Of a DNA stretch of 64,000 nt, positions 1 through 64,000 are shown piece after piece. A program made the translations under genes and the position numbers. This DNA is from Alphaproteobacteria bacterium (GTDB lineage: Bacteria; Pseudomonadota; Alphaproteobacteria; Sphingomonadales; Sphingomonadaceae): the NCBI GenBank assembly GCA_005883305.1, contig VBAC01000001.1:744001-808000 (forward strand). Reading direction: 5' to 3'. The notes beneath the pieces were generated by a model, which made no database searches, was not told the origin of the DNA, and saw only the letters and a list, made by a program, of their open reading frames with translations. The stretch's first letter is position 1. The number at the start of each line of letters is the position of its first letter.

Positions 1-714
1 CATCGCGAGGCGGCGGCGCGCAAGGGCGCGCGGCAGAGCTTGGCCGCGATCTGGAGGCCTTTCACCGAATTCTTCATGCGAACGGGCGCCGTGCTCGTCC
101 TTCTCTTCATCCTGCTCCACAAGATCGGCGACACGCTGGGGCAACTCGTCCTTCGGCTGCTGCTCGACAATATGGGCTATTCCAACGACGAGATCGCGCT
201 TTGGGACGTCGCGGTCGGCTTCTGGGCCTATTTGATCGGCATTTTCATCGGCGGCTGGCTCTATGCGCAGCTCGGGATGAAGCGATCGGTCCTGCTGAGC
301 CTTGTCTTGATGGGTGTTTCCAACGCCAGCTTCGCGCTGCTTGCGATCGGCGGGCACAGCAATATCGGGCTCGCCGCCTGCATGACCTTCGAGAACATGG
401 CGAGCGGGGTCGGTGGAGTGGTGCTCGTGGCCTATTTCTCGGCGCTGACCGATTTGCGCTTCACCGCCTCGCAATATGCCCTGATCTCGGCCGGCACGAG
501 CATCGTCGGCCGCCTGCTGACTGGCACTACGGCCGGCGCGCTGGTGGAGGCGATGGGCTTCGTCAATTTCTACTGGCTGACGACCCTCGCGGCGCTGCCC
601 GGCATCCTGCTCTTCTGGTGGATGATGCGGATGGGCCTGATCGACGCCTCGATCGGCACCGCGGGCAAGGAAGGCGAGGGCGACGCCCGGGCCGAGGCTC
701 AGCCCGGAGGCTGA
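1..714 (+). CDS. MFS transporter, AmpG-like, C-terminal part (partial)
   Basis: Inner-membrane transporter of the major facilitator superfamily, cut by the left edge of the window. The frame is open from the first base, so the TTG at 40 is not a convincing start and about 237 C-terminal codons are seen. Several hydrophobic segments follow each other, with a basic loop (GGWLYAQLGMKRS) where MFS half-domains carry motif A between two helices, and a short charged tail rich in Gly, Glu and Ala. The overall pattern (TEFFMR near the middle, then HKIGDTLGQ) resembles AmpG/PAT-type carriers that import anhydromuropeptides or related compounds; the substrate here is inferred only. The 3' end overlaps the convergent folC by 16 bases. 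Confidence 0.8.
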   Translation, partial: HREAAARKGARQSLAAIWRPFTEFFMRTGAVLVLLFILLHKIGDTLGQLVLRLLLDNMGYSNDEIALWDVAVGFWAYLIGIFIGGWLYAQLGMKRSVLLSLVLMGVSNASFALLAIGGHSNIGLAACMTFENMASGVGGVVLVAYFSALTDLRFTASQYALISAGTSIVGRLLTGTTAGALVEAMGFVNFYWLTTLAALPGILLFWWMMRMGLIDASIGTAGKEGEGDARAEAQPGG

Positions 715-2015
715 TCGTTTCCGGCGAGCACCTCGCCGGCGAGATAGAGCGAGCCCAGGATCAGCACCACCGCCGGCCTCGCCGGGTCGGCGTGGCGGGC
801 GATCCAGCCGAGCGCGTCGCGCACATCCGTTGCGGCCATCGCGTTCATCCCCATCGCGCGCGCCGCCGCGGCCAGCGCTGCCGGGGCGTGGTGCTCGTGG
901 TCGGCGACTGGAATTGCGTGCAGGGTCAGCGACCGCCCGCGAAAGGGCTGGAGCACGCCCGGCGCATCCTTGTTGGCGAGGAGGCCGAAGATCATGTGGA
1001 ACGGCCGGTCGAGGCCACGGAAATGATCGGCGACGGCGCGCGCCGCCGCGGGATTGTGGGCGCCGTCGAGCCATAGCTCCGAGCCGGCCGGAAGGACGCT
1101 CGCCAAGGGTCCCGCCCCGAGCCGCTGAAGCCTCGCCGGCCACTCCGCCCAGCGCAATGCGGCCTTGAGCGCGCTCTCCGGCACGTCGAGAACGCGCTGG
1201 TGACGCAGCATGGCGATCGCCAAAGCGGCGTTGAGCCCCTGGTGCGCGCCCGAAAGCTCCGGCAGAGGGCCTTCGATCGCGCCCCAACGGTCGCGATAGG
1301 CGAAGGCGCTGCCGATTTCGGCATCCCACTCGCCGCCGCGCGGGAGCCACGAGGCGTCCGCCTTAGCCGCCGCTTCGCCAACCACGGCAGCCACGTCGGG
1401 CGAATAGAGCTGGGTGAGCAGCGGCACGCCGGCCTTCGCGATTCCGGCCTTCTCGGCGGCGATCTGCTCGATCCTCTCGCCCAGGAAGGCGTGATGGTCG
1501 TGGCCGAGCTGGGCGATCCCGCAGGCGATCGGGGAGGGGACGACGTTGGTCGCGTCGAGCCGCCCGCCGAGGCCGACCTCGACGATGCAGGCGTCGGCCG
1601 GCGTGCGGGCGAAGGCGAGGAAGGCGGCGGCGGTGGTCGCTTCGAAGAAGCTGATCTCCATGCCGTCCGCGGCGTCGAGCGTCTCGGCGAGGAGCGCGGC
1701 GAGCGGCTCGTCGTCGATCAGCCGGCCGGCGAGGCGGATGCGCTCGTTGAAGCGGACGAGGTGCGGGCTCGAATAGACGTGGGCGGCGAGCCCCGCCGCC
1801 TCGACCGCCGCGCGCAGAAAGGCGCAGGTCGAGCCCTTGCCGTTGGTTCCGGCGACGTGGAGCACCGGCGGCAGGGCCCGCTCCGGGTTGCCGAGCCGGT
1901 CGAGCAGCGCGGAGATTCGCTCGAGGCCGAGAATGTCCCGCCCCGGCGAGAGGGCTGAGAGCCGGTCGAGCTGGGCCTGGACGGCGGGGTTATCGGAGCA
2001 AGCGCGGTCGGCCAA
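699..2015 (-). CDS. folC: bifunctional folylpolyglutamate synthase / dihydrofolate synthase
   Basis: Cytoplasmic Mur-ligase-family enzyme that adds glutamate to dihydropteroate and then to folates. The ATP loop GTNGKGST lies near residue 55, followed by the family's YSSPHLVRFNERIR stretch and, in the C-terminal domain, LDGAHNP near residue 320. At 438 residues it has the usual length. There is no ATG near the N-terminus: the start is TTG, with a good GGGGAGG five bases upstream that is supplied by the arm of the adjoining inverted repeat. It lies 131 bases downstream of accD on the same strand, the usual alphaproteobacterial accD-folC pair, and overlaps the convergent MFS gene. Confidence 0.95.
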   Translation of the reverse strand: MADRACSDNPAVQAQLDRLSALSPGRDILGLERISALLDRLGNPERALPPVLHVAGTNGKGSTCAFLRAAVEAAGLAAHVYSSPHLVRFNERIRLAGRLIDDEPLAALLAETLDAADGMEISFFEATTAAAFLAFARTPADACIVEVGLGGRLDATNVVPSPIACGIAQLGHDHHAFLGERIEQIAAEKAGIAKAGVPLLTQLYSPDVAAVVGEAAAKADASWLPRGGEWDAEIGSAFAYRDRWGAIEGPLPELSGAHQGLNAALAIAMLRHQRVLDVPESALKAALRWAEWPARLQRLGAGPLASVLPAGSELWLDGAHNPAAARAVADHFRGLDRPFHMIFGLLANKDAPGVLQPFRGRSLTLHAIPVADHEHHAPAALAAAARAMGMNAMAATDVRDALGWIARHADPARPAVVLILGSLYLAGEVLAGNDQPPG

Positions 2016-2017
2016 TC

Positions 2018-2140
2018 AATCCTCCCCGGAACGGGGAGGGGGACCGCGGTGCGAAGCGCCGTGGTGGAGGGGCCGCTCCGGCGTCTGTCGACCCCACCAC
2101 CGCACTTCGTGCGGTCCCCCTCCCCGTTCCGGGGAGGATT
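2018..2140. repeat. intergenic inverted repeat (CCTCCCC type) between accD and folC
   Basis: Two arms of about 30 bases, starting AATCCTCCCCGGAACGGGG on the left and ending CCCCGTTCCGGGGAGGATT on the right, are reverse complements. Inside lies a second pair around ACCGC...GCGGT and CCACCACCGC. The element fills almost the whole gap and its left arm provides the ribosome binding site of folC. It looks like a REP/MITE-type non-coding repeat; no transposase is nearby. Confidence 0.85.
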
Positions 2141-2146
2141 TGACGG

Positions 2147-2998
2147 TCACGCCGCCTCCCTCGCCGGGGTCAGATAATCGAGCAGAAGCGCCAGCGTCTC
2201 CCGCAGCTCCTTCCTGTGAACGACCATGTCGACCATCCCGTGGTCGAGCAGATATTCCGCGCGCTGGAAGCCTTCGGGGAGCTTCTCGCGGATCGTGCTT
2301 TCGATCACCCGCTGGCCGGCGAAACCGATCAGCGCCCCGGGTTCGGCGATCTGGACGTCGCCGAGCATCGCGTAGGAGGCGGTGACTCCGCCGGTCGTCG
2401 GGTCGGCGAGGATGACGATATAGGGCAGCCCCGCTTCCTTGAGCTCGGCGATCGCGACGGTCGCCTTGGGCATCTGCATCAGCGAGAGAATGCCCTCCTG
2501 CATCCGCGCTCCGCCCGCCGCGGTGACGATGACGTAGGGCGAGCGGTCGGCGATCGCCGCACGGGCACCGGCGACGAAGGCGGCGCCGACCGCCATGCCC
2601 ATCGATCCGCCCATGAACGAGAAATCCTGGACTCCGAGAACCACGCGGTTGCCGTCGACGGCGCCGCGCGCGTTGAGCAAGGCGTCGGGCTCCCCGGTCG
2701 CCGCGCGGGCGGCCTTGATGCGGTCGGCGTAGCGCTTGGAATCGCGGAACTTGAGCGGGTCCTCCCTTACCTCGGGCGGCGGAAGGACCGTGTAGCCGGG
2801 GTCGAGCAGCAGATCGAAGCGCAAGGTCGCGCCGATCCGCCCGTGATGGTCGCAGCGCGGGCAGACGTAGAGATTGTCCTCATATTCCTTGGTGAAGACC
2901 ATCGCCTCGCATTCCGGGCATTTGTGCCACAGATTGTCGGGCGTCTCCCGCTTGGGCAGGAAGGGGATCGAGTTGCGAACCCGGTTCAGCCAGCTCAT
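2147..2998 (-). CDS. accD: acetyl-CoA carboxylase carboxyltransferase subunit beta
   Basis: Beta half of the carboxyltransferase that moves carboxyl from biotin-BCCP to acetyl-CoA, the first step of fatty acid synthesis; the alpha subunit (accA) is also in this window near 20 kb. The N-terminal four-Cys zinc ribbon is clear (CPEC at about 27-30 and CPRC at about 46-49), and the crotonase-fold core carries [13 protein letters not shown] and DPTTGGV. Length 283 residues is normal. The ATG follows a GGAGAAG ribosome binding site. folC lies downstream. In relatives I would expect trp genes upstream; here only a repeat separates it from pyrF. Confidence 0.96.
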
Positions 2999-3049
2999 GC
3001 ACTTCTCCTCGGGGCGGGCGGATAGGACGTGGGCACGGCCTTTGTCAAA

Positions 3050-3160
3050 AGCCCTCCCCCTCGATGGGGGAGGGTTGGTTGGGGGGTGGAGTCAATGAAG
3101 ATCGCGGCCAATGCGGAGAGTCCACCCCACCCCAAACCCTCCCCATCGAGGGGAGCGGCT
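3050..3160. repeat. intergenic inverted repeat between pyrF and accD
   Basis: Arms AGCCCTCCCCCTCGATGGGG and CCCCATCGAGGGGAGCGGCT, with inner complementary GGGGGGTGGAGTC and GAGTCCACCCCACCCC. It is similar in design, not identical, to the repeat between accD and folC. It occupies most of the 183-base gap where trpF-trpB-trpA sit in many sphingomonads as I recall them. Confidence 0.8.
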
Positions 3161-3181
3161 TCGGAATTTCAATTCCCTGGT

Positions 3182-3856
3182 TTAAAGCGTCGCCGCGATC
3201 GCGCGTGCCGCCTGGCCGGGATCCTCGGCCTGGGTGATCGGCCGGCCGATGACGAGGATCGAGGCGCCGGCGTCGAGCGCCTGGCGAGGGGTGACGACTC
3301 GCTTCTGATCGCCGGCAGAGGAGTCGGCCGGGCGAACGCCGGGGACGACGAAGAAGCCGTCCGGCCAGAGCTTGCGCGCCGCGCCGACCTCGGCCCCGGA
3401 GCAGACGACTCCGTCGAGCCCCGCCTCGCGCGCCAGCCCGGTGAGTCGGGCGACCTGATCGTGGACATTGCCCGAAGCGCCGGTGGCGGCGAGGTCGGAA
3501 TCGTCGAGGCTGGTCAGGACGGTGACCGCGACCACCCTGGTCCCGGACGGAGCGGCGGCCTTGGCGTCCTCCATCATCGCCCGCCCGCCTGCCGCGTGGA
3601 CGGTCAGGATGGCGGGCTCGATCCGGCGCAGCGCCTGGACGGCGTTGGCGACGGTGTTGGGAATGTCGTGCAGCTTGAGGTCGAGGAAGATCGGCAGATC
3701 GTGCGCGGCCATTTCGCGAACGCCCTCGGGGCCGTTCGCGCTGAAGAATTCAAGGCCGAGCTTGATCCCGCCGACATGGCCCTTGACCTTGGCGGCGAGA
3801 GCGCTGGCGCGTTCCAGATCGGGCGTGTCGATCGCGACGAAGATCGGCCGCGTCAT
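3182..3856 (-). CDS. pyrF: orotidine 5'-phosphate decarboxylase
   Basis: Last enzyme of UMP synthesis; a TIM-barrel homodimer that decarboxylates OMP. The signature DLKLHDIPNTV is present near residue 60, with the upstream Lys (GGIKLGLEFF) and the C-terminal phosphate-binding GVRP and VIGRPIT motifs. Length is 224 residues, as usual. The frame is open further upstream, but the ATG used here gives MTRPIFVAIDTPD, the expected first strand, and overlaps the stop of the LapA-domain gene by four bases (ATGA), so the two are translationally coupled. Confidence 0.95.
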   Translation of the reverse strand: MTRPIFVAIDTPDLERASALAAKVKGHVGGIKLGLEFFSANGPEGVREMAAHDLPIFLDLKLHDIPNTVANAVQALRRIEPAILTVHAAGGRAMMEDAKAAAPSGTRVVAVTVLTSLDDSDLAATGASGNVHDQVARLTGLAREAGLDGVVCSGAEVGAARKLWPDGFFVVPGVRPADSSAGDQKRVVTPRQALDAGASILVIGRPITQAEDPGQAARAIAATL

Positions 3857-4158
3857 TCCGCGGGGGCGCCGACCGGCGGACGATTCGGTGCATTGCCGGT
3901 CGGCACCGGCGCCGGGTGGCTCACGGCATAGGCCTGTGTCTGGACGTCGAGCCGCCGCTGCACCGACCACAAACGGGTGCGATAGAGGACGAAGGTCGGA
4001 AGGAAACCGAGCAGGAAGGCGGCCAGGACGAGCAGGGGCATCCGAACGCTGACGATGACGTCGCCGAGGCTGATATCGATCGAATACCAATTGTTGTAGC
4101 CGACCAGCGTCGCCGCGGCGGTGACGATTATCCAGAACAGAGTCTTCAGGAACTGCAT
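3853..4158 (-). CDS. LapA-domain small membrane protein
   Basis: 101-residue protein with two membrane segments (roughly residues 5-20 and 40-60) separated by a short loop containing NNWYSIDISLGD, which is the lipopolysaccharide-assembly LapA (YciS/DUF1049) domain pattern. The C-terminus is a cytoplasmic Pro-rich tail. In E. coli LapA adapts LpxC turnover and LPS assembly; that role is only inferred here because this family is short and divergent in alphaproteobacteria. It overlaps pyrF by ATGA, an arrangement common in this group. The start ATG follows a purine-rich GGGAGAGGG. Confidence 0.85.
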   Translation of the reverse strand: MQFLKTLFWIIVTAAATLVGYNNWYSIDISLGDVIVSVRMPLLVLAAFLLGFLPTFVLYRTRLWSVQRRLDVQTQAYAVSHPAPVPTGNAPNRPPVGAPAE

Positions 4159-4196
4159 CCCTCTCCCTTCTCCGAAAACGCCCGCCGCGTCCAGAC

Positions 4197-6497
4197 TCAG
4201 CCGATCTCGCGCTCGAGCTCGGCGAACAGGGCGTCGATCGCCTTCAGCCGCGGCCTTTCCTCGGCGAGGATCGCTCGGAAGGCGTCGCGTTTCAACGCGG
4301 CGACGGCGTCCGGCGCAAGCTGGCGCGCCTTCGGAACCGAGGAATTGACGATGTCGATCAGCCGGTCGGCGCCGTGCAGGCGACCCCAAAGATAGTCGTT
4401 CTCCCGATAGGCGCGGCTGAAGAAGGCGCCGAAGCTGTTGAATTGAAGCCCTTTGAGCGTCGCGCGCGGATCGCCCTGCCGGATTGCGGTCGCGTCGTTG
4501 GGCGAGATTCGGTCGACCTTGATCGGGTCGAACTCGTCGAGACCCTCGCCCTGGAGCAGCGGCAGGGTGGCGATGTCGTAATAGGGATAGCCCAGATAGG
4601 CGAGGATCAGGGCCCGACGGTCTCCCTTCGGAAGAGTCAGCAGCGCCCGGCTCAGCGCGAGGTCGGCCTCGCGGTCGAGCGGCTCGAGATCGAACATCCT
4701 GGCGAGCGCGGCCAAAGCGGCGGCCGGGTCGGCTTCGACGTTCGCGAATGCCCCCTGAAAGGGCGCCGGAGCCGCTTCCGGGACGCGCTGCCGATAGGCG
4801 CCGATCAGGCCGTGCAAGACCCGCAGCACCCCCTCCTGGGCCTCGCGCGACGCTTCCATCACCTCGGTCGTCTCGGTGATCCGGCGCGCGACGAGGCGCA
4901 GCCGGCGGGTGCGAAAGGTGATGTCGAGATCGACGAGGAAGCGGATCACGTCGTCGCGCGCGCCCTTTGCGGTCACCGCTTCGGAATCGACCAGGCCGGA
5001 ATCGCGGATGTGCCGCCAGAGCGCCCGGCGGACCATCTTGCGCCGGTGGTTGTCGCCGCCGCCGCCAAGCCGGAAGACGATGCCAACCGCCTCCTCGACC
5101 ACGGTCGCGATCTTGAGCTGGCCGTAGGCGGCATAGGCATAGCCGGCCTCGCGCGCCGAGAGATTGTGCGCTTTGGCTCGCCACGCCGCGATCCGCGCCG
5201 GCGTCGGGCTGCTGAGGAAAAAGGCGCGGCCGATGGCGCGCTCGATCGCGGCCTCCACCTCGGGCCGGATCGCGTCGATGATCCGCCTCAGGCGCCGGAT
5301 CCGCGCAGACATCCGGTCCATCGCCTCCAGATTGTCGCGGATCGGCTGCTCGCGCGGAATGTCGGAAAGCGCGCCGAAGATGGTGGCGAAGAATCCCGGC
5401 GGCTCGGCCTCGCCGTTGGCGGCGAGCCGAACGCTCTTCATCCCCGGCTTGGGATCGATGTAGACGAAGCGCCGGTCGACCTCGCGCCGCGCCGGGCGCT
5501 TCTCGAGCGCGGCGACGGCCGGCCCGAACGGCGCGTTGTGAAGCACCGACCCGTCGATCAGCACGGCTTTTTCGGCATCGTGCAGAGTCGCATGGCCCGG
5601 AAGCGCCCGAATGAGGAACGAGTCGCGGCCAGGCCAGGCGCGCTTTCGCTTCTCGAGGCAGCGGTCGAGCTCGGCGACCTGGAAGGGCGGGAAGGCGCCC
5701 GGGAAGCTCGCCGTGGCGCGCGCTGCGAAGGCCAGCTCGGCGGGGTCGGCGAGGCGGCGGCCGGGCCCGCCCGGATCGTTGAACGACAGGGTCAGCCGGT
5801 GCTCCGTCTCGATCACCTCGCGCGGCGAGTTGAGCCTGAGCTGCTCCGGATAGCCGTGAAAATCGGTGACGGTCACGAACAGGTCGAGTGGCTGATAGTC
5901 CGGCAGGAGAGGGGCGCCGCGCGGACCCTTCGCCATCGCGTCGAAGGCGTTGAGGATCAGGTTGGTCAGCTCCGGACCCCCGAAGGGCGGCGACAGCCAG
6001 GGCGCGCGGACGAAATTGGCGAGCTTGGCGCGGATTTCGGCGCGGTGGCCGTGCTCGACGGTTTTGTCGATTCCCGAGCGCGCCGACAAAGCCCAGGCCA
6101 CTGGGATGGCCGACATCTTGGCCAAGCGCGAAAGGGAACTGACGTCGCTGTCGACCAGCGCGTCCACATCCGCGGAATCGAGCCACAGGTCGGTCAGCGG
6201 ATCGAGCGCCTGGCCCGAGGCGATGGCGTGGCCGAGGAAGATGGCGTTGATCCCGCCCGCGCTTGCCCCGGCGAGGATATCGACGATGATCCGGATGTCG
6301 ACGCTGGCCTCGGCCGCGATCGTCTTCAGCAGCCGGGCGTAGAGATCCTCGGGGCCGGTCTCGGGCGGGTTGCGCGAATGGACCGCCTGGCTGGCCTTCG
6401 CCAGCCGCCAGATCTCCTTGGTGATGCCGTGCATGTAGACCGCGAGGCTGACGCCGCCATAGCAGACGAGGGCGATCCGCAGCTCCTTCTCTTGCAT
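4197..6497 (-). CDS. large patatin-like phospholipase family protein
   Basis: 766-residue protein whose N-terminal half is a patatin hydrolase: the oxyanion loop CYGGVSLAVYMHG (about 12-24), the nucleophile elbow GASAG (Ser79) and the catalytic Asp in LIDGS (Asp315, the DG dyad partner). Both dyad residues are present, so lipolytic activity is plausible. The rest is mostly helical and charged with no domain I recognise; the overall size and the start MQEKELRIALVCYGGVSL match the long 'patatin-related protein' family. No signal peptide or clear membrane segment, so cytoplasmic or membrane-associated. It lies 38 bases upstream of the LapA-domain gene on the same strand. The substrate is unknown. 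Confidence 0.88.
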   Translation of the reverse strand: MQEKELRIALVCYGGVSLAVYMHGITKEIWRLAKASQAVHSRNPPETGPEDLYARLLKTIAAEASVDIRIIVDILAGASAGGINAIFLGHAIASGQALDPLTDLWLDSADVDALVDSDVSSLSRLAKMSAIPVAWALSARSGIDKTVEHGHRAEIRAKLANFVRAPWLSPPFGGPELTNLILNAFDAMAKGPRGAPLLPDYQPLDLFVTVTDFHGYPEQLRLNSPREVIETEHRLTLSFNDPGGPGRRLADPAELAFAARATASFPGAFPPFQVAELDRCLEKRKRAWPGRDSFLIRALPGHATLHDAEKAVLIDGSVLHNAPFGPAVAALEKRPARREVDRRFVYIDPKPGMKSVRLAANGEAEPPGFFATIFGALSDIPREQPIRDNLEAMDRMSARIRRLRRIIDAIRPEVEAAIERAIGRAFFLSSPTPARIAAWRAKAHNLSAREAGYAYAAYGQLKIATVVEEAVGIVFRLGGGGDNHRRKMVRRALWRHIRDSGLVDSEAVTAKGARDDVIRFLVDLDITFRTRRLRLVARRITETTEVMEASREAQEGVLRVLHGLIGAYRQRVPEAAPAPFQGAFANVEADPAAALAALARMFDLEPLDREADLALSRALLTLPKGDRRALILAYLGYPYYDIATLPLLQGEGLDEFDPIKVDRISPNDATAIRQGDPRATLKGLQFNSFGAFFSRAYRENDYLWGRLHGADRLIDIVNSSVPKARQLAPDAVAALKRDAFRAILAEERPRLKAIDALFAELEREIG

Positions 6498-6647
6498 ACG
6501 CTCAAGCGTGGCAGGAAGCGGGCGGCCTGTCGAGCAAGGCTCGAAAAGCCGTGACGGCCTCGCTTCCTTTAGCGGAATCGCCCGGCTAAGGCGAAGGCGC
6601 CGGACGGCTCATGGGAACCGGCGCAAAGGACCTGGATTCTCGCTTTC

Positions 6648-7949
6648 GTGCACGTTCGGCGCATCGCCTGGTTTCTCGTTGCAGGAGTGGTTGCCGCGGT
6701 CGCCCTGTGGGCGGTCGCGTTGCGCTTCAGCGCGCCGGTTCCGGGCGCAGCCCCTTCACGCCGCTTCGACGTCGCGGTCGGCGAGGCGGCGCGGCAGCCG
6801 CACGCGGTCAATTACGACCAGCTCGACGCGAGGCTGCAGCGGTTGATGCAGGACCCGGCGATGGTCGGCCTCGCGGTGGGCGTGGTCGAGGGCGGCCAGA
6901 TCCGCTTCATCAAAGGCTACGGCACTACCGCCGCCGGAGGCAGCGACCGGGTCACTGCCGACACCGTGTTCCGCTGGGCGTCGCTCTCGAAGGGCGTCGC
7001 CGCCGACGCGGTGGCCCTGCTCGCGGCCGAGCATCGCCTGTCGCTCGACGAACCGGTCGGCCGCTACGCCGCTTCGCTCCATCTTCCCGGCGGCAACGAG
7101 AATGTCGCGACCGTCGCCAATTTGCTGTCGCATACGCTCGGCCTGTTCGGCCATGCGCAGGACGGGAAGCTCGAGGACGGGATGGACCCGCATTACCTCC
7201 GCGGAACACTGGCCACGCTGCACAACATCTGCGCGCCGGGCGCCTGCCACGCCTATCAGAACGTCGCCTACGACGCGGCTTCCGAGATCGTCGAGCGAAT
7301 CTCGGGCAAGCCCTATGGCGAATTCCTGCACGAACGCTTCTTCGCGCCGCTCGGCATGACCGGCGCCAGCGCCAGCCGCGACGGGCTGCTCGGCGCGCCG
7401 AGCTGGGCGCGGCCGCATGTCGGCGGCCATCCGCGCGGCCCCGAGGAGGTCAACGAGGCCTATTATCGCGTTCCCGCGGCAGGGGGCGTGAACGGCACGA
7501 TCAAGGATCTTTCGATCTGGATGCTGGCGCAGATGGGGCTCGCGCACGACGTCCTGCCGGCCCAGGTCCTCGCCACGGTGCAGACTCCGCGAATCCGCAC
7601 CCCGGGAGAGAATTTTCGCCGCCGCAAGTTTCGCGAGCGGACGGCGGCGACCGCTTACGGGCTCGGCTGGCGGATCATGGATTATGCCGGGCACCGGGTG
7701 ATCGGCCATCATGGCGGCGTGCGCGGCTACCGCTCGATGATCATGTTCGATCCGGCGCTCAAGGCGGGCGTGGTCGTGCTCTGGAACTCGTCCAGCCCGC
7801 GGCCCAACGGGATCGAATATGAGGTGATGGACATGGTCTATCGCCTGCCGTTCCGAGACTGGCTGGATCTCGACGATCTGCGCGTGCCCGACGAGAGCGA
7901 AGCCCCGGGCAATGCCGTGCATCCCGCCGACAACGAGGGCGGCGGCTAA
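6648..7949 (+). CDS. serine hydrolase, beta-lactamase class C / penicillin-binding-protein fold
   Basis: Secreted or membrane-anchored hydrolase: residues 5-27 form an N-terminal hydrophobic segment, followed by the catalytic domain. The SxxK motif is SLSK (Ser112, Lys115), the YxN motif is YQN (203-205), and HHGG near residue 360 stands for the third K/H-T-G box. Length 433 is usual for the family, which includes AmpC-like lactamases, D-aminopeptidases and esterases; the HHGG box argues more for an esterase or peptidase than for a true lactamase. The ATG-or-upstream choice is uncertain; a short basic lead before the hydrophobic segment supports this start. It is divergent from the patatin gene. 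Confidence 0.88.
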   Translation: MHVRRIAWFLVAGVVAAVALWAVALRFSAPVPGAAPSRRFDVAVGEAARQPHAVNYDQLDARLQRLMQDPAMVGLAVGVVEGGQIRFIKGYGTTAAGGSDRVTADTVFRWASLSKGVAADAVALLAAEHRLSLDEPVGRYAASLHLPGGNENVATVANLLSHTLGLFGHAQDGKLEDGMDPHYLRGTLATLHNICAPGACHAYQNVAYDAASEIVERISGKPYGEFLHERFFAPLGMTGASASRDGLLGAPSWARPHVGGHPRGPEEVNEAYYRVPAAGGVNGTIKDLSIWMLAQMGLAHDVLPAQVLATVQTPRIRTPGENFRRRKFRERTAATAYGLGWRIMDYAGHRVIGHHGGVRGYRSMIMFDPALKAGVVVLWNSSSPRPNGIEYEVMDMVYRLPFRDWLDLDDLRVPDESEAPGNAVHPADNEGGG

Positions 7950-7950
7950 C

Positions 7951-8060
7951 TCCCTCTCCCCTCTGGGGAGGGGGTTGGGGAGAGGGGCAGGACTACGACA
8001 CCCCCTCTCCCTTCGCCGCTATCGCGGCTCTTCCCTCTCCCCAGAGGGGAGAGGGTTGGG
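7951..8060. repeat. CTCTCCCC-type inverted repeat, convergent gap
   Basis: Starts right after the stop of the serine hydrolase with TCCCTCTCCCCTCTGGGGAG and ends with CTCTCCCCAGAGGGGAGAGG. The right arm runs into the 3' end of the endonuclease-type gene, so that protein's last residues (NPLPSGEREEPR) are translated from repeat sequence. Same general kind as the repeats near 10.6 and 12.7 kb. Confidence 0.8.
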
Positions 8061-8747
8061 CTTGAGCTCCGCCCAGATCGGGAGATGGTCCGAGGCGGTG
8101 CGCGAGCAGGCGCTGCGGTGGACTCCGCTGGCGACGACCCTGAGGTCGCGGCTGATCATGATCCGATCGAGCGAGGCGATCGGGCGGCGGGCGTGAAAGC
8201 TTGGTCCGCACGGCGCGAAATCGTGATGAGCGCCGAAATCGCGAAGGCAGCCGCCGCGGCTGCTCCACTCGTTGAGGTCGCCCATCAGAACGGTCGGCGG
8301 CTCGCCGTCGCGCTCGTGCAAGTGGGAAAGGATCGCCTGCGCCTGCCGCCTGCGCCACAGGCCCGAAAGATCGAGGTGCATTCCGACGATCCGCAGCAAG
8401 GCGCCGTCCACCACGATCTCCGCCAGAACCGCGCCCCTCGGCTCCAGTGCCGGCAGCCTGAACAGGTGATGCTCGCGCACCTCGGTGCTCTTGCGCACCA
8501 GAAGGGCGTTGCCGTGCCAGCCGATCGAGCCGGCGCGAACGTCCATCTCCACCGCCTTGTAGTCGCTGCGCGCCTCCAGCATCGAAAGCGGGATGGCGCT
8601 CGATTTCGATCCGAAGCGCCGATCCGCCTCCTGAAGCGCGATCACGTCGGCGCCGAGCTCGTTGAGCACCTCGATCGTCCGCTCGGGCCGCCGCCGCCGG
8701 TCGGTCCCGATCGCCTTGCGCATATTGTAGGAGGCGACGCGGATCAT
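8019..8747 (-). CDS. endonuclease/exonuclease/phosphatase (EEP) family protein
   Basis: 242-residue hydrolase of the DNase I/exonuclease III fold. Motifs in order: SYNMRKAIG (Asn metal ligand, near 7), LQEADRR (Glu, near 40), MHLDLSG (near 120), MGDLNEW (Asp/Asn, near 153) and SDHLPI (Asp-His pair, near 220). Members cleave phosphodiesters or phosphomonoesters of DNA, lipids or nucleotides; which one is not visible. No signal peptide. The C-terminal tail is encoded by an intergenic repeat. It is 36 bases downstream of the HPF-like gene and probably co-transcribed with it. Confidence 0.88.
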   Translation of the reverse strand: MIRVASYNMRKAIGTDRRRRPERTIEVLNELGADVIALQEADRRFGSKSSAIPLSMLEARSDYKAVEMDVRAGSIGWHGNALLVRKSTEVREHHLFRLPALEPRGAVLAEIVVDGALLRIVGMHLDLSGLWRRRQAQAILSHLHERDGEPPTVLMGDLNEWSSRGGCLRDFGAHHDFAPCGPSFHARRPIASLDRIMISRDLRVVASGVHRSACSRTASDHLPIWAELKPNPLPSGEREEPR

Positions 8748-8783
8748 GGCGTCTGGTGAAGGCCCCGGCGGATCAGCGCAACC

Positions 8784-9095
8784 TCAATGCGCGATTTTTT
8801 CGAGCGCATGCTCCAGCGCCTTGGCCGCCTTGTCCGCCGCGAGCGTCACGGCATTTTCGACCCGCGCCGCCTCGGCGTGGACGGCGACCGGCGGATGGCC
8901 GGCGGGCCGGGTCTCGATCGTGACCCTTTTGTCGGCATCGCCGCCCTTGGCGCCATTGACGTCCGCGATATGCACCTCGACGTGGGTCAGCCTCTGCTCG
9001 AAGCGGCGAAGCTTCGCGCGCACCTTCTGCTCGAGCCTGTCATTGGCTTCCGAATCGCTGATGATCTGGTTGTCGGTGCGGATCTGGACGAACAC
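8784..9095 (-). CDS. short HPF/RaiA-family ribosome-associated protein
   Basis: 103-residue protein similar to the N-terminal domain of ribosome hibernation factors: MFVQIRTDNQI, then a Leu/Arg-rich helix, VEVHIADVNGAKGG and a second helix of alternating Ala and Lys (AADKAAKALEHALEKI). It lacks the C-terminal dimerisation domain of long HPF, so at most it would act like short HPF or RaiA on single 70S/100S ribosomes. The start is GTG with a strong GGAGG eight bases upstream. Divergent from radA; the 113-base gap between them shows no clear structure. Confidence 0.8.
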   Translation of the reverse strand: MFVQIRTDNQIISDSEANDRLEQKVRAKLRRFEQRLTHVEVHIADVNGAKGGDADKRVTIETRPAGHPPVAVHAEAARVENAVTLAADKAAKALEHALEKIAH

Positions 9096-9208
9096 GTCTT
9101 GGCCTCCTCGCTAAGGGTCTCGCCTTCATAATGCCGCGCGGGGCGGCGGCGTTCCATCGGGACAAGTTTGGACTAGCCGTTCTCTTTATGTTTCGCTAAA
9201 CTTAGGTC

Positions 9209-10579
9209 ATGGCTAAGCTCAAGAAACGCTATGTCTGCCAGCTGTGCGGCTCGGTCAGCCCGCGCTGGGCGGGGCAGTGCGCCGATTGCGGCGAATGGAA
9301 CAGCCTCGTCGAGGACGCCGAAGGAGTGGTGACGCCCTTCTCGGCCAAGCACAATCTGCGTGGCGGCGGGCGGCGGATCGATCTGGTCGGGCTCGACGCG
9401 GAGGTGGCGCTGCCGGCGCGGCTTTCGACCGGGATCGCGGAGCTCGACCGCGCGATGGGTGGCGGCCTGGTCGCCGGCTCTGCAACCCTGATCGGCGGCG
9501 ATCCGGGCATCGGCAAGTCGACCCTGCTGTTGCAAGCCGCCGCGAAGATCGCCTCGCAAGACAATGAAGTCGCCTATATTTCTGGCGAGGAGGCGACCGA
9601 TCAGGTGCGCCTGCGCGCGCGCCGGCTGGGGCTTGGCGCGGCGCCGCTGCGGCTCGCGGCCGCGACCTCGGTGCGCGATATTCTGACCACGCTCGCCGAA
9701 TCGGCGCCGCCGGCGCTGGTGGTGATCGATTCGATCCAGACCATGTATTCGGACCTGATCGAGGGCGCGCCCGGCACGGTCAGCCAGGTCCGCGCGGCGG
9801 CGCACGAATTGATCCGCTTCGCCAAGGAATCGGGCTCGGCCCTGGTGCTCGTCGGCCACGTCACCAAGGACGGGGCGATCGCCGGCCCGCGCGTGCTCGA
9901 GCATATGGTCGATACGGTGCTCTCCTTCGAAGGCGAGCGAAGCCATCAATATCGAATCCTTCGCGCGACCAAGAACCGCTTCGGCGGAACCGACGAGATC
10001 GGCGTGTTCGCGATGGGCGAGGAGGGGCTGGCCGAGGTCGCCAACCCTTCCGCTTTGTTCCTCACCCATCGCGGAGAGGCGGTGCCGGGCGCAGTCGTCT
10101 TTCCCGCGCTCGAAGGCACTCGGCCCGTGCTGGTCGAGATCCAGGCGCTAACCGTGCGCCTCGCCAGCGGCGCGACTCCGCGCCGCGCCGCAGTCGGCTG
10201 GGATTCGGGGCGCCTCGCGATGATCCTCGCCGTGCTGGAGGCGCGCTGCGGGCTCAGCTTCTCGACCGCCGAGGTCTATCTCAACGTCGCCGGGGGCTAC
10301 CGCATCACCGATCCAGCGGCCGACCTCGCGGTCGCGGCCGCTTTGGTCTCGGCGCTGGCCGAGCGGCCGGTGCCGGCGGAGACGGTGGCGTTCGGCGAGG
10401 TGGCGCTGTCGGGCGAGCTGCGGCCGGTGGCGCATTCGGGGCTGAGGCTCAAGGAAGCCGCGAAATTGGGGTTCGAGCGGGCGCTGGTCCCGGCTGTGGT
10501 CGGAGGAGAGAAGGCGGCGATGCCTCTCTCCGGCTTCCGGACGCTCGGTAATTTGGTCGATCATTTGCTGGGCCGCTGA
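9209..10579 (+). CDS. radA: DNA repair protein RadA
   Basis: RecA-family helicase for branch migration in homologous recombination. Order of domains: N-terminal zinc ribbon (CQLC near 10, CADC near 25), Walker A GGDPGIGKST (about 96-105), Walker B VVIDSIQTM, the RadA-specific KNRFG motif and a C-terminal Lon-protease-like domain. Length 456 is normal. ATG start with a weak ribosome binding site. cvpA follows after a repeat; radA-cvpA linkage is common in alphaproteobacteria. Confidence 0.97.
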   Translation: MAKLKKRYVCQLCGSVSPRWAGQCADCGEWNSLVEDAEGVVTPFSAKHNLRGGGRRIDLVGLDAEVALPARLSTGIAELDRAMGGGLVAGSATLIGGDPGIGKSTLLLQAAAKIASQDNEVAYISGEEATDQVRLRARRLGLGAAPLRLAAATSVRDILTTLAESAPPALVVIDSIQTMYSDLIEGAPGTVSQVRAAAHELIRFAKESGSALVLVGHVTKDGAIAGPRVLEHMVDTVLSFEGERSHQYRILRATKNRFGGTDEIGVFAMGEEGLAEVANPSALFLTHRGEAVPGAVVFPALEGTRPVLVEIQALTVRLASGATPRRAAVGWDSGRLAMILAVLEARCGLSFSTAEVYLNVAGGYRITDPAADLAVAAALVSALAERPVPAETVAFGEVALSGELRPVAHSGLRLKEAAKLGFERALVPAVVGGEKAAMPLSGFRTLGNLVDHLLGR

Positions 10580-10589
10580 ATGAAAACCT

Positions 10590-10690
10590 TCTCCCTCAGG
10601 GAGAGGGTAGGGTGAGGGTGTTCGGCCTTGGCGGATATGCGCTGATTCCGTAACCCCTCACCCCAGCCCTCTCCCCATGGGAGAGGGAGT
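10590..10690. repeat. CTCTCCC/CCCTCACCC inverted repeat between radA and cvpA
   Basis: Left arm CTCCCTCAGGGAGAGGGTAG continuing GGTGAGGGTGTTCGG, right arm TAACCCCTCACCCCAGCCCT continuing CTCCCCATGGGAGAGG. The same architecture occurs after cysS. Confidence 0.82.
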
Positions 10691-10726
10691 CTTCCCCCAG
10701 AGCGAAAGCTCTATTAGGCAAGCCCC

Positions 10727-11272
10727 ATGTCCCTCACCGCACTCGACATCGTCGTCATCCTGCTCGTCGGCGCCGGGCTCGTGCTCGGCTTTCTGCGCGG
10801 TTTCGTGTTCGAGGTGCTGTCGCTCCTCGCCTGGTTCCTGGCGATCATGGCGCTTCGCTACCTTCACGCGCCGGTGCGCGATTTGCTGGTCGGGCCGGTC
10901 GGCACCGTCTCGGGCGCCTCGATGCTCTCCTTCGCTTTGGTCTTCGGGCTCGTCTTCGTCGGCGGCAAGCTCGCCTCGCGGCGGATGGGGACCCGGGTTC
11001 GCCAGTCGGTGGTAGGGCCGGTGGACCGCGTTCTCGGCGCGGGCTTCGGCGCGCTCAAGGGGCTGATCGGCGCGACCTTGCTCTATCTCGGCGCGAACCT
11101 CGTCTACGACGTGATCTGGGGGCGGGCGGCGCTTCGTCCCGAATGGATGGCGCAGTCGCGCACCTATCCTTTGCTCCAGTCGAGCAGCGCGACGATCGTC
11201 GACCTGGTGGATGCCCGCCGCGGCCCCGCCCAGGGCAATGCGATCGAGCCCGCTCCTTCGAACGGCCAATGA
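10727..11272 (+). CDS. cvpA: CvpA family membrane protein
   Basis: 181-residue inner-membrane protein with four hydrophobic segments (about 8-25, 28-45, 63-82 and 100-122) and a charged C-terminus ending in RRGPAQG. This is the CvpA (colicin V production) family pattern: ALDIVVILLVG near the start and GFLRGFVFEVLSLLAWFLA in the first pair of helices. The biochemical role is unsettled; it has been linked to envelope stress and purine metabolism. Here it is not followed by purF, as in many bacteria, but overlaps cysS by ATGA, so it is coupled to cysteinyl-tRNA synthetase. Confidence 0.9.
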   Translation: MSLTALDIVVILLVGAGLVLGFLRGFVFEVLSLLAWFLAIMALRYLHAPVRDLLVGPVGTVSGASMLSFALVFGLVFVGGKLASRRMGTRVRQSVVGPVDRVLGAGFGALKGLIGATLLYLGANLVYDVIWGRAALRPEWMAQSRTYPLLQSSSATIVDLVDARRGPAQGNAIEPAPSNGQ

Positions 11273-12618
11273 CCCGGATCCGCCTCCACGACACGATGGC
11301 GCGCGAGAAGCGCGTCTTCGAGCCCGCGGACCCCAGCCGCGTGACGATGTATGTCTGCGGGCCCACGGTCTACAACCGCGCCCATATCGGCAACGCCCGG
11401 CCCGCGGTGGTGTTCGACGTGCTCGCCCGGCTGCTGCGCCACGTTTATGGCGAGCAGAGCCTCGTCTACGCCCGCAACGTCACCGACGTCGACGACAAGA
11501 TCATCGAGGCGGCGCGCGCCGAGGGCGTCGATCCCCCGGTGATCACGGCGCGCTACGAGGAGCATTACAACGCGGACATGGGCGCGCTCGGCGTTCGCCT
11601 GCCGGACATCGCGCCCCATGCGACGGCCCATGTCGGGCAGATGATCGCGATGATCGCGCGGCTGATCGAGACCGGCAACGCCTATGAGGCCGACGGGCAC
11701 GTCCTGTTCAACGTCCCCTCCGACCCCGATTACGGCGCGCTCGGCCGGCGGGATCGCGACGCGATGATCGCCGGGGCCCGCGTCGAGGTCGCCAGCTACA
11801 AGAAGGACCCGGCCGATTTCGTGCTGTGGAAGCCTTCGGGCGAGGACATGATCGGCTGGGACTCACCATGGGGCAGGGGCCGCCCCGGCTGGCACATCGA
11901 ATGTTCGGCGATGATTGCCGAGCATCTGGGCGAGACGATCGACATCCACGGCGGCGGCCTCGACCTCATTTTCCCCCACCACGAGAACGAGATCGCCCAG
12001 AGCCGCTGCGCCCACGGCGGGGCGCCGCTGGCGCGCTACTGGGTGCATAATGGGTTTCTGTCGATGGCCGGCTCGGAGAAGATGTCGAAGAGCCTGGGGA
12101 ACGTGGTCACCCCTGCGGAGTTGCTGGCCGAGGGCCACAAGGGAGAGGTGCTTCGATTCGCGTTGCTTACTGCGCACTACCGCCAGCCGTTGGAATGGTC
12201 ACGATCTCTCATCGACCAAAGCCAAGCGACGCTGCACGGACTATATTGCCGTGTGAAGCGATACCAGACGGGAGAGGGCGACTTCGAGCCTGACGAACTT
12301 CCTCCGCCCGACCAGGATGTCGTGGATGCCTTGTGTGATGATCTGAACACCCCGTTGGCTTTGAGCCGCCTCAGCGCACTGCGAAACGATGTGGAGGTTG
12401 CCTCGACAGCCAAGTTCCTAGGGTTACTGCAAGAGGGTAGCCGATGGTTTCGGCCTGATGACGTGGACGCGTGCAAGATTGAGGACCTGATCGCTGCTCG
12501 GACCGAGGCCAAGGCACGGCGCGACTTTGCCGCGGCGGACCAGATTCGCGCCGAGCTGGCCGAAGAGGGGATCGTGCTTGAGGATGGTCCCAAAGGCACG
12601 ATCTGGCGTCGGGCCTGA
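11269..12618 (+). CDS. cysS: cysteinyl-tRNA synthetase
   Basis: Class I aminoacyl-tRNA synthetase charging tRNA-Cys. Zinc/Cys-binding MYVCGPTVYN near 24, the HIGH-like AHIGNA next, and KMSKSLGN near residue 270. 449 residues is slightly shorter than the usual 460-480. The open frame extends upstream into cvpA, but the ATG overlapping the cvpA stop (ATGA) gives the expected MTRIRLHDTMAREK. Odd: from about residue 294 to 405 codon use changes strongly, with TTA, CTA, CGA, GGA and GAT codons that the neighbours avoid, while the protein still reads as a normal CysS DALR/anticodon region. See findings. Confidence 0.96.
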   Translation: MTRIRLHDTMAREKRVFEPADPSRVTMYVCGPTVYNRAHIGNARPAVVFDVLARLLRHVYGEQSLVYARNVTDVDDKIIEAARAEGVDPPVITARYEEHYNADMGALGVRLPDIAPHATAHVGQMIAMIARLIETGNAYEADGHVLFNVPSDPDYGALGRRDRDAMIAGARVEVASYKKDPADFVLWKPSGEDMIGWDSPWGRGRPGWHIECSAMIAEHLGETIDIHGGGLDLIFPHHENEIAQSRCAHGGAPLARYWVHNGFLSMAGSEKMSKSLGNVVTPAELLAEGHKGEVLRFALLTAHYRQPLEWSRSLIDQSQATLHGLYCRVKRYQTGEGDFEPDELPPPDQDVVDALCDDLNTPLALSRLSALRNDVEVASTAKFLGLLQEGSRWFRPDDVDACKIEDLIAARTEAKARRDFAAADQIRAELAEEGIVLEDGPKGTIWRRA

Positions 12619-12620
12619 AA

Positions 12621-12724
12621 ACCCTCTCCCGTGGGGGAGAGGGTAGGGTGAGGGGGTTCGGTGTTGGCGATTATTCTCCTATGCCCGAACCCCTCACCCC
12701 AGCCCTCTCCCACGGGAGAGGGGG
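12621..12724. repeat. CTCTCCC/CCCTCACCC inverted repeat after cysS
   Basis: Left arm ACCCTCTCCCGTGGGGGAGA followed by GGGTGAGGGGGTTCGG, right arm CCGAACCCCTCACCCCAGCC followed by CTCTCCCACGGGAGAGG. Close match to the repeat after radA, so the two are copies of one element. Confidence 0.85.
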
Positions 12725-12768
12725 CTAAGGGGTGCCATTCGCGGCGCGGCGACTTATAGGAACCCCCC

Positions 12769-13206
12769 ATGCCGTCCGCGCTCTACACCCGCGACATCCT
12801 TCGCCTCGCCTCGGCCATTCCGCATCTGGGGCGCCTGGAGCGGCCTCGCGCGAGCGCCGAAAAGAACTCGCCTGTGTGCGGCAGCCAGGTGATCGTCGAT
12901 GTCACCGCCGATGGCGAGGGCCGCATCGCCGCGATCGGCCAGGAAGTGAAGGCCTGCGCCCTCGGCCAGGCTTCGGCGGCCCTGATGGGGGCCAACGCCA
13001 TCGGCCGCACCGCCGCTGAGCTCGAAGCCGCCCGCGATGCCCTGGCCGCCTGGCTCGCCGGCGCCCGCGATCATCCCGGCGACTGGCCGGGCCTCGAAGC
13101 CCTCGCCCCCGCCCGCGGCTATCCAGCCCGCCACGCCGCCATCCTGCTCGCCTTCGCCGCCGCCGCAGAGGCCGCGGCCATCGCCGCCCGCGCCGATGCC
13201 GCCTGA
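12769..13206 (+). CDS. NifU-like iron-sulfur cluster assembly scaffold protein
   Basis: 145-residue cytoplasmic protein of the IscU/NifU N-terminal fold: LYTRDILRLASAIPH at the start, SPVCGSQV (Cys near 37) and VKACALGQAS (Cys near 75). In IscU a third cluster Cys follows a conserved Arg near the C-terminus; here that stretch is YPARHAAILLAFAAA, with no Cys, so the canonical three-Cys cluster site is incomplete. It may still bind a cluster with other ligands, or be a divergent scaffold of the kind seen in other alphaproteobacteria. Its last 11 bases overlap the start of the antiporter gene. Confidence 0.8.
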   Translation: MPSALYTRDILRLASAIPHLGRLERPRASAEKNSPVCGSQVIVDVTADGEGRIAAIGQEVKACALGQASAALMGANAIGRTAAELEAARDALAAWLAGARDHPGDWPGLEALAPARGYPARHAAILLAFAAAAEAAAIAARADAA

Positions 13207-14962
13207 GGTTCACGCCGCGGCGCCGCTGCTCCACGACGCGGTGATCCTGCTCGGCTTCGCGCTCGGCTTCGTGCTGCTGTTCCGCCGCCTCGGGCTCGGC
13301 GCGACCCTCGGCTATCTCATCGCCGGAGCGGTGGTCGGGCCGCAGCTGCTCGGCCTCGTCGGCGGCGCCGAGACCAAGATGCAGTTCGCCGAGATCGGAA
13401 TCACTCTGCTGCTGTTCCTGGTGGGGCTCGAGCTCAACCTCACGCGGCTGTGGCGGATGCGGCACGACATCTTCGTCTTCGGCCTCGCCCAGGTGGTGCT
13501 CTGCGGAATCGCCATCGCGGCGATGGTCTGGCTTGCCACGGGATCCTCGATCGCTGCGGCGCTGGCGCTCGGCCTGCCGCTCGCGCTCTCCTCGACCGCG
13601 CAGGTGCTGCCGCTGCTTCAGTCGGCGGGGCGGCTTCGGACCCCGTTCGGCGAGCGCGCCTTCTCGATCCTGCTGTTCCAGGACCTGTCGATCGTTCCGC
13701 TGATCACCATCGTCGCGGCGATGTCGCGCAACCCTGCCGACGCGGCCGGCCCCCCGGGCTGGCTGCTCGCCGCCTACACGCTCGGCGCCATCGTCGGGCT
13801 GGTCCTTGCCGGGCGCTACATCCTGCGGCCGCTGTTCCGGCTGATCGGCAATCTCGGCGAGCGCGAGATGTTCGTCTTCGCCGGCCTGTTCACGGTGATC
13901 GCCAGCTCGGCCCTGATGCAGGCGCTCGGCCTCTCGACCGCTTTGGGTGCCTTCATCGCCGGAGTGATGCTCGCCGATTCGCCCTACCGGCACGAGCTTG
14001 AGGCGGACGTCGAGCCCTTCCGCTCGATCCTGCTCGGCCTGTTCTTCCTCGCAGTCGGAATGATGCTCGATCTCCACGCCATTGCCGAGCGGCCCTTCTT
14101 CGTGATCGGCATGGCGCTGGCGCTGATCGCGATCAAGGCGGTCTTCATCACCGGCCTCGCAATGGCCGCGCGGATGGCGTGGCGCCCCGCGCTCGCGCTC
14201 GGCCTGCTGCTCAGCCAGGGCGGCGAGTTCGGCTTCGTCCTGTTCGCCCAGGCGCAGAACGCCTTCCTGATCGCGCCCGAGGCGGCGAGCCTGTTCGGGG
14301 CGATCGTCACGCTCTCGATGGCGACGACGCCGTTCCTGATGATGGCCACCAGCCGGATGCGCTCCGAGCCGGTGAGCAAGGAGGTCCGCGACGGGCCGGT
14401 CGCCGACGGCTCCAACGCGCTGATCGTCGGCTACGGCCGCTTCGGCCAGACGGTGGCGCAGATGCTGTTGACCCAGGGCATCGCCGTCACCCTGATCGAC
14501 ACCGACATCGAGATGATCGACGTCGCCGGCAGCTTCGGCGCGAAGGTCTATTATGGCGACGGAACACGGATCGACATGCTTCGCCAGGCGGGCGCGGGGG
14601 AGGCCGAGCTGATCCTGTTCTGCACCGACGGCGACCAGATCGGGCCCGAACTGATCGAAGCGGTGCACGAGGCATTCCCGCAGGCGACCATCTTCGTCCG
14701 GGTATTCGACCGGCGGGCGCTCCTCCAGCTCAAGGGCGCGCCGATCGGCGGCGCCGTTCGCGAGCTGCTCGATTCGGCCGTGCGCATGGCGCGGATGGCG
14801 ATGAAGGCGGTGGGCGTCGGCGACGAGCAGATCGAGCGCACCGAGGACCTCTACCGCAAGCGCGACCGCGAGCGCCTCAAGGCCCAGATCGAGGCCGGGG
14901 ACCTGCGAGTCCAGCAGGAACGGATCGTCACCGAGCCGGTCGTGGAGGGCGGGGAGGGGTAA
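13196..14962 (+). CDS. CPA2-family monovalent cation:proton antiporter with RCK/TrkA-N domain
   Basis: 588-residue inner-membrane protein. Residues about 10-390 form a run of 11-13 hydrophobic helices (GFALGFVLLFRRLGLGATL, LLLFLVGLELNLTRLWRMR, FFLAVGMMLDLHA), the Na/H exchanger fold of KefB/KefC. From about residue 400 comes a Rossmann NAD-binding TrkA-N domain (ALIVGYGRFGQTVAQ) with DGTRIDMLRQAGA and VFDRRALLQLKG. KefC family members are glutathione-gated potassium efflux systems; gating ligand and ion are not provable here. The open frame extends upstream, but this ATG starts just before the first helix and overlaps the NifU-like gene by 11 bases. GTT follows soon, so no other good start is near. 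Confidence 0.9.
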   Translation: MPPEVHAAAPLLHDAVILLGFALGFVLLFRRLGLGATLGYLIAGAVVGPQLLGLVGGAETKMQFAEIGITLLLFLVGLELNLTRLWRMRHDIFVFGLAQVVLCGIAIAAMVWLATGSSIAAALALGLPLALSSTAQVLPLLQSAGRLRTPFGERAFSILLFQDLSIVPLITIVAAMSRNPADAAGPPGWLLAAYTLGAIVGLVLAGRYILRPLFRLIGNLGEREMFVFAGLFTVIASSALMQALGLSTALGAFIAGVMLADSPYRHELEADVEPFRSILLGLFFLAVGMMLDLHAIAERPFFVIGMALALIAIKAVFITGLAMAARMAWRPALALGLLLSQGGEFGFVLFAQAQNAFLIAPEAASLFGAIVTLSMATTPFLMMATSRMRSEPVSKEVRDGPVADGSNALIVGYGRFGQTVAQMLLTQGIAVTLIDTDIEMIDVAGSFGAKVYYGDGTRIDMLRQAGAGEAELILFCTDGDQIGPELIEAVHEAFPQATIFVRVFDRRALLQLKGAPIGGAVRELLDSAVRMARMAMKAVGVGDEQIERTEDLYRKRDRERLKAQIEAGDLRVQQERIVTEPVVEGGEG

Positions 14963-14994
14963 CCGGGTTAGCGCTAGCTCGAGCCGGTTACCTG

Positions 14995-15103
14995 CCGTTC
15001 CCCGGCGAAGGCCGGGGTCCAGGAGCCAACGGCTCATTGAGGTTGGAAGCTCTCGTGTGAGACCGGCTCGCGCCGGCCTGGGCCCCGGCCTTCGCCGGGG
15101 AAC
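14995..15103. repeat. CCGTTCCCCGGCGAAGG-type inverted repeat (copy 1)
   Basis: Left arm CCGTTCCCCGGCGAAGGCCG with GGGTCCAGG, right arm CCTGGGCCCCGGCCTTCGCC with GGGGAAC. Lies in the convergent gap between the antiporter and aroB. Copies 2 and 3 are near 47.7 and 50.1 kb. Confidence 0.88.
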
Positions 15104-15106
15104 ATC

Positions 15107-16081
15107 TTATGGCGGCCCGCTGTCGAGAAAGGCCTGGCCGATGCCGCGGCTGAGGATGAGCGCTGCCCCCTTCTTGTCGTGCGCCATGCGCGCTTCCAGT
15201 CGGCCCGCCTCGAGATCCGTCTCGGTCGGCAGCCCAACCGACTCCAGATGGGCGACGGCGCGCTCGGCGTCGGCCGGCGGGCAAAGCCCGCGCTCCACGG
15301 AAAGGCGAAGCGCCATGGCCATGCCGATCGCCACCGCCTCGCCGTGGCGAATCCCCGTCTCGGCCTCGATCGCGTGGCCGAAGCTGTGACCGAAGTTGAG
15401 CAGGGCGCGGCGGCCGTTGAGGTCGCGCTCGTCGCCCGCCACCAGTTGCGCCTTGGCGCGGACGCACGTCTCGATCGCGTAGCGCCGCGCTTCCCGGTCG
15501 CCGGCGATCAAGGCCGCGCCATTGGCCTCGCACCAGGCGAAGAAGCCGGGGTCGGCGATCAGGCCGTATTTCACCACTTCCGCATAGCCGGCCCGCAACT
15601 CGGCTTCGGGCAGGCTGGAGAGCGTTTCGGGATCGATCAGCACCAGCGATGGGGGGTGGAAGGCGCCGATGAGGTTCTTGCCCTGCGGCGCGTTGACCCC
15701 GGTCTTGCCGCCCACGGCCGAATCCGCCTGGGCGAGCAGGCTCGTCGGCACTGCGATCCAGTTGCAGCCTCGCTTGAGCAGCGAGGCCGCGAAGCCCGCT
15801 ACGTCGCCGACCACTCCGCCGCCGACGGCCACGACATGGTCGGCCCTGCCCATTCCGGCATCGATCATCGCATCGAGCAGGCGCTCCACCGTCGCCAGCG
15901 TCTTGCTCGCCTCGCCCGGGGGCAGGACCAAGCGGCCGACGAAGGCGCATCGGAGCCGATCGGCCCAGCCGGAGCGCGCGACATTCTCGTCGGTGACCAG
16001 GAACAGCCGGGTCGCGGGCAGGGCGGCGTCGTCGAGCGCGCCGATGGCGATCGGGTAGCCGAGCGTGTCGATCTGAGTCAC
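15107..16081 (-). CDS. aroB: 3-dehydroquinate synthase
   Basis: Second step of the shikimate pathway: DAHP to 3-dehydroquinate, NAD and divalent-metal dependent. NAD-binding GGGVVGDVAGFAAS near 88, KTGVNAPQGKNLIG near 125, the metal-site LRAGYAEVVKYGLI near 163 and the C-terminal LNFGHSFGHAIE. At 324 residues it is shorter than the usual 355-370, chiefly in the N-terminal region before the dinucleotide domain. The ATG overlaps the stop of aroK by four bases, so the pair is coupled, as in most proteobacteria. Confidence 0.95.
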   Translation of the reverse strand: MTQIDTLGYPIAIGALDDAALPATRLFLVTDENVARSGWADRLRCAFVGRLVLPPGEASKTLATVERLLDAMIDAGMGRADHVVAVGGGVVGDVAGFAASLLKRGCNWIAVPTSLLAQADSAVGGKTGVNAPQGKNLIGAFHPPSLVLIDPETLSSLPEAELRAGYAEVVKYGLIADPGFFAWCEANGAALIAGDREARRYAIETCVRAKAQLVAGDERDLNGRRALLNFGHSFGHAIEAETGIRHGEAVAIGMAMALRLSVERGLCPPADAERAVAHLESVGLPTETDLEAGRLEARMAHDKKGAALILSRGIGQAFLDSGPP

Positions 16082-16596
16082 CCGAGGGCCGCGACGATCT
16101 GGTCGACGGTTTGCTCGAGGTCGCCGGGACGGATCGTGAAATGCGCCTCGGCGTAGGCCGGACTGCGCTCCTTGGCCAGGGTGCGAAGGAGGGCGAGCGG
16201 GTTCTTGCCCCGTGCCAGCGGCCGATGGTCGCGGCGACTCACGCGTTCCGCCAACAGCTCGACGTCCGCATCGAGCCAGACGGCGATGCAGCGCTCCAGA
16301 ATCAGCGCGCGGGTTCCCCGATCGACGAAGGCGCCCCCGCCGGCCGCGATCACCCGGCGCGGTCCCTCGATCAGTCGGGCGACGATCCGCCGCTCGCCGT
16401 CCCGGAAATGCGGCTCTCCATAGCGTTCGAAAATCTCGGCGATGCTGAGCCCGGCCGCGGCCTCGATCTCCTCGTCTGCATCGACGAAAGGGAGGTTCAG
16501 CCGTCGTGCCAGGCGTCGGCCGATAGTCGTCTTGCCGGCGCCCATCAGCCCGACGAGCACGATCGGCCTTTCATCGCTCGGCGGGGCCTTCTCCAT
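16078..16596 (-). CDS. aroK: shikimate kinase
   Basis: Phosphorylates shikimate at O3 with ATP. P-loop GLMGAGKTTIGRRLA near residue 17-31, DADEEIE (shikimate-binding Asp) near 40, GGGAFVD near 88 and the lid Arg in RRDHRPLARG near 125. 172 residues is normal. First gene of an aroK-aroB pair and divergent from a small membrane protein gene 46 bases away, so a shared short promoter region is likely. Confidence 0.95.
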   Translation of the reverse strand: MEKAPPSDERPIVLVGLMGAGKTTIGRRLARRLNLPFVDADEEIEAAAGLSIAEIFERYGEPHFRDGERRIVARLIEGPRRVIAAGGGAFVDRGTRALILERCIAVWLDADVELLAERVSRRDHRPLARGKNPLALLRTLAKERSPAYAEAHFTIRPGDLEQTVDQIVAALG

Positions 16597-16642
16597 GATC
16601 GGGGGCTATACAGAGCGCGCCCCTGTGGGGCAAAAGGCCGCC

Positions 16643-16813
16643 ATGCCCAGATACGATTTCGCTCCCGCCCGCCGCCGCCGTTCGCCGGTTCCCATCATTC
16701 TCCTCCTCGTCCTCGCCGGGCTCGTTGGCCTGCTGGTCTATGCCTGGTCGAAGGATACCGAGGTCGCTCCGACGAACATGGAGCAGGACGTCACCAATGC
16801 GCTTGCGCGCTAA
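16643..16813 (+). CDS. small single-pass membrane protein of unknown function (56 aa)
   Basis: Sequence shows a basic N-terminus (MPRYDFAPARRRRSPVP), one membrane helix of about 20 residues (IILLLVLAGLVGLLVYAW) and a short acidic outer tail. By the positive-inside rule the N-terminus is cytoplasmic. The start was chosen because it precedes the basic/TM pattern; the frame is open further upstream inside aroK on the other strand, which is not meaningful. It overlaps the next gene, a secreted helical protein, by 17 bases, suggesting one operon with that gene and xerD. I do not recognise a family. Confidence 0.72.
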   Translation: MPRYDFAPARRRRSPVPIILLLVLAGLVGLLVYAWSKDTEVAPTNMEQDVTNALAR

Positions 16814-18587
16814 GGCGCTCCTTCTCGCCGGCGCCGGGGCCCTGGTGATCGCTCTTCCCGTTCTCGGGCAGAGCCGCGACGCGCCCGAATCGATCCTTCC
16901 TCCCGGCTTCAACGATCCGCAGACCCTGCCGCCGGCGGAGAACAAGGCGGCGCCCCAGCAGGCGCCCGAACGGCCGGCCTTCCAGCCGGGCGTGCCGGGC
17001 CCCGCGCCGGCCGCCCCGCCTTCCGGCAACACGCTTGGCGACGTCGAAGAGGTCGCGCTCGATCAGGCCGCGATTCCGCGCCCGACCAACTATTTCACGA
17101 TTCCCGAAGGCGCCGCGCGGCCGATCGATTTCGTCGGGCCGCTGGAGCCGGGCAATTTCGGGCTCGGGCCCAACGCCTTCGGCGCCGGGGACGCGCGGCT
17201 CTACGCGGCGCTCATGCGGCGCGTTCACGCGCCCCTGCCATCGCGCTGGACCTCGATCCTGCTTCGGCGCGTCTTGCTATCGCACCTCGCATCGCCGGCC
17301 GGCGTGCAGCCGGTCGATTGGGTCGCCGAGCGCGCCGCCCTGCTGCTGCGCATGGGCGAGGCCGATGGGGCGCGTTTGCTCGTCGAGGCCGTCGACGCGG
17401 AAAATTACACGCCGAGGATGGTCGAGGTCGCGGCGCAAACCGCGCTCGCCACCGCCGATCCCTCCGCGCTTTGCCCCCTGGTCGCTCCGGCGCGCGGCTG
17501 GTCGCGCGACACGGTCTGGATATTGGCGGACGGCATGTGCGCTGCTCTCGAAGGCGAGGCGGCCCGGGCGACCGCCCTCATAGACCAGGCCCGCGACCAG
17601 GCGGGCACGAGCGTCGACCTGTTGCTCGCGGAGAAGGTGGTCGGTGCGGGTGCGGAGACTCGGCGGGCCGTCGACATCCAGTGGGACGGGGTCGACGAGA
17701 TCAATCCGTGGCGCTTCGGCCTCGCCAGCGCCGTCGGGCTGCAGATTCCCGACAGGCTCATCGGAAGCGCTCCGCCCGAGATGCGCGCATGGCTCGCGCG
17801 CGCCCCGATGGTGCCGCTGGAGCAGCGCCTCGAAGCCGCCTCGACCGCGGCGACGCTCGGCGTCTTCTCCTCGCACGCGCTTGTGGAGCTCTACAGCCTG
17901 ATGCTGGACGAGACCGATCCGGCCGAGGTTTCCGGCTCGGTCGCCGAGCGCCTCCGCACGGCCTGGGTCGGCCGCGATCTGGGAGACCGGATGACGGCGA
18001 TGCGCGCGCTCTGGGGAGCGACCGACGCCGATCCTTATGCGCGCTCGATTCTCACCGCCGGCGCGGCGGCGCGGATCGCCCCGTCGGCCGATTTCGCTGG
18101 CGACGCGGGCGCGTTGATCGCCTCGATGCTGAGCGCGGGCATGGACCGCGAAGCGGCGCGCTGGGCGGGAGTGGTCGAGGAGGCGGATCAAGGCGATCGT
18201 GCCTGGGCGCTTCTCGCTGTCGGTGCGCCCCGGCCGATGGTCACCGACCGGCTCGACGATTTCGTTGCGGCCGACGACAGCCTCGGCCGCCAGCGCTCGC
18301 AACTGCTCGCCGCGGCGCTGTTGGGCCTGGGCAGGATCAACGGCGATCAGGCGGCTGGCGCCGGTTTGCGGCTCGCGCCCGAAGACCGCTGGACGGCCGC
18401 GATCGACCAGGCGGCGCGCCAGCGCGCTCCGGGCGCGGTGGCGCTGCTTGCTGGTGTCGGAATGCAAACCGCGAGCTGGCAGGGCGTTCCGCCCTCCTAT
18501 CTCTATCGAATCGTCCGGTCGCTGCGCGCGGTCGGCCTGGATTATGAGGCGCGGATGATCGCGGCCGAGGCCGTGGCGCGGCTGTGA
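16797..18587 (+). CDS. secreted helical-repeat-like protein of unknown function, coupled to xerD
   Basis: 596 residues. The N-terminus is a typical signal peptide (MRLRAKALLLAGAGALVIALPVLGQ), cleavage probably after GQS. Residues about 35-75 are Pro/Ala-rich linker; the remainder is mostly Ala/Leu-rich amphipathic helix with recurrent patterns such as AERAALLLRMGEADGARLLV, LATADP and ARWAGVVEEADQGDRAW, which look like a solenoid of TPR/SEL1-like helices although no canonical repeat is clear. Periplasmic location is inferred. The gene overlaps the small membrane protein upstream and its stop overlaps the GTG of xerD (GTGA), so all three are translationally linked. Function unknown. Confidence 0.8.
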   Translation: MRLRAKALLLAGAGALVIALPVLGQSRDAPESILPPGFNDPQTLPPAENKAAPQQAPERPAFQPGVPGPAPAAPPSGNTLGDVEEVALDQAAIPRPTNYFTIPEGAARPIDFVGPLEPGNFGLGPNAFGAGDARLYAALMRRVHAPLPSRWTSILLRRVLLSHLASPAGVQPVDWVAERAALLLRMGEADGARLLVEAVDAENYTPRMVEVAAQTALATADPSALCPLVAPARGWSRDTVWILADGMCAALEGEAARATALIDQARDQAGTSVDLLLAEKVVGAGAETRRAVDIQWDGVDEINPWRFGLASAVGLQIPDRLIGSAPPEMRAWLARAPMVPLEQRLEAASTAATLGVFSSHALVELYSLMLDETDPAEVSGSVAERLRTAWVGRDLGDRMTAMRALWGATDADPYARSILTAGAAARIAPSADFAGDAGALIASMLSAGMDREAARWAGVVEEADQGDRAWALLAVGAPRPMVTDRLDDFVAADDSLGRQRSQLLAAALLGLGRINGDQAAGAGLRLAPEDRWTAAIDQAARQRAPGAVALLAGVGMQTASWQGVPPSYLYRIVRSLRAVGLDYEARMIAAEAVARL

Positions 18588-19483
18588 ACGCCCCCGAGGA
18601 CGGGCAGGCCATCGCCGCCTTCCTCGAAATGATGGCCGCCGAAGCCGGAGCGGCGCGCAACACGTTGCTCGCTTACGAGCGCGATCTGAACGGCGCTTCG
18701 TCGCTGCTCGGAGGCGAACTCGCCGCGGCGGCGCCGGCTGCCCTGAAGGGGCTGGCCGAGGCATGGATGCCGCTGAAGCGCGCGACCGTCGCGCGCAAGT
18801 CCGCGGCGCTTCGCCGCTTCTTCGCCTTCCTTCACGACGAAGGCATGCGGAGCGACGATCCCTCGCCGGCGCTTCCGCGCCCCGCGAGCGAGCGTCCGCT
18901 GCCGCGCATCCTCGATCACCGGGCGGTCGACGCGCTGTTCGCCGAGATCGACCGGCGCAAGGCGGAAGGCGCAGCCGGGGCTCTGCGGCTCGCCGCCCTC
19001 ATCGAGATGCTCTACGGCTCCGGCCTTCGCGCCACCGAGCTCGTCTCGCTGCCCCGCAATGCCGTCTCGCCCGACCGGCCGTTCATCATCCTCAAGGGCA
19101 AGGGCGGCCGAGAGCGGCTTGTGCCGATCTCGGATCGCGCCCGAGCAGCGGTCGCAGACCATGCCGCCGGCGTGCCGCGCGACTCGCTCTACCTCTTTCC
19201 ATCGGGCAAGAAGCATCTCAGCCGGGTGCGGCTGTACCAGCTGGTGCGCGAGCTCGCCGCAAGCGCCGGAATCCCCCCCGAAAGGATCAGCCCGCACGTG
19301 CTTCGCCACGCCTTCGCCACCCATTTGCTCGAAGGCGGCGCCGACCTTCGCGCGGTGCAGACTTTGCTCGGTCACGCCGACATCGCCACCACCCAGATCT
19401 ACACCCATGTCGATTCGCGCCGGCTGATCGACCTGGTCAACCAGCGCCATCCGCTCGTTGACGCGCCGCGCAAGCGCATCTAA
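18584..19483 (+). CDS. xerD: site-specific tyrosine recombinase XerD
   Basis: Recombinase acting with XerC at dif to resolve chromosome dimers. N-terminal SAM-like core-binding domain (residues about 8-95), then the catalytic domain with GLRATELVSL (catalytic Arg), KGKGGRERLVPI (Lys), HVLRHAFATHLLEGG (His-x-x-Arg) and LGHADIATTQIYTHV (His and nucleophile Tyr). All catalytic residues are present; 299 residues is normal. Start is GTG, inside the stop of the upstream secreted-protein gene, consistent with coupled translation. accA begins 12 bases after its stop. XerD versus XerC is judged from overall look and neighbours. Confidence 0.92.
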   Translation: MNAPEDGQAIAAFLEMMAAEAGAARNTLLAYERDLNGASSLLGGELAAAAPAALKGLAEAWMPLKRATVARKSAALRRFFAFLHDEGMRSDDPSPALPRPASERPLPRILDHRAVDALFAEIDRRKAEGAAGALRLAALIEMLYGSGLRATELVSLPRNAVSPDRPFIILKGKGGRERLVPISDRARAAVADHAAGVPRDSLYLFPSGKKHLSRVRLYQLVRELAASAGIPPERISPHVLRHAFATHLLEGGADLRAVQTLLGHADIATTQIYTHVDSRRLIDLVNQRHPLVDAPRKRI

Positions 19484-19495
19484 CTCGCGCCGCTC

Positions 19496-20437
19496 ATGGC
19501 CACCTTCCTGGATTTCGAAAAGCCGATCGCCGAGCTGGAAGCGCGCATCGAGGAGCTGCGCGAGACGGCTTCGGCGGGCGAGCCCAATATCGAGGCCGAA
19601 ATCGCCAAGCTCGAGGAGCGTTCGGCGAAGCTGCTTCGGGACACCTATGCGAAGCTGACGCCGTGGCAGAAGACCCAGGTCGCGCGCCATCCCGAACGGC
19701 CGCACTTCAAGGATTATGTCGCCGCCCTTGCCGACGATTTCGTCCCGCTGGCCGGCGACCGCAACTTCGCCGACGACCAGGCGATCATCGGCGGGCTCGC
19801 GCGGCTGGGCGGCCGCAAGGTTATTCTGATCGGCCACGAGAAGGGCGACGACACCGCGAGCCGCCTCCGGCACAATTTCGGCATGGCCCGCCCCGAAGGC
19901 TATCGCAAGGCGATCCGGCTGATGCAGATCGCCGACCGCTTCGGATTGCCGGTGGTCACCCTGGTCGATACGCCGGGCGCCTTTCCGGGCGTCCAGGCGG
20001 AGGAACGAGGCCAGGCCGAGGCGATCGCCCGCTCGACCGAGCAGTGCCTCGCCCTGGGAGTGCCGCTGGTTGCCGCGATCGTCGGGGAAGGGGGCTCGGG
20101 CGGCGCGATCGCCATCGCCGCCGCCAACAAGGTGCTGATGCTCGAGCACTCGATCTATTCGGTCATTTCGCCGGAAGGCTGCGCCTCCATTCTATGGCGG
20201 ACCGCGGAGAAGGCTGCCGACGCCGCCGAGGCAATGAGAGTTACCGCCGCGGACCTCAAGCAACTCGGGGCGATCGACCGCATCGTGACCGAACCCGTCG
20301 GCGGCGCGCACCGTCATTCGGCCGAGGCCGTCGCCGCCCTGGGCGAGGCGATCGGGGAGGAGCTGGAGGCCTTGGGAACATTGTCGCGCCAGGAGGTCCG
20401 GGCGCACCGCCGCGAGAAATTCCTGGCATTGGCTTGA
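19496..20437 (+). CDS. accA: acetyl-CoA carboxylase carboxyltransferase subunit alpha
   Basis: Partner of AccD in malonyl-CoA formation. Starts [20 protein letters not shown] with the typical helical N-terminus, then [15 protein letters not shown], the oxyanion/CoA region [17 protein letters not shown], and [11 protein letters not shown]. 313 residues is normal. xerD-accA adjacency is common in alphaproteobacteria. A perfect 11-bp hairpin follows the stop. Confidence 0.96.
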
Positions 20438-20445
20438 ATACGAAA

Positions 20446-20471
20446 GGGCGGCGCAATCGCTTGCGCCGCCC
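20446..20471. terminator. terminator hairpin between accA and a pilin gene
   Basis: Perfect 11-bp stem GGGCGGCGCAA / TTGCGCCGCCC with a TCGC loop. On the minus strand it is followed by TTTCGTATT, so it can end the convergent Flp pilin transcript; on the plus strand it follows accA by nine bases but has only a poor U-tract. Confidence 0.75.
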
Positions 20472-20497
20472 CTCGCTTCATAACTCGGATGCTCGGA

Positions 20498-20677
20498 TTA
20501 CGCGGCCGGCGCGGCCGTGCCGTCCATGGCGCCCGAGACGTTCTCGAAGGTCGAGCTGAGGCTGCTGCCCAGGCCCTGCATGGCCGTGATGGCGGCGACA
20601 GCGATAAGGGCGGCAATCAGGCCATACTCGATGGCGGTGGCGCCCTTCTTGTCCTTGATCAGCTTACGAATGAACAT
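20498..20677 (-). CDS. Flp family type IVb pilin (1)
   Basis: 59-residue prepilin: short basic lead MFIRKLIKDKKG, then ATAIEYGLIAALIAVAAITAMQG, the Flp hydrophobic helix with the essential Glu five residues after the processing site (G/A, cut by a TadV-type prepilin peptidase). The open frame begins further upstream, but AAGGAGA just before this ATG decides the start. The tail is Ala/Gly/Ser-rich. No Tad secretion genes are in the window, so assembly genes must be elsewhere. A second pilin gene lies directly upstream on the same strand. Confidence 0.9.
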   Translation of the reverse strand: MFIRKLIKDKKGATAIEYGLIAALIAVAAITAMQGLGSSLSSTFENVSGAMDGTAAPAA

Positions 20678-20784
20678 TTCCGGTCTCCTTGGTTCCACGT
20701 CTTTCGGAAGTCCACACTTCCTCGCCGCGCCCCCATTTGTCTTGATCGGGCCAGCTAATTTCTCAAACTAAAGACGGCGGGTTG

Positions 20785-20813
20785 AAAAAGGTTTAACGCG
20801 GCGTCGCGCTAAA
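20785..20813 (-). terminator. rho-independent terminator of the second pilin gene
   Basis: On the minus strand TTTAGCGCG-ACGC-CGCGTTAAA (9-bp stem with one G-U pair) followed by CCTTTTTC. The stem starts within the stop codon of the upstream pilin gene. This suggests that the two pilin genes are transcribed separately, or that read-through to the downstream pilin gene is reduced. Confidence 0.72.
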
Positions 20814-20976
20814 CGCTGGTCACTTCGGTAGCGACGTGATTCCACATGTTGGTGGTGGTGCTTGCGACGGTGGTCAGAGCGCCGACCATGGCCAGGAAGA
20901 TGAGCGCCAGGATGAGGCCGTATTCCACGGCCGTCGCACCCTGCTGATCCTTGATAATCTTCAGCAAACGCCGCAT
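20809..20976 (-). CDS. Flp family type IVb pilin (2)
   Basis: 55-residue prepilin: MRRLLKIIKDQQG lead, then ATAVEYGLILALIFLAMVGALTTVA. Same design as the neighbouring pilin, with conserved Gly before the cut and Glu/Tyr after it, but the tail differs (TTNMWNHVATEVTSV). The ATG preceded by GGGGGAA is preferred over the longer frame because it gives a typical Flp leader length. Paralogous pair likely from tandem duplication; which is the major pilin cannot be told. Confidence 0.87.
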   Translation of the reverse strand: MRRLLKIIKDQQGATAVEYGLILALIFLAMVGALTTVASTTTNMWNHVATEVTSV

Positions 20977-21068
20977 CGTTCCCCCGTCGTCCCTGCGGGC
21001 TTCGATGCCCGTCATGTGCGGGATCGTAGCCGAGTGTCGTTAATGAACCGCTACCGGAAGGCGCCTCG

Positions 21069-21482
21069 TTGCAAAAAAATCCGACACTGACGGTGGTGGC
21101 CGCCGCCCTGGTCGATCGGGCGGGACGGATCTTGCTTCAGCAACGCGCGCCCGGACGATCGATGGCCGGGCTTTGGGAATTTCCGGGCGGCAAGGTCGAG
21201 GACGGGGAATTGCCCGAGGAGGCGTTGATTCGCGAGATCGAGGAGGAGCTCGGTATCGGGATCGAGGCGCGGGCCCTGCGCCCTGCCTGCTTCGCAAGCG
21301 CACCGCTCGGCGACGGGCATTTGCTTCTGCTGCTCTACCTTTGCCGCGAGTGGCGGGGCGATCCGGTGCCGCTCGACGCGTCGGCGCTGAAATGGCTGCC
21401 CGTCGAGGACATGATCGCCGACGAGATGCCGCCGGCGGACCGGCCGCTGATCGGCTTGCTCAGCGCCGTGCTGGCGGCCTGA
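21069..21482 (+). CDS. mutT: MutT-type (deoxy)nucleoside triphosphate pyrophosphohydrolase
   Basis: 137-residue Nudix hydrolase; MutT family members remove oxidised dGTP (8-oxo-dGTP). The full Nudix box is present, starting GGKVEDGELPEEALIRE near residue 38 and ending EELGI, preceded by GLWEFP, the MutT-type substrate loop. Start is TTG with GGAAGG about eight bases upstream; no ATG is available before the conserved TLTVVAAALVD strand. The last 23 bases overlap the convergent methyltransferase gene. Confidence 0.87.
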   Translation: MQKNPTLTVVAAALVDRAGRILLQQRAPGRSMAGLWEFPGGKVEDGELPEEALIREIEEELGIGIEARALRPACFASAPLGDGHLLLLLYLCREWRGDPVPLDASALKWLPVEDMIADEMPPADRPLIGLLSAVLAA

Positions 21483-22320
21483 GCGCGTCCGCGAGCGACG
21501 CCGTCGCGCTGCCGCGAGGGGCGGGGCGCGGCTGGCCGGGTGCGGGCGCCCATCCGCTCATGTGAACGATCTCGAATCGTTCGGGGACCTTGCCGTCTGC
21601 ATCCGCACCGCCGGCGAAGGCCGCCGCAGCGGCTGCAAGACCCGCCCGGCCAATCGGGCGGCGCGAGCGATCGGTGAGAATGTTGGTCGCGCCCATCGCC
21701 CTGAGGTCGCGAACCAGCGAAGCGAGCGACGAAAAGCGCACCGTCAGCGTCTCCGAATCCGCCACGGGCAGCGCGAAGCCCGCGCGCACGAGCAGATCGC
21801 CCGCCGCGCGAACGTCGATCTGCGGGTGGATTCTGGGCGACGCCGCTTCTTCGGCAGCGTGCATCGCGGCGCGCAACCGGGGCAGGCTTCCGGCTCCGGC
21901 GAAGGCGGCCAGAAACAAGCCGTCCGGGCGGAGCGCGCGGCGGATCAGAGCAAGCGCGCCGGGAAGATCGTTGACCGTGTCCAGCGCGCCTGCCGAGACG
22001 ATCAGATCGAAGCTTGCGGGTGGAAAAGGGAGGCGATCCTCATCCGTCTGCATTCCGCCGGCGGCATATGCCGCCCCGGCATCGGCCGGGGTGACCTCGA
22101 GGCCTCGCGCCCGCAGCAGCGCCGTCAGGTAACCGCCCCCGCAGCCGAGATCGAGCGCATCCGCGAAGGGCCGCTGGACGAGGTCCAGCCGCTCCGCGAT
22201 TTCGTCGGCCATTCGGCGGAACAGATAGTCAGCACCCGGGCCGCTCGCCGCCGCCCGGTCGCGCCGCAACCGTCGCAGACGGCGGTCGAACGGCCGCTCG
22301 AAGGGATCATGCTCGTTCAC
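21460..22320 (-). CDS. SAM-dependent methyltransferase, BioC/NDUFAF5-like
   Basis: 286 residues, class I Rossmann methyltransferase: motif I is LDLGCGGGYLTALL near residue 56-69, then LPFPPASFDLIVSAGALDTVNDLPGAL and ALRPDGLFLAAFAG. The N-terminus MNEHDPFERPFDRRLRRLRRDRAA resembles the NDUFAF5/BioC group, which includes complex I assembly factors of alphaproteobacteria and biotin-synthesis methylases; the exact substrate is uncertain. GTG start chosen because the longer frame adds 41 unlike residues from a stretch with different base use. The C-terminal tail is Pro/Arg-rich. Divergent from the PCMT-like gene. Confidence 0.82.
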   Translation of the reverse strand: MNEHDPFERPFDRRLRRLRRDRAAASGPGADYLFRRMADEIAERLDLVQRPFADALDLGCGGGYLTALLRARGLEVTPADAGAAYAAGGMQTDEDRLPFPPASFDLIVSAGALDTVNDLPGALALIRRALRPDGLFLAAFAGAGSLPRLRAAMHAAEEAASPRIHPQIDVRAAGDLLVRAGFALPVADSETLTVRFSSLASLVRDLRAMGATNILTDRSRRPIGRAGLAAAAAAFAGGADADGKVPERFEIVHMSGWAPAPGQPRPAPRGSATASLADALRPPARR

Positions 22321-22347
22321 CGCCCGGCTATAGCAAAGCGTCCGGGG

Positions 22348-22368
22348 CCGGACAGCTTTCCTGTCCGG
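22348..22368. promoter_or_regulatory. palindrome CCGGACAG-N5-CTGTCCGG in a divergent promoter region
   Basis: Perfect 8-bp inverted repeat with a five-base spacer, followed closely by a third half-like copy TCGGACAG. It lies 28 bases upstream of the methyltransferase start, in a 236-base gap before the PCMT-like gene that is otherwise comparatively AT-rich (for example TATTACACAGC and AAAACAGTTGTG). It could be an operator or a small hairpin; no regulator is identified. Confidence 0.4.
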
Positions 22369-22556
22369 TTTCGGACAGTTGCGCCGAAATTGGGCCGCAC
22401 GGCTCTGTATTACACAGCTGGCATGGCTTTTGCGGCTTACCAAATGATTGCGGGTTCTTATCTTGGCTTGGCCTTCCTCCGGCTTGCCGATAAAAGCCGC
22501 TTAACCGAACAAGTGTATTGCATCACTAAAACAGTTGTGCGAGTAAACGGACCGCA

Positions 22557-23210
22557 ATGACGGAACATGCCTTCGAGCCGATGCGCCGCGCGATGGTCGC
22601 GAGCCAGCTGCGAACGACCGGGGTCAACGATCCTCGAGTCGTGGCGGCGATGGGGCGCGTGCCGCGCGAGCGCTTCGTGCCGGAAGAACGGCGCGCGCTC
22701 GCTTACGCGGATGCGCTGGTGCCGCTCACCCCGGGCCGCTCGCTCAATTCGCCGATGGCGCTGGGACGAATGCTGACCGAGGCGCGGCTTCGCGGGACGG
22801 AGCATGCCCTCGTGGTCGGCGCCGCGACGGGCTATGCCGCCGCCCTGCTTGCCGAGCTGGTAACCTCTGTGGTCGCGCTGGAGGAAGAGGACGACCTTGC
22901 GGCTTCCGCAAGGCAGGCGCTCCGTGGAACGCAGGTGATTGTAGCGAAGGGGCCGCTGGCCAAGGGCTGGGTCAAGGCCGCGCCCTACGATTTCATATTG
23001 ATCGACGGCGCGGTCGAGCACGTGCCGCAGGCGCTGATCGCCCAGCTCGCGGACGGCGGTCAGATGGCGCTGGCGATCGTCGATCAGGGGGTCAGCCGGC
23101 TCGCCGTCGGGCGTTCGGTCTCCGGCGCGTTCGGACTCACCGCCTTCGCCGACGTGGCGGCGGCCTTCCTGCCCGGGTTCGCCGAACCCCGCGGCTTCAG
23201 TTTTTCGTGA
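22557..23210 (+). CDS. pcm: protein-L-isoaspartate O-methyltransferase family protein
   Basis: 217 residues. The N-terminal MRRAMVASQLRTTGVNDPRVVAAMGRVPRERFVP and the following AYADALVPLTPGR are clearly PCMT-like. However the usual GQTIS substrate motif reads GRSLNSP, and SAM motif I reads VVGAATGYAAAL instead of the Gly-rich G-x-G-S-G-Y form. It is therefore a divergent member and may not repair isoaspartate. Its stop overlaps a possible GTG of the next gene; tolC starts 15 bases later. The pcm-tolC pair is conserved in alphaproteobacteria. Confidence 0.85.
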   Translation: MTEHAFEPMRRAMVASQLRTTGVNDPRVVAAMGRVPRERFVPEERRALAYADALVPLTPGRSLNSPMALGRMLTEARLRGTEHALVVGAATGYAAALLAELVTSVVALEEEDDLAASARQALRGTQVIVAKGPLAKGWVKAAPYDFILIDGAVEHVPQALIAQLADGGQMALAIVDQGVSRLAVGRSVSGAFGLTAFADVAAAFLPGFAEPRGFSFS

Positions 23211-23224
23211 TACGGAGTGAATTG

Positions 23225-24718
23225 ATGCGGGGACGCATGTTGGCGGCGGTCGCCATGATCGCGATGGGCGGGGGCGCCTTTGCACAGGTCGGCACGGTGC
23301 CGAGGCCCGAAGGCGGCGTGCTGCCCCCGGCCGGGCCGACGCAGACGCTGCGCGAGGCTTTGGCTGCGACCTACCAGACCAACCCGACGATCATGGCCCA
23401 GCGCCAGTCGCTGCGCGCGACGGACGAGAGCGTCGCCCTTGCCCGCGCCGAGGGGCGTCCGCAGGTGGATACGAACGCCGGCTTCAACCAGGACGTGGTC
23501 ACCCGCAATCTCGGCAGCAACCAGCGCGACTTCAGCGTCAGCGGCACGGTTTCGATGCCGCTTTATGCCGGCGGCCGCATTCGCAATTCGGTGCGCGCGG
23601 CGAATACCCGAGTCGAGGCTGGCCGCGCCGATCTGCGCGCGACCGAGGGAGACGTCTTCACCGAGGCGGTTGCCGCCTACATGGACGTGATCCGCGACCG
23701 ATCGATCCGGCAGCTCAACCAAAACCAGGTCCGCATTCTCGAAACCAACCTCCAGGCCACCCGCGACCGCTTCGAGGTCGGCGATCTCACCCGCACCGAC
23801 GTGGCTCAGTCCGAGGCGCGGCTCTCGCTCTCGCGGAGCCAACTCGCCAACTCGGAAGGGCGCCTGCAGGCGAGCGAGGAGAATTACCGCCGGGTGATCG
23901 GCCAGCTGCCGCCCGATCTCCAGCCGCCGCCGCCGCTGCCGGCCTTGCCCGCGGATATCGATACGGCGACCACGACGGCGTTGGCCGGCAATCCGGATCT
24001 CGAGTCGATCGCCGCCCGGGCGCGCGCGGCGGGCTTCGACGTAAGGGTCGCCCGCGGCTTCCGTCTGCCGACCGTGACTGCGTCCGGAGTCGCCCGCCAC
24101 TTCGATGCCCTCGGAACCGCGAACAACGGAACCGGCGGCCTCGGCATCCTTCCCGACAGCAACACCAGCACGGGCTTCGGCATCTCGATGAGCCTGCCGC
24201 TCTACCAGGGCGGTGGGGCAAGCGCGCGCGTGCGCCAGGCGCAGGCACTTCGCGGCCAGTTGATCGAGCAGGCGATCGGCATCGAGCGGCTCGTCATCTC
24301 CAACGTTCGCGGCGCCTATGCGACCTATCAGGCGGCCAACGACGAGATCGAATCGCAGACCGTCGCCGTCGCGGCCAACCAGCTCGCGCTCGAAGGCACG
24401 CGGGCCGAGCAGACGGTCGGCACGCGCAACATTCTCGACGTGCTCAACGCCGAACAGGAGCTGCTCAACAGCCAGGTGCTGCTCGTGACGGCGCGGCGCA
24501 ACGCCTATGTCGCCGGCTTCCAGCTGCTCAACGCGATGGGCATGGCCGAGGCCCAGGACCTCAATCTGGAGGCCGGGCCGCTCTACGATCCGACGATCAA
24601 CTACAACCGCTATTCGCGAAGCTGGTCGGACTGGAACGACGGGCCGCGAATCGCGCCGGTCTCGACGCGAACCGCCCCGCCGGGCGCACAGAGCCCCGTG
24701 ACTCAATTGCCCCAATAG
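23225..24718 (+). CDS. tolC: TolC family outer-membrane efflux protein
   Basis: 497-residue outer-membrane channel for type I secretion or RND efflux. Signal peptide MRGRMLAAVAMIAMGGGAFAQ, then two homologous halves of coiled-coil and strand: LREALAATYQTNPTIMAQRQ, LYAGGRIRNSVRAA, VGDLTRTDVAQSEARL in the first, LESIAARARAAGFDVRVARG, LYQGGGASARVRQA and EGTRAEQTVGTRNILDVLNA in the second. The ATG is preferred to the GTG 18 bases upstream because GGAG stands seven bases before it. Second gene after the PCMT-like gene; a popZ-type gene follows. Confidence 0.95.
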   Translation: MRGRMLAAVAMIAMGGGAFAQVGTVPRPEGGVLPPAGPTQTLREALAATYQTNPTIMAQRQSLRATDESVALARAEGRPQVDTNAGFNQDVVTRNLGSNQRDFSVSGTVSMPLYAGGRIRNSVRAANTRVEAGRADLRATEGDVFTEAVAAYMDVIRDRSIRQLNQNQVRILETNLQATRDRFEVGDLTRTDVAQSEARLSLSRSQLANSEGRLQASEENYRRVIGQLPPDLQPPPPLPALPADIDTATTTALAGNPDLESIAARARAAGFDVRVARGFRLPTVTASGVARHFDALGTANNGTGGLGILPDSNTSTGFGISMSLPLYQGGGASARVRQAQALRGQLIEQAIGIERLVISNVRGAYATYQAANDEIESQTVAVAANQLALEGTRAEQTVGTRNILDVLNAEQELLNSQVLLVTARRNAYVAGFQLLNAMGMAEAQDLNLEAGPLYDPTINYNRYSRSWSDWNDGPRIAPVSTRTAPPGAQSPVTQLPQ

Positions 24719-24735
24719 GCCATAAGGCCTTCGTC

Positions 24736-25155
24736 ATGGGGGATATTCACAAGGATCCGTCGATGGAGGACATTCTCGCTTCCATCAAGCGCGTCATCGC
24801 GGAGGACGTCGGCGCCGGCGAGCGCCGCGGCGGGCTTTCGCCGCCGCGCCGGCGCGTTCCGCGGCCGGAGCCGGTGGCCGATACCGAGGAGGACGTGCTC
24901 GAGCTCGACGATCCCGTGACCGACTCGGCCGGCCTCCTCTCCGACGACGCGGCGGAATCGAGCCGCCAGCGGCTCGCTAAGCTTTCCACCTTGCGCCAGC
25001 GAAGCGACGCTCCAGCCGACACCGGCGCGCTGGAAGCGATCGTCCGCGACATGCTCCGGCCGGTCCTCAAGGAATGGCTCGACCAGCATCTTCCCGAGAT
25101 CGTCGAGGATCTCGTCACCCGCGAGATTGCGCGGATTACGGGCCGCGACATCTAG
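24736..25155 (+). CDS. popZ: PopZ family (DUF2497) polar organising protein
   Basis: 139 residues with the two conserved ends of PopZ: N-terminal helix MEDILASIKRVIAED and a C-terminal helical pair LEAIVRDMLRPVLKEWLD / LPEIVEDLVTREIARI. The middle (about residues 25-85) is a low-complexity, acidic and Pro-containing linker, here shorter than in Caulobacter PopZ. PopZ forms a condensate at the cell pole that captures ParB and polarity proteins; activity in this organism is inferred. It lies between tolC (17 bases) and, after an S9 peptidase, valS, its classical neighbour. Confidence 0.85.
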   Translation: MGDIHKDPSMEDILASIKRVIAEDVGAGERRGGLSPPRRRVPRPEPVADTEEDVLELDDPVTDSAGLLSDDAAESSRQRLAKLSTLRQRSDAPADTGALEAIVRDMLRPVLKEWLDQHLPEIVEDLVTREIARITGRDI

Positions 25156-25189
25156 TTTAGTTAAAGTGGCGGTGCTACGCCGCCGATCC

Positions 25190-27262
25190 ATGAGAAAGAC
25201 GCTGTCCGCGAGCCTCGCTTTGCTCGCCTTCGCCGCGGCCCCGGCCGCTCTCGCCCGCCCCATCACCGCGACCGACCTCGCCACGATGCGGCGCATCGGG
25301 GCGCCGGCCGTCTCGCCCGATGGGCGAACGCTCGTCTATCAGCTGCGTGAGACCGATCTCGCGGCGAATCGTGGACGCACCGACCTGTGGTTCCTGGACC
25401 TCAGCCGACCCGGGGCGCAACCGGCACGCCTGCTCAACTCCCCGGAATATAACGAAGGCTCGCCGAGCTTCTCGCCGGACAGCGAGTGGATTTACTTCAT
25501 CTCCAACCGTTCCGGTGACGACCAGGTCTGGCGCAAACAACGCAACGAGCCCCCGTCTCAGGTAACAAGCGTCGAAGGCGGCCTCTCCGGCTATTCGATC
25601 GCCCCGACCGGAGACCGGATCGCCATCTGGGCCGATCGGGACATGCGGTGCACCGACGCCAATTGCGCGGACATTCCGACCGTCCGTGTCGGCCAGGGCA
25701 GCGGCAGGGTCTATGACGAAACCTTCGTGCGCCACTGGGACACGTGGAGCGAGCCGGGCGTTCGCTCGCGCATCTTCACCTTTCCGCTGGTGGACGGCGT
25801 GGCTCAGGGGGCGGGGACTCCGCTCGCGCCGCGCCTTGTCGGCGACGCGCCGACCAAGCCTTTCGGCGGCGCCGAGGAAATCGCCTGGAGCCCGGACGGC
25901 CGCACCCTCTATTTCACCATGCGCGAGGCTGGCCGGCACGAGCCGAACTCGACCAATATGGACATCTTCGCCGTTCCGGCCGACGGCAGCGCGGCGCCGA
26001 CCAACCTCACCGCCGCGAATGAAGGGATGGACACCGGCCCGGTCGTATCTCCGGACGGGCGTTGGCTCGCCTATACGGCGATGGCCAGGGCAACCTACGA
26101 AGCCGACCGCCAGGTCGTCCAGTTGCGCGACCTGCGCAGCGGCGAAACCCGCGCGCTGACTCAGGCGTGGGACCGCTCGGTCGGCTCGATCGCCTGGGCG
26201 CCGGACGGCCGAAGCCTGCTCGTCACCGCCGGCGACACGCTCGACACGCCGGTGTTCCGGGTCGATGCCGGCAGCGGCCGCGTGACCCGCCTCACCCAGG
26301 CGGGCACGGCGGGCAACGTCGTGCCGCTGCCCGACGGCTCGATCCTCTACACGCTCAATTCGCTGACCGCTCCGGACGACTTGTGGCGTTTGTCCCGCCG
26401 CGGCGGTCCTGCGCGGCTCACGGCGGTCAATGCGGACAAGCTCGACGGGCTCGATCCCGTCAGCGTGCGCCGCTTCCATTTCGCCGGAGCGCATGGCGAC
26501 ACCGTCTGGGGCCAGATCGTCGAACCCGTCGGCGGGACGGAGCGCTTGCCGACGCTGCTGCTCATCCACGGCGGCCCGCAGGGCTCGTTCGGCAACGGCT
26601 GGTCCTATCGCTGGAATCCGTGGGTGTTCGCCGCTCCGGGCTATGGCGCGGTGACCGTCGATTTCCACGGCTCGACCGGCTACGGCCAGGCCTTCACCGA
26701 TGCGATCAACCGCGATTGGGGCGGGGCGCCGCTTCAGGATTTGCGCCTCGGCCTCGCCGCTGCCGGCCGCGAGGATCCCAGGCTCGACATATCCAACGCC
26801 TGCGCGCTCGGCGGCTCCTATGGCGGCTTCATGGTCGATTGGATCGCCGGCAACTGGAACGACGGCTTCAAATGCCTGGTCAGCCATTCCGGCGTCTTCG
26901 ACCAGCGCTCCATGGCCTATGAGACCGAAGAGCTCTGGTTCAACGAATGGGAGTTCGGCGGCCCCTATTACAGCCCCGCGGCGGCGGCGAATTACGAGCG
27001 CAGCAACCCGGTCAACTTCGTCCAGAACTGGCGCACGCCGATGCTGGTGATCCACGGCGAGCGCGATTTCCGAATCCCGTACAGCCAGTCGCTCGGGGTC
27101 TTCAACGCGCTCCAGCGGCTCAACATCCCTTCACGGCTGGTCGTCTTCCCCGACGAGAATCACTGGATCCTCAAGCCGCAAAACTCGATCCAGTGGTACC
27201 GCGAGGTCCATGGCTGGCTCAACCAGTGGCTGAGAGGGGGCCGGCAGGCGTCCACCCAGTAA
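25190..27262 (+). CDS. secreted S9 family prolyl oligopeptidase-like peptidase
   Basis: 690 residues. Signal peptide MRKTLSASLALLAFAAAPAALAR, a seven-bladed propeller region (about 30-410) with repeated SPDGR/SPDSEW/APDGRS blade motifs, and a C-terminal alpha/beta hydrolase with GGSYGGF (nucleophile Ser), RDFRIPYSQ (Asp) and ENHWIL (His). This matches dipeptidyl or acylaminoacyl peptidases of the S9C/S9 group. The start at MRKTL is chosen since it begins the signal peptide. It sits between popZ and valS, a place where it is not usually found in the Caulobacter order; co-transcription with valS is unlikely because a repeat intervenes. Confidence 0.92.
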   Translation: MRKTLSASLALLAFAAAPAALARPITATDLATMRRIGAPAVSPDGRTLVYQLRETDLAANRGRTDLWFLDLSRPGAQPARLLNSPEYNEGSPSFSPDSEWIYFISNRSGDDQVWRKQRNEPPSQVTSVEGGLSGYSIAPTGDRIAIWADRDMRCTDANCADIPTVRVGQGSGRVYDETFVRHWDTWSEPGVRSRIFTFPLVDGVAQGAGTPLAPRLVGDAPTKPFGGAEEIAWSPDGRTLYFTMREAGRHEPNSTNMDIFAVPADGSAAPTNLTAANEGMDTGPVVSPDGRWLAYTAMARATYEADRQVVQLRDLRSGETRALTQAWDRSVGSIAWAPDGRSLLVTAGDTLDTPVFRVDAGSGRVTRLTQAGTAGNVVPLPDGSILYTLNSLTAPDDLWRLSRRGGPARLTAVNADKLDGLDPVSVRRFHFAGAHGDTVWGQIVEPVGGTERLPTLLLIHGGPQGSFGNGWSYRWNPWVFAAPGYGAVTVDFHGSTGYGQAFTDAINRDWGGAPLQDLRLGLAAAGREDPRLDISNACALGGSYGGFMVDWIAGNWNDGFKCLVSHSGVFDQRSMAYETEELWFNEWEFGGPYYSPAAAANYERSNPVNFVQNWRTPMLVIHGERDFRIPYSQSLGVFNALQRLNIPSRLVVFPDENHWILKPQNSIQWYREVHGWLNQWLRGGRQASTQ

Positions 27263-27266
27263 CCTT

Positions 27267-27345
27267 CATTCCCGCGAAAGCGGGAATCCCGCTTCTTCTC
27301 CCTCGTTCCTGCCCAGGCTGGACTCCCGCTTTCGCGGGAGTGACG
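27267..27345. repeat. CATTCCCGCGAAAGCGGGAATC-type inverted repeat (copy 1)
   Basis: Left arm TCATTCCCGCGAAAGCGGGA and right arm ACTCCCGCTTTCGCGGGAGT; each arm is itself a hairpin, and the two arms can also pair. Found between the S9 peptidase and valS; a second copy is downstream of korA. Similar DNA is widespread in proteobacterial intergenic regions. Confidence 0.85.
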
Positions 27346-27374
27346 GGAAAGTGAAAGCCGGTTAAGCGCCCTCC

Positions 27375-30002
27375 ATGAGCGAGCTGCCCAAGACCTTCGA
27401 CCCCGCCGAGATCGAGGCGCGCTGGTATGCGCGCTGGGAAGGCGAGGGGCTGTTCCGCCCCGACCGGCCGGACGCCGAGCCGTGGACGATCGTCATGCCC
27501 CCGCCCAACGTAACGGGGTCCTTGCACATCGGCCACGCGCTGGACGTCACGCTTCAGGACATCCTGACCCGCCATGCCAGGCTCCAGGGTAAGGACGCCT
27601 TATGGGTCGCGGGGATGGACCATGCCGGCATCGCGACGCAGATGGTGGTCGAGCGGCAGCTGAACGAGAAGCAGCAGAAGCGCACCGACTTCACCCGCGA
27701 CGAGTTCGTCGCCAAGGTGTGGGAATGGAAGGCGGAGAGCGGCGGGGCGATCACCCGCCAGCTTCGCCGGCTCGGCGCGTCCTGCGACTGGGCGAACGAG
27801 CGCTTCACCATGGACGAAGGCTTCAGCCGCGCCGTCCTCAAGGTGTTCGTCGATCTCTACCGCCAGAACCTGCTCTACCGCGACAAGAGGCTGGTGAACT
27901 GGGATCCGGGCCTCAAGACCGCCATCTCCGACCTCGAGGTCGAGACCACCGACGTTCAGGGCAAGTTCTGGCACCTCAAATATCCGCTCGAGGACAGCTC
28001 GGGCTTCATCCACGTCGCCACCACCCGGCCCGAGACGATGCTCGCCGACATGGCGGTCGCGGTGCATCCGGAGGACGCGCGCTACGCCGCTTTGCTCGGC
28101 AAGCAGATTCGCCACCCCATCACCGGACGGCTGATTCCGATCATCGCCGACGAGCATGCCGATCCGGAGCTCGGCTCCGGCGCGGTCAAGATCACGCCGG
28201 GGCACGACTTCAACGATTTCGAGGTCGGCAAGCGCGCCGGGTTCAGGCCGGCCGAGATGCTCAACATGCTCGATGGCGACGCCAAGGTGATCCAGGCCGC
28301 CGACGGCCTGATTCCGGCCGAGCTGCTCGGCCTCGACCGTTTCGAGGCGCGGGGACGCGTCGTCGGGATGCTGGAGGCGGAGGGCCTGCTCGAAAAGGTC
28401 GAGGACCGGATGATCGCCACGCCCTATGGCGACCGCTCAGGCGTGGTGATCGAGCCCTGGCTGACCGATCAATGGTATGTCGACGCGGCGACGCTGGCGA
28501 AGAAGCCGATCGAGGCGGTGCGCTCGGGCGAGATCCGCGTCGTGCCCGAGACCTGGAAGAAGACCTGGTTCAACTGGCTCGAGAACATCCAGCCCTGGTG
28601 CGTCTCGCGCCAGCTCTGGTGGGGGCACCGGATACCGGCCTGGTACGACGACGCCGGCAACGTCTATGTGGCCGAGACCGAAGCGGATGCGCAGGCCGAG
28701 GCGGGGGAGGGCGCCGCCCTTCGCCGCGACCCCGACGTGCTCGATACCTGGTTCTCCTCGGCGCTCTGGCCGTTCGCAACCCTCGGCTGGCCGGAGGAAA
28801 CCGAGACCCTCCGCCGCCACTATCCCAACGACGTCCTTATCTCCGGCTTCGACATCATCTTCTTCTGGGACGCCCGGATGGCGATGCAGGGCTATCAGTT
28901 CATGGGCGAGCGCCCGTGGAAGACGCTCTACCTCCACGGTCTGGTCCGCGATTCCAAGGGCCAGAAGATGTCCAAGTCGAAGGGCAACACGGTCGATCCG
29001 CTGCTGCTCGTCGACCGATTCGGCGCCGATGCCTTGCGCTTCACGCTGGCGGCGATGGAGAGCCAGGGGCGCGATATCAAGCTCGATGAGAAGCGGGTCG
29101 AGGGCTACCGCAACTTCGCCACCAAGCTGTGGAACGCGGCCCGCTTCTGCCAGGCCTACGGCATCGGCGCCTCCACGGCGATCGAGCCGCCCGCGGCCAC
29201 CCTCCCGGTCAACCACTGGATCGTCGGCGAGACGGTGAAGACAGTCCAGGCGCTCGACCTCGCGCTGGCGGAGCTTCGCTACGACGAGAGCGCCAACACC
29301 ATCTACCACTTCGTCTGGGCGACCTTCTGCGACTGGTATCTGGAGCTGATCAAAGGCCAGATCGACGAGGAGACCAAGGACGTCGCCGGCTGGGTGCTCG
29401 ACCAGATCCTGGTCATGCTCCACCCATTCATGCCCTTCGTCACCGAGGAGCTTTGGAACGCGATGGGCGAGCGGCCCTATCCGCTGATCCTCGCCAAATG
29501 GCCGATGCCTGACGCACGCGCGCTCGATCCGGACGCAGGACCAGAGGTCAATTGGCTAATTGCGCTGGTTAGTCAGATTCGAGCCGCCAGGGCTGAGCTT
29601 AACGTTCCGCCCGGAGCCCAACTTCCGCTCTACGTTCGCGACTCCAGCGAATTGACGCGCCAGCGTCTCTTGAAGAATAATATCGGTCTCAAACGCCTGG
29701 CTCGAGCTAATTGGGCGCAGGGACAAGATGCGCCTTTCGGCGCTGCTGCGCAGTTGGTAGTCGACGAAGCCACTTTCATCCTGCCGCTGGAAGGCGCAAT
29801 CGACATTGCCGCTGAGCAAGCGCGTCTCGCCAAGGCCGCCGAAGCCGCCGAGAAGGAGCGCGATTCGCTCGCCGCCCGCCTTAACAATCCCTCGTTCGTC
29901 GAGCGCGCCAAGCCGGAGGCCGTGGAGAAGGCCCGCGCCGATCACGCCGAGAAGGCGTCGGACGCGGAAAAATATCGGGCTGCTCTGGCAAGGCTTGGCT
30001 GA
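27375..30002 (+). CDS. valS: valyl-tRNA synthetase
   Basis: Class I synthetase charging tRNA-Val, 875 residues. HIGH motif in [14 protein letters not shown] near 42-52, editing (CP1) domain with [17 protein letters not shown] near 215, KMSKSKGN near 535, anticodon domain with [14 protein letters not shown], and a C-terminal coiled coil ([22 protein letters not shown]). Odd: between roughly residues 725 and 817 codon choice shifts to AT-ending codons (CTA, ATT, AGT, CGA, AAT, GTA) unlike the flanks. The stop TGA overlaps the ATG of the MATE gene by one base (TGATG). Confidence 0.97.
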
Positions 30003-31450
30003 TGGCTTCGCGGCCCGCCCAGCGCGACCTCACAACCGGCCCGATCGGCGCCACTCTGCTGGCCTTCGCCGTCCCGACCCTGATCTCCTCGATCATCCAG
30101 TCGCTCAATGGCTCGGTCAACACGATCTGGATCGGCCGTTTCCTCGGCGAGGAGGCGCTCGCGGCAACGTCCAACGCCAATATGGTGATGTTCCTGCTGA
30201 TGGCCTTCGTCTTCGGCTTCGGCATGGCGGCGACGGTGATGATCGGCCAGGCGATGGGCCGCCGCGACGTGGACCAGGCGCGGCGCGTGATCGGCACCGC
30301 GATCGGCGGCTTCATGCCCCTCGCTTTGGCGGTCGCCATCGTCGGATGGGCCGGCGCGCCGGCCTTGCTCCGGCTGCTCGCGACGCCCGCGGAGTCGCTG
30401 CCGCTGGCGCTCGCCTATCTTCGGGTCATCTTCCTCGCCATGCCCGCCATCCTGATCGTCATCGTCCTGATGATGGGCCTTCGCGGTGCGGGGGACGCGC
30501 TGACGCCCTTGTGGTTCATGATCGTCGCGGTGGCGCTCGATTGCGGTCTGAACCCGGTCTTCATCCTCGGCCTCGGGCCGATCCCGGCAATGGGAATCGC
30601 CGGCTCGGCCTTCGCGACGGTGGTCGCCAATTATGTGGCTCTCTTCGGCCTCTTCATCTACATCTACTGGAGGGATCTGCCGCTCAGGCTGCGCGGGGCG
30701 GAGCTTGGCTATCTCAAGCCCGATCCGGCCATCCTGAAGGCGATCGTCGTCAAGGGCCTGCCGATGGGCCTGCAGATGATCGTCGTCTCTTCTTCCGCGC
30801 TGGCGACGATGGGGCTGGTCAACAGGGAGGGCGTCGAGACGACCGCGGCGTTCGGAGTCGCGCTTCAGCTGTGGACCTATGTGCAGATGCCGGCGATGGC
30901 GCTGGGCGCCGCGGCGAGCGCGATGGCCGCTCAGAATATCGGCGCGGGCAAGTGGGACCGCGTGGGCGCGATCACGCGATCCGGAATCGTCTACAACCTG
31001 CTGATCACCGGCGTGCTGGTCGCGGTGCTGGCGGTGGCCGACCGTCCACTGCTCGCCTTGTTCCTCGGCGGAGAGAGCCCGGCGATGCCGATCGCGCGCC
31101 ATATCCAGCTGCTGGCGACCTGGCCGTTCCTGCTCTTCGGAGTGACGATGATCATCTTCGGCACCGTGCGCGCCAACGGCGCGGTGATCGGGCCGCTCGT
31201 CATCCTCGCCATCGGCCTTTACCCGGTGCGGCTCGGCTTCGCGCTCGGCGCCTATCCCTGGCTCGGCGCGGACGCGCTCTGGCTAAGCTTCCCCGTCGCC
31301 TCGTTCGCCAACATGGCGATGGCGATCGGCTTCTACCTCCACGGCGGCTGGCGCAAGGCGCGGCTCATGCCGCCTCCGCCGCCCGAGGAGCTGGTCGAGG
31401 AAGCGGAAGGGCTCGCCGAGCCGGGCGGCCGGATCAACCCGGCCGGCTGA
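30002..31450 (+). CDS. MATE family efflux transporter
   Basis: 482-residue inner-membrane antiporter with 12 hydrophobic segments in two similar halves: LTTGPIGATLLAFAVPTLISS and LKAIVVKGLPMGLQMIVVSS each start a half, as is typical for MATE (NorM/DinF) drug/H+ or Na+ exporters. GRFLGEEALAATS and IGAGKWDRVGAI-type loops support the family. The C-terminal tail is acidic and cytoplasmic. Its ATG overlaps the valS stop, so it is translationally coupled to valS. Substrate unknown. Confidence 0.93.
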   Translation: MASRPAQRDLTTGPIGATLLAFAVPTLISSIIQSLNGSVNTIWIGRFLGEEALAATSNANMVMFLLMAFVFGFGMAATVMIGQAMGRRDVDQARRVIGTAIGGFMPLALAVAIVGWAGAPALLRLLATPAESLPLALAYLRVIFLAMPAILIVIVLMMGLRGAGDALTPLWFMIVAVALDCGLNPVFILGLGPIPAMGIAGSAFATVVANYVALFGLFIYIYWRDLPLRLRGAELGYLKPDPAILKAIVVKGLPMGLQMIVVSSSALATMGLVNREGVETTAAFGVALQLWTYVQMPAMALGAAASAMAAQNIGAGKWDRVGAITRSGIVYNLLITGVLVAVLAVADRPLLALFLGGESPAMPIARHIQLLATWPFLLFGVTMIIFGTVRANGAVIGPLVILAIGLYPVRLGFALGAYPWLGADALWLSFPVASFANMAMAIGFYLHGGWRKARLMPPPPPEELVEEAEGLAEPGGRINPAG

Positions 31451-31457
31451 GCCTTCC

Positions 31458-33059
<1,602 letters not shown>

Positions 33060-33060
<1 letters not shown>

Positions 33061-34517
33061 TGCTCGAAGCGCTTCGCGCCGAGATCGAGGCGCTCGCCGC
33101 CGAAGCCGCGCCGCTGGAGCCGGACGCCGGCGAGCGGGGCGCGATGCTGCGGCAGGGCTTCGATCACGCGGAAGCTTTCTGGGAAGGCCTCGCGAACGGC
33201 CCGTCGAACGTGGCGCGCGAGCAAGTGTTCGACGAGCGGCTCGAGCCCGAATTCACCGAAGGCGGCCGCGGCGCGGAAGACGTGCTCGCCTACCTCGCCC
33301 GCTGCGTGGACGCGCCCGGCTTCACCACCGCCTCGCCCCGTTTCATGGGCTATATTCCGGGCGGCGGGCTGTTCCATTCGGCGCTCGGCGATTTCCTCGC
33401 CGCCGCCTCGAACAAATATGCGGGATTCGCCTCGGCCGCTCCCGGCGCGGTGCGGCTCGAAAACGCCACCTCGGCGTGGCTGGCCGGGGTGATCGGCTTT
33501 CCCGAAGACGCGGCGGGAACGCTGACGACGGGCGGAAGCATGGCCAATCTGACGGCGATCGTCGCCGCCCGCGAGGCGCGCGATGCCGAGGGAGGAGGCG
33601 CGGTCTATCTGACCAAATTCGCCCATTATTGCATCGATAAGGCGCTCCACATCGCGGGCCGGCGAAGGGCGCCGCGCCGGCTGGTCGAGACCGACGAACG
33701 GAATCGCATGCGGGCCGACGCGCTTGCCGCGGCGATCGAGCGCGACGTGGCCGCGGGCGTCCGGCCCTGGCTCGTGGTGGCCTCGGCGGGAACGGTCGAT
33801 ACGGGCGCGGTCGATCCGCTCGATCGAATCGCCGACATTTGCGCCCGGCACGGCATCTGGATGCACGTCGACGGCGCTTATGGCGGCCTGTTCATGCTGT
33901 GCGACGAGGGGCGGGCGGTGCTCGGCGGGATCGAGCGGGCCGACACCGTGGCGCTCGATCCGCACAAGACCCTGTTCCTTCCCTACGGCACCGGCGCGGT
34001 GGTCGCCCGCGATTCGCGTCATCTGCTCGACGCTTTCAGCGCCAGCGCGGATTACATCCGCCCGCTCGGCGAGAGCGAGGTCGGCCCATCGCCGGCGGAC
34101 CTCTCGCCGGAGCTGACTCGCCATTTCCGAGCCCTCAGGCTCTGGCTCCCGCTCCAGATCGCCGGCGTCGCCGCGTTTCGCGCCGCCCAGTCGGAGAAGA
34201 TCAAGCTCGCCCGCTATTTCCATGCACAGCTGTGTGCATTGGAAGGCTGGGAGGTGGGCGCTCCGCCCGATCTCTCGGTCGTCGCCTTCCGCTACCGCCC
34301 GGCGAAGGGCGACGCGAACGCGTTCAACGACCGCCTGCTGCGCAGCCTGCAGGAGGAGGGACGGGTGTTCCTCAGCGGCACGAAGATCGACGGCGAGGCG
34401 TGGCTGCGCTGCGCGATCTTGTCGTTCCGCACCCATCTGGCGCATATCGACGAGACGATCGAAATCCTGTGCCGCCTCGCCGCCGCGCTCCAGTCCGATC
34501 AGGGGAAATGCCAGTGA
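33060..34517 (+). CDS. PLP-dependent group II decarboxylase family protein
   Basis: 485 residues, fold type I. PLP-binding lysine in LDPHKTLFLPYGTG (about Lys303), GGSMANLTAIVAAR cofactor loop near 160, HVDGAYGGLFMLCDEGR (cofactor Asp) near 278 and FMGYIPGGGLFHSALGDFLA near 100. This is the aromatic-L-amino-acid/glutamate decarboxylase family; some members are aldehyde synthases or aminotransferase-like. The substrate cannot be read. Start ATG overlaps the hemB stop; end overlaps the next gene by 10 bases, so it is one unit with a spermidine-synthase-like gene. Confidence 0.9.
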
Positions 34518-36757
34518 CGAGTGACGCCGCCGCAGCGAGCCAGGTTCACGAGCGTTTCGCGCGGCCCTTGTTCCTGCTCACGATCATCACCGGCTCGTTC
34601 CTGCTGTTCCTGACCCAGCCGATGGTCGCCCGAATGGCGCTGCCGCGCGTCGGCGGCTCGCCGTCGATCTGGAACAGCGCGATGCTGGTCTACCAGCTGC
34701 TGCTGTTGGCGGGCTATGCCTATGCCCACTGGATCGCCCGCCTGAAGCCGCGGCGGCAGGTCGGGATCCACCTCGTCCTGCTCGGCGTGGCCGCCATCTG
34801 GCTGCCGATCCACCTCATCGCCTTCTCGCCCGCGGCCGACGCCGAGCCGGCCTTGTGGGTGCCCTGGTTCCTGATCGCCTCGATCGGGCCGCTCTTCTTC
34901 ATCGTTTCGAGCCAAGCGCCGCTGATGCAGCGCTGGTACGCGCTGGAGACCGCGCGCGGCGAGCCCTACACGCTCTATGCGGCGTCGAACCTCGGCAGCT
35001 TCGCGGGCCTCCTTTCCTACCCGCTGATCGTCGAGCCGACGATGAGCCTGGCAGCGCAGAGCTGGCTGTGGACGGCGCTCTACGCCGCCCTCGTATTGCT
35101 CGTCGCGGCCTGCGCCTTGACCGTCCCCGCTCAAGCAGTCGAGGCGGTGCCCGAAGAGTCCACCCCGGCCCCCACGCGCCGCCAGATGCTTCACTGGGTA
35201 GCGCTCGCCGCGGTGCCATCGGGTCTCATGCTCTCGACGACGACCCACCTGACCACAGACATCGTCGCCATCCCGCTGCTTTGGGTGCTTCCGCTCGGCC
35301 TCTATTTGCTGAGCTTCGTCATCGCCTTCGCCCACCGGCGCGGAGTCGCGAACTTCATGACCATGCTCGCCCCGCTGGTGATCCTGATCGCCGGCGGATT
35401 GGCCTTCAGCGACGGCACGCGAAGCCCGTTCTTCTCGGCAACGCTCGGGCTCGGCCTTCTCTTCTTCATCGCCGTGGCGCTTCATTCGGAGCTGTTTCGC
35501 CTGCGCCCCGCCGTCGGTCACCTGACCCGCTTCTACCTGGCCATGTCGCTCGGCGGCATGCTCGGCGGCCTCTTTTGCGCGATCGTCGCGCCGCTTCTGT
35601 TCGACTGGGCCTACGAACATCCCATCCTGATCGTCGCCGCCGCGCTGCTCGTACCGCAATTCCCGCTTTTGCCCTGGCCGCGGCAATATGGCTTCATGCT
35701 CTGTCTCACCATCCCGTCGGTCGCTTTCCTCCTCTCCTTCCTGACCGACGCCGGTTTCCTCCAGCGGGCCGGCATTGCCACCATGGTCGGCAACGTTGCC
35801 GTGTCGCTGCTCGCTTTGGCCTGCCTCGGCCGGCGCTGGCCGTTCGCCGCCAGCCTCGCCGCACTGATGCTGAGCTATGGTGGCTGGACCACGATCGTCC
35901 ACTCGGTCGATGGGATGCGCACGCGCTCCTATTTCGGCATCTACGAGGTCTCCGAGCGGCTCGACGAGAACCGCCAGGCCACGGCCAGGATACTGACCCA
36001 CGGCACGACATTGCACGGAATCCAGAGCCTGGTGCCGGGGCAGGAGACGGTTCCGACGTCTTATTATGCCCGCCGCTCGGGCGTCGGGCTGGCGCTGAGC
36101 AATGCCGATGCCCTGTTCGGCACGCACCCGCGGATCGGAGTCGTCGGCCTCGGCAGCGGAACGCTGTCCTGCTACGCCCGGCCGAACCAGGCGTGGACCT
36201 TCTTCGAGATCGACCCTGCGATGGTCCAGGTCGCGCGCAACCGATTCTCCTTCCTGTCGCGTTGCGCGCCGCAGGTGCGGATCGTGCTCGGCGATGCCCG
36301 GATCAGCCTTTCACGCCAGGCGCCGGGCGCGCTCGACATCCTTGCCGTTGACGCTTTTTCTTCCGACGCGGTCCCGATGCATCTCCTGACGCGCGAGGCG
36401 CTGGCGGTCTACGGCCGTGCCCTCTCGAGCGACGGGATCGTCCTGTTCCACATTTCGAACCGCTATCTCGATCTCAAGCCGGTGATCGCCGATCTCGCCG
36501 CGCACGAAGGGTGGCGCGCTGCCCTGCTCCAATATGTGCCGGAGGGAAACGAGGAGGCGATGAACGCCACCATTTCGGTTTGGATCGCCCTTTCGCGCAA
36601 TCCGGCGACGATCGACCGCCTGATCGCGCTCTCGGGCGACGACGGGCTCTATTGGGAGCCGATCGAGCCGACGCCCGGCTTCGCGGGCTGGAGCGACGAT
36701 CACGCCTCGATCCTGCCGATCATCAACTTCCGCTCGATGATGCCCTGGCGCCGATGA
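34508..36757 (+). CDS. fused membrane protein / spermidine-synthase-like protein
   Basis: 749 residues. Residues about 18-490 contain some 12-14 hydrophobic helices (LLTIITGSFLLFLTQPMVARM, LYAASNLGSFAGLLSYPL); from about 530 there is a class I SAM-binding domain like spermidine synthase: GVVGLGSGTLSCYA, FFEIDPAMVQVARN, LGDARISL and DAFSSDAVPMHLLT. The catalytic Asp-Pro motif of true SpeE (D-x-x-D-P) is replaced by DAFSSDAVP, so making spermidine is doubtful. NCBI-type naming is 'fused MFS/spermidine synthase'. The ATG chosen, overlapping the decarboxylase gene by 10 bases, precedes the first helix; the long upstream frame is a shadow. Confidence 0.88.
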   Translation: MPVTSDAAAASQVHERFARPLFLLTIITGSFLLFLTQPMVARMALPRVGGSPSIWNSAMLVYQLLLLAGYAYAHWIARLKPRRQVGIHLVLLGVAAIWLPIHLIAFSPAADAEPALWVPWFLIASIGPLFFIVSSQAPLMQRWYALETARGEPYTLYAASNLGSFAGLLSYPLIVEPTMSLAAQSWLWTALYAALVLLVAACALTVPAQAVEAVPEESTPAPTRRQMLHWVALAAVPSGLMLSTTTHLTTDIVAIPLLWVLPLGLYLLSFVIAFAHRRGVANFMTMLAPLVILIAGGLAFSDGTRSPFFSATLGLGLLFFIAVALHSELFRLRPAVGHLTRFYLAMSLGGMLGGLFCAIVAPLLFDWAYEHPILIVAAALLVPQFPLLPWPRQYGFMLCLTIPSVAFLLSFLTDAGFLQRAGIATMVGNVAVSLLALACLGRRWPFAASLAALMLSYGGWTTIVHSVDGMRTRSYFGIYEVSERLDENRQATARILTHGTTLHGIQSLVPGQETVPTSYYARRSGVGLALSNADALFGTHPRIGVVGLGSGTLSCYARPNQAWTFFEIDPAMVQVARNRFSFLSRCAPQVRIVLGDARISLSRQAPGALDILAVDAFSSDAVPMHLLTREALAVYGRALSSDGIVLFHISNRYLDLKPVIADLAAHEGWRAALLQYVPEGNEEAMNATISVWIALSRNPATIDRLIALSGDDGLYWEPIEPTPGFAGWSDDHASILPIINFRSMMPWRR

Positions 36758-37293
36758 TCGAAACCGAAAGGCTGATCCTGCGCGACTGGACCGAAGCCGA
36801 CATCGAGCCCTTCCTGCGCCACACCAACACGCCGGCGGTGATGCGCTGGCTCGGCGGAGTCACGCCGGAGCCGGAGGCCAGCGAGCGGATCACGAAGCGG
36901 ATCATCCCGTGGCAGGAGCAGCGGGGCTTCACCTTCTGGCTGGTCGAGCGCAAGGCCGATCGCGAGGTGCTCGGCTTTTGCGGGATCAAGATCGCCGACA
37001 CGGCCGGAAGCCCGGTCGAGGGGATGCATGAGATCGGCTGGCGGCTGCGCGAGGATTGCTGGGGGCGGGGCTACGCCAAAGAGGCGGCGATCGCCTCGCT
37101 CGATTTCGCCTTCGGAACGCTGGGCGCGGACCGCGTGATCGCGCTCACCTTCATCCAGAACGAGGCCAGCTGGGGCCTGATGGAGCGGCTCGGCATGACC
37201 CGGCGGCCCGAGCTCGATTATGACGACGAGCGGTTTCCGGCGCTCAACCCAACGATCGTCTACGACATCCGCCCGGGACAGCTGAAACGATGA
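36754..37293 (+). CDS. GNAT family N-acetyltransferase (RimJ/RimL type)
   Basis: 179 residues, starting MIETERLILRDWTEADIEPF, the standard start of the RimJ/RimL-like group. The acetyl-CoA loop appears as LREDCWGRGYAKEAAIASLDFAF near 95-115, followed by VIALTFIQNEASWGLMERLGM, the strand and helix that bind the cofactor pantetheine. The acceptor amine (protein N-terminus, polyamine or small molecule) is not visible. Overlaps the upstream and downstream genes by four bases each (ATGA), so it is fully embedded in the hemB-started series. Confidence 0.92.
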   Translation: MIETERLILRDWTEADIEPFLRHTNTPAVMRWLGGVTPEPEASERITKRIIPWQEQRGFTFWLVERKADREVLGFCGIKIADTAGSPVEGMHEIGWRLREDCWGRGYAKEAAIASLDFAFGTLGADRVIALTFIQNEASWGLMERLGMTRRPELDYDDERFPALNPTIVYDIRPGQLKR

Positions 37294-37832
37294 CCGCCCA
37301 CATATTCGAAGGCACATCCCCGCGGATCGATCCGAGCGCCTTCGTCGCGCCCGGCGCCCAGATCGTCGGCAACGTCGAATTGGGCCCGGAAGCGAGCATC
37401 TGGTACAATTGCGTCCTTCGCGGCGACATGAACCTGATCCGCATCGGCGCGCGCTCGAACCTTCAGGACGGAAGCGTCATCCACGTCGATCCGCCGCGGC
37501 CCGGCGGCCCGGAGGAGGGCTTTCCCTGCCTGATCGGCGACGACGTGCTGATCGGCCATATGGCGATGATCCACGGCTGCGTCCTCCACGACAGGGCCTT
37601 CGTCGGCCTCGGCACGATCGTGATGGACGGCTGCGTGGTCGAAAGCGACGCGATGCTCGCCGCCGGGGCGATGCTGACGCCGGGCAAGAGAGTCCCGTCC
37701 GGCCAGCTCTGGGCGGGGCGCCCCGCCAAATATCTCCGCGACCTCACCGAAGCCGACCTTGCCGGAGTGCGCGCCGGCGCGGCGCATTATGTCGCGCTGG
37801 CCAAGCGCCACATGGCCATGCTCAGACCATGA
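37290..37832 (+). CDS. gamma carbonic anhydrase family protein
   Basis: 180-residue left-handed beta-helix protein built of hexapeptide repeats (IVGNVELGPEASIW, LQDGSVIHVD). The three zinc histidines of Cam-type enzymes are present: His65, His90 (LIGHMAMIHG) and His95. Bacterial members of this group (CaiE/YrdA-like) often show low or no anhydrase activity in tests, so the function is open. The start ATG overlaps the acetyltransferase stop. The stop codon lies in the arm of a nested hairpin. Confidence 0.93.
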   Translation: MTAHIFEGTSPRIDPSAFVAPGAQIVGNVELGPEASIWYNCVLRGDMNLIRIGARSNLQDGSVIHVDPPRPGGPEEGFPCLIGDDVLIGHMAMIHGCVLHDRAFVGLGTIVMDGCVVESDAMLAAGAMLTPGKRVPSGQLWAGRPAKYLRDLTEADLAGVRAGAAHYVALAKRHMAMLRP

Positions 37833-37871
37833 TCGTTTCAGGCTGCATCAGCCTGAAACGTGAATCATGGT
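37826..37871. terminator. nested hairpin at the end of the carbonic-anhydrase gene
   Basis: Outer stem ACCATGAT / ATCATGGT, inner stem GTTTCAGGCT / AGCCTGAAAC with a GCATC loop. It begins within the last codons and stop of the gene. No U-tract follows, so it may block RNase decay or slow polymerase more than act as a classical terminator. Confidence 0.65.
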
Positions 37872-37885
37872 CTTACTATGAATCG

Positions 37886-37949
37886 GGAGCCTGATTCACG
37901 CCCTGCGCCGAAACGCCGCAGGCGTTTCGTCCCAAGACGATCAGGCTCC
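37886..37949. terminator. second nested hairpin, at the end of the lipoprotein gene
   Basis: Outer stem GGAGCCTGAT / ATCAGGCTCC, inner stem CGAAACGCC / GGCGTTTCG with loop GCA. It ends inside the last codons of the convergent lipoprotein gene. The AGCCTGA/TCAGGCT words recur in the first hairpin, so the two probably come from one palindromic element. Confidence 0.65.
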
Positions 37950-38435
37950 TGGGCTGAGCCGGTCGATCCGCTGCTGCTGGCGGGCGGCGATCGCTTCCGC
38001 CTCGTCGACCGCGGCCTTGAGCGCCGCCTGATCGGCCTCGCTGGTCGGCGCGGCCGCTCTCGCCAGGGCCAGAGCCTGGAGATCGCCGAGCGCGGCGCCG
38101 GTTCGGCCGCGCGCGGCCTCGAGGCGGGAGATGGCCTGCTGGGCTTCGAGCCAGGAATCGGAGCCCCGGGCGCCGGCCCTGGCCGCGCTACGCTCGGCGG
38201 CGGGCGCTTCGGCCTCGAAGTCGCGCTGCCCGGAGCGGGCCTCGTCGAGGAGCGCGGCAATTCGGCCGCGCAGCGCGGGATCGTCGGCGACGACCGGGGC
38301 GGTTCGCACCGGCTCCTCGCTCCAATCCTCCTGCTCGGCCGGCCGCGGCGCCAGCGACGGGAACGGCCCCTGCGAAACGCAGCCTGCGAGGAGGGCGGCG
38401 GCGAGCGCCGCGAGGGCCGGTCTGGGCGAATTCAT
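37941..38435 (-). CDS. lipoprotein of unknown function
   Basis: 164 residues, signal peptide with lipobox LLAGC (Cys near 19). After a Pro/Glu-rich spacer the rest is Ala/Arg/Glu-rich helix (LRGRIAALLDEARSG, LEAQQAISRLEAARGRTG, ALKAAVDEAEAIAARQQQRID), probably coiled coil. This composition is common in small sphingomonad outer-membrane lipoproteins without known role. No partner gene is obvious: tRNA-Arg lies upstream on the opposite strand. Confidence 0.75.
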   Translation of the reverse strand: MNSPRPALAALAAALLAGCVSQGPFPSLAPRPAEQEDWSEEPVRTAPVVADDPALRGRIAALLDEARSGQRDFEAEAPAAERSAARAGARGSDSWLEAQQAISRLEAARGRTGAALGDLQALALARAAAPTSEADQAALKAAVDEAEAIAARQQQRIDRLSPGA

Positions 38436-38538
38436 CGCCCTTCACTATGCGCCGCCAGAGCGGGCCGCAACACGGCATTGCGCGGTTTGCCCGGGGGTTG
38501 CGTGGGCTTCGCCTTGCCCCTATGTCGCAGCCTCCCGC

Positions 38539-38615
38539 GCGCCCGTAGCTCAGCTGGATAGAGCACCAGACTACGAATCTGGGGGCCGGAGGTTCGAATC
38601 CTTCCGGGCGCGCCA
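38539..38615 (+). tRNA. tRNA-Arg (anticodon ACG)
   Basis: 77 bases including encoded CCA. Acceptor stem GCGCCCG / CGGGCGC, D arm GCTC...GAGC, anticodon arm CCAGA-CTACGAA-TCTGG, variable loop GGGCC, T arm CCGGAGGTTCGAATCCTTCCGG-like. Anticodon ACG (A34 read as inosine) decodes CGU/CGC/CGA. No integrated element is adjacent. Confidence 0.97.
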
Positions 38616-38714
38616 CTTCTCCCTCCCCGCCGAACGTCGTTCATGCTTGCTTCAGTGCAAGTCCGAAATGTAGCGCGAGCGCGTCATGTGCTAGACGCCC
38701 ATGCGGAGGGGCCG

Positions 38715-40331
38715 ATGAACGGGATTCGCTTTGCATTCTTGCTTGGGCTGACGGCGCTGGCGGGGGCGCCTTCCGCCTTCGGGCAAACCGCGCCGCCCGC
38801 TTCGAGCCTCGGGCCGAGCCAGACGGTCGCCGGCGAGCTCGGCCCCAACGACGCGCAGCGGCGCTCGGGAAAATATGAAGACGTCTATTTGGTCGAGGGC
38901 CACCGGGGACAGCGGCTCCAGATCGATCTCTCCTCGGATGCATTCGATTCCTACCTCGTGGTGACCGGGCCGGAGGGGTTCAACCTCGCCAATGACGATG
39001 CCGAGGGCAGCGATGCGCTGCACAGCCGGCTCGTCGTCCAGTTCCCCGCCGACGGGGCCTACCGGATCTCCGCGACCACGTTCCGGGCCGGCGAGACCGG
39101 GGCCTATCGCTTGCAGACGAGCACACCCGCGGCCAACGTGCGGATCACCGCGCCGGTCGTCGCGGAGCCGATCGCGATCGGGCGCACCATCAACGGCCGC
39201 CTCGCGGAGGGGGACGGGCGCGAGGGATCCGGGGGATTCGCCGATCGCTTCCGCTTCCATGCCCAGCGCGGCCAGCGAGTCGCGATCTCGCTGACCGCGA
39301 ACAAGCTGGACACGGTGCTTCAGCTGAGCCGTCCCGACGGTACCCAGGACGTCAGCGACGACACGAACGTCAACGGCGAGACCTCTACCAACAGCCGGAT
39401 CGACACGGTGCTCGCCGAGGACGGCGATTATGTCGTCACGGTCACCTCGTACCGCGCCGGCGAGAGCGGCGACTATCAGCTGACGCTCGCACCGAGCCCC
39501 GGCCATCCGCGCCAGATCGGCGTTCCGGGCGGCGCCAGGGTCATCGCCTTGCTCGTCGGGGTCTCCGATTATGGCGGGCGGACCAACGATTTGCCCAATA
39601 CCGACGACGACGCGCAGCAGCTCTACAACAGCCTTCGCACCGCCGGCCTGCTTCATCCGGCGAGCGTGGTGCTGACCAATGCGCAGGCCACGGCCAAGGC
39701 GGTCGCCGAAGCCTTCGCGCGCGCGGCCGCGGCCGCCGGCCCGAACGACACCTTCCTGTTCTTCTTCTCAGGCCATGGCGACCAGGTCGACGTGCCCGCG
39801 AGCGCGGCGGAGCTCGACGGCCGGGCCGAGACGATCGAGCTCTACGACGCGGCGATGACCGACGCCCAGCTCGCGCCGCTCTTCGCCGCAGTCCGGGGCC
39901 GGCTGTCGATCGTCGCGCTCGACGCCTGCTATTCGGGCGGCTTTCGGAACCTCGTCAACCGGCCGAACGTGATGGGCCTGTTCAGCTCCGAGGAGGATCT
40001 GACCAGCCTCGTCGCGAGCCGCTTCAAGGCGGGGGGCTTCCTCGCTTACTTCCTCCGCTCGGGCCTCACCGGCGAGGCGGACGAGGATGGCGACCGGATC
40101 GTCTCGGCCGGAGAGCTTTCGACCTACGTCCGCCGCCGCTTCCGCCGCGAGGGCGACATCCCCGCGACGACCCGCGAGGACGAGCACAATTACCAGAATC
40201 TGCTGATCGAGCGCGGCGGCCTGCAGGTCGAGGACGTCGTCGTCCGCCTCGCCGGCGGGCCACAGGTCGCCCAGGCGCCTGCGCCCCGCCCGGCGGTTCA
40301 GCGAATGCAGCCCGAACCGGTCAAGCCCTAG
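38715..40331 (+). CDS. secreted caspase-family (C14) protein with PPC-like repeats
   Basis: 538 residues. Signal peptide MNGIRFAFLLGLTALAGAPSAFGQ; two tandem beta domains (about 35-135 and 145-255) that look like bacterial pre-peptidase C-terminal (PPC) domains, each with GQRL/GQRV, SDAFDSYL or TANKLDTVLQ, and TTFRAGETGAYRLQ or TSYRAGESGDYQLT. The caspase domain has His in FFFSGHGDQ and Cys in LDACYSGGF, with SDYGG near its start, so the catalytic dyad is intact. A short Pro-rich tail ends it. The ATG after GGAGGGG at the signal peptide is preferred to an earlier frame start. The stop shares a CTAG with the convergent astB. Confidence 0.9.
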   Translation: MNGIRFAFLLGLTALAGAPSAFGQTAPPASSLGPSQTVAGELGPNDAQRRSGKYEDVYLVEGHRGQRLQIDLSSDAFDSYLVVTGPEGFNLANDDAEGSDALHSRLVVQFPADGAYRISATTFRAGETGAYRLQTSTPAANVRITAPVVAEPIAIGRTINGRLAEGDGREGSGGFADRFRFHAQRGQRVAISLTANKLDTVLQLSRPDGTQDVSDDTNVNGETSTNSRIDTVLAEDGDYVVTVTSYRAGESGDYQLTLAPSPGHPRQIGVPGGARVIALLVGVSDYGGRTNDLPNTDDDAQQLYNSLRTAGLLHPASVVLTNAQATAKAVAEAFARAAAAAGPNDTFLFFFSGHGDQVDVPASAAELDGRAETIELYDAAMTDAQLAPLFAAVRGRLSIVALDACYSGGFRNLVNRPNVMGLFSSEEDLTSLVASRFKAGGFLAYFLRSGLTGEADEDGDRIVSAGELSTYVRRRFRREGDIPATTREDEHNYQNLLIERGGLQVEDVVVRLAGGPQVAQAPAPRPAVQRMQPEPVKP

Positions 40332-41578
40332 GTCAGTTCCTCTAGCCGGAGCAGTCGGAGCAGGGCGCCGCGCGCGGTTTCGGCGCGAACGGCAAGCGCC
40401 GGATCGTCGAGGTCTGCGGGGCGGATTTCCTTCGGCCAGTGCGCTTCGACGCAAACGGCGATCGCATCGAGCCTGGCCTCGTCGAGGAGGAAGCGCGGAT
40501 CGACCGTGGCCGGATCGGCGACGACTCGCAGGCGGAGGCAGGCAGGGCCGCCGCCATTGGCCATAGACTGGCGCACGTCGACCAGCGCGAGCTTGCGGAT
40601 CGGCCCATTGCCCGCCGCCATCGCCTCGAGCCAGGACCAGACCCGCGGCGCCTCGCGTGCCTCCTCGGGGAGGATCAAAGCTACGCCTCCATCGGGCAAC
40701 GTCACCAGCTGGGCGTTGAACAGATAGGACTTGATTGCCTCGTCGAGGCTGACGACGCTCGCCGGCACCTCGACGATCTCGACCTCGGGAATCAGGCGCC
40801 TGAGGTCCGCGTAGAGGCGCTCCTTGTCGGCGAAGGCCTGCTCGTGCGCGAACAGGACATGCTCGTTCGCCACCGCGACCACGTCGTTGTGGAACGCGCC
40901 GGCGGCGATCGCTTCCTCCGATTGTGGGACGAACAGAGTCCGCTCCGGATCGAGGCCGTGGAGGCGCGCGACGGCGCGCGAGGCTTCCTCGTGCTGGCGC
41001 ACCGGGAAGGCGCCGCCGCGCAGGCCGTAGACGAAAATCTCGACGCCCGGCGAGCCGTGAGCAGGGCACAGCCGCATGTGATTGGCGGCGCCCTCGTCGC
41101 CGAACGTCGGCACCGGCTCGTGCACCGCGAAACGGGAAGTGTCGGCGAAGGCGAGGCGGAGCTGGGCGAGCGTCTCCGGCCATTCGTGGCTTCGGTGGGC
41201 CATCGTCCTGAGGTTGGCGATCGTGAGGTGGCAGCGTCCGTCGCGGCTGTCTGGAGCGGGCGAGACGGTCGCGGCGTTGGCCGCCCACATCGCCGACGCC
41301 GAGAAAGCGGGCGATCTCACCGCCTCCGGGACGCCGTCCGCTCCGGCGCCGAGCGCCGCCAGCCAGGCCCGGTTGGGCCGCCGGTGGGGAAGCAACAGGC
41401 CCTGGGCGAGGCCGAGGCGAAGATTGTGGCGCATCTTCGCGATCCCCTGAAGGGCCGCCGCGCGAGGGTAAGCGACGCTGCCGGCACTGGCCGTCGCCGC
41501 GAGGTTGCCGAGGCTGAGCCCGGCATAATTGTGGGTCGGCCCGACGATCCCGTCGAAATTGATCTCGACGACGGCCAT
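40328..41578 (-). CDS. astB: N-succinylarginine dihydrolase
   Basis: Second enzyme of the arginine succinyltransferase (AST) pathway: N2-succinylarginine to succinylornithine, CO2 and ammonia. 416 residues; start MAVVEINFDGIVGPTHNYAGLS is diagnostic, with AFHNDVVAVANEHV (His) near 240 and the nucleophile Cys in GGPACLRLRV near 360. The long upstream frame is a shadow of astA. The ATG overlaps the astA stop by one base (TAATG). The stop shares the CTAG palindrome with the caspase gene. Confidence 0.96.
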   Translation of the reverse strand: MAVVEINFDGIVGPTHNYAGLSLGNLAATASAGSVAYPRAAALQGIAKMRHNLRLGLAQGLLLPHRRPNRAWLAALGAGADGVPEAVRSPAFSASAMWAANAATVSPAPDSRDGRCHLTIANLRTMAHRSHEWPETLAQLRLAFADTSRFAVHEPVPTFGDEGAANHMRLCPAHGSPGVEIFVYGLRGGAFPVRQHEEASRAVARLHGLDPERTLFVPQSEEAIAAGAFHNDVVAVANEHVLFAHEQAFADKERLYADLRRLIPEVEIVEVPASVVSLDEAIKSYLFNAQLVTLPDGGVALILPEEAREAPRVWSWLEAMAAGNGPIRKLALVDVRQSMANGGGPACLRLRVVADPATVDPRFLLDEARLDAIAVCVEAHWPKEIRPADLDDPALAVRAETARGALLRLLRLEELT

Positions 41579-42603
41579 TAGCGGCCCGCGGCGAGGAAGG
41601 GGTGGCCGGGCGCGAGGCCGAGCAGGCCGGCGCTTTCGAAATCGAGCACCGCGCCTTCCTGCGGGGTCTGGGCGAGACGGCCGAAGGCCGCCGCGAAATC
41701 GCCGAGCGTCCCGCCCGCAAGCAGCATCCGCTCGCCGTCCACCTCTTCGCGCGTGCCGCCCAGGACCAGCTCGCGCGCCTCGGCGACGGTCCGGATCCTG
41801 TCGGTCGCGGCGCACATGGTCGGGCCGCCATCGAAAATGTCGACATAGCCCTCGCCGCTGAAGCCCTCGGCCTCGAGCATCCGCATCGCCGCCTCGCCCG
41901 AGGGGTGCGGCTTGCGCATCACCGCCAGCGCCTCCTCCGACAGCATCGCGGTGTAGATCGGAGTCTTGGGCATCAGATCGGCGATGAACTGCGTGCCATG
42001 GGCGCCGTTGAACGTGTCGGCCTCCTGGAAATCCATGCCGAAGAATCGCCCGGCGATCGCGTCCCAGAAGGGCGAGCCGCCTTTCTCGTCGATCACGCCG
42101 CGCAGCTCGGCGACCACCTTGCCGGCGAATCGCTCGCGGTTGCGGCGGATGAACAAGTAGCGGCTGCGTGCAAGGAGGACGCCGAGCCCGAGGCCGCTCG
42201 CGCGCGCCTCGGGATGGAGGAACAGGCCGCCGACCTCGGAGCAGTCGTTGAAGTCGGTGCACAGGTTCAGCATCTCGGTGTGGAAGGTGCGGCCGAGCTC
42301 GGGCGAGGTCTGGGTGAGCTTGCTGATCCGGTAGGAATAGAAAGGCTGCTCGACCCCGACCCGGCCGAACACCTGGCAGGTGCCGCGCACCGCGCCCGTT
42401 TCGGCGTTTTCGAGCACGAAGACGAACAAGTCGCCCTCGGGCGCGCTCTCGGCGCTTGAGAAGGCAGCCTCCGAGCGCGCCAATTTGGCGACCAGGGTGC
42501 CCTTGTCGGCGGGAAGGTTGGTGAAGCCGCCGCCGGTGAGCAGCGCCATCTCGTATATCGAGGCGAAATCCTCGCCCCGCGCGGGCCGCACCCGATAGCT
42601 CAC
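41578..42603 (-). CDS. astA: arginine N-succinyltransferase
   Basis: First step of the AST pathway: arginine plus succinyl-CoA. 341 residues, GNAT-related fold; MSYRVRPARGEDFASIYEMA start, GLFLHPEARASGLGLGVLLARSRY cofactor loop split as LHPEARASG, and the family's AELRGVIDEKG and FWDAIAGRFFGMDFQEAD stretches. Overlaps the upstream M20 gene by ATGA and astB by one base, so M20-astA-astB form one coupled operon. astC, astD and astE are not in the window. Confidence 0.95.
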   Translation of the reverse strand: MSYRVRPARGEDFASIYEMALLTGGGFTNLPADKGTLVAKLARSEAAFSSAESAPEGDLFVFVLENAETGAVRGTCQVFGRVGVEQPFYSYRISKLTQTSPELGRTFHTEMLNLCTDFNDCSEVGGLFLHPEARASGLGLGVLLARSRYLFIRRNRERFAGKVVAELRGVIDEKGGSPFWDAIAGRFFGMDFQEADTFNGAHGTQFIADLMPKTPIYTAMLSEEALAVMRKPHPSGEAAMRMLEAEGFSGEGYVDIFDGGPTMCAATDRIRTVAEARELVLGGTREEVDGERMLLAGGTLGDFAAAFGRLAQTPQEGAVLDFESAGLLGLAPGHPFLAAGR

Positions 42604-43808
42604 AGGGCCTCTCCGCCGGCCAGCCTAAGGATCGTCAGCGCCGAAAGCTGCGCGCGCTCGACGAGGCTCTCGACGATCAGATATTCTTGCGCCGAGTGGA
42701 TCGCGCCCCCGCGAACGCCCATCGTGTCCACCACCGGGACGCCGCAGGCGGCGATGTTATTGCCGTCGCACACCCCGCCCGTGTCGCGCCAGCTTATGTC
42801 CTGGCCGAGATGGGCGCCGCAGCCCTTCACCAGCGCGAACAGCTTTTCCGAGCGCGGGTCGAGCGGCTTGGGCGGTCGGCCCCAGCCGCCATGCATATTT
42901 ATGTGCACATCGCGCTTTGCCGCGATCTCGGCGACCGCGTCATCGAGCGCGGTCTGGGCACGCTGCTGGTCGCCAAGCGTGCGCGGGCGCATGTTTATGC
43001 GCAGCACCGCATGATCGGGGACGACGTTGTTGGGCCCCCCGCCGTCGATCCGGGCCGGGTTGACGCTGAGCCCCGCACTGATGGCTTGTTCCAGCCGCAG
43101 CGCCAGCTCGGCCGCGGCCAGCATCGCGTTCCGGCCCTCCTCGGGATTGCGGCCGGCATGGGCGCTCCTTCCTTCGATCCGGATCGAGAAATTGCCGCTC
43201 CCGGCGCGCGCCCCGGCCAGCGTGCCGTCGGGAAGCGCCGAGGGCTCGTAGGTGAGCGCGGCCAGCTTACCGCGGGCGGCCTCGGCGATCAGCGCCGCGG
43301 AGCCCGGCGAGCCGACTTCCTCGTCGCTGTTGATCACCACCTCGTAGCCGAGCCCCTGGACACCTGCGCTCTCCACCGCCCGAAGCGCCGCGAGCATCAC
43401 CGCGATCCCGCCCTTCATGTCGGCGACCCCGGGCCCGCCGAGAACGCCTTCTTCGCGCCAAAACACCTTCTGGAATTCGTGATCGGCGCCGAACACGGTA
43501 TCCATGTGGCCGGTGAGGAGGATCTGGACGGGCGCTTCGGGGCGCACCACCAGATGCAGGTTGCGGCCGTGCGCGACCGGCTCCAACCCGCCGTCGGCGG
43601 CCATCGCCTCTACCGCCGCGGGACCCTTTCGGCTGAGGTCGCCAGGCAGCGCGGAGAAGGCGTCCGCGAGCGCGGTGGACACCGTCTCGAGTCCGGCAAG
43701 ATTGCGTGAGCCGCTGTTGATCGTGGCCCATTCGGCCACCTGATCGAGCATCGGCGAGGCGGCGCAAGCCTCGATCGCGTCTTGCTCGATCCTGGAAAGG
43801 CCCCGCAT
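42600..43808 (-). CDS. M20 family metallohydrolase, first gene of the ast operon
   Basis: 402 residues, co-catalytic zinc peptidase fold: GHMDTV (His/Asp), GVADMKGG (bridging Asp), INSDEEVGS (Glu pair), and C-terminal GAIHSAQEYL (His). Length and the dimerisation-domain SGNFSIRIEGRSAHAGRNPEEG resemble carboxypeptidase G2/ArgE/DapE group members. Because it heads the astA-astB operon, it may be the desuccinylase (a role normally played by the unrelated AstE), by analogy with the M20 desuccinylase DapE. That is inference; it could also be a peptidase that feeds arginine into the pathway. Confidence 0.88.
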   Translation of the reverse strand: MRGLSRIEQDAIEACAASPMLDQVAEWATINSGSRNLAGLETVSTALADAFSALPGDLSRKGPAAVEAMAADGGLEPVAHGRNLHLVVRPEAPVQILLTGHMDTVFGADHEFQKVFWREEGVLGGPGVADMKGGIAVMLAALRAVESAGVQGLGYEVVINSDEEVGSPGSAALIAEAARGKLAALTYEPSALPDGTLAGARAGSGNFSIRIEGRSAHAGRNPEEGRNAMLAAAELALRLEQAISAGLSVNPARIDGGGPNNVVPDHAVLRINMRPRTLGDQQRAQTALDDAVAEIAAKRDVHINMHGGWGRPPKPLDPRSEKLFALVKGCGAHLGQDISWRDTGGVCDGNNIAACGVPVVDTMGVRGGAIHSAQEYLIVESLVERAQLSALTILRLAGGEAL

Positions 43809-43904
43809 GCCGGTGCTCTAGCCCGGGATCGCCGGGCACAAAACCCCTGCGCTCCGCAACGCACTTCCGGACGGGAGAAGCGATGGAAGTTTCCAGGTTT
43901 CCGC

Positions 43905-43959
43905 AAAATAAAAAACGGTTCGATCAATGCCCGGCTTTTGATCGAGAGAGGCGATCAAA
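43905..43959 (-). terminator. possible terminator after rppH
   Basis: On the minus strand TTTGATCG-N7-CGATCAAA forms a perfect 8-bp stem, and about 20 bases later comes GTTTTTTATTTT. The spacing between stem and T-run is longer than usual, so this is only a candidate. The 213-base gap around it, between rppH and the M20 gene, holds nothing else I can support. Confidence 0.35.
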
Positions 43960-44021
43960 CGGGGCGAGGAGTGAGACACCACGGAAGGAACATAACCCGA
44001 ACCAGCGCCCGGATCAACTTC

Positions 44022-44498
44022 CTATAGCCAGTCCGCGAAAGCCTCGAGAAGCTGCCCGTAAAGGGCCTTCTTGAACGGCACGATCATCGCCGGGAGCTCC
44101 GCGGGCTCGGCCCATTTCCAGGCGCGGAATTCGGGCTCGGCGGTGGCGATGTTGACGTCCGAATCCTGCCCAAGGAAGCGGGCGAGGAACCAGGTCTGGC
44201 GCTGGCCTCGCCATTTGCCCTTCCACATCTTGCCGATCAGGTCGTCGGGCAGGTCGTAATAAAGCTCCTCGGGGCAGCACGCGACGATCTCGACCAGCCG
44301 CGAGGGAATGCCGGTTTCCTCTTCCAGCTCGCGGAAGGCGCCTTGCTCGGGAGTCTCGCCCTCGTCGAGCCCGCCTTGGGGGAGCTGCCACGCCTCGAGC
44401 GTCGAATCGAGCCGCTGGCCGACCAGCGCCTTGCCCTCGCCGTTCAGAAGCATGACGCCGACGGCGGGGCGATAGGGGAGGGCGCTCTTGTCCGTCAT
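44022..44498 (-). CDS. rppH: RNA pyrophosphohydrolase
   Basis: 158-residue Nudix enzyme that removes pyrophosphate from the 5' end of mRNAs and triggers decay. Sequence PYRPAVGVMLLN, WQLPQGGLDEGE, and the box GGLDEGETPEQGAFRE...EETGI are typical for RppH, with FLGQDSDVNI and PEFRAWKW towards the end. Alphaproteobacterial relatives also act on dinucleoside polyphosphates. Its ATG overlaps the stop of the upstream alpha/beta hydrolase by four bases. Confidence 0.94.
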   Translation of the reverse strand: MTDKSALPYRPAVGVMLLNGEGKALVGQRLDSTLEAWQLPQGGLDEGETPEQGAFRELEEETGIPSRLVEIVACCPEELYYDLPDDLIGKMWKGKWRGQRQTWFLARFLGQDSDVNIATAEPEFRAWKWAEPAELPAMIVPFKKALYGQLLEAFADWL

Positions 44499-45445
44499 CG
44501 CGCGTCGATTTCCGCGAGCATCAGCTTCAGCGCCGCCACGCACCCCTTTATGTCCTCGTCCGAGGAGGGGATGGCGCGGCGCATCGAGATGAAGCCGTGG
44601 ATGTTTCCCTCGGCCTCGCGGAAGACCGTGGGCACGCCGGCCTCGATACAGGCGGCGGCATAGGCGCGGCCCTGGTCGCGGATCGGATCGAGGCTCGCTG
44701 CGATCACCAGCGTCGGCGGCATTCCCGCCTGGCTCTTGAGCAATGGCGAATAGCGCCAGTCCTTCACGTCGGCGCGATAGCATTGGTCGAACCAGTCCAT
44801 CCCCGGCCGGGTGAGGAAATAGCCCTCGGCGAACTGCCTGAAGCTCGGGTGATGCTCGCCGGGATCGGCGGCCGGGTAGATCGGCCACTGGGCGATCACC
44901 GGCACCCTGGCCGGCTCCTCGCGCAGCGCCAGCGTGACGATTATCGCGAAATTGCCCCCGGCGCTGTCGCCGCAGGCGATCAGGCCGGTCACCTCGCGCC
45001 CCAGCTCGGCGGGGCTTCCGGCCGCCCAATAGGCCGCGGCGATCGAATCCTCGACGCCCGCGGGCCAGGGATGCTCTGGCGCGAGGCGATAATCGACCGC
45101 GAGCACCGGCAGATCGAGCTGGCGGGCGATCTCGGCGCAGAAGGGCGCGTGGCTGTCGAGGTCGCCGAGGACGAAGCCGCCGCCGTGGAAGAAGATCAGC
45201 AGCGGTCCGGCCCCGCGCTCCTCGCGCGCGTCGAACAGGCGCAGCGGCACCTCGCCCGCCGGTCCGGCGAAGCTCAAATCTCGGATCACCGCCAGCTCGC
45301 CGACCGGCGCATCGGCCACGCCGCGCGCCGCGAGCATCATCCGCCGCGCCTCGACCGGCCCGACCTCCCAGCTGCGCGGGCCGGGCAGGGCGTTCAGATA
45401 ATCGAGGAACCGGCGGACATCGGGCCGAACATAGATTTCCGTCAC
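44495..45445 (-). CDS. alpha/beta hydrolase, hormone-sensitive-lipase (family IV) type
   Basis: 316 residues. HGGGFVLGD (oxyanion HGGG) near 88, GDSAGGNFAI (nucleophile) near 165, DPIRDQGR (Asp) near 255 and NIHGF (His) near 285: a complete HSL/bHSL esterase triad. No signal peptide. The start is uncertain: a GTG with AGGAG nine bases upstream is preferred; an ATG 48 bases earlier lacks a ribosome binding site. It is coupled to rppH by ATGA and divergent from korA. Confidence 0.88.
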   Translation of the reverse strand: MTEIYVRPDVRRFLDYLNALPGPRSWEVGPVEARRMMLAARGVADAPVGELAVIRDLSFAGPAGEVPLRLFDAREERGAGPLLIFFHGGGFVLGDLDSHAPFCAEIARQLDLPVLAVDYRLAPEHPWPAGVEDSIAAAYWAAGSPAELGREVTGLIACGDSAGGNFAIIVTLALREEPARVPVIAQWPIYPAADPGEHHPSFRQFAEGYFLTRPGMDWFDQCYRADVKDWRYSPLLKSQAGMPPTLVIAASLDPIRDQGRAYAAACIEAGVPTVFREAEGNIHGFISMRRAIPSSDEDIKGCVAALKLMLAEIDAR

Positions 45446-45581
45446 GCGTTGATGCTCCTGGTTGCGAATCGAGGCGGCGCGTTTCGTTTCCATAGGCGAA
45501 CGGAGAGCCGCCGCCACCTGTTGTCGTGAGAGGCGCAGGGGGCTAGGGTCCGCTCGATTCCAGCATTCAAGGATTAGGCTC

Positions 45582-47459
45582 TTGGCCACGGCCAGACATT
45601 TTCTCACCCCTGAAGAGGCGCGCTCCGACGCGCCGCTCGAGGCGGTCGTCGTCCGCTTCGCCGGCGATTCCGGCGACGGCATGCAGCTGACCGGCGGCCA
45701 GTTCACCCTATCCACCGCGCTCGCCGGCAACGATCTCGCCACCTTCCCCGATTTTCCGGCCGAGATCCGAGCGCCGCAGGGAACGACCTTCGGAGTATCG
45801 GCCTTCCAGATCAATTTCGGATCGGCGGCGATCGAGACCGCGGGCGACGCGCCCGACGTGCTGATCGCGATGAACCCGGCGGCGCTCAAGACCAACGTCG
45901 CGGACTTGAAGCAAGGCGGCCTGATCATCGCCGACGAAGGCGAGTTCGGCGCGCGCAACCTCGCCAAGGCCGGCTACGAGGGCAATCCGCTCGACGACGA
46001 CACGCTCGCCCGCTGGCATGTGATGCGGCTCAACATCTCGCAGCTGACGCTCGACGCGGTGAAGCCGTTCGGCCTCGGCAACAAGGAGGCGTTGCGCTGC
46101 AAGAACATGTGGACGCTCGGGCTTGCGCTCTGGATGTTCGACCGCGACCGCGGCCCGATCGTCGGCTGGCTCAAGGCCAAGTTCGCCAAGGCGCCCGAGC
46201 TCGCGGAGGCGAACATCGCCGCCCTGAACGCCGGTCACGCTTATGGCGAGACCGCCGAATTGGGCGCGATTCACCAGCATCATATCGATCCCGCGCCGGC
46301 CGAGCCCGGCCTCTACCGCACGGTGACCGGCGCCGAGGCGATCTCGATGGGGCTGGTCGCGGGCGCCCGGCTGGCCGGCCTGCCGATGTTCTTCGGTGGC
46401 TATCCGATCACGCCGGCGAGCGCGATCCTCCACCATCTCTCGCGGCTCAAGGAATATGGGGTCACCACCTTCCAGGCCGAGGACGAGATCGCCGCCATCG
46501 CCGCCTCGATCGGCGCGGCTTTCGCCGGCTCGCTCGGAGTCACCTCCTCCTCGGGGCCGGGAATCGCGCTCAAGACGGAGGCGATCGGCCTCGCGATCAT
46601 GACCGAGCTTCCGCTGGTGATCGTCAACTCGCAGCGCGGCGGGCCTTCGACGGGCCTTCCGACCAAGACCGAGCAATCGGACCTCTACCAGGCGGTCTAC
46701 GGCCGCAACGCCGACGCGCCGATGCCGGTGATCGCCGCGCGCTCGCCCGCCGACGCGTTCGACTGCGCCATCGAGGCCTGCCGCATCGCGGTGCAGTATA
46801 TGACCCCCGTCATGCTGCTGACCGACGGCTATATCGCCAATGCCGCCGAGCCCTGGAAGGTGCCGGACATGGGCGCCTACGAGCCCTTCCCGGTCGCGTT
46901 CCACGACGCGCCGCTCAGCGAGGGGGAGGCGGTCAACCCCTACAAGCGCGACGAGAAGCTGAAGCGCGTGTGGATCAAGCCCGGCACCGAAGGGCTGATG
47001 CACCGCATCGGCGGGATCGAGAAGAATGTCGGCACCGGCCATATCGACTACGATCCGGCCAACCACCAGGCGATGACCGACATCCGGCACGACAAGGTGG
47101 CGGGCATCGCCGATAGCTGCCCCGAGCAGGACGTCTGCCTCGGCCAGGAAGGCGGCAAGCTGGCGGTGGTCGGCTGGGGCTCGACCTTCGGTCCGATCCA
47201 CCAGGCGGTCCGCCGCGCGCGCCGGGAGGGCAAGGACGTCAGCCACATCCACATCCGCCACATCTGGCCGCTGCCCAATAATTTGGGCGATTTGCTAAGG
47301 TCTTACGGGCGGATCATCGTTCCGGAGATGAACAAGGGCCAGCTCAAGACATTGCTCCGGGACCAGTTCCTGGTCGACGCCCGCCCGGTCAACAAGGTCT
47401 CCGGCCAGCCGTTCAAGATCGCCGAGATCGAGGCGGCGATTCTGGAGGCGCTGGGGTGA
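45582..47459 (+). CDS. korA: 2-oxoacid:ferredoxin oxidoreductase, fused gamma-alpha subunit (2-oxoglutarate type)
   Basis: 625 residues. N-terminal gamma domain (about 20-190: VVVRFAGDSGDGMQLTGGQF, PEIRAPQGT-like FPAEIRAPQGTTFGVSAFQ) joined to the alpha domain (about 215-625: GYPITPAS, FQAEDEIAAI, SSGPGIALKTEAIG, SQRGGPSTGLPTKTEQSDL). This is the KorA layout of the alphaproteobacterial 2-oxoglutarate or general 2-oxoacid synthase. Start is TTG with AAGGA eight bases before, which begins ATARHFLTPEE; there is no ATG nearby. korB follows after a gap with two repeats and a tiny ORF. Confidence 0.94.
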   Translation: MATARHFLTPEEARSDAPLEAVVVRFAGDSGDGMQLTGGQFTLSTALAGNDLATFPDFPAEIRAPQGTTFGVSAFQINFGSAAIETAGDAPDVLIAMNPAALKTNVADLKQGGLIIADEGEFGARNLAKAGYEGNPLDDDTLARWHVMRLNISQLTLDAVKPFGLGNKEALRCKNMWTLGLALWMFDRDRGPIVGWLKAKFAKAPELAEANIAALNAGHAYGETAELGAIHQHHIDPAPAEPGLYRTVTGAEAISMGLVAGARLAGLPMFFGGYPITPASAILHHLSRLKEYGVTTFQAEDEIAAIAASIGAAFAGSLGVTSSSGPGIALKTEAIGLAIMTELPLVIVNSQRGGPSTGLPTKTEQSDLYQAVYGRNADAPMPVIAARSPADAFDCAIEACRIAVQYMTPVMLLTDGYIANAAEPWKVPDMGAYEPFPVAFHDAPLSEGEAVNPYKRDEKLKRVWIKPGTEGLMHRIGGIEKNVGTGHIDYDPANHQAMTDIRHDKVAGIADSCPEQDVCLGQEGGKLAVVGWGSTFGPIHQAVRRARREGKDVSHIHIRHIWPLPNNLGDLLRSYGRIIVPEMNKGQLKTLLRDQFLVDARPVNKVSGQPFKIAEIEAAILEALG

Positions 47460-47473
47460 GCCAGACCTCCGTC

Positions 47474-47558
47474 CGTCATTCCCGCGAAAGCGGGAATCCA
47501 GCTTGCGAACCGGAGCGGCAGGAAGGAAAGCTGGACCCCCGCTTTCGCGGGGGTGACG
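47474..47558. repeat. CATTCCCGCGAAAGCGGGAATC-type inverted repeat (copy 2)
   Basis: Left CGTCATTCCCGCGAAAGCGG with GAATCCAGC, right GCTGGACCCCCGCTTTCGCG with GGGGTGACG. Same family as the copy before valS. Lies directly after korA. Confidence 0.85.
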
Positions 47559-47589
47559 AAAAGGGGCGTGTCATGGGCGGAGAGGCCGC

Positions 47590-47664
47590 ATGAACCCGCC
47601 CCGCGTCATCCCGATGGTGGTGATGCTGATCCTGGTCGCGTTCCTGATTTATTATTTGAGGTAA
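47590..47664 (+). CDS. possible 24-residue membrane peptide between korA and korB
   Basis: ATG with GGAG seven to eight bases upstream, then codons for MNPPRVIPMVVMLILVAFLI and YYLR before TAA. It would be a single hydrophobic helix with an N-terminal Pro/Arg head and C-terminal Arg, typical of small membrane proteins. It sits in a gap otherwise made of two repeats, one on each side. Evidence is only the ORF, its ribosome binding site and the composition, so it may not be translated. Confidence 0.5.
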   Translation: MNPPRVIPMVVMLILVAFLIYYLR

Positions 47665-47673
47665 GAGTGAACT

Positions 47674-47729
47674 CCGTTCCCCGGCGAAGGCCGGGGCCCA
47701 GGCCTGGACATCGGTCTTCGCCGGTGAAC
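47674..47729. repeat. CCGTTCCCCGGCGAAGG-type inverted repeat (copy 2)
   Basis: Left arm CCGTTCCCCGGCGAAGGCCG with GGGCCCAGGCC, right arm GGTCTTCGCCGGTGAAC; shorter and more degenerate than copies 1 and 3. It ends 11 bases before the korB start and just upstream of its ribosome binding site. Confidence 0.8.
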
Positions 47730-47740
47730 AAGGAAGAGAA

Positions 47741-48763
47741 ATGAACGAGATAACCAAGCTCACGGCGAAGGATTTCGCCACCGACCAGGAGGTGCGCTGG
47801 TGCCCCGGCTGCGGCGATTACGCGGTGCTGAAGGCGGTGCAGCGCACGATGCCCGATCTCGGCGCCGATCCGTCGAAGACCGTGTTCGTCTCTGGCATCG
47901 GCTGCTCGTCGCGCTTCCCTTATTACATGGAGACCTACGGCTTCCACACGATCCACGGCCGAGCGCCCGCGGTGGCCACGGGCGTGAAGCTCGCCAATCC
48001 CGATCTCGACGTGTGGATCATCACCGGCGACGGCGACGCATTGAGCATCGGCGGCAACCACACGATGCACATCCTCAGGCGGAACCTCGATTGCCAAATC
48101 CTGCTGTTCAACAACGAGATTTACGGCCTGACCAAGGGCCAATATTCGCCCACGTCGCGAGTCGGCACACGCTCGCCGTCCACCCCGTTCGGCTCGGTCG
48201 ACCGCCCGGTCCGCCCCTGCGCCTTCGCCTTGGGCTCGGGCGGCCGTTTCGTCGCCCGGGCGATCGACGTTCACAAGAACCTTCCCGACGTGCTCAAGGC
48301 CGCCCATGCGCACAAGGGCACGTCCTTCGTCGAGATCTTCCAGAACTGCATCGTCTACAATGACGACGTCTTCGCGCCGTTCACCGCCAGGGAGAATGCC
48401 GGCAAGCAGCTCTGGCTGAAGCCCGGCGAGCCGATGCTGTTCGACAACAATAGCAAGGGCCTGACGCTCGACCGCCAGGCGCTGAACCTCAAGGTCGTCG
48501 ATGTCGCGGACGGCGACTGGCGCTCGGCCGACGTGATCGTCCACGATCCCAAGAACAAGGCCGTCGCGCACATGCTGATCGACATGCCGATCGGCAGCTT
48601 CCCGATGGCGCTCGGCGTGATCTACGACGATCCGCGCCCGACCTTCGAAAGCGCGGTGCGCGAGCAGAACGCGGCCGCCGCCGCCGGCAAGCCCGCCGAC
48701 CTCCAGGCGCTCGTCTCCAAGGGCCAGACGTGGCAGGTCGATAAGGAGCCGCGCGAGATCTAG
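47741..48763 (+). CDS. korB: 2-oxoacid:ferredoxin oxidoreductase subunit beta
   Basis: Thiamine-diphosphate subunit, 340 residues. WCPGCGDYAVL and SGIGCSSRFPYY near the N-terminus (CxxC and Fe-S/TPP region), GDGDALSIGGNHTMHILRRN (TPP/Mg motif GDG...N), then NNEIYGLTKGQYSPTS and FVEIFQNCIVYND. Together with KorA it converts 2-oxoglutarate (or another 2-oxoacid) and CoA to the acyl-CoA with reduced ferredoxin. Start ATG preceded by AAGGAAGAG. A CFA-synthase-like gene follows after nine bases. Confidence 0.95.
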   Translation: MNEITKLTAKDFATDQEVRWCPGCGDYAVLKAVQRTMPDLGADPSKTVFVSGIGCSSRFPYYMETYGFHTIHGRAPAVATGVKLANPDLDVWIITGDGDALSIGGNHTMHILRRNLDCQILLFNNEIYGLTKGQYSPTSRVGTRSPSTPFGSVDRPVRPCAFALGSGGRFVARAIDVHKNLPDVLKAAHAHKGTSFVEIFQNCIVYNDDVFAPFTARENAGKQLWLKPGEPMLFDNNSKGLTLDRQALNLKVVDVADGDWRSADVIVHDPKNKAVAHMLIDMPIGSFPMALGVIYDDPRPTFESAVREQNAAAAAGKPADLQALVSKGQTWQVDKEPREI

Positions 48764-48772
48764 GCGCTTTTG

Positions 48773-50026
48773 ATGCTGCACAGGGGGAGACATCTGGTCG
48801 CGGCCGACCGAGCGCTCGCCACCGGCGGGGGCGTCTTCGCTCGGCTGTTCGCCGGGCGCTTCCACGCCATATTGGGCAGGATCGACGCCGGAGTCGCGCA
48901 CGGGCGGCTCGACCTCACCTTGCCGGACGGCGTCTTCCGGGTCCTTGGCGGGCGTGGGCAGGGGCCGGTCGCGGCCGTCCATATCAGCAGCTGGCGCGCT
49001 CTGGCGCGGCTCGCCGCCTCCGGGTCGGTCGGCTGGTACAAGGCCTGGGCACACGGCGAATGGGCGAGCCCCGATCCCGTCGCCCTGTTCGACCTGTTCA
49101 TGCGCAACGCCGACACGCTCGGCGACGCGGCGCGCGCCAAGGGGCCGTGGCGGCTGGTCAATCGGATCGCCCACGCACTGCGCTCCAACGGCAAGCGCCG
49201 CGCGCGGCGCAACATCGCCCATCATTACGACCTCGGGAACGATTTCTACGCCGCCTGGCTGGACGCGGGCATGACCTATTCGAGCGCGATCTTCGCCGCG
49301 CCCGAAGACAGCCTCGAGGCCGCCCAGGAGCACAAGGTCCGCCTGCTGCTCGACCGGCTCGACCTGAAGCCCGGCCGCCACCTGCTCGAAATCGGCTGCG
49401 GCTGGGGCGGCCTCGCCGAGATTGCCGCGCGCGATTACGGTGTGAGGGTTACCGCGCTCACCTTGTCCGCCGAGCAGAAGGCCTATGCCGACGGGCGGCT
49501 CGCCCATGCCGGGCTTTCCGGGCAGGTCGAGGTGGCACTCACCGACTATCGCGACGTGAAAGGCCGGTTCGACGCCGTCGCCTCGGTCGAGATGGTCGAG
49601 GCGGTGGGCCAGGAATATTGGCCCGCCTACCTGAGGACGATCGCCCGAGTGCTGAAGCCCGGCGGCAAGGCCGCGATCCAGCTGATCTCGATCCGCGAGG
49701 CTTTGTTCGACCATTATGCGGCGAACACCGATTTCATCCAGGCCTATATCTTCCCCGGCGGCCTGCTGATCAGCGAGCCGCGCTTCGCCGCCATCGCCGC
49801 GAAGGCCGGCCTCTCCTGGCATGACCGCGTCGGCTACGGCGCCGATTATGCCGAGACGCTGCATCGCTGGCGTGCGCGCTATGAGGAAGCGGTGAGCGAG
49901 GGGCGACTCCCGCACGGCTTCGACGAGGCCTTTCACGATCTGTGGCGCTATTACCTGATGTACTGCGAAGGCGGCTTCCGCAGCGGCGGCATCGACGTCG
50001 CGCAGGTGACCCTGGTTCGGTCCTAG
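48773..50026 (+). CDS. cyclopropane-fatty-acyl-phospholipid synthase family methyltransferase
   Basis: 417 residues. An N-terminal domain of about 120 residues, then NIAHHYDLGNDFYAAWLD, MTYSSAIF, LEIGCGWGGLAEIAA (SAM motif I), VTALTLSAEQKAYA, SVEMVEAVGQEYWP, IQLISIREALFDHY and FIQAYIFPGGLL: all classical CFA synthase signatures including the DLGND and Glu/His/Tyr active-site surroundings. Acts on unsaturated phospholipid acyl chains or a relative of them. A TTG three bases earlier could also start. It is nine bases behind korB, so co-transcription is likely although the pathway link is unclear. Confidence 0.9.
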   Translation: MLHRGRHLVAADRALATGGGVFARLFAGRFHAILGRIDAGVAHGRLDLTLPDGVFRVLGGRGQGPVAAVHISSWRALARLAASGSVGWYKAWAHGEWASPDPVALFDLFMRNADTLGDAARAKGPWRLVNRIAHALRSNGKRRARRNIAHHYDLGNDFYAAWLDAGMTYSSAIFAAPEDSLEAAQEHKVRLLLDRLDLKPGRHLLEIGCGWGGLAEIAARDYGVRVTALTLSAEQKAYADGRLAHAGLSGQVEVALTDYRDVKGRFDAVASVEMVEAVGQEYWPAYLRTIARVLKPGGKAAIQLISIREALFDHYAANTDFIQAYIFPGGLLISEPRFAAIAAKAGLSWHDRVGYGADYAETLHRWRARYEEAVSEGRLPHGFDEAFHDLWRYYLMYCEGGFRSGGIDVAQVTLVRS

Positions 50027-50053
50027 AGTCGAACGCGGCCCGATTAGACGATA

Positions 50054-50198
50054 CCGTTCCCCGGCGAAGGCCGGGGCCCAGGAGCCGAAGGCTTTGGGAG
50101 GTTCCGGGCAGAGTCGCTCGACGAGAAAGCGACATTGAAGGTTCGCCGCAGGGTCCCGGCTACCGCCGGGCCTGGGCCCCGGCCTTCGCCGGGGAACG
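50054..50198. repeat. CCGTTCCCCGGCGAAGG-type inverted repeat (copy 3)
   Basis: Left arm CCGTTCCCCGGCGAAGGCCG with GGGCCCAGGAGCCGAAGG, right arm GGGCCTGGGCCCCGGCCTTC with GCCGGGGAACG. The region between the arms is about 85 bases. Lies in the convergent gap between the CFA-like gene and the SDR gene. Closest to copy 1, which also contains AGGAGCC. Confidence 0.88.
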
Positions 50199-50220
50199 CT
50201 CGAACTTGGGCGAAACGCGA

Positions 50221-50931
50221 CTAACGCCCGACCTCGAGCCGATACCCGCTCTCGAAATCCCCGCTCAGCAACTCCACTACCGCGTCCGCCACCGCGCTCG
50301 GCGCCTTGAGCGTCGCCGGATCCTCCCCAGGATAGGCCCGCGCGCGCATCTGGGTCGCGGTCGCGCCGGGATCCACGATCGCGACCTTGAGCGGCACGAG
50401 GTTCTTCATCTCCTCGCCATAGCTCAGCACCAAGGTTTCCAGCGCGGCCTTGGAGGCGCCATAGGCGCCCCAATAGGCGCGCGGGCTCGCGCCGACGCTG
50501 GAGGTCATCGCGATCACGCGAGCGCCAAGGCTTCGCCGCAGCATCGGATCGAAGCCGGCGATCAGTGCCTGCTGGGCAAGCAGGTTGAGCGTCAGCAGCC
50601 TGTTGAATTCCTTGCCGTCGATTTGCGGCACCGGGGTCAGCGTGCCGAGCGTCGCGGCATTGAGCACGAGCACGTCAAGCGCGTGCCAGCGCCCACCCAC
50701 CGCCGCCGCCAGCTTGCCGATCGCTTCCGGGGCGGTGAGGTCGAGCGGCGCGATCGTCGCTGCGCCGCCCGCTGCATGGATCTGTTCCTCGACGGCCTCG
50801 AGCTTGGCCGAGTCGCGCGCGACGAGCACGACGTGCGCGCCCTCCCGCGCGAGCGCGATGGCCATCGCCGCACCGATCCCCTCGCTCGCGCCGGTCACCA
50901 GCGCGAGTTGCGTCTCCAGAAAACCCGTCAT
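50221..50931 (-). CDS. SDR family NAD(P)-dependent oxidoreductase
   Basis: 236 residues, short-chain dehydrogenase: TGxxxGIG as TGASEGIGAAMAIALA near 14-28, VLNAATLGTL (N-A-A/G) near 85, catalytic Ser in SSVGASPRAYWGAYGASKAALE with Tyr-x-x-x-Lys (YGASK) near 155 and PGATATQMR near 190. Substrate unknown. It is 10 bases downstream of purF on the same strand; purF-SDR is a usual alphaproteobacterial pair. Confidence 0.92.
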   Translation of the reverse strand: MTGFLETQLALVTGASEGIGAAMAIALAREGAHVVLVARDSAKLEAVEEQIHAAGGAATIAPLDLTAPEAIGKLAAAVGGRWHALDVLVLNAATLGTLTPVPQIDGKEFNRLLTLNLLAQQALIAGFDPMLRRSLGARVIAMTSSVGASPRAYWGAYGASKAALETLVLSYGEEMKNLVPLKVAIVDPGATATQMRARAYPGEDPATLKAPSAVADAVVELLSGDFESGYRLEVGR

Positions 50932-50941
50932 CCTATCTCCG

Positions 50942-52402
50942 TCAGGCCACGCGCGCCTCAGCGAGCATCAGCTGGTTGCGCCTCTCCAAATCCTCCTGGT
51001 CGGTCAGGCCGGTCGGATAGTCGCCGGTGAAGCAGGCGTCGCAGGTCTGCGGGGCCGCTCCGTCACGCCGCTCCTCGCCGATCGCGCGGTAGAGGCCGTC
51101 GATCGAGACGAAGGCTAGGCTGTCGGCGTGGATATATTTGTTCATCTCGGCCACATCCATCTGCGCGGCGAGCAATTTGGCGCGCTCGGGCGTGTCCACG
51201 CCGTAGAAACAGCTATGGCGCGTCGGGGGGCTGGCGATGCGCATGTGCACCTCGCGCGCGCCGGCCTCGCGCATCATCTGGACGATCTTGAGGCTTGTCG
51301 TCCCGCGAACGATCGAATCGTCGACGAGCACGATGCTCTTGCCGTGGATGAGGGCGCTGTTGGCATTGTGCTTCAGCTTGACTCCGAGGTGGCGAACCTG
51401 GTCGCTGGGCTGGATGAAGGTCCGTCCGACATAGTGCGAGCGGATGATTCCGAGCTCGAAGGGAATGCCGCTTTCCTGGGCGTAGCCGATCGCCGCAGGC
51501 ACGCCCGAATCGGGGACCGGAACGACGAGATCGGCCTCGACCGGGCTTTCCTTGGCGAGCTCGGCGCCGATCCGCTTGCGCACATTGTAGACGCTATGGC
51601 CGTCGATCACGCTGTCGGGCCTCGAGAAATAGATATGCTCGAAGATGCAGGGCCTCGGCCGCACCGCCGCGAACGGGCGGTGGGAGCGGACGCCCTGGTC
51701 CGAGACCTCGATCAGCTCGCCGGGCTCGATCGTTCGCAAATAGGTCGCGCCGACCACGTCGAGCGCCACCGTCTCGGAGGCGAAGATATAGGCCTCGCCG
51801 AGCCGGCCCATGACCAGCGGACGGATGCCGAGCGGGTCGCGGCAGGCGATGATGCCCTCCGCGGTCAGGCAGACCAGGGAATAGGCGCCCTCGACCTGCT
51901 TCAGGGCGTCGATGAAGCGGTCGAGCAGGGTGCGGTATTCGCTCGTGGCGACGAGGTGGATAATCACCTCGGTGTCGCTGGTGGACTGGAAGATCGAGCC
52001 GCGCCGGTTGAGCTCGCCGCGAAGCCGCATGGCGTTGGAGATGTTGCCGTTATGGGCGACGGCGAAGCCGCCCGAGGCGAGCTCGGCGAACAAAGGCTGG
52101 ACGTTGCGGAGCGCCGTCTCGCCGGTGGTCGAGTAGCGGACATGGCCGATCGCGGCGCGCCCGGCGAGGGCGCGGATCACCTCGTCCTTGTCGAAATTGC
52201 CGGCGACATGGCCCATCGCCCGATGATTGTGGAAGGTGCGGCCGTCCCACGAGGTGATTCCGGCCGCTTCCTGTCCCCGGTGCTGAAGGGCGTGGAGGCC
52301 GAGCGCGACGATGGCCGAAGCGCTGTCCGCGCCCCAAATGCCGAACACGCCGCATTCCTCGCGGAGCTTGTCATCGTCGAAGGGATGGGTGGTCAGCATC
52401 AT
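50942..52402 (-). CDS. purF: amidophosphoribosyltransferase
   Basis: Commits PRPP to purine synthesis using glutamine ammonia. N-terminal Ntn glutaminase with the nucleophile Cys in EECGVFGIWG (Cys17 with this start), RYSTTGE, NGNISNA and STSDTEVI; C-terminal PRTase with VDDSIVRGTTSLKIV near 350. No cleavable propeptide beyond a short leader. The start is one of two adjacent ATGs (or a GTG 33 bases upstream), with AGGAT just before. cvpA, its usual neighbour, is 40 kb away. Divergent from a MerR regulator gene. Confidence 0.95.
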   Translation of the reverse strand: MMLTTHPFDDDKLREECGVFGIWGADSASAIVALGLHALQHRGQEAAGITSWDGRTFHNHRAMGHVAGNFDKDEVIRALAGRAAIGHVRYSTTGETALRNVQPLFAELASGGFAVAHNGNISNAMRLRGELNRRGSIFQSTSDTEVIIHLVATSEYRTLLDRFIDALKQVEGAYSLVCLTAEGIIACRDPLGIRPLVMGRLGEAYIFASETVALDVVGATYLRTIEPGELIEVSDQGVRSHRPFAAVRPRPCIFEHIYFSRPDSVIDGHSVYNVRKRIGAELAKESPVEADLVVPVPDSGVPAAIGYAQESGIPFELGIIRSHYVGRTFIQPSDQVRHLGVKLKHNANSALIHGKSIVLVDDSIVRGTTSLKIVQMMREAGAREVHMRIASPPTRHSCFYGVDTPERAKLLAAQMDVAEMNKYIHADSLAFVSIDGLYRAIGEERRDGAAPQTCDACFTGDYPTGLTDQEDLERRNQLMLAEARVA

Positions 52403-52484
52403 ATCCTGCACGCCGCGGTCGAGGCATATAGGCACCGCTTCGGCCTTTGTCGCCCCCGGCGATTTACGGGGCGGTTCTTGACGC

Positions 52485-52498
52485 TGACGTTAACGTAA
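52485..52498. promoter_or_regulatory. candidate MerR-type operator ACGTTAACGT
   Basis: Perfect 10-bp palindrome ACGTTAACGT with flanking TG/AA, 14-28 bases upstream of the MerR gene start and just after TTGACG (-35-like). This resembles operators of LiuR-type MerR regulators of acyl-CoA metabolism. It may serve autoregulation; whether it affects the divergent purF is unknown. Confidence 0.5.
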
Positions 52499-52512
52499 AC
52501 TACCCCTTCCCG

Positions 52513-52935
52513 ATGCCCGAAACCGCGCTCCATTCGGACTATCGCAAGCCGCGGCAGGTCCGCACCTATTCGATTTCCGAGCTTTGCGACGAGTTCGGAG
52601 TCACCGCCCGCGCGCTTCGCTTCTACGAGGACGAGGGGCTGATCGCGCCTCAGCGCCAGGGCCTCGCACGCATCTATTCGTGGCGCGACCGCGCCCGGCT
52701 CGCCTGGATCCTTCGCGGCAAGCGCGTCGGCTTCTCGCTCAGCGAGATCCGCGAGATGATCGACCTCTACGACGTCGGCGACGGCCGCCACGAGCAGCGC
52801 CGAGTGACGCTCGAGAAATGCCGCGCGCGGGTCGATCAGCTGACAAAGCAGAAGCTCGATATCGACGCCACGATCGACGAGCTCGAACGGTTCATCGCCA
52901 TGGTCGGGGCGTCCGACGCCACGCTCGCCGGGTGA
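52513..52935 (+). CDS. MerR family transcriptional regulator
   Basis: 140 residues. Winged-helix DNA-binding domain [26 protein letters not shown], then [39 protein letters not shown] and a C-terminal coiled coil ([29 protein letters not shown]). No metal-binding Cys pair, so it is of the ligand-type (LiuR-like) rather than metal-type. Start [20 protein letters not shown] is chosen after the operator; the earlier frame start would place the operator inside the gene. The following acyl-CoA dehydrogenase gene is the likely target by position. Confidence 0.9.
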
Positions 52936-52965
52936 GGGTGGGATGCCCGGATTCGCCTCGCTTTC

Positions 52966-53065
52966 CGCTCATCCTGAGGAGCCGGTGAGCCTGTCGAACC
53001 GGCGTCTCGAAGGAGGTCCTTCGAGACGGGCCTTCGCCAAACTCAGTCCCTCCTCGGGGTGAGCG
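52966..53065. repeat. CGCTCATCCTGAGGA-type inverted repeat
   Basis: Left arm CGCTCATCCTGAGGA, right arm TCCTCGGGGTGAGCG; inner GTCTCGAAGGA / TCCTTCGAGAC. A familiar intergenic repeat type of sphingomonads, here between the MerR and acyl-CoA dehydrogenase genes, so these two may be separately transcribed. Confidence 0.82.
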
Positions 53066-53107
53066 AGATCAACATAGACGCGCCAAGCAATACAAGGACC
53101 GCATCAG

Positions 53108-54904
53108 ATGCCCAGCTACACCGCCCCCGTCGCCGACACGCGCTACGTGCTCGAGGAGGTGCTCGGGATCGAGCGCTATTCGAACCTGCCGGGCTTCGAG
53201 AATGCGACTCCTGACCTGATCGAGGCGATCCTTACCGAGGGCGGCCGCTTCGCCGCCGAGGTGCTTCATCCGCTCAACCGCGTCGGCGACGAAATCGGCT
53301 GCAAGCGCAATACCGACGGATCGGTCACCACCCCGCCGGGCTTCAAGGAGGCGTGGGACCAGTTCGTCGCCGGCGGCTGGACCACGCTGTCCGCGCCCGA
53401 GGAATATGGCGGGCAGGGGCTGCCCTCGGTCATCGCCACCGCGATCACCGAATATCTCCTCTCGGCCAACCAAGCGTTCGAGATGTATAACGGCCTGACC
53501 CAGGGCGCGGTCGCGGCCCTGCTGGTCAAGGGCACCGACGAGCAGAAGCGGACCTGGGTTCCGAACATGGTCTCCGGCAAGTGGACCGGCACGATGAACC
53601 TGACCGAGCCGCATTGCGGCACCGATCTTGGCCTGTTGAAGACCCGCGCCGATCCGCAAGCCGACGGCAGCTACAAGCTGACCGGCACCAAGATCTTCAT
53701 CTCCTCGGGCGAGCACGACCTTTCCGAGAACATCGTCCACATGGTGATCGCCAAGATCGCCGGCGCGCCAGACAGCGTGAAGGGCATCTCGCTCTTCCTC
53801 GTCCCCAAGTTCCTGGTGGGCGAGGATAGCTCGCTCGGCGAACGCAACGCGCTTTCCTGCGGCTCGATCGAGGAGAAGATGGGGATCCACGGCAATTCGA
53901 CCTGCGTGATGAATTATGACGGGGCGACCGGCTATCTGGTCGGCGAGGCGGAGAAGGGCCTCGCGGCGATGTTCATCATGATGAACGCGGCGCGGCTCGG
54001 AGTCGGTCTGCAGGGGCTCGCGCAGGGCGAGATCGCCTATCAGAACGCTGTCGCCTACGCGAAGGACCGGCGGCAGGGCAGGGCGCTCGTTCCGGACGCG
54101 CGCGATCCGGACGCCCGCGCCGATCCGATCATCGTCCATCCCGACGTCCGCCGGATGCTGATGGAGGCGCGCGCGTTCAATGAGGCGGCGCGCGCTCTGG
54201 TCCTGTGGGGCGCGCTTCAGGTCGATCTCTCGCGCCGCGCGCAGAGCGAGGAGGAGCGCGTCGCTGCCGACGACCTGCTCGGCCTGCTCACCCCGGTCAT
54301 CAAGGGCTACCTCACCGACAAAGGGTTCGAGGCGGCGGTCAACAGCCAGCAGATATTCGGCGGCCACGGCTATATTCGCGAGCACGGCATGGAGCAGTTC
54401 GTCCGCGACGCGCGGATCGCCCAGATCTACGAAGGCACCAACGGCATCCAGGCGCTCGACCTGGTCGGCCGCAAGCTGGGCAAGGACAATGGCCGGGCGA
54501 TCCAGGCCTTCTTCAAGCTGGCCGGCGAGGAAGCGGCGGCGGGGAAAAGCGATCCGGAGCTGGAGAAGATCGCCGGCGCGCTCGAGCGGGGCCTCGGCGA
54601 TCTCCAGACCGCGACCATGTGGCTGATGCAGAACGGGCTCGTCAACCCCAACAATGCCGGCGCCGCGGCCTATCCCTATATGATTCTGATGGGGACGGTC
54701 GCGCTCGGCCTGATGTGGCTGCGCATGGCCAAGGCGAGCGCCGCGGCGCTGGCGAACGGCGCCGCCAATGCCGATTTCCACCAGGGCAAGCTGCTCACCG
54801 CCCGCTTCTTCGCGGACCGGATCATGCCCCAGACCAACGCCGAGCGCCGAAAGCTGGAGGCCGGGGCGGAGAGCATCATGGCGCTTCCGGCCGAGGCCTT
54901 CTAG
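53108..54904 (+). CDS. acyl-CoA dehydrogenase with extra C-terminal domain
   Basis: 598 residues, FAD enzyme for alpha-beta oxidation of acyl-Co[18 protein letters not shown] and [10 protein letters not shown] (FAD/substrate), [20 protein letters not shown], then [36 protein letters not shown] with the catalytic Glu in the YEGTNGIQ motif. The last ~130 residues ([11 protein letters not shown]...[20 protein letters not shown]) are the long-chain ACAD C-terminal extension. ATG follows AAGGA. Preceded by a LiuR-like regulator, suggesting induction by an acyl-CoA; chain-length preference is unknown. Confidence 0.94.
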
Positions 54905-55001
54905 CACTGCCAGCGCGCGACCGTTCGCCTCGATCCTGTCAGGGCTTCGCGAGAACGAGCGATCGCGCAAGCAGCATAAAGACCAAGTGCGGGCCGGGAC
55001 T

Positions 55002-56885
55002 CTAGGCCGCAAGCGCTTGCTCGACCGCTTCGCTCGCCGCGAGCCAGCGCGCCTCGGCGGCGGCGAGGGCGGCGAGCGTGTCGGCGTGGCGCTTCATCAG
55101 CTCGCTCGTGGGCAAAGCAGAGTCGGCGGGACCGGCCCCGGCAGGATCGAACAGGGCTCGTTCGAGCTCCGTCTTGCGCGCTTCGAGCCTGGCGATGTCC
55201 TGCTCGGCCGCCTGGGCTTCCTTGCGCAAGTTGCGGCTCTTCTCGCGCGCCTCGGCGGCGGCGCGGCGCTCGTCCTTGCGGTTGCCGCGCGGCGGGTCCT
55301 TCGCCGCCGCTCCGCCGTCCCCGCCGCCCTTGAGGATCAGGTCGGTATAGTCGTCGAGGCTGCCGGAATAGTCGCTCGCCGTGCCGCCGTCGACGAGGAC
55401 CAGGCGATCGGCGGTCAGCGCCAGCATGTGGCGGTCGTGGCTGACGACGACGACCGCTCCGGTATAGGCGTTGAGCGCCTGGACCAGCGCCTCGCGCGCG
55501 TCGACGTCGAGGTGGTTGGTCGGCTCGTCGAGGATCAGCATGTGCGGCGCGTCGCGGGTGATCAGCGCCAGAGCGAGCCGGGCGCGCTCGCCGCCAGACA
55601 TCTTCTTGACCTGCATGACGGCCTTGTCGCCGGAGAAGCCGAAGCGGCCGAGCTGCGCCCGCACCGCCGAGGGCGTCGCCTTGGGCATCAGGCGGCTCAT
55701 ATGCTCGAGCGGGCTGTCCTCGCCGTCCAGCTCCTCGACCTGGTACTGGGTGAAATAGCCGACCCGAAGCTTGCCCGAGGCGGTCATCTGCCCGTCCATC
55801 GCCGGAAGCTGGGCGGCGAGCAGGCGGGCAAGCGTGGTCTTGCCGTTGCCGTTGCGGCCGAGAAGGGCGACCCGGTCGTCCGGGTCGAGGCGCAGGTTGA
55901 GCCGCTGGAGGATCGGCTCGCCCGGGGCGTAGCCGACCGCGGCCATGTCGAGCGTGACCAGAGGCGGCTTCAATTCCGCGGGGCTGGGGAAGTCGAAGCT
56001 GAGGCTCGGATCCTCGGCGACGGCGGCGATCGGCGCCATCTTCGCGAGCATCTTCACGCGCGACTGCGCCTGCTTGGCGGTCGAGGCGCGGGCCGAGTTG
56101 CGGGCGACATAATCCTGAAGCCTGGCGCGCTGGGCGGCCTGGCTGGCGCGCGCCGATTCGAGCAAGGCGAGCCGCTCGGCATATTGGCTCTCGAACGCGT
56201 CGTAGCCGCCCGGATAGAGCGTCAGCTTGCCGCCCTGCAGGTGCAGGATATGGTCGGCGACGTTGTTGAGCAGGTCGCGCTCGTGGCTGACGATCAGCAT
56301 CGTCGCGCGGTAGGAGCGAAGGAAATTCTCCAGCCACAAGGTCGCCTCGAGATCGAGGTGGTTGGAGGGCTCGTCGAGCAGCAGCAGGTCCGGCCCCGAG
56401 AAGAGCAAGGCGGCGAGCGCGACCCGCATCCGCCAGCCGCCCGAGAAGCTGTCGAGCGGGCGCCGCTGCATCTCCTCGTCGAAGCCCAGGCCGACGAGGA
56501 TCCGCGCGGCGCGCGCCGGGGCGGCGTGGGCGCCGATCGCGTTGAGCCGCTCGTGGATCTCGCCGAGCCGGTGGTGGTCGCTGGTCGTCTCGGAATCGTG
56601 GAGCAGGGCCGCGCGCTCGGTGTCGGCTGCGAGCACGGTCTCGAACGGCGTGCCGGGGCCGGACGGCGTTTCCTGCGCGATATAGCCCATCCGCGCCGCG
56701 CGCGGGATTTCGGCGGCGCCCTCGTCGGCCTCGATCAGGCCCGCGACGACCTTCATCAAAGTCGACTTGCCGGCGCCGTTGCGCCCGATCAGCCCGACCC
56801 GCGCGCCCGGCGGCAGAGCGGCGGCGGCGCGGTCGAGGATGGTGCGCCCGCCGAGGCGCACGGTGATTCCGTTGATGGTCAGCAT
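55002..56885 (-). CDS. ABC-F family ATPase
   Basis: 627 residues with two ABC domains and no membrane domain. First: GRNGAGKST and SFSGGWRMRVALA, LLLDEPSNHLD; linker of helical arm (about 225-290); second: GRNGNGKTT, MSGGERARLALA, LILDEPTNHLD; then a basic/acidic coiled-coil tail (EAREKSRNLRKEAQAAEQD). This is the Uup/YheS-like ABC-F group that acts on ribosomes. The shorter ATG giving MLTINGITVRLGG is preferred to a 14-residue longer frame. Divergent from the Pycsar-effector-like gene across 133 bases. Confidence 0.93.
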   Translation of the reverse strand: MLTINGITVRLGGRTILDRAAAALPPGARVGLIGRNGAGKSTLMKVVAGLIEADEGAAEIPRAARMGYIAQETPSGPGTPFETVLAADTERAALLHDSETTSDHHRLGEIHERLNAIGAHAAPARAARILVGLGFDEEMQRRPLDSFSGGWRMRVALAALLFSGPDLLLLDEPSNHLDLEATLWLENFLRSYRATMLIVSHERDLLNNVADHILHLQGGKLTLYPGGYDAFESQYAERLALLESARASQAAQRARLQDYVARNSARASTAKQAQSRVKMLAKMAPIAAVAEDPSLSFDFPSPAELKPPLVTLDMAAVGYAPGEPILQRLNLRLDPDDRVALLGRNGNGKTTLARLLAAQLPAMDGQMTASGKLRVGYFTQYQVEELDGEDSPLEHMSRLMPKATPSAVRAQLGRFGFSGDKAVMQVKKMSGGERARLALALITRDAPHMLILDEPTNHLDVDAREALVQALNAYTGAVVVVSHDRHMLALTADRLVLVDGGTASDYSGSLDDYTDLILKGGGDGGAAAKDPPRGNRKDERRAAAEAREKSRNLRKEAQAAEQDIARLEARKTELERALFDPAGAGPADSALPTSELMKRHADTLAALAAAEARWLAASEAVEQALAA

Positions 56886-57018
56886 GGCCGGTTCCCTACA
56901 GCGAAGGGGCGGCGCTGTCAGCGGCAAAAGGCGGCCGTCCGCGCCAGGGCAATCTTCGCCCCGTCCCGCTTCCCGTTTGCGCCCGCTTGGGGCACAAAGC
57001 GACGACTGGAGGCGCGCG

Positions 57019-57546
57019 ATGGCTGAAGAGACCGAATTCGGCGAGGATTACGAATTTCCCAAGGAAGTTCACAACATGCTGCTCGCGGCGCACGCCGCGC
57101 ACGTGCAACTGAGCTCCATGGCCGACAGCAAGGCCAACATCCTGATGGGCGCCTCGTTCGTCGTCTTCTCGCTGACTCTCGGCCAGATGCAGTCGGACGC
57201 CATCTCGCTGCCCTTGCTCCTGCTCGGGGTGTTCTCCTTCGCCGCGACCGTCCTGTCGGTGCTTGCGGTCCTGCCCGAGATCGGCGGCAAGTCGAAGAGC
57301 GGCCGGCCGAACATGCTCTTCTTCGGAGTCTTCTCGAGGCTCGAGGAGCAGGCGTTCGTCGACGAGGTCGTCGGCCAGATGCGCTCGGAGGAGAAGGTCT
57401 ACCGGATGCTCGCGCGCGATCTCTACCAGAACGGCGCCGTGCTCCAGCGCCACAAATACCGCTATCTGGCTTACGCCTACCGAACCTTCCTGGTCGGAAT
57501 CGTCGCCACGGCCATCGCCTTCGTGGTCCAGGCCCTCTCGGCCTGA
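57019..57546 (+). CDS. Pycsar-effector-like (PycTM, DUF5706) membrane protein, no cyclase nearby
   Basis: 175 residues. N-terminal helix VHNMLLAAHAAHVQLSSMADSKANILMGASFVVFSLTL carries the family's A-D-x-K-A-N-I-L motif just before the first membrane segment; a second segment (ISLPLLLLGVFSFAATVLSVLAVL) follows, then a cytoplasmic charged stretch and a third segment at the C-terminus (TFLVGIVATAIAFVVQALSA). This is how I remember the Pycsar transmembrane effector family. Established systems pair it with a pyrimidine cyclase; none lies next to it: its neighbours are an ABC-F gene and an alcohol dehydrogenase. ATG has GGAGG seven bases upstream. A housekeeping paralogue role is equally possible. 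Confidence 0.75.
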   Translation: MAEETEFGEDYEFPKEVHNMLLAAHAAHVQLSSMADSKANILMGASFVVFSLTLGQMQSDAISLPLLLLGVFSFAATVLSVLAVLPEIGGKSKSGRPNMLFFGVFSRLEEQAFVDEVVGQMRSEEKVYRMLARDLYQNGAVLQRHKYRYLAYAYRTFLVGIVATAIAFVVQALSA

Positions 57547-57559
57547 GGACCGGGCCGCC

Positions 57560-58612
57560 TCAGCCCGCCATCGACGCGCAGTCGATGACGAAGCGGTATT
57601 TGACGTCGCTGCGCAGCATCCGCTCGTAGGCTTCGTCGATCTGCCGGGCGTCGATCGTCTCGATTTCCGAGACGATTCCGCGCTCGGCGCAGAAATCGAG
57701 CATCTCCTGGGTCTCGGCGATGCCGCCGATCAGCGAGCCGGCGATCGCCCGGCGCTTGAAGATCAAAGCGGAGATGTCGGGCGTCGGATGCGGATGCGCC
57801 GGGACCCCGACCAGGCACATCGTTCCGTCGCGCTTCAGGAGCCGGGTGAAGGCATCGAGATTGTGACTCGCGGCGACGGTATTGACGATCAGGTCGAAGC
57901 TGTTCGCATGAGCCTTCATTTCGTCTCGATTCTTCGAGACGACCACGGAATCCGCGCCGAGATCAAGCGCGTCCTGGCGCTTGTCCTCCGAGGTGGTGAA
58001 GGCGACCGTCTCGGCGCCCAGCGCGTGGGCGAGCTTGATCCCCATATGCCCGAGCCCGCCGATGCCGACGATGCCGACCTTCTTGCCGGGCCCCGCCTTC
58101 CAGTGGCGGAGCGGCGACCAGGTGGTGATTCCGGCGCAGAGCAGAGGCGCGACCGCGGCAAGCCGGTCTTCGTCGTGACGGACGGCGAGGACGAATTTCT
58201 CGTCGACGACGATCCGCTGCGAATAGCCGCCAAGCGTGTGACCGGGCGCGTCGGGCGTCGGGCCGTTATAGGTGCCGACCAAGCCGACTTCGCAATATTG
58301 CTCGAGCCCCTCGGCGCAGGCGTCGCAACTCTGGCAGCTGCCGACCATGCAGCCGACGGCGACCGTGTCGCCCTCCTTGAACTTCGTGACGTTCGCGCCG
58401 ACCGCGCTGACATGGCCGACGATCTCGTGACCGGGAACGCAGGGGTAGAGCGTGCCCGGCCATTCGGAACGGACCGTGTGCAGATCCGAATGGCAGACGC
58501 CGCAATAGGCGATCTCGATCTGGACGTCGTCTGCGCCGGGCGCGCGGCGGGCGATGTCGAGCGGCTCGAGCGGCTTGTCCGCGGCGTGGGCGCCATAGGC
58601 TTTGACGGTCAT
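57560..58612 (-). CDS. zinc-dependent NAD(P) alcohol dehydrogenase
   Basis: 350-residue medium-chain dehydrogenase. Catalytic zinc residues CGVCHSDLH (Cys/His) and GHEIVG, structural zinc Cys cluster GCMVGSCQSCDACAEGLEQYC (four Cys), and the cofactor fold VGIVGIGGLGHMGIKLAHALGAE. The YahK/cinnamyl-alcohol-dehydrogenase group reduces aldehydes, typically with NADPH; the exact aldehyde is unknown. The stop is 13 bases from the convergent end of the membrane protein gene. tRNA-Val lies upstream. Confidence 0.93.
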   Translation of the reverse strand: MTVKAYGAHAADKPLEPLDIARRAPGADDVQIEIAYCGVCHSDLHTVRSEWPGTLYPCVPGHEIVGHVSAVGANVTKFKEGDTVAVGCMVGSCQSCDACAEGLEQYCEVGLVGTYNGPTPDAPGHTLGGYSQRIVVDEKFVLAVRHDEDRLAAVAPLLCAGITTWSPLRHWKAGPGKKVGIVGIGGLGHMGIKLAHALGAETVAFTTSEDKRQDALDLGADSVVVSKNRDEMKAHANSFDLIVNTVAASHNLDAFTRLLKRDGTMCLVGVPAHPHPTPDISALIFKRRAIAGSLIGGIAETQEMLDFCAERGIVSEIETIDARQIDEAYERMLRSDVKYRFVIDCASMAG

Positions 58613-58670
58613 TGGGCAGGCCCTCGCTCGGTGGGAAGACGGATCGGGACGGCGTGCGCCGGATGCGGCA

Positions 58671-58745
58671 TGGTGGGCGCGGTAGGGATTGAACCTACGA
58701 CCCCACCCGTGTGAAGGGTGTGCTCTACCACTGAGCTACGCGCCC
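58671..58745 (-). tRNA. tRNA-Val (anticodon CAC)
   Basis: 75 bases including encoded CCA. On the minus strand GGGCGCG...CGCGCCC acceptor stem, D arm GCTC...GAGC, anticodon arm CACCC-TTCACAC-GGGTG, T arm GTAGG-TTCAATC-CCTAC. Anticodon CAC reads GUG. Between HU and the alcohol dehydrogenase, the usual neighbour of hup. Confidence 0.96.
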
Positions 58746-58776
58746 ATGCCGCGCGGCGGAAGGCGGCTGATAGCGA

Positions 58777-58803
58777 GCGGCCGGAAAGCTGTCCAGCGGC
58801 CGC
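58777..58803 (-). terminator. possible terminator after HU
   Basis: Stem GCGGCCG / CGGCCGC with a 13-base loop just after the HU stop; no strong U-tract. Low confidence. Confidence 0.35.
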
Positions 58804-58807
58804 CAAG

Positions 58808-59083
58808 TCAGGTGTTGACCGAATCCTTGAGGCCCTTGCCGGCCTTGAACTTGGGCTGGGTCGATTCCTTGATCTGCATCGGCTCGCCGGTGCGCGGATT
58901 GCGGCCCGTGGAGGCCTTGCGGCGCGAGCAGGTGAAGGTGCCGAAACCGACGAGGCGAACCTCGTCCCCGCGCTTCAACGCCGCGCTGATCGTGTCGAAC
59001 ACCGCCTCGACCGCGCGCGACGCGTCACCACGGCTAAGGCCGGTTCCGTCCGCGACCTGACCGATCAGCTCCTGCTTGTTCAT
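58808..59083 (-). CDS. hupB: HU family DNA-binding protein
   Basis: 91 residues, histone-like dimer. MNKQELIGQVADGTGLSRGDASRAVEAVFDTI helical base, VRLVGFGTFTCSRRKASTGRNPRTGEPMQI beta-arm with the RNPRTG tip that intercalates DNA, and KPKFKAGKGLKD-like end. Common single HU of alphaproteobacteria. It follows lon on the same strand; 134 bases between them contain lon's terminator and HU's promoter. Confidence 0.95.
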   Translation of the reverse strand: MNKQELIGQVADGTGLSRGDASRAVEAVFDTISAALKRGDEVRLVGFGTFTCSRRKASTGRNPRTGEPMQIKESTQPKFKAGKGLKDSVNT

Positions 59084-59164
59084 CTGTCCCGCACCCCTGC
59101 GTTGAAAAGGACTCGCCCGACCGAACCCACGAAACCGCGATTAAATGCCATGCGTTGACAAGGA

Positions 59165-59204
59165 GTCAAAAGGAAAGAGGCGCGGCCTCGCAAGAACCGC
59201 GCCT
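59165..59204 (-). terminator. rho-independent terminator of lon
   Basis: On the minus strand AGGCGCGG-N11-CCGCGCCT (8-bp stem) followed by CTTTCCTTTTGAC. Lies 14 bases after the lon stop. Confidence 0.75.
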
Positions 59205-59217
59205 GATCTGCATCAAT

Positions 59218-61626
<2,409 letters not shown>

Positions 61627-61668
61627 GGATACTCCACAGGCCGGACCGACGGGGCCGGCTCGCTCTCT

Positions 61669-61698
61669 ATATGGGGCGAAAGGCCTGAAGCATCAATG
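61669..61698 (-). promoter_or_regulatory. RpoH (sigma-32) type promoter of lon
   Basis: On the minus strand CATTGAT, 15 bases, CCCCATAT. The -10 CCCCATAT is the heat-shock consensus; the -35 resembles CTTGA-type less well. About 45 bases upstream of the lon ATG, so the leader would be short. It fits heat induction of lon. Confidence 0.65.
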
Positions 61699-61793
61699 AA
61701 GCTGCGTTCATGCGTTGCTCATGGGCGCCGTGCATTGACCCTGCGGGACGCGGGCTCTAGGATTTCAACGTCCGTGCGGGGAGTATCGGTCTG

Positions 61794-62339
61794 ATGTTTC
61801 GTCATCTTTTGCTGGCAATTCCAATCGTTCTGACGCCGCTCGCGGCCTCGGCGCCCGCGCCTGCTTCGGCCGCCGCCGCAGCCGCGGAGCAGTCGCGCAC
61901 CGGCGAGGATTGCCAAAGGCGCAGCCAGGGACGCCGCCGCGGCCTGGGCGCCGCCGGCGCGATCGGCGGGGCCCTGCTCGGCGGGTTCGGCGGACGGGCG
62001 GCGAGCATCGTCGTTCCGATGGGATCGGTGCTCGGCGGCGAGCTCATGAACCTGCTCGACTGCCGCGAGCAGGAAAAGGCCGCGCAGGCGACCGAGCAGG
62101 TCACCGAACAGGCGACGGTGCAGGCCGAGCGGGGCGGCAGTGCCGTCGGCACCACGGCCACTTGGGAGAGCGAAACCCGCCCGGGCGTGACCGGGCGCTC
62201 GACGGTCACCGCGGTCAACCGCACGGGCGGCGACGATTGCATGACGGTGACCGACGTCGTGATCATCGACGGCCAGGAAACGACCGCGCCGAAAACGATG
62301 TGCCGCCGACCGCCGACCAACAGGTACGTCCGGGTCTAG
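61794..62339 (+). CDS. secreted glycine-zipper-type protein of unknown function
   Basis: 181 residues. Signal peptide MFRHLLLAIPIVLTPLAASAPAPASA; then a Gly/Ala-rich stretch GLGAAGAIGGALLGGFGGRAASI (glycine-zipper-like, able to enter a membrane), a Cys, an acidic Gln/Glu-rich helix and a beta-rich C-terminal part with ETRPGVTGRSTVTAVNRT and two Cys. This layout is like small RT0821/Lpp0805-type surface proteins. It is followed after four bases by another secreted protein gene on the same strand; they probably form an operon. Function unknown. Confidence 0.75.
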   Translation: MFRHLLLAIPIVLTPLAASAPAPASAAAAAAEQSRTGEDCQRRSQGRRRGLGAAGAIGGALLGGFGGRAASIVVPMGSVLGGELMNLLDCREQEKAAQATEQVTEQATVQAERGGSAVGTTATWESETRPGVTGRSTVTAVNRTGGDDCMTVTDVVIIDGQETTAPKTMCRRPPTNRYVRV

Positions 62340-62343
62340 CAAT

Positions 62344-63057
62344 ATGCCCCGCATGTTCGCGTCCTTCCTCGCCTTGGCCGCGCTCGCGAGCGCGCAGGGC
62401 GCGGCGGCGCAGACCAGGGATCCCGACAACCCGACCTGTCCGCTTAACCCCAACGTATCGACCTACCGCCAGATGCGGTTCACGGTGCAGGAGGTGGATG
62501 GCCGGCAGGTGCTGCTCGCCGAGGGTATGATCGACGACGACATGCTGCCGCGCCTGCAGGAGGCCGTTCGCAGCTTCCAGGGCGATGAAATCTGGCTCCG
62601 TTCGCCCGGCGGCAATGCCCGGGTCGGCAATCAGGCCGGACGGTTCCTGCGCGACAACAATATGACCACGCGGATCCCGGCGGGCTGGGCCTGCTTTTCC
62701 GCCTGCAACTTTCTGTTCATGGGCGGAGTCGTCCGCTACGTCGATCAGGGCGGGCTCTTCATCGTCCATATGTTCACCCACACGGGCGACCGCGCGGCGA
62801 TCCGCCAGGAGGTCGCGCGCGGCGAGGACAATACGGTCAGCCTGATCGGCGAGATCGAGCAGCAATCGGCCTTGCTCGCCAGCGAGGACAACGATTTCCT
62901 GATCCGCATGGGCATTTCGCGCGCGTTGCTGACCGAGGTGATGTACCGCCAGAGCGCGGTCGCCGACGCCGCCAACCGCTCGACCCGCCGCTGCCTGACC
63001 CAGGCCGAGGTCAACCGCTACAACGTCGCGACAGTGCCCTGGAGGCGCACCGGCTGA
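62344..63057 (+). CDS. secreted ClpP/crotonase-fold-like protein
   Basis: 237 residues. Signal peptide MPRMFASFLALAALASAQGAAAQ. A segment EIWLRSPGGNARVGNQAGRF followed by IPAGWACFSACNFLFMGG has the look of the SppA/ClpP-like fold: LRSPGG equals the strand-turn of ClpP-like proteins, and CFSACNFLFMGG is in the place of the nucleophile Ser helix (Ser or Cys). It resembles the COG3904 periplasmic group. Two nearby Cys could form a disulfide. Catalytic His/Lys are not clear, so activity is uncertain. Four bases after the zipper protein gene; the next gene, clpX, is convergent by position. Confidence 0.7.
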   Translation: MPRMFASFLALAALASAQGAAAQTRDPDNPTCPLNPNVSTYRQMRFTVQEVDGRQVLLAEGMIDDDMLPRLQEAVRSFQGDEIWLRSPGGNARVGNQAGRFLRDNNMTTRIPAGWACFSACNFLFMGGVVRYVDQGGLFIVHMFTHTGDRAAIRQEVARGEDNTVSLIGEIEQQSALLASEDNDFLIRMGISRALLTEVMYRQSAVADAANRSTRRCLTQAEVNRYNVATVPWRRTG

Positions 63058-63073
63058 GCGGCGCTCCGCCCGA

Positions 63074-64000
<927 letters not shown>

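Follow-up and report, generated by a model that had tools for sequence, protein, structure and literature searches.

The valS gene of the window (the whole 64,000-nucleotide stretch of DNA analysed here) carries an internal low-GC3 patch, probably an allele of a segment that has been replaced repeatedly, homologous recombination being the most likely route of exchange. In segments of this kind we found block-like divergence between near-identical flanks, recurrence, conflicting tree topology and a distinct composition, and we found them in several synthetases; from there we infer a recombination route and a selection for diversity.

27375..30002, + strand: valS, valyl-tRNA synthetase, 875 aa (Pfam and phmmer)
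29535..29813, + strand: low-GC3 patch in valS, codons 721–813, GC3 0.57 (GC3 profile, relatives)
29577..29789, + strand: divergent core of valS, codons about 735–805 (local identity to sister species, AlphaFold2 model)

The low-GC3 patch of valS

The valS product combines a class I core, an anticodon-binding domain and a C-terminal coiled-coil arm, as seen from Pfam (tRNA-synt_1, PF00133, residues 17–571; Anticodon_1, PF08264, 614–752; Val_tRNA-synt_C, PF10458, 810–875), from a phmmer match to T. thermophilus ValRS (1gax) across residues 3–875 and from the fold match described below. HIGH and KMSKS, the signature motifs of valyl-tRNA synthetase, are both intact in the translation, the former as LHIGHAL.

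The sequence-only reading had singled out codons 725–817 for atypical codons (CTA, ATT, AGT, CGA, AAT and GTA), unlike both flanks, and this holds: these codons are present there, and GC3 is 0.58 in that interval as against 0.91 in codons 1–724 and 0.78 in codons 818–875. In 25-codon blocks, GC3 is 0.80–1.00 up to codon 700 and 0.48–0.72 over codons 701–825. The likelihood ratio for one low-GC3 segment versus none is 66.6, the maximum in 200 codon permutations, scanned at six segment lengths only, being 19.9. The 3′ border of the patch is soft, since the best single segment by GC3 alone spans codons 708–874; identity to sister species places the borders near codons 735 and 805–815 in most of nine pairs. 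GC3 of the coiled-coil part ranges from 0.68 to 0.94 across 29 relatives, some of which have divergent patches of their own.

The genome-wide dip scan used a stricter ORF caller, leftover false calls being judged by eye. Among 617 ORFs (864 kb of the window's own genome) the valS dip ranks fifth in depth, and it is the deepest once the four ORFs above it (in L264, L200, L269 and L185), discounted by eye as RHS-stretch, run-on or frame-error calls, are removed; in the relative G008 it ranks first of 301 ORFs in a 400-kb sample. The ORFs of L264 (own genome, C1:1740001–1760000), which we take from their motifs to be RHS-like, contain low-GC3 regions. An in-frame interspersed repeat was rejected as a source of both patches of the window, as blastn against the window plus 40 stretches (together 864 kb, or about 29% of the genome) returned self matches only.

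Could a second message in the patch (an overlapping gene, an RNA element or a translational pause) dictate its codons? There is a 129-aa antisense ORF at 29556..29945, as is frequent in GC-rich genes, but no Rfam family reaches its gathering score in the patch, the segment lacks conservation across species and the codon pattern is absent from most relatives, so that this explanation is extremely improbable.

An AlphaFold2 model of ValS codons 580–875 (17 sequences, mean pLDDT 88.5) has T. thermophilus ValRS (1gax) and a C-terminal fragment of P. aeruginosa ValRS (4xkz) as its closest solved folds. In this model, the patch comprises the bundle's last helix plus a small beta-alpha-alpha-beta-beta-beta unit, after which comes the coiled coil; the divergent core corresponds to the end of that helix together with the small alpha/beta junction subdomain that precedes the coiled coil. 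The model of a divergent ValS, that of Sphingobium terrigena (L392, mean pLDDT 83.3), keeps the fold, with a low-confidence insert between two strands. As judged from these models, the divergent segment retains its fold, and ValS with a divergent patch presumably retains its function.

Recurrence and block-like divergence among relatives

A first search found a valS match in 60 of 60 genomes. Within the genus, the ValS C-terminus was obtained from 25 of 26 genomes, and the same segment is low in GC3 in five of them (the window's, L018, L020, L023 and L034); in two members of the genus set (L021 and L025), the patch residues are divergent and GC3 is normal. The family search gave valS matches in 384 of 397 genomes. 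Twenty-five genomes, mostly picked for low scores, were searched individually: 22 matched, and 17 loci (L096–L104, L106–L112 and L115) are divergent with low GC3, the patch of L114 being divergent in sequence with normal GC3. Altogether, the GC3 contrast is −0.15 or lower in 29 of 154 ValS C-termini from distinct genomes, 17 of these 29 coming from genomes mostly picked for low scores, and +0.15 or higher in none (9 duplicate loci were removed beforehand; L105, truncated at a contig end, was retained and counted as regular). In a sample of roughly every third family genome, the low contrast was found in 7 of 79 new loci, or in 12 of 91 when earlier-fetched loci are included (G065, whose gene is split across two contigs, was dropped before this count, and G344 was left out of the list, which was capped at 80). 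The comparison with relatives that the sequence-only reading had called for thus agrees with it: most are flat in GC3, 125 of the 154 lying above the −0.15 cut with GC3 near that of their flank.

Complete divergent alleles are 87–127 aa long, many being 13–39 residues longer than the 88 of the window. ValS has the layout of a segmentally variable gene, with a variable segment of at least 70 aa between conserved blocks, here the bundle and the coil (the 70-aa figure is our reading of a figure legend in PMC387263). In genome G349 (contamination 6%), the valS C-terminus was matched twice over its full length, on contigs C17 and C9, so that this genome either has two genes or is a mixed assembly. 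L033 and L034 contain in-frame inserts in valS near window codon 662; these, and an insert in the IleS variable segment of L438, resemble translated intergenic palindromic repeats (SPSPNPSRGRE, AQAEPVEALS..LRQAQAERG, RHSGGSRNPASS).

Sister pairs with 94–97% identical flanks have only 15–49% of patch residues in common. Amino acid identity in flank and patch is 0.96 and 0.24 for L106/L233, 0.96 and 0.15 for L103/L171, and 0.93 and 0.25 for L104/L180; at the nucleotide level, L106/L233 identity is 0.14–0.50 in the patch interior and 0.83–0.97 in the coil. The whole core differs in these three pairs and in L248/L234, L172/L086 and L023/L058, with a coil identity of 0.79–1.00. Compared to L012, its nearest relative by flank, the window has identities of 0.91 in the flank, 0.57 in the core and 0.93 in the coil; its patch residues are 57% identical to those of L012 and 63% to those of L007, which makes it only moderately divergent and the least cassette-like case.

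An AU test on 44 sequences, run with 5000 replicates (the program warned that 10000 are needed), has the patch reject the backbone tree with a dlogL of 352 (p-AU 6e-38). Two control segments of similar length gave a dlogL of 19 (p-AU 0.13) and of 52 (p-AU 0.0016), the latter likewise rejecting the backbone tree, far more weakly than the patch. The topology of the ValS patch therefore conflicts with that of the remainder of the gene, as expected of a mosaic allele, and the domain-wise comparison of trees proposed from the sequence turned out strongly positive.

Compared to regular patches, divergent ones are lower in GC1 (0.62 versus 0.76), GC2 (0.44 versus 0.54) and GC3 (0.53 versus 0.83), richer in rare codons (10.6% versus 1.9%) and richer in FYMINK residues. 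Some patches find their best match in another genus: (i) L111 with L112 and L100 with L103, both pairs also grouping in the patch tree; (ii) L172 with L248, which group there with L034. The patches of L111 (g50) and L112 (g65), from different genera, are 68% identical over 123 aa, and their nearest relatives by flank have 35–52% patch identity. Only 12 of their 37 fourfold sites are the same, which is near random and indicates either an old transfer or ancient lineages; the residues being alike nonetheless, they must be constrained and the split old. Low GC3 persists in old alleles such as this class, which simple amelioration would not predict.

These data also bear on the idea that constraint is relaxed, the junction subdomain mattering little and drifting under weak codon selection. 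The patch is indeed less conserved than the flank and the coil in almost every relative, including the regular ones, and the divergent model has its low-confidence insert; yet both models keep the fold, GC3 is near that of the flank in the 125 alleles mentioned above, and the L111 and L112 residues are 67% identical despite near-random fourfold sites. We consider this idea very unlikely.

Other synthetases of the same genome

The other synthetase of the sequence-only reading, which we took to be cysS, has a comparable segment.

11269..12618, + strand: cysS, cysteinyl-tRNA synthetase (Pfam; start ATG at 11269)
12175..12489, + strand: divergent low-GC3 segment of cysS, between the catalytic domain and the conserved CysS_C
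L252 1415..4339: IleS of the same genome

Searches and segment codon counts for cysS start at 11275, two codons after the ATG. GC3 is 0.63–0.67 in the segment and 0.87–0.92 upstream, and the segment is divergent with low GC3 in 4 of 24 genus loci (the window, L144, L145 and, more mildly, L143), having been replaced differently in L143, L144 and L145. The last 47 codons are 64–79% identical within the genus. Both atypical segments had been described as 3′, which is not accurate: the valS and cysS patches both lie inside the gene, with a conserved extreme C-terminus beyond them (coiled coil and CysS_C, respectively).

The alaS of the same genome is divergent after the coiled coil in a version found in 1 of 30 loci, the other 29 being without it. 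IleS contains a hypervariable segment of 25–77 aa, presumably in the editing domain, which in 18 of 18 relatives (L421–L438) is 11–22% identical to that of the window's genome; its GC3 is 0.52–0.76 in 13 of the 18 and 0.80–0.96 in five with shorter forms. The suggestion of a recurrent process across synthetases, rather than chance, is thus borne out: the same valS segment is replaced in many species, cysS behaves alike, and alaS and ileS add to the list. The GC3 profile of the genome's own synthetase genes agrees in part, with dips in valS, cysS and alaS but no comparable internal dip in ten other synthetase-family genes (LeuS, MetS and eight more). MetS has one 40-codon block at GC3 0.68, and its anticodon-domain segment (MetS at L258 8806..10344, own genome) has diverged locally from G025 and has a normal GC3; it is perhaps an older, ameliorated replacement.

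When the genome was compared with G025, 6 of 111 orthologs displayed both a local collapse of identity and a GC3 dip: valS, cysS, alaS, NtrY, a GIY-YIG/SpoU run-on ORF and a mis-started ORF. The comparison with G008 gave 5 of 71, namely valS, cysS, alaS, the mis-started ORF and L189 10063..10779, the last of which was rejected as an artefact of the stretch end. Synthetases are enriched in the G025 set (Fisher p 0.0004, with 4 of the 111 counted as known synthetases and the others not annotated individually; 0.04–0.07 without valS and cysS), an enrichment due in part to those two genes, from which the search had started. The N-terminal region of the NtrY sensor kinase (L258 16978..19116) is the sole non-synthetase case among the 111 besides the two doubtful ORFs.

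Origin of the alleles and possible selection for diversity

A phage or plasmid origin of the valS patch was rejected, as ValS matches are at most 63% identical in plasmids and below 60% in phages. The plasmid collection includes an 853-kb Sphingomonas parapaucimobilis record with a valine--tRNA ligase gene (NZ_CP155750.1, 431192–431740). The L112 allele had no match in the plasmid and phage collections, nor among 385 genomes sampled from the class; the silence of this last set is weak, as it contained no genome known to hold the allele. Six peptide patterns of the window allele found no relative in viral_contigs.

That no donor was found in these collections weighs against an exchange and is what one would expect if the segment had evolved in place, without recombination, diversifying selection bringing in substitutions faster than codon optimisation can follow and so driving GC3 towards 0.5. 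The GC3 of divergent patches (0.45–0.68, in host flanks of 0.69–0.94) and the milder cases, the window's own patch among them, are also consistent with this account. In L106/L233, however, 67 of 80 flank fourfold sites are identical, yet 76% of the patch residues differ; moreover, many alleles have the extra 13–39 residues, and one allele class is common to different genera. In-place evolution is therefore unlikely.

Under the preferred reading, exchange by recombination, the part of sphingomonad ValRS that joins the bundle to the coil would be swapped as a block for divergent alleles, the conserved flanks serving homologous recombination. Incoming alleles would be lower in GC at every codon position, and the new segment would keep the fold, so that the enzyme would still work. 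The cysS and alaS of the same genome would have undergone a like replacement, and ileS would carry its hypervariable segment in the editing domain. The allele pool would lie within the family, since the single class searched for (L112) was not seen outside it. Recombination at tRNA-recognition domains, as first proposed, thus finds support as far as recombination goes; its homologous nature is presumptive, and so is tRNA recognition as the target, because the ValS core lies after most of the bundle and the IleS segment in the editing domain.

The data suggest that some natural factor keeps selecting for change in these synthetase segments. Diversity may be kept by escape from a putative synthetase-binding factor that attaches at a distance from the active site. 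We favour this possibility tentatively: the segments are not at the active site, several synthetases have them, and some belong to old classes that are shared. A more specific version, which we regard as rather doubtful, is that synthetases would be disabled, by binding to their non-catalytic tRNA-side surfaces, by antagonists of an as yet undescribed class, either encoded by phages or injected by rival bacteria, and that sphingomonads would evade them by swapping these surfaces as modular alleles, an old shared pool being kept by rarity advantage. The proposed synthetase-surface alleles would in this respect be like surface antigens, whose alleles are kept by rarity advantage.

Mosaic genes arising from intragenic recombination are well known among antigens and penicillin-binding proteins. 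As in ValS, a block is replaced within an essential or conserved gene; unlike them, ValS is a cytoplasmic housekeeping enzyme, and its segment lies away from the active site. Antibiotic-resistant second synthetases, such as mupirocin-resistant IleRS 2 and agnB2 LeuRS, illustrate that antagonists can select altered synthetases, in likeness to the proposed escape, but these are whole alternative genes, whereas in ValS a single internal non-catalytic segment is exchanged. Closer in architecture are segmentally variable genes, in which a variable segment is likewise bounded by conserved blocks and among which synthetases are named, with a ProRS insert as example (Zheng, Roberts and Kasif 2004, PMC387263). 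The comparison there is among sequenced genomes at large; the sphingomonad case differs from it by exchange between species with 96–97% identical flanks, by the involvement of three to four synthetases, by the compositional mark and by an allele class common to genera. In the partly accessible sources of our literature search, we found no account of synthetase segments being exchanged in sphingomonads.

Synthetases are regarded as slow, constrained housekeeping genes and serve as phylogenetic markers. That several synthetases of one bacterial family exchange an internal segment, between species whose flanks are nearly identical, points to a pressure on translation that has gone unrecognised, and the allele types provide a genomic handle for finding its cause.
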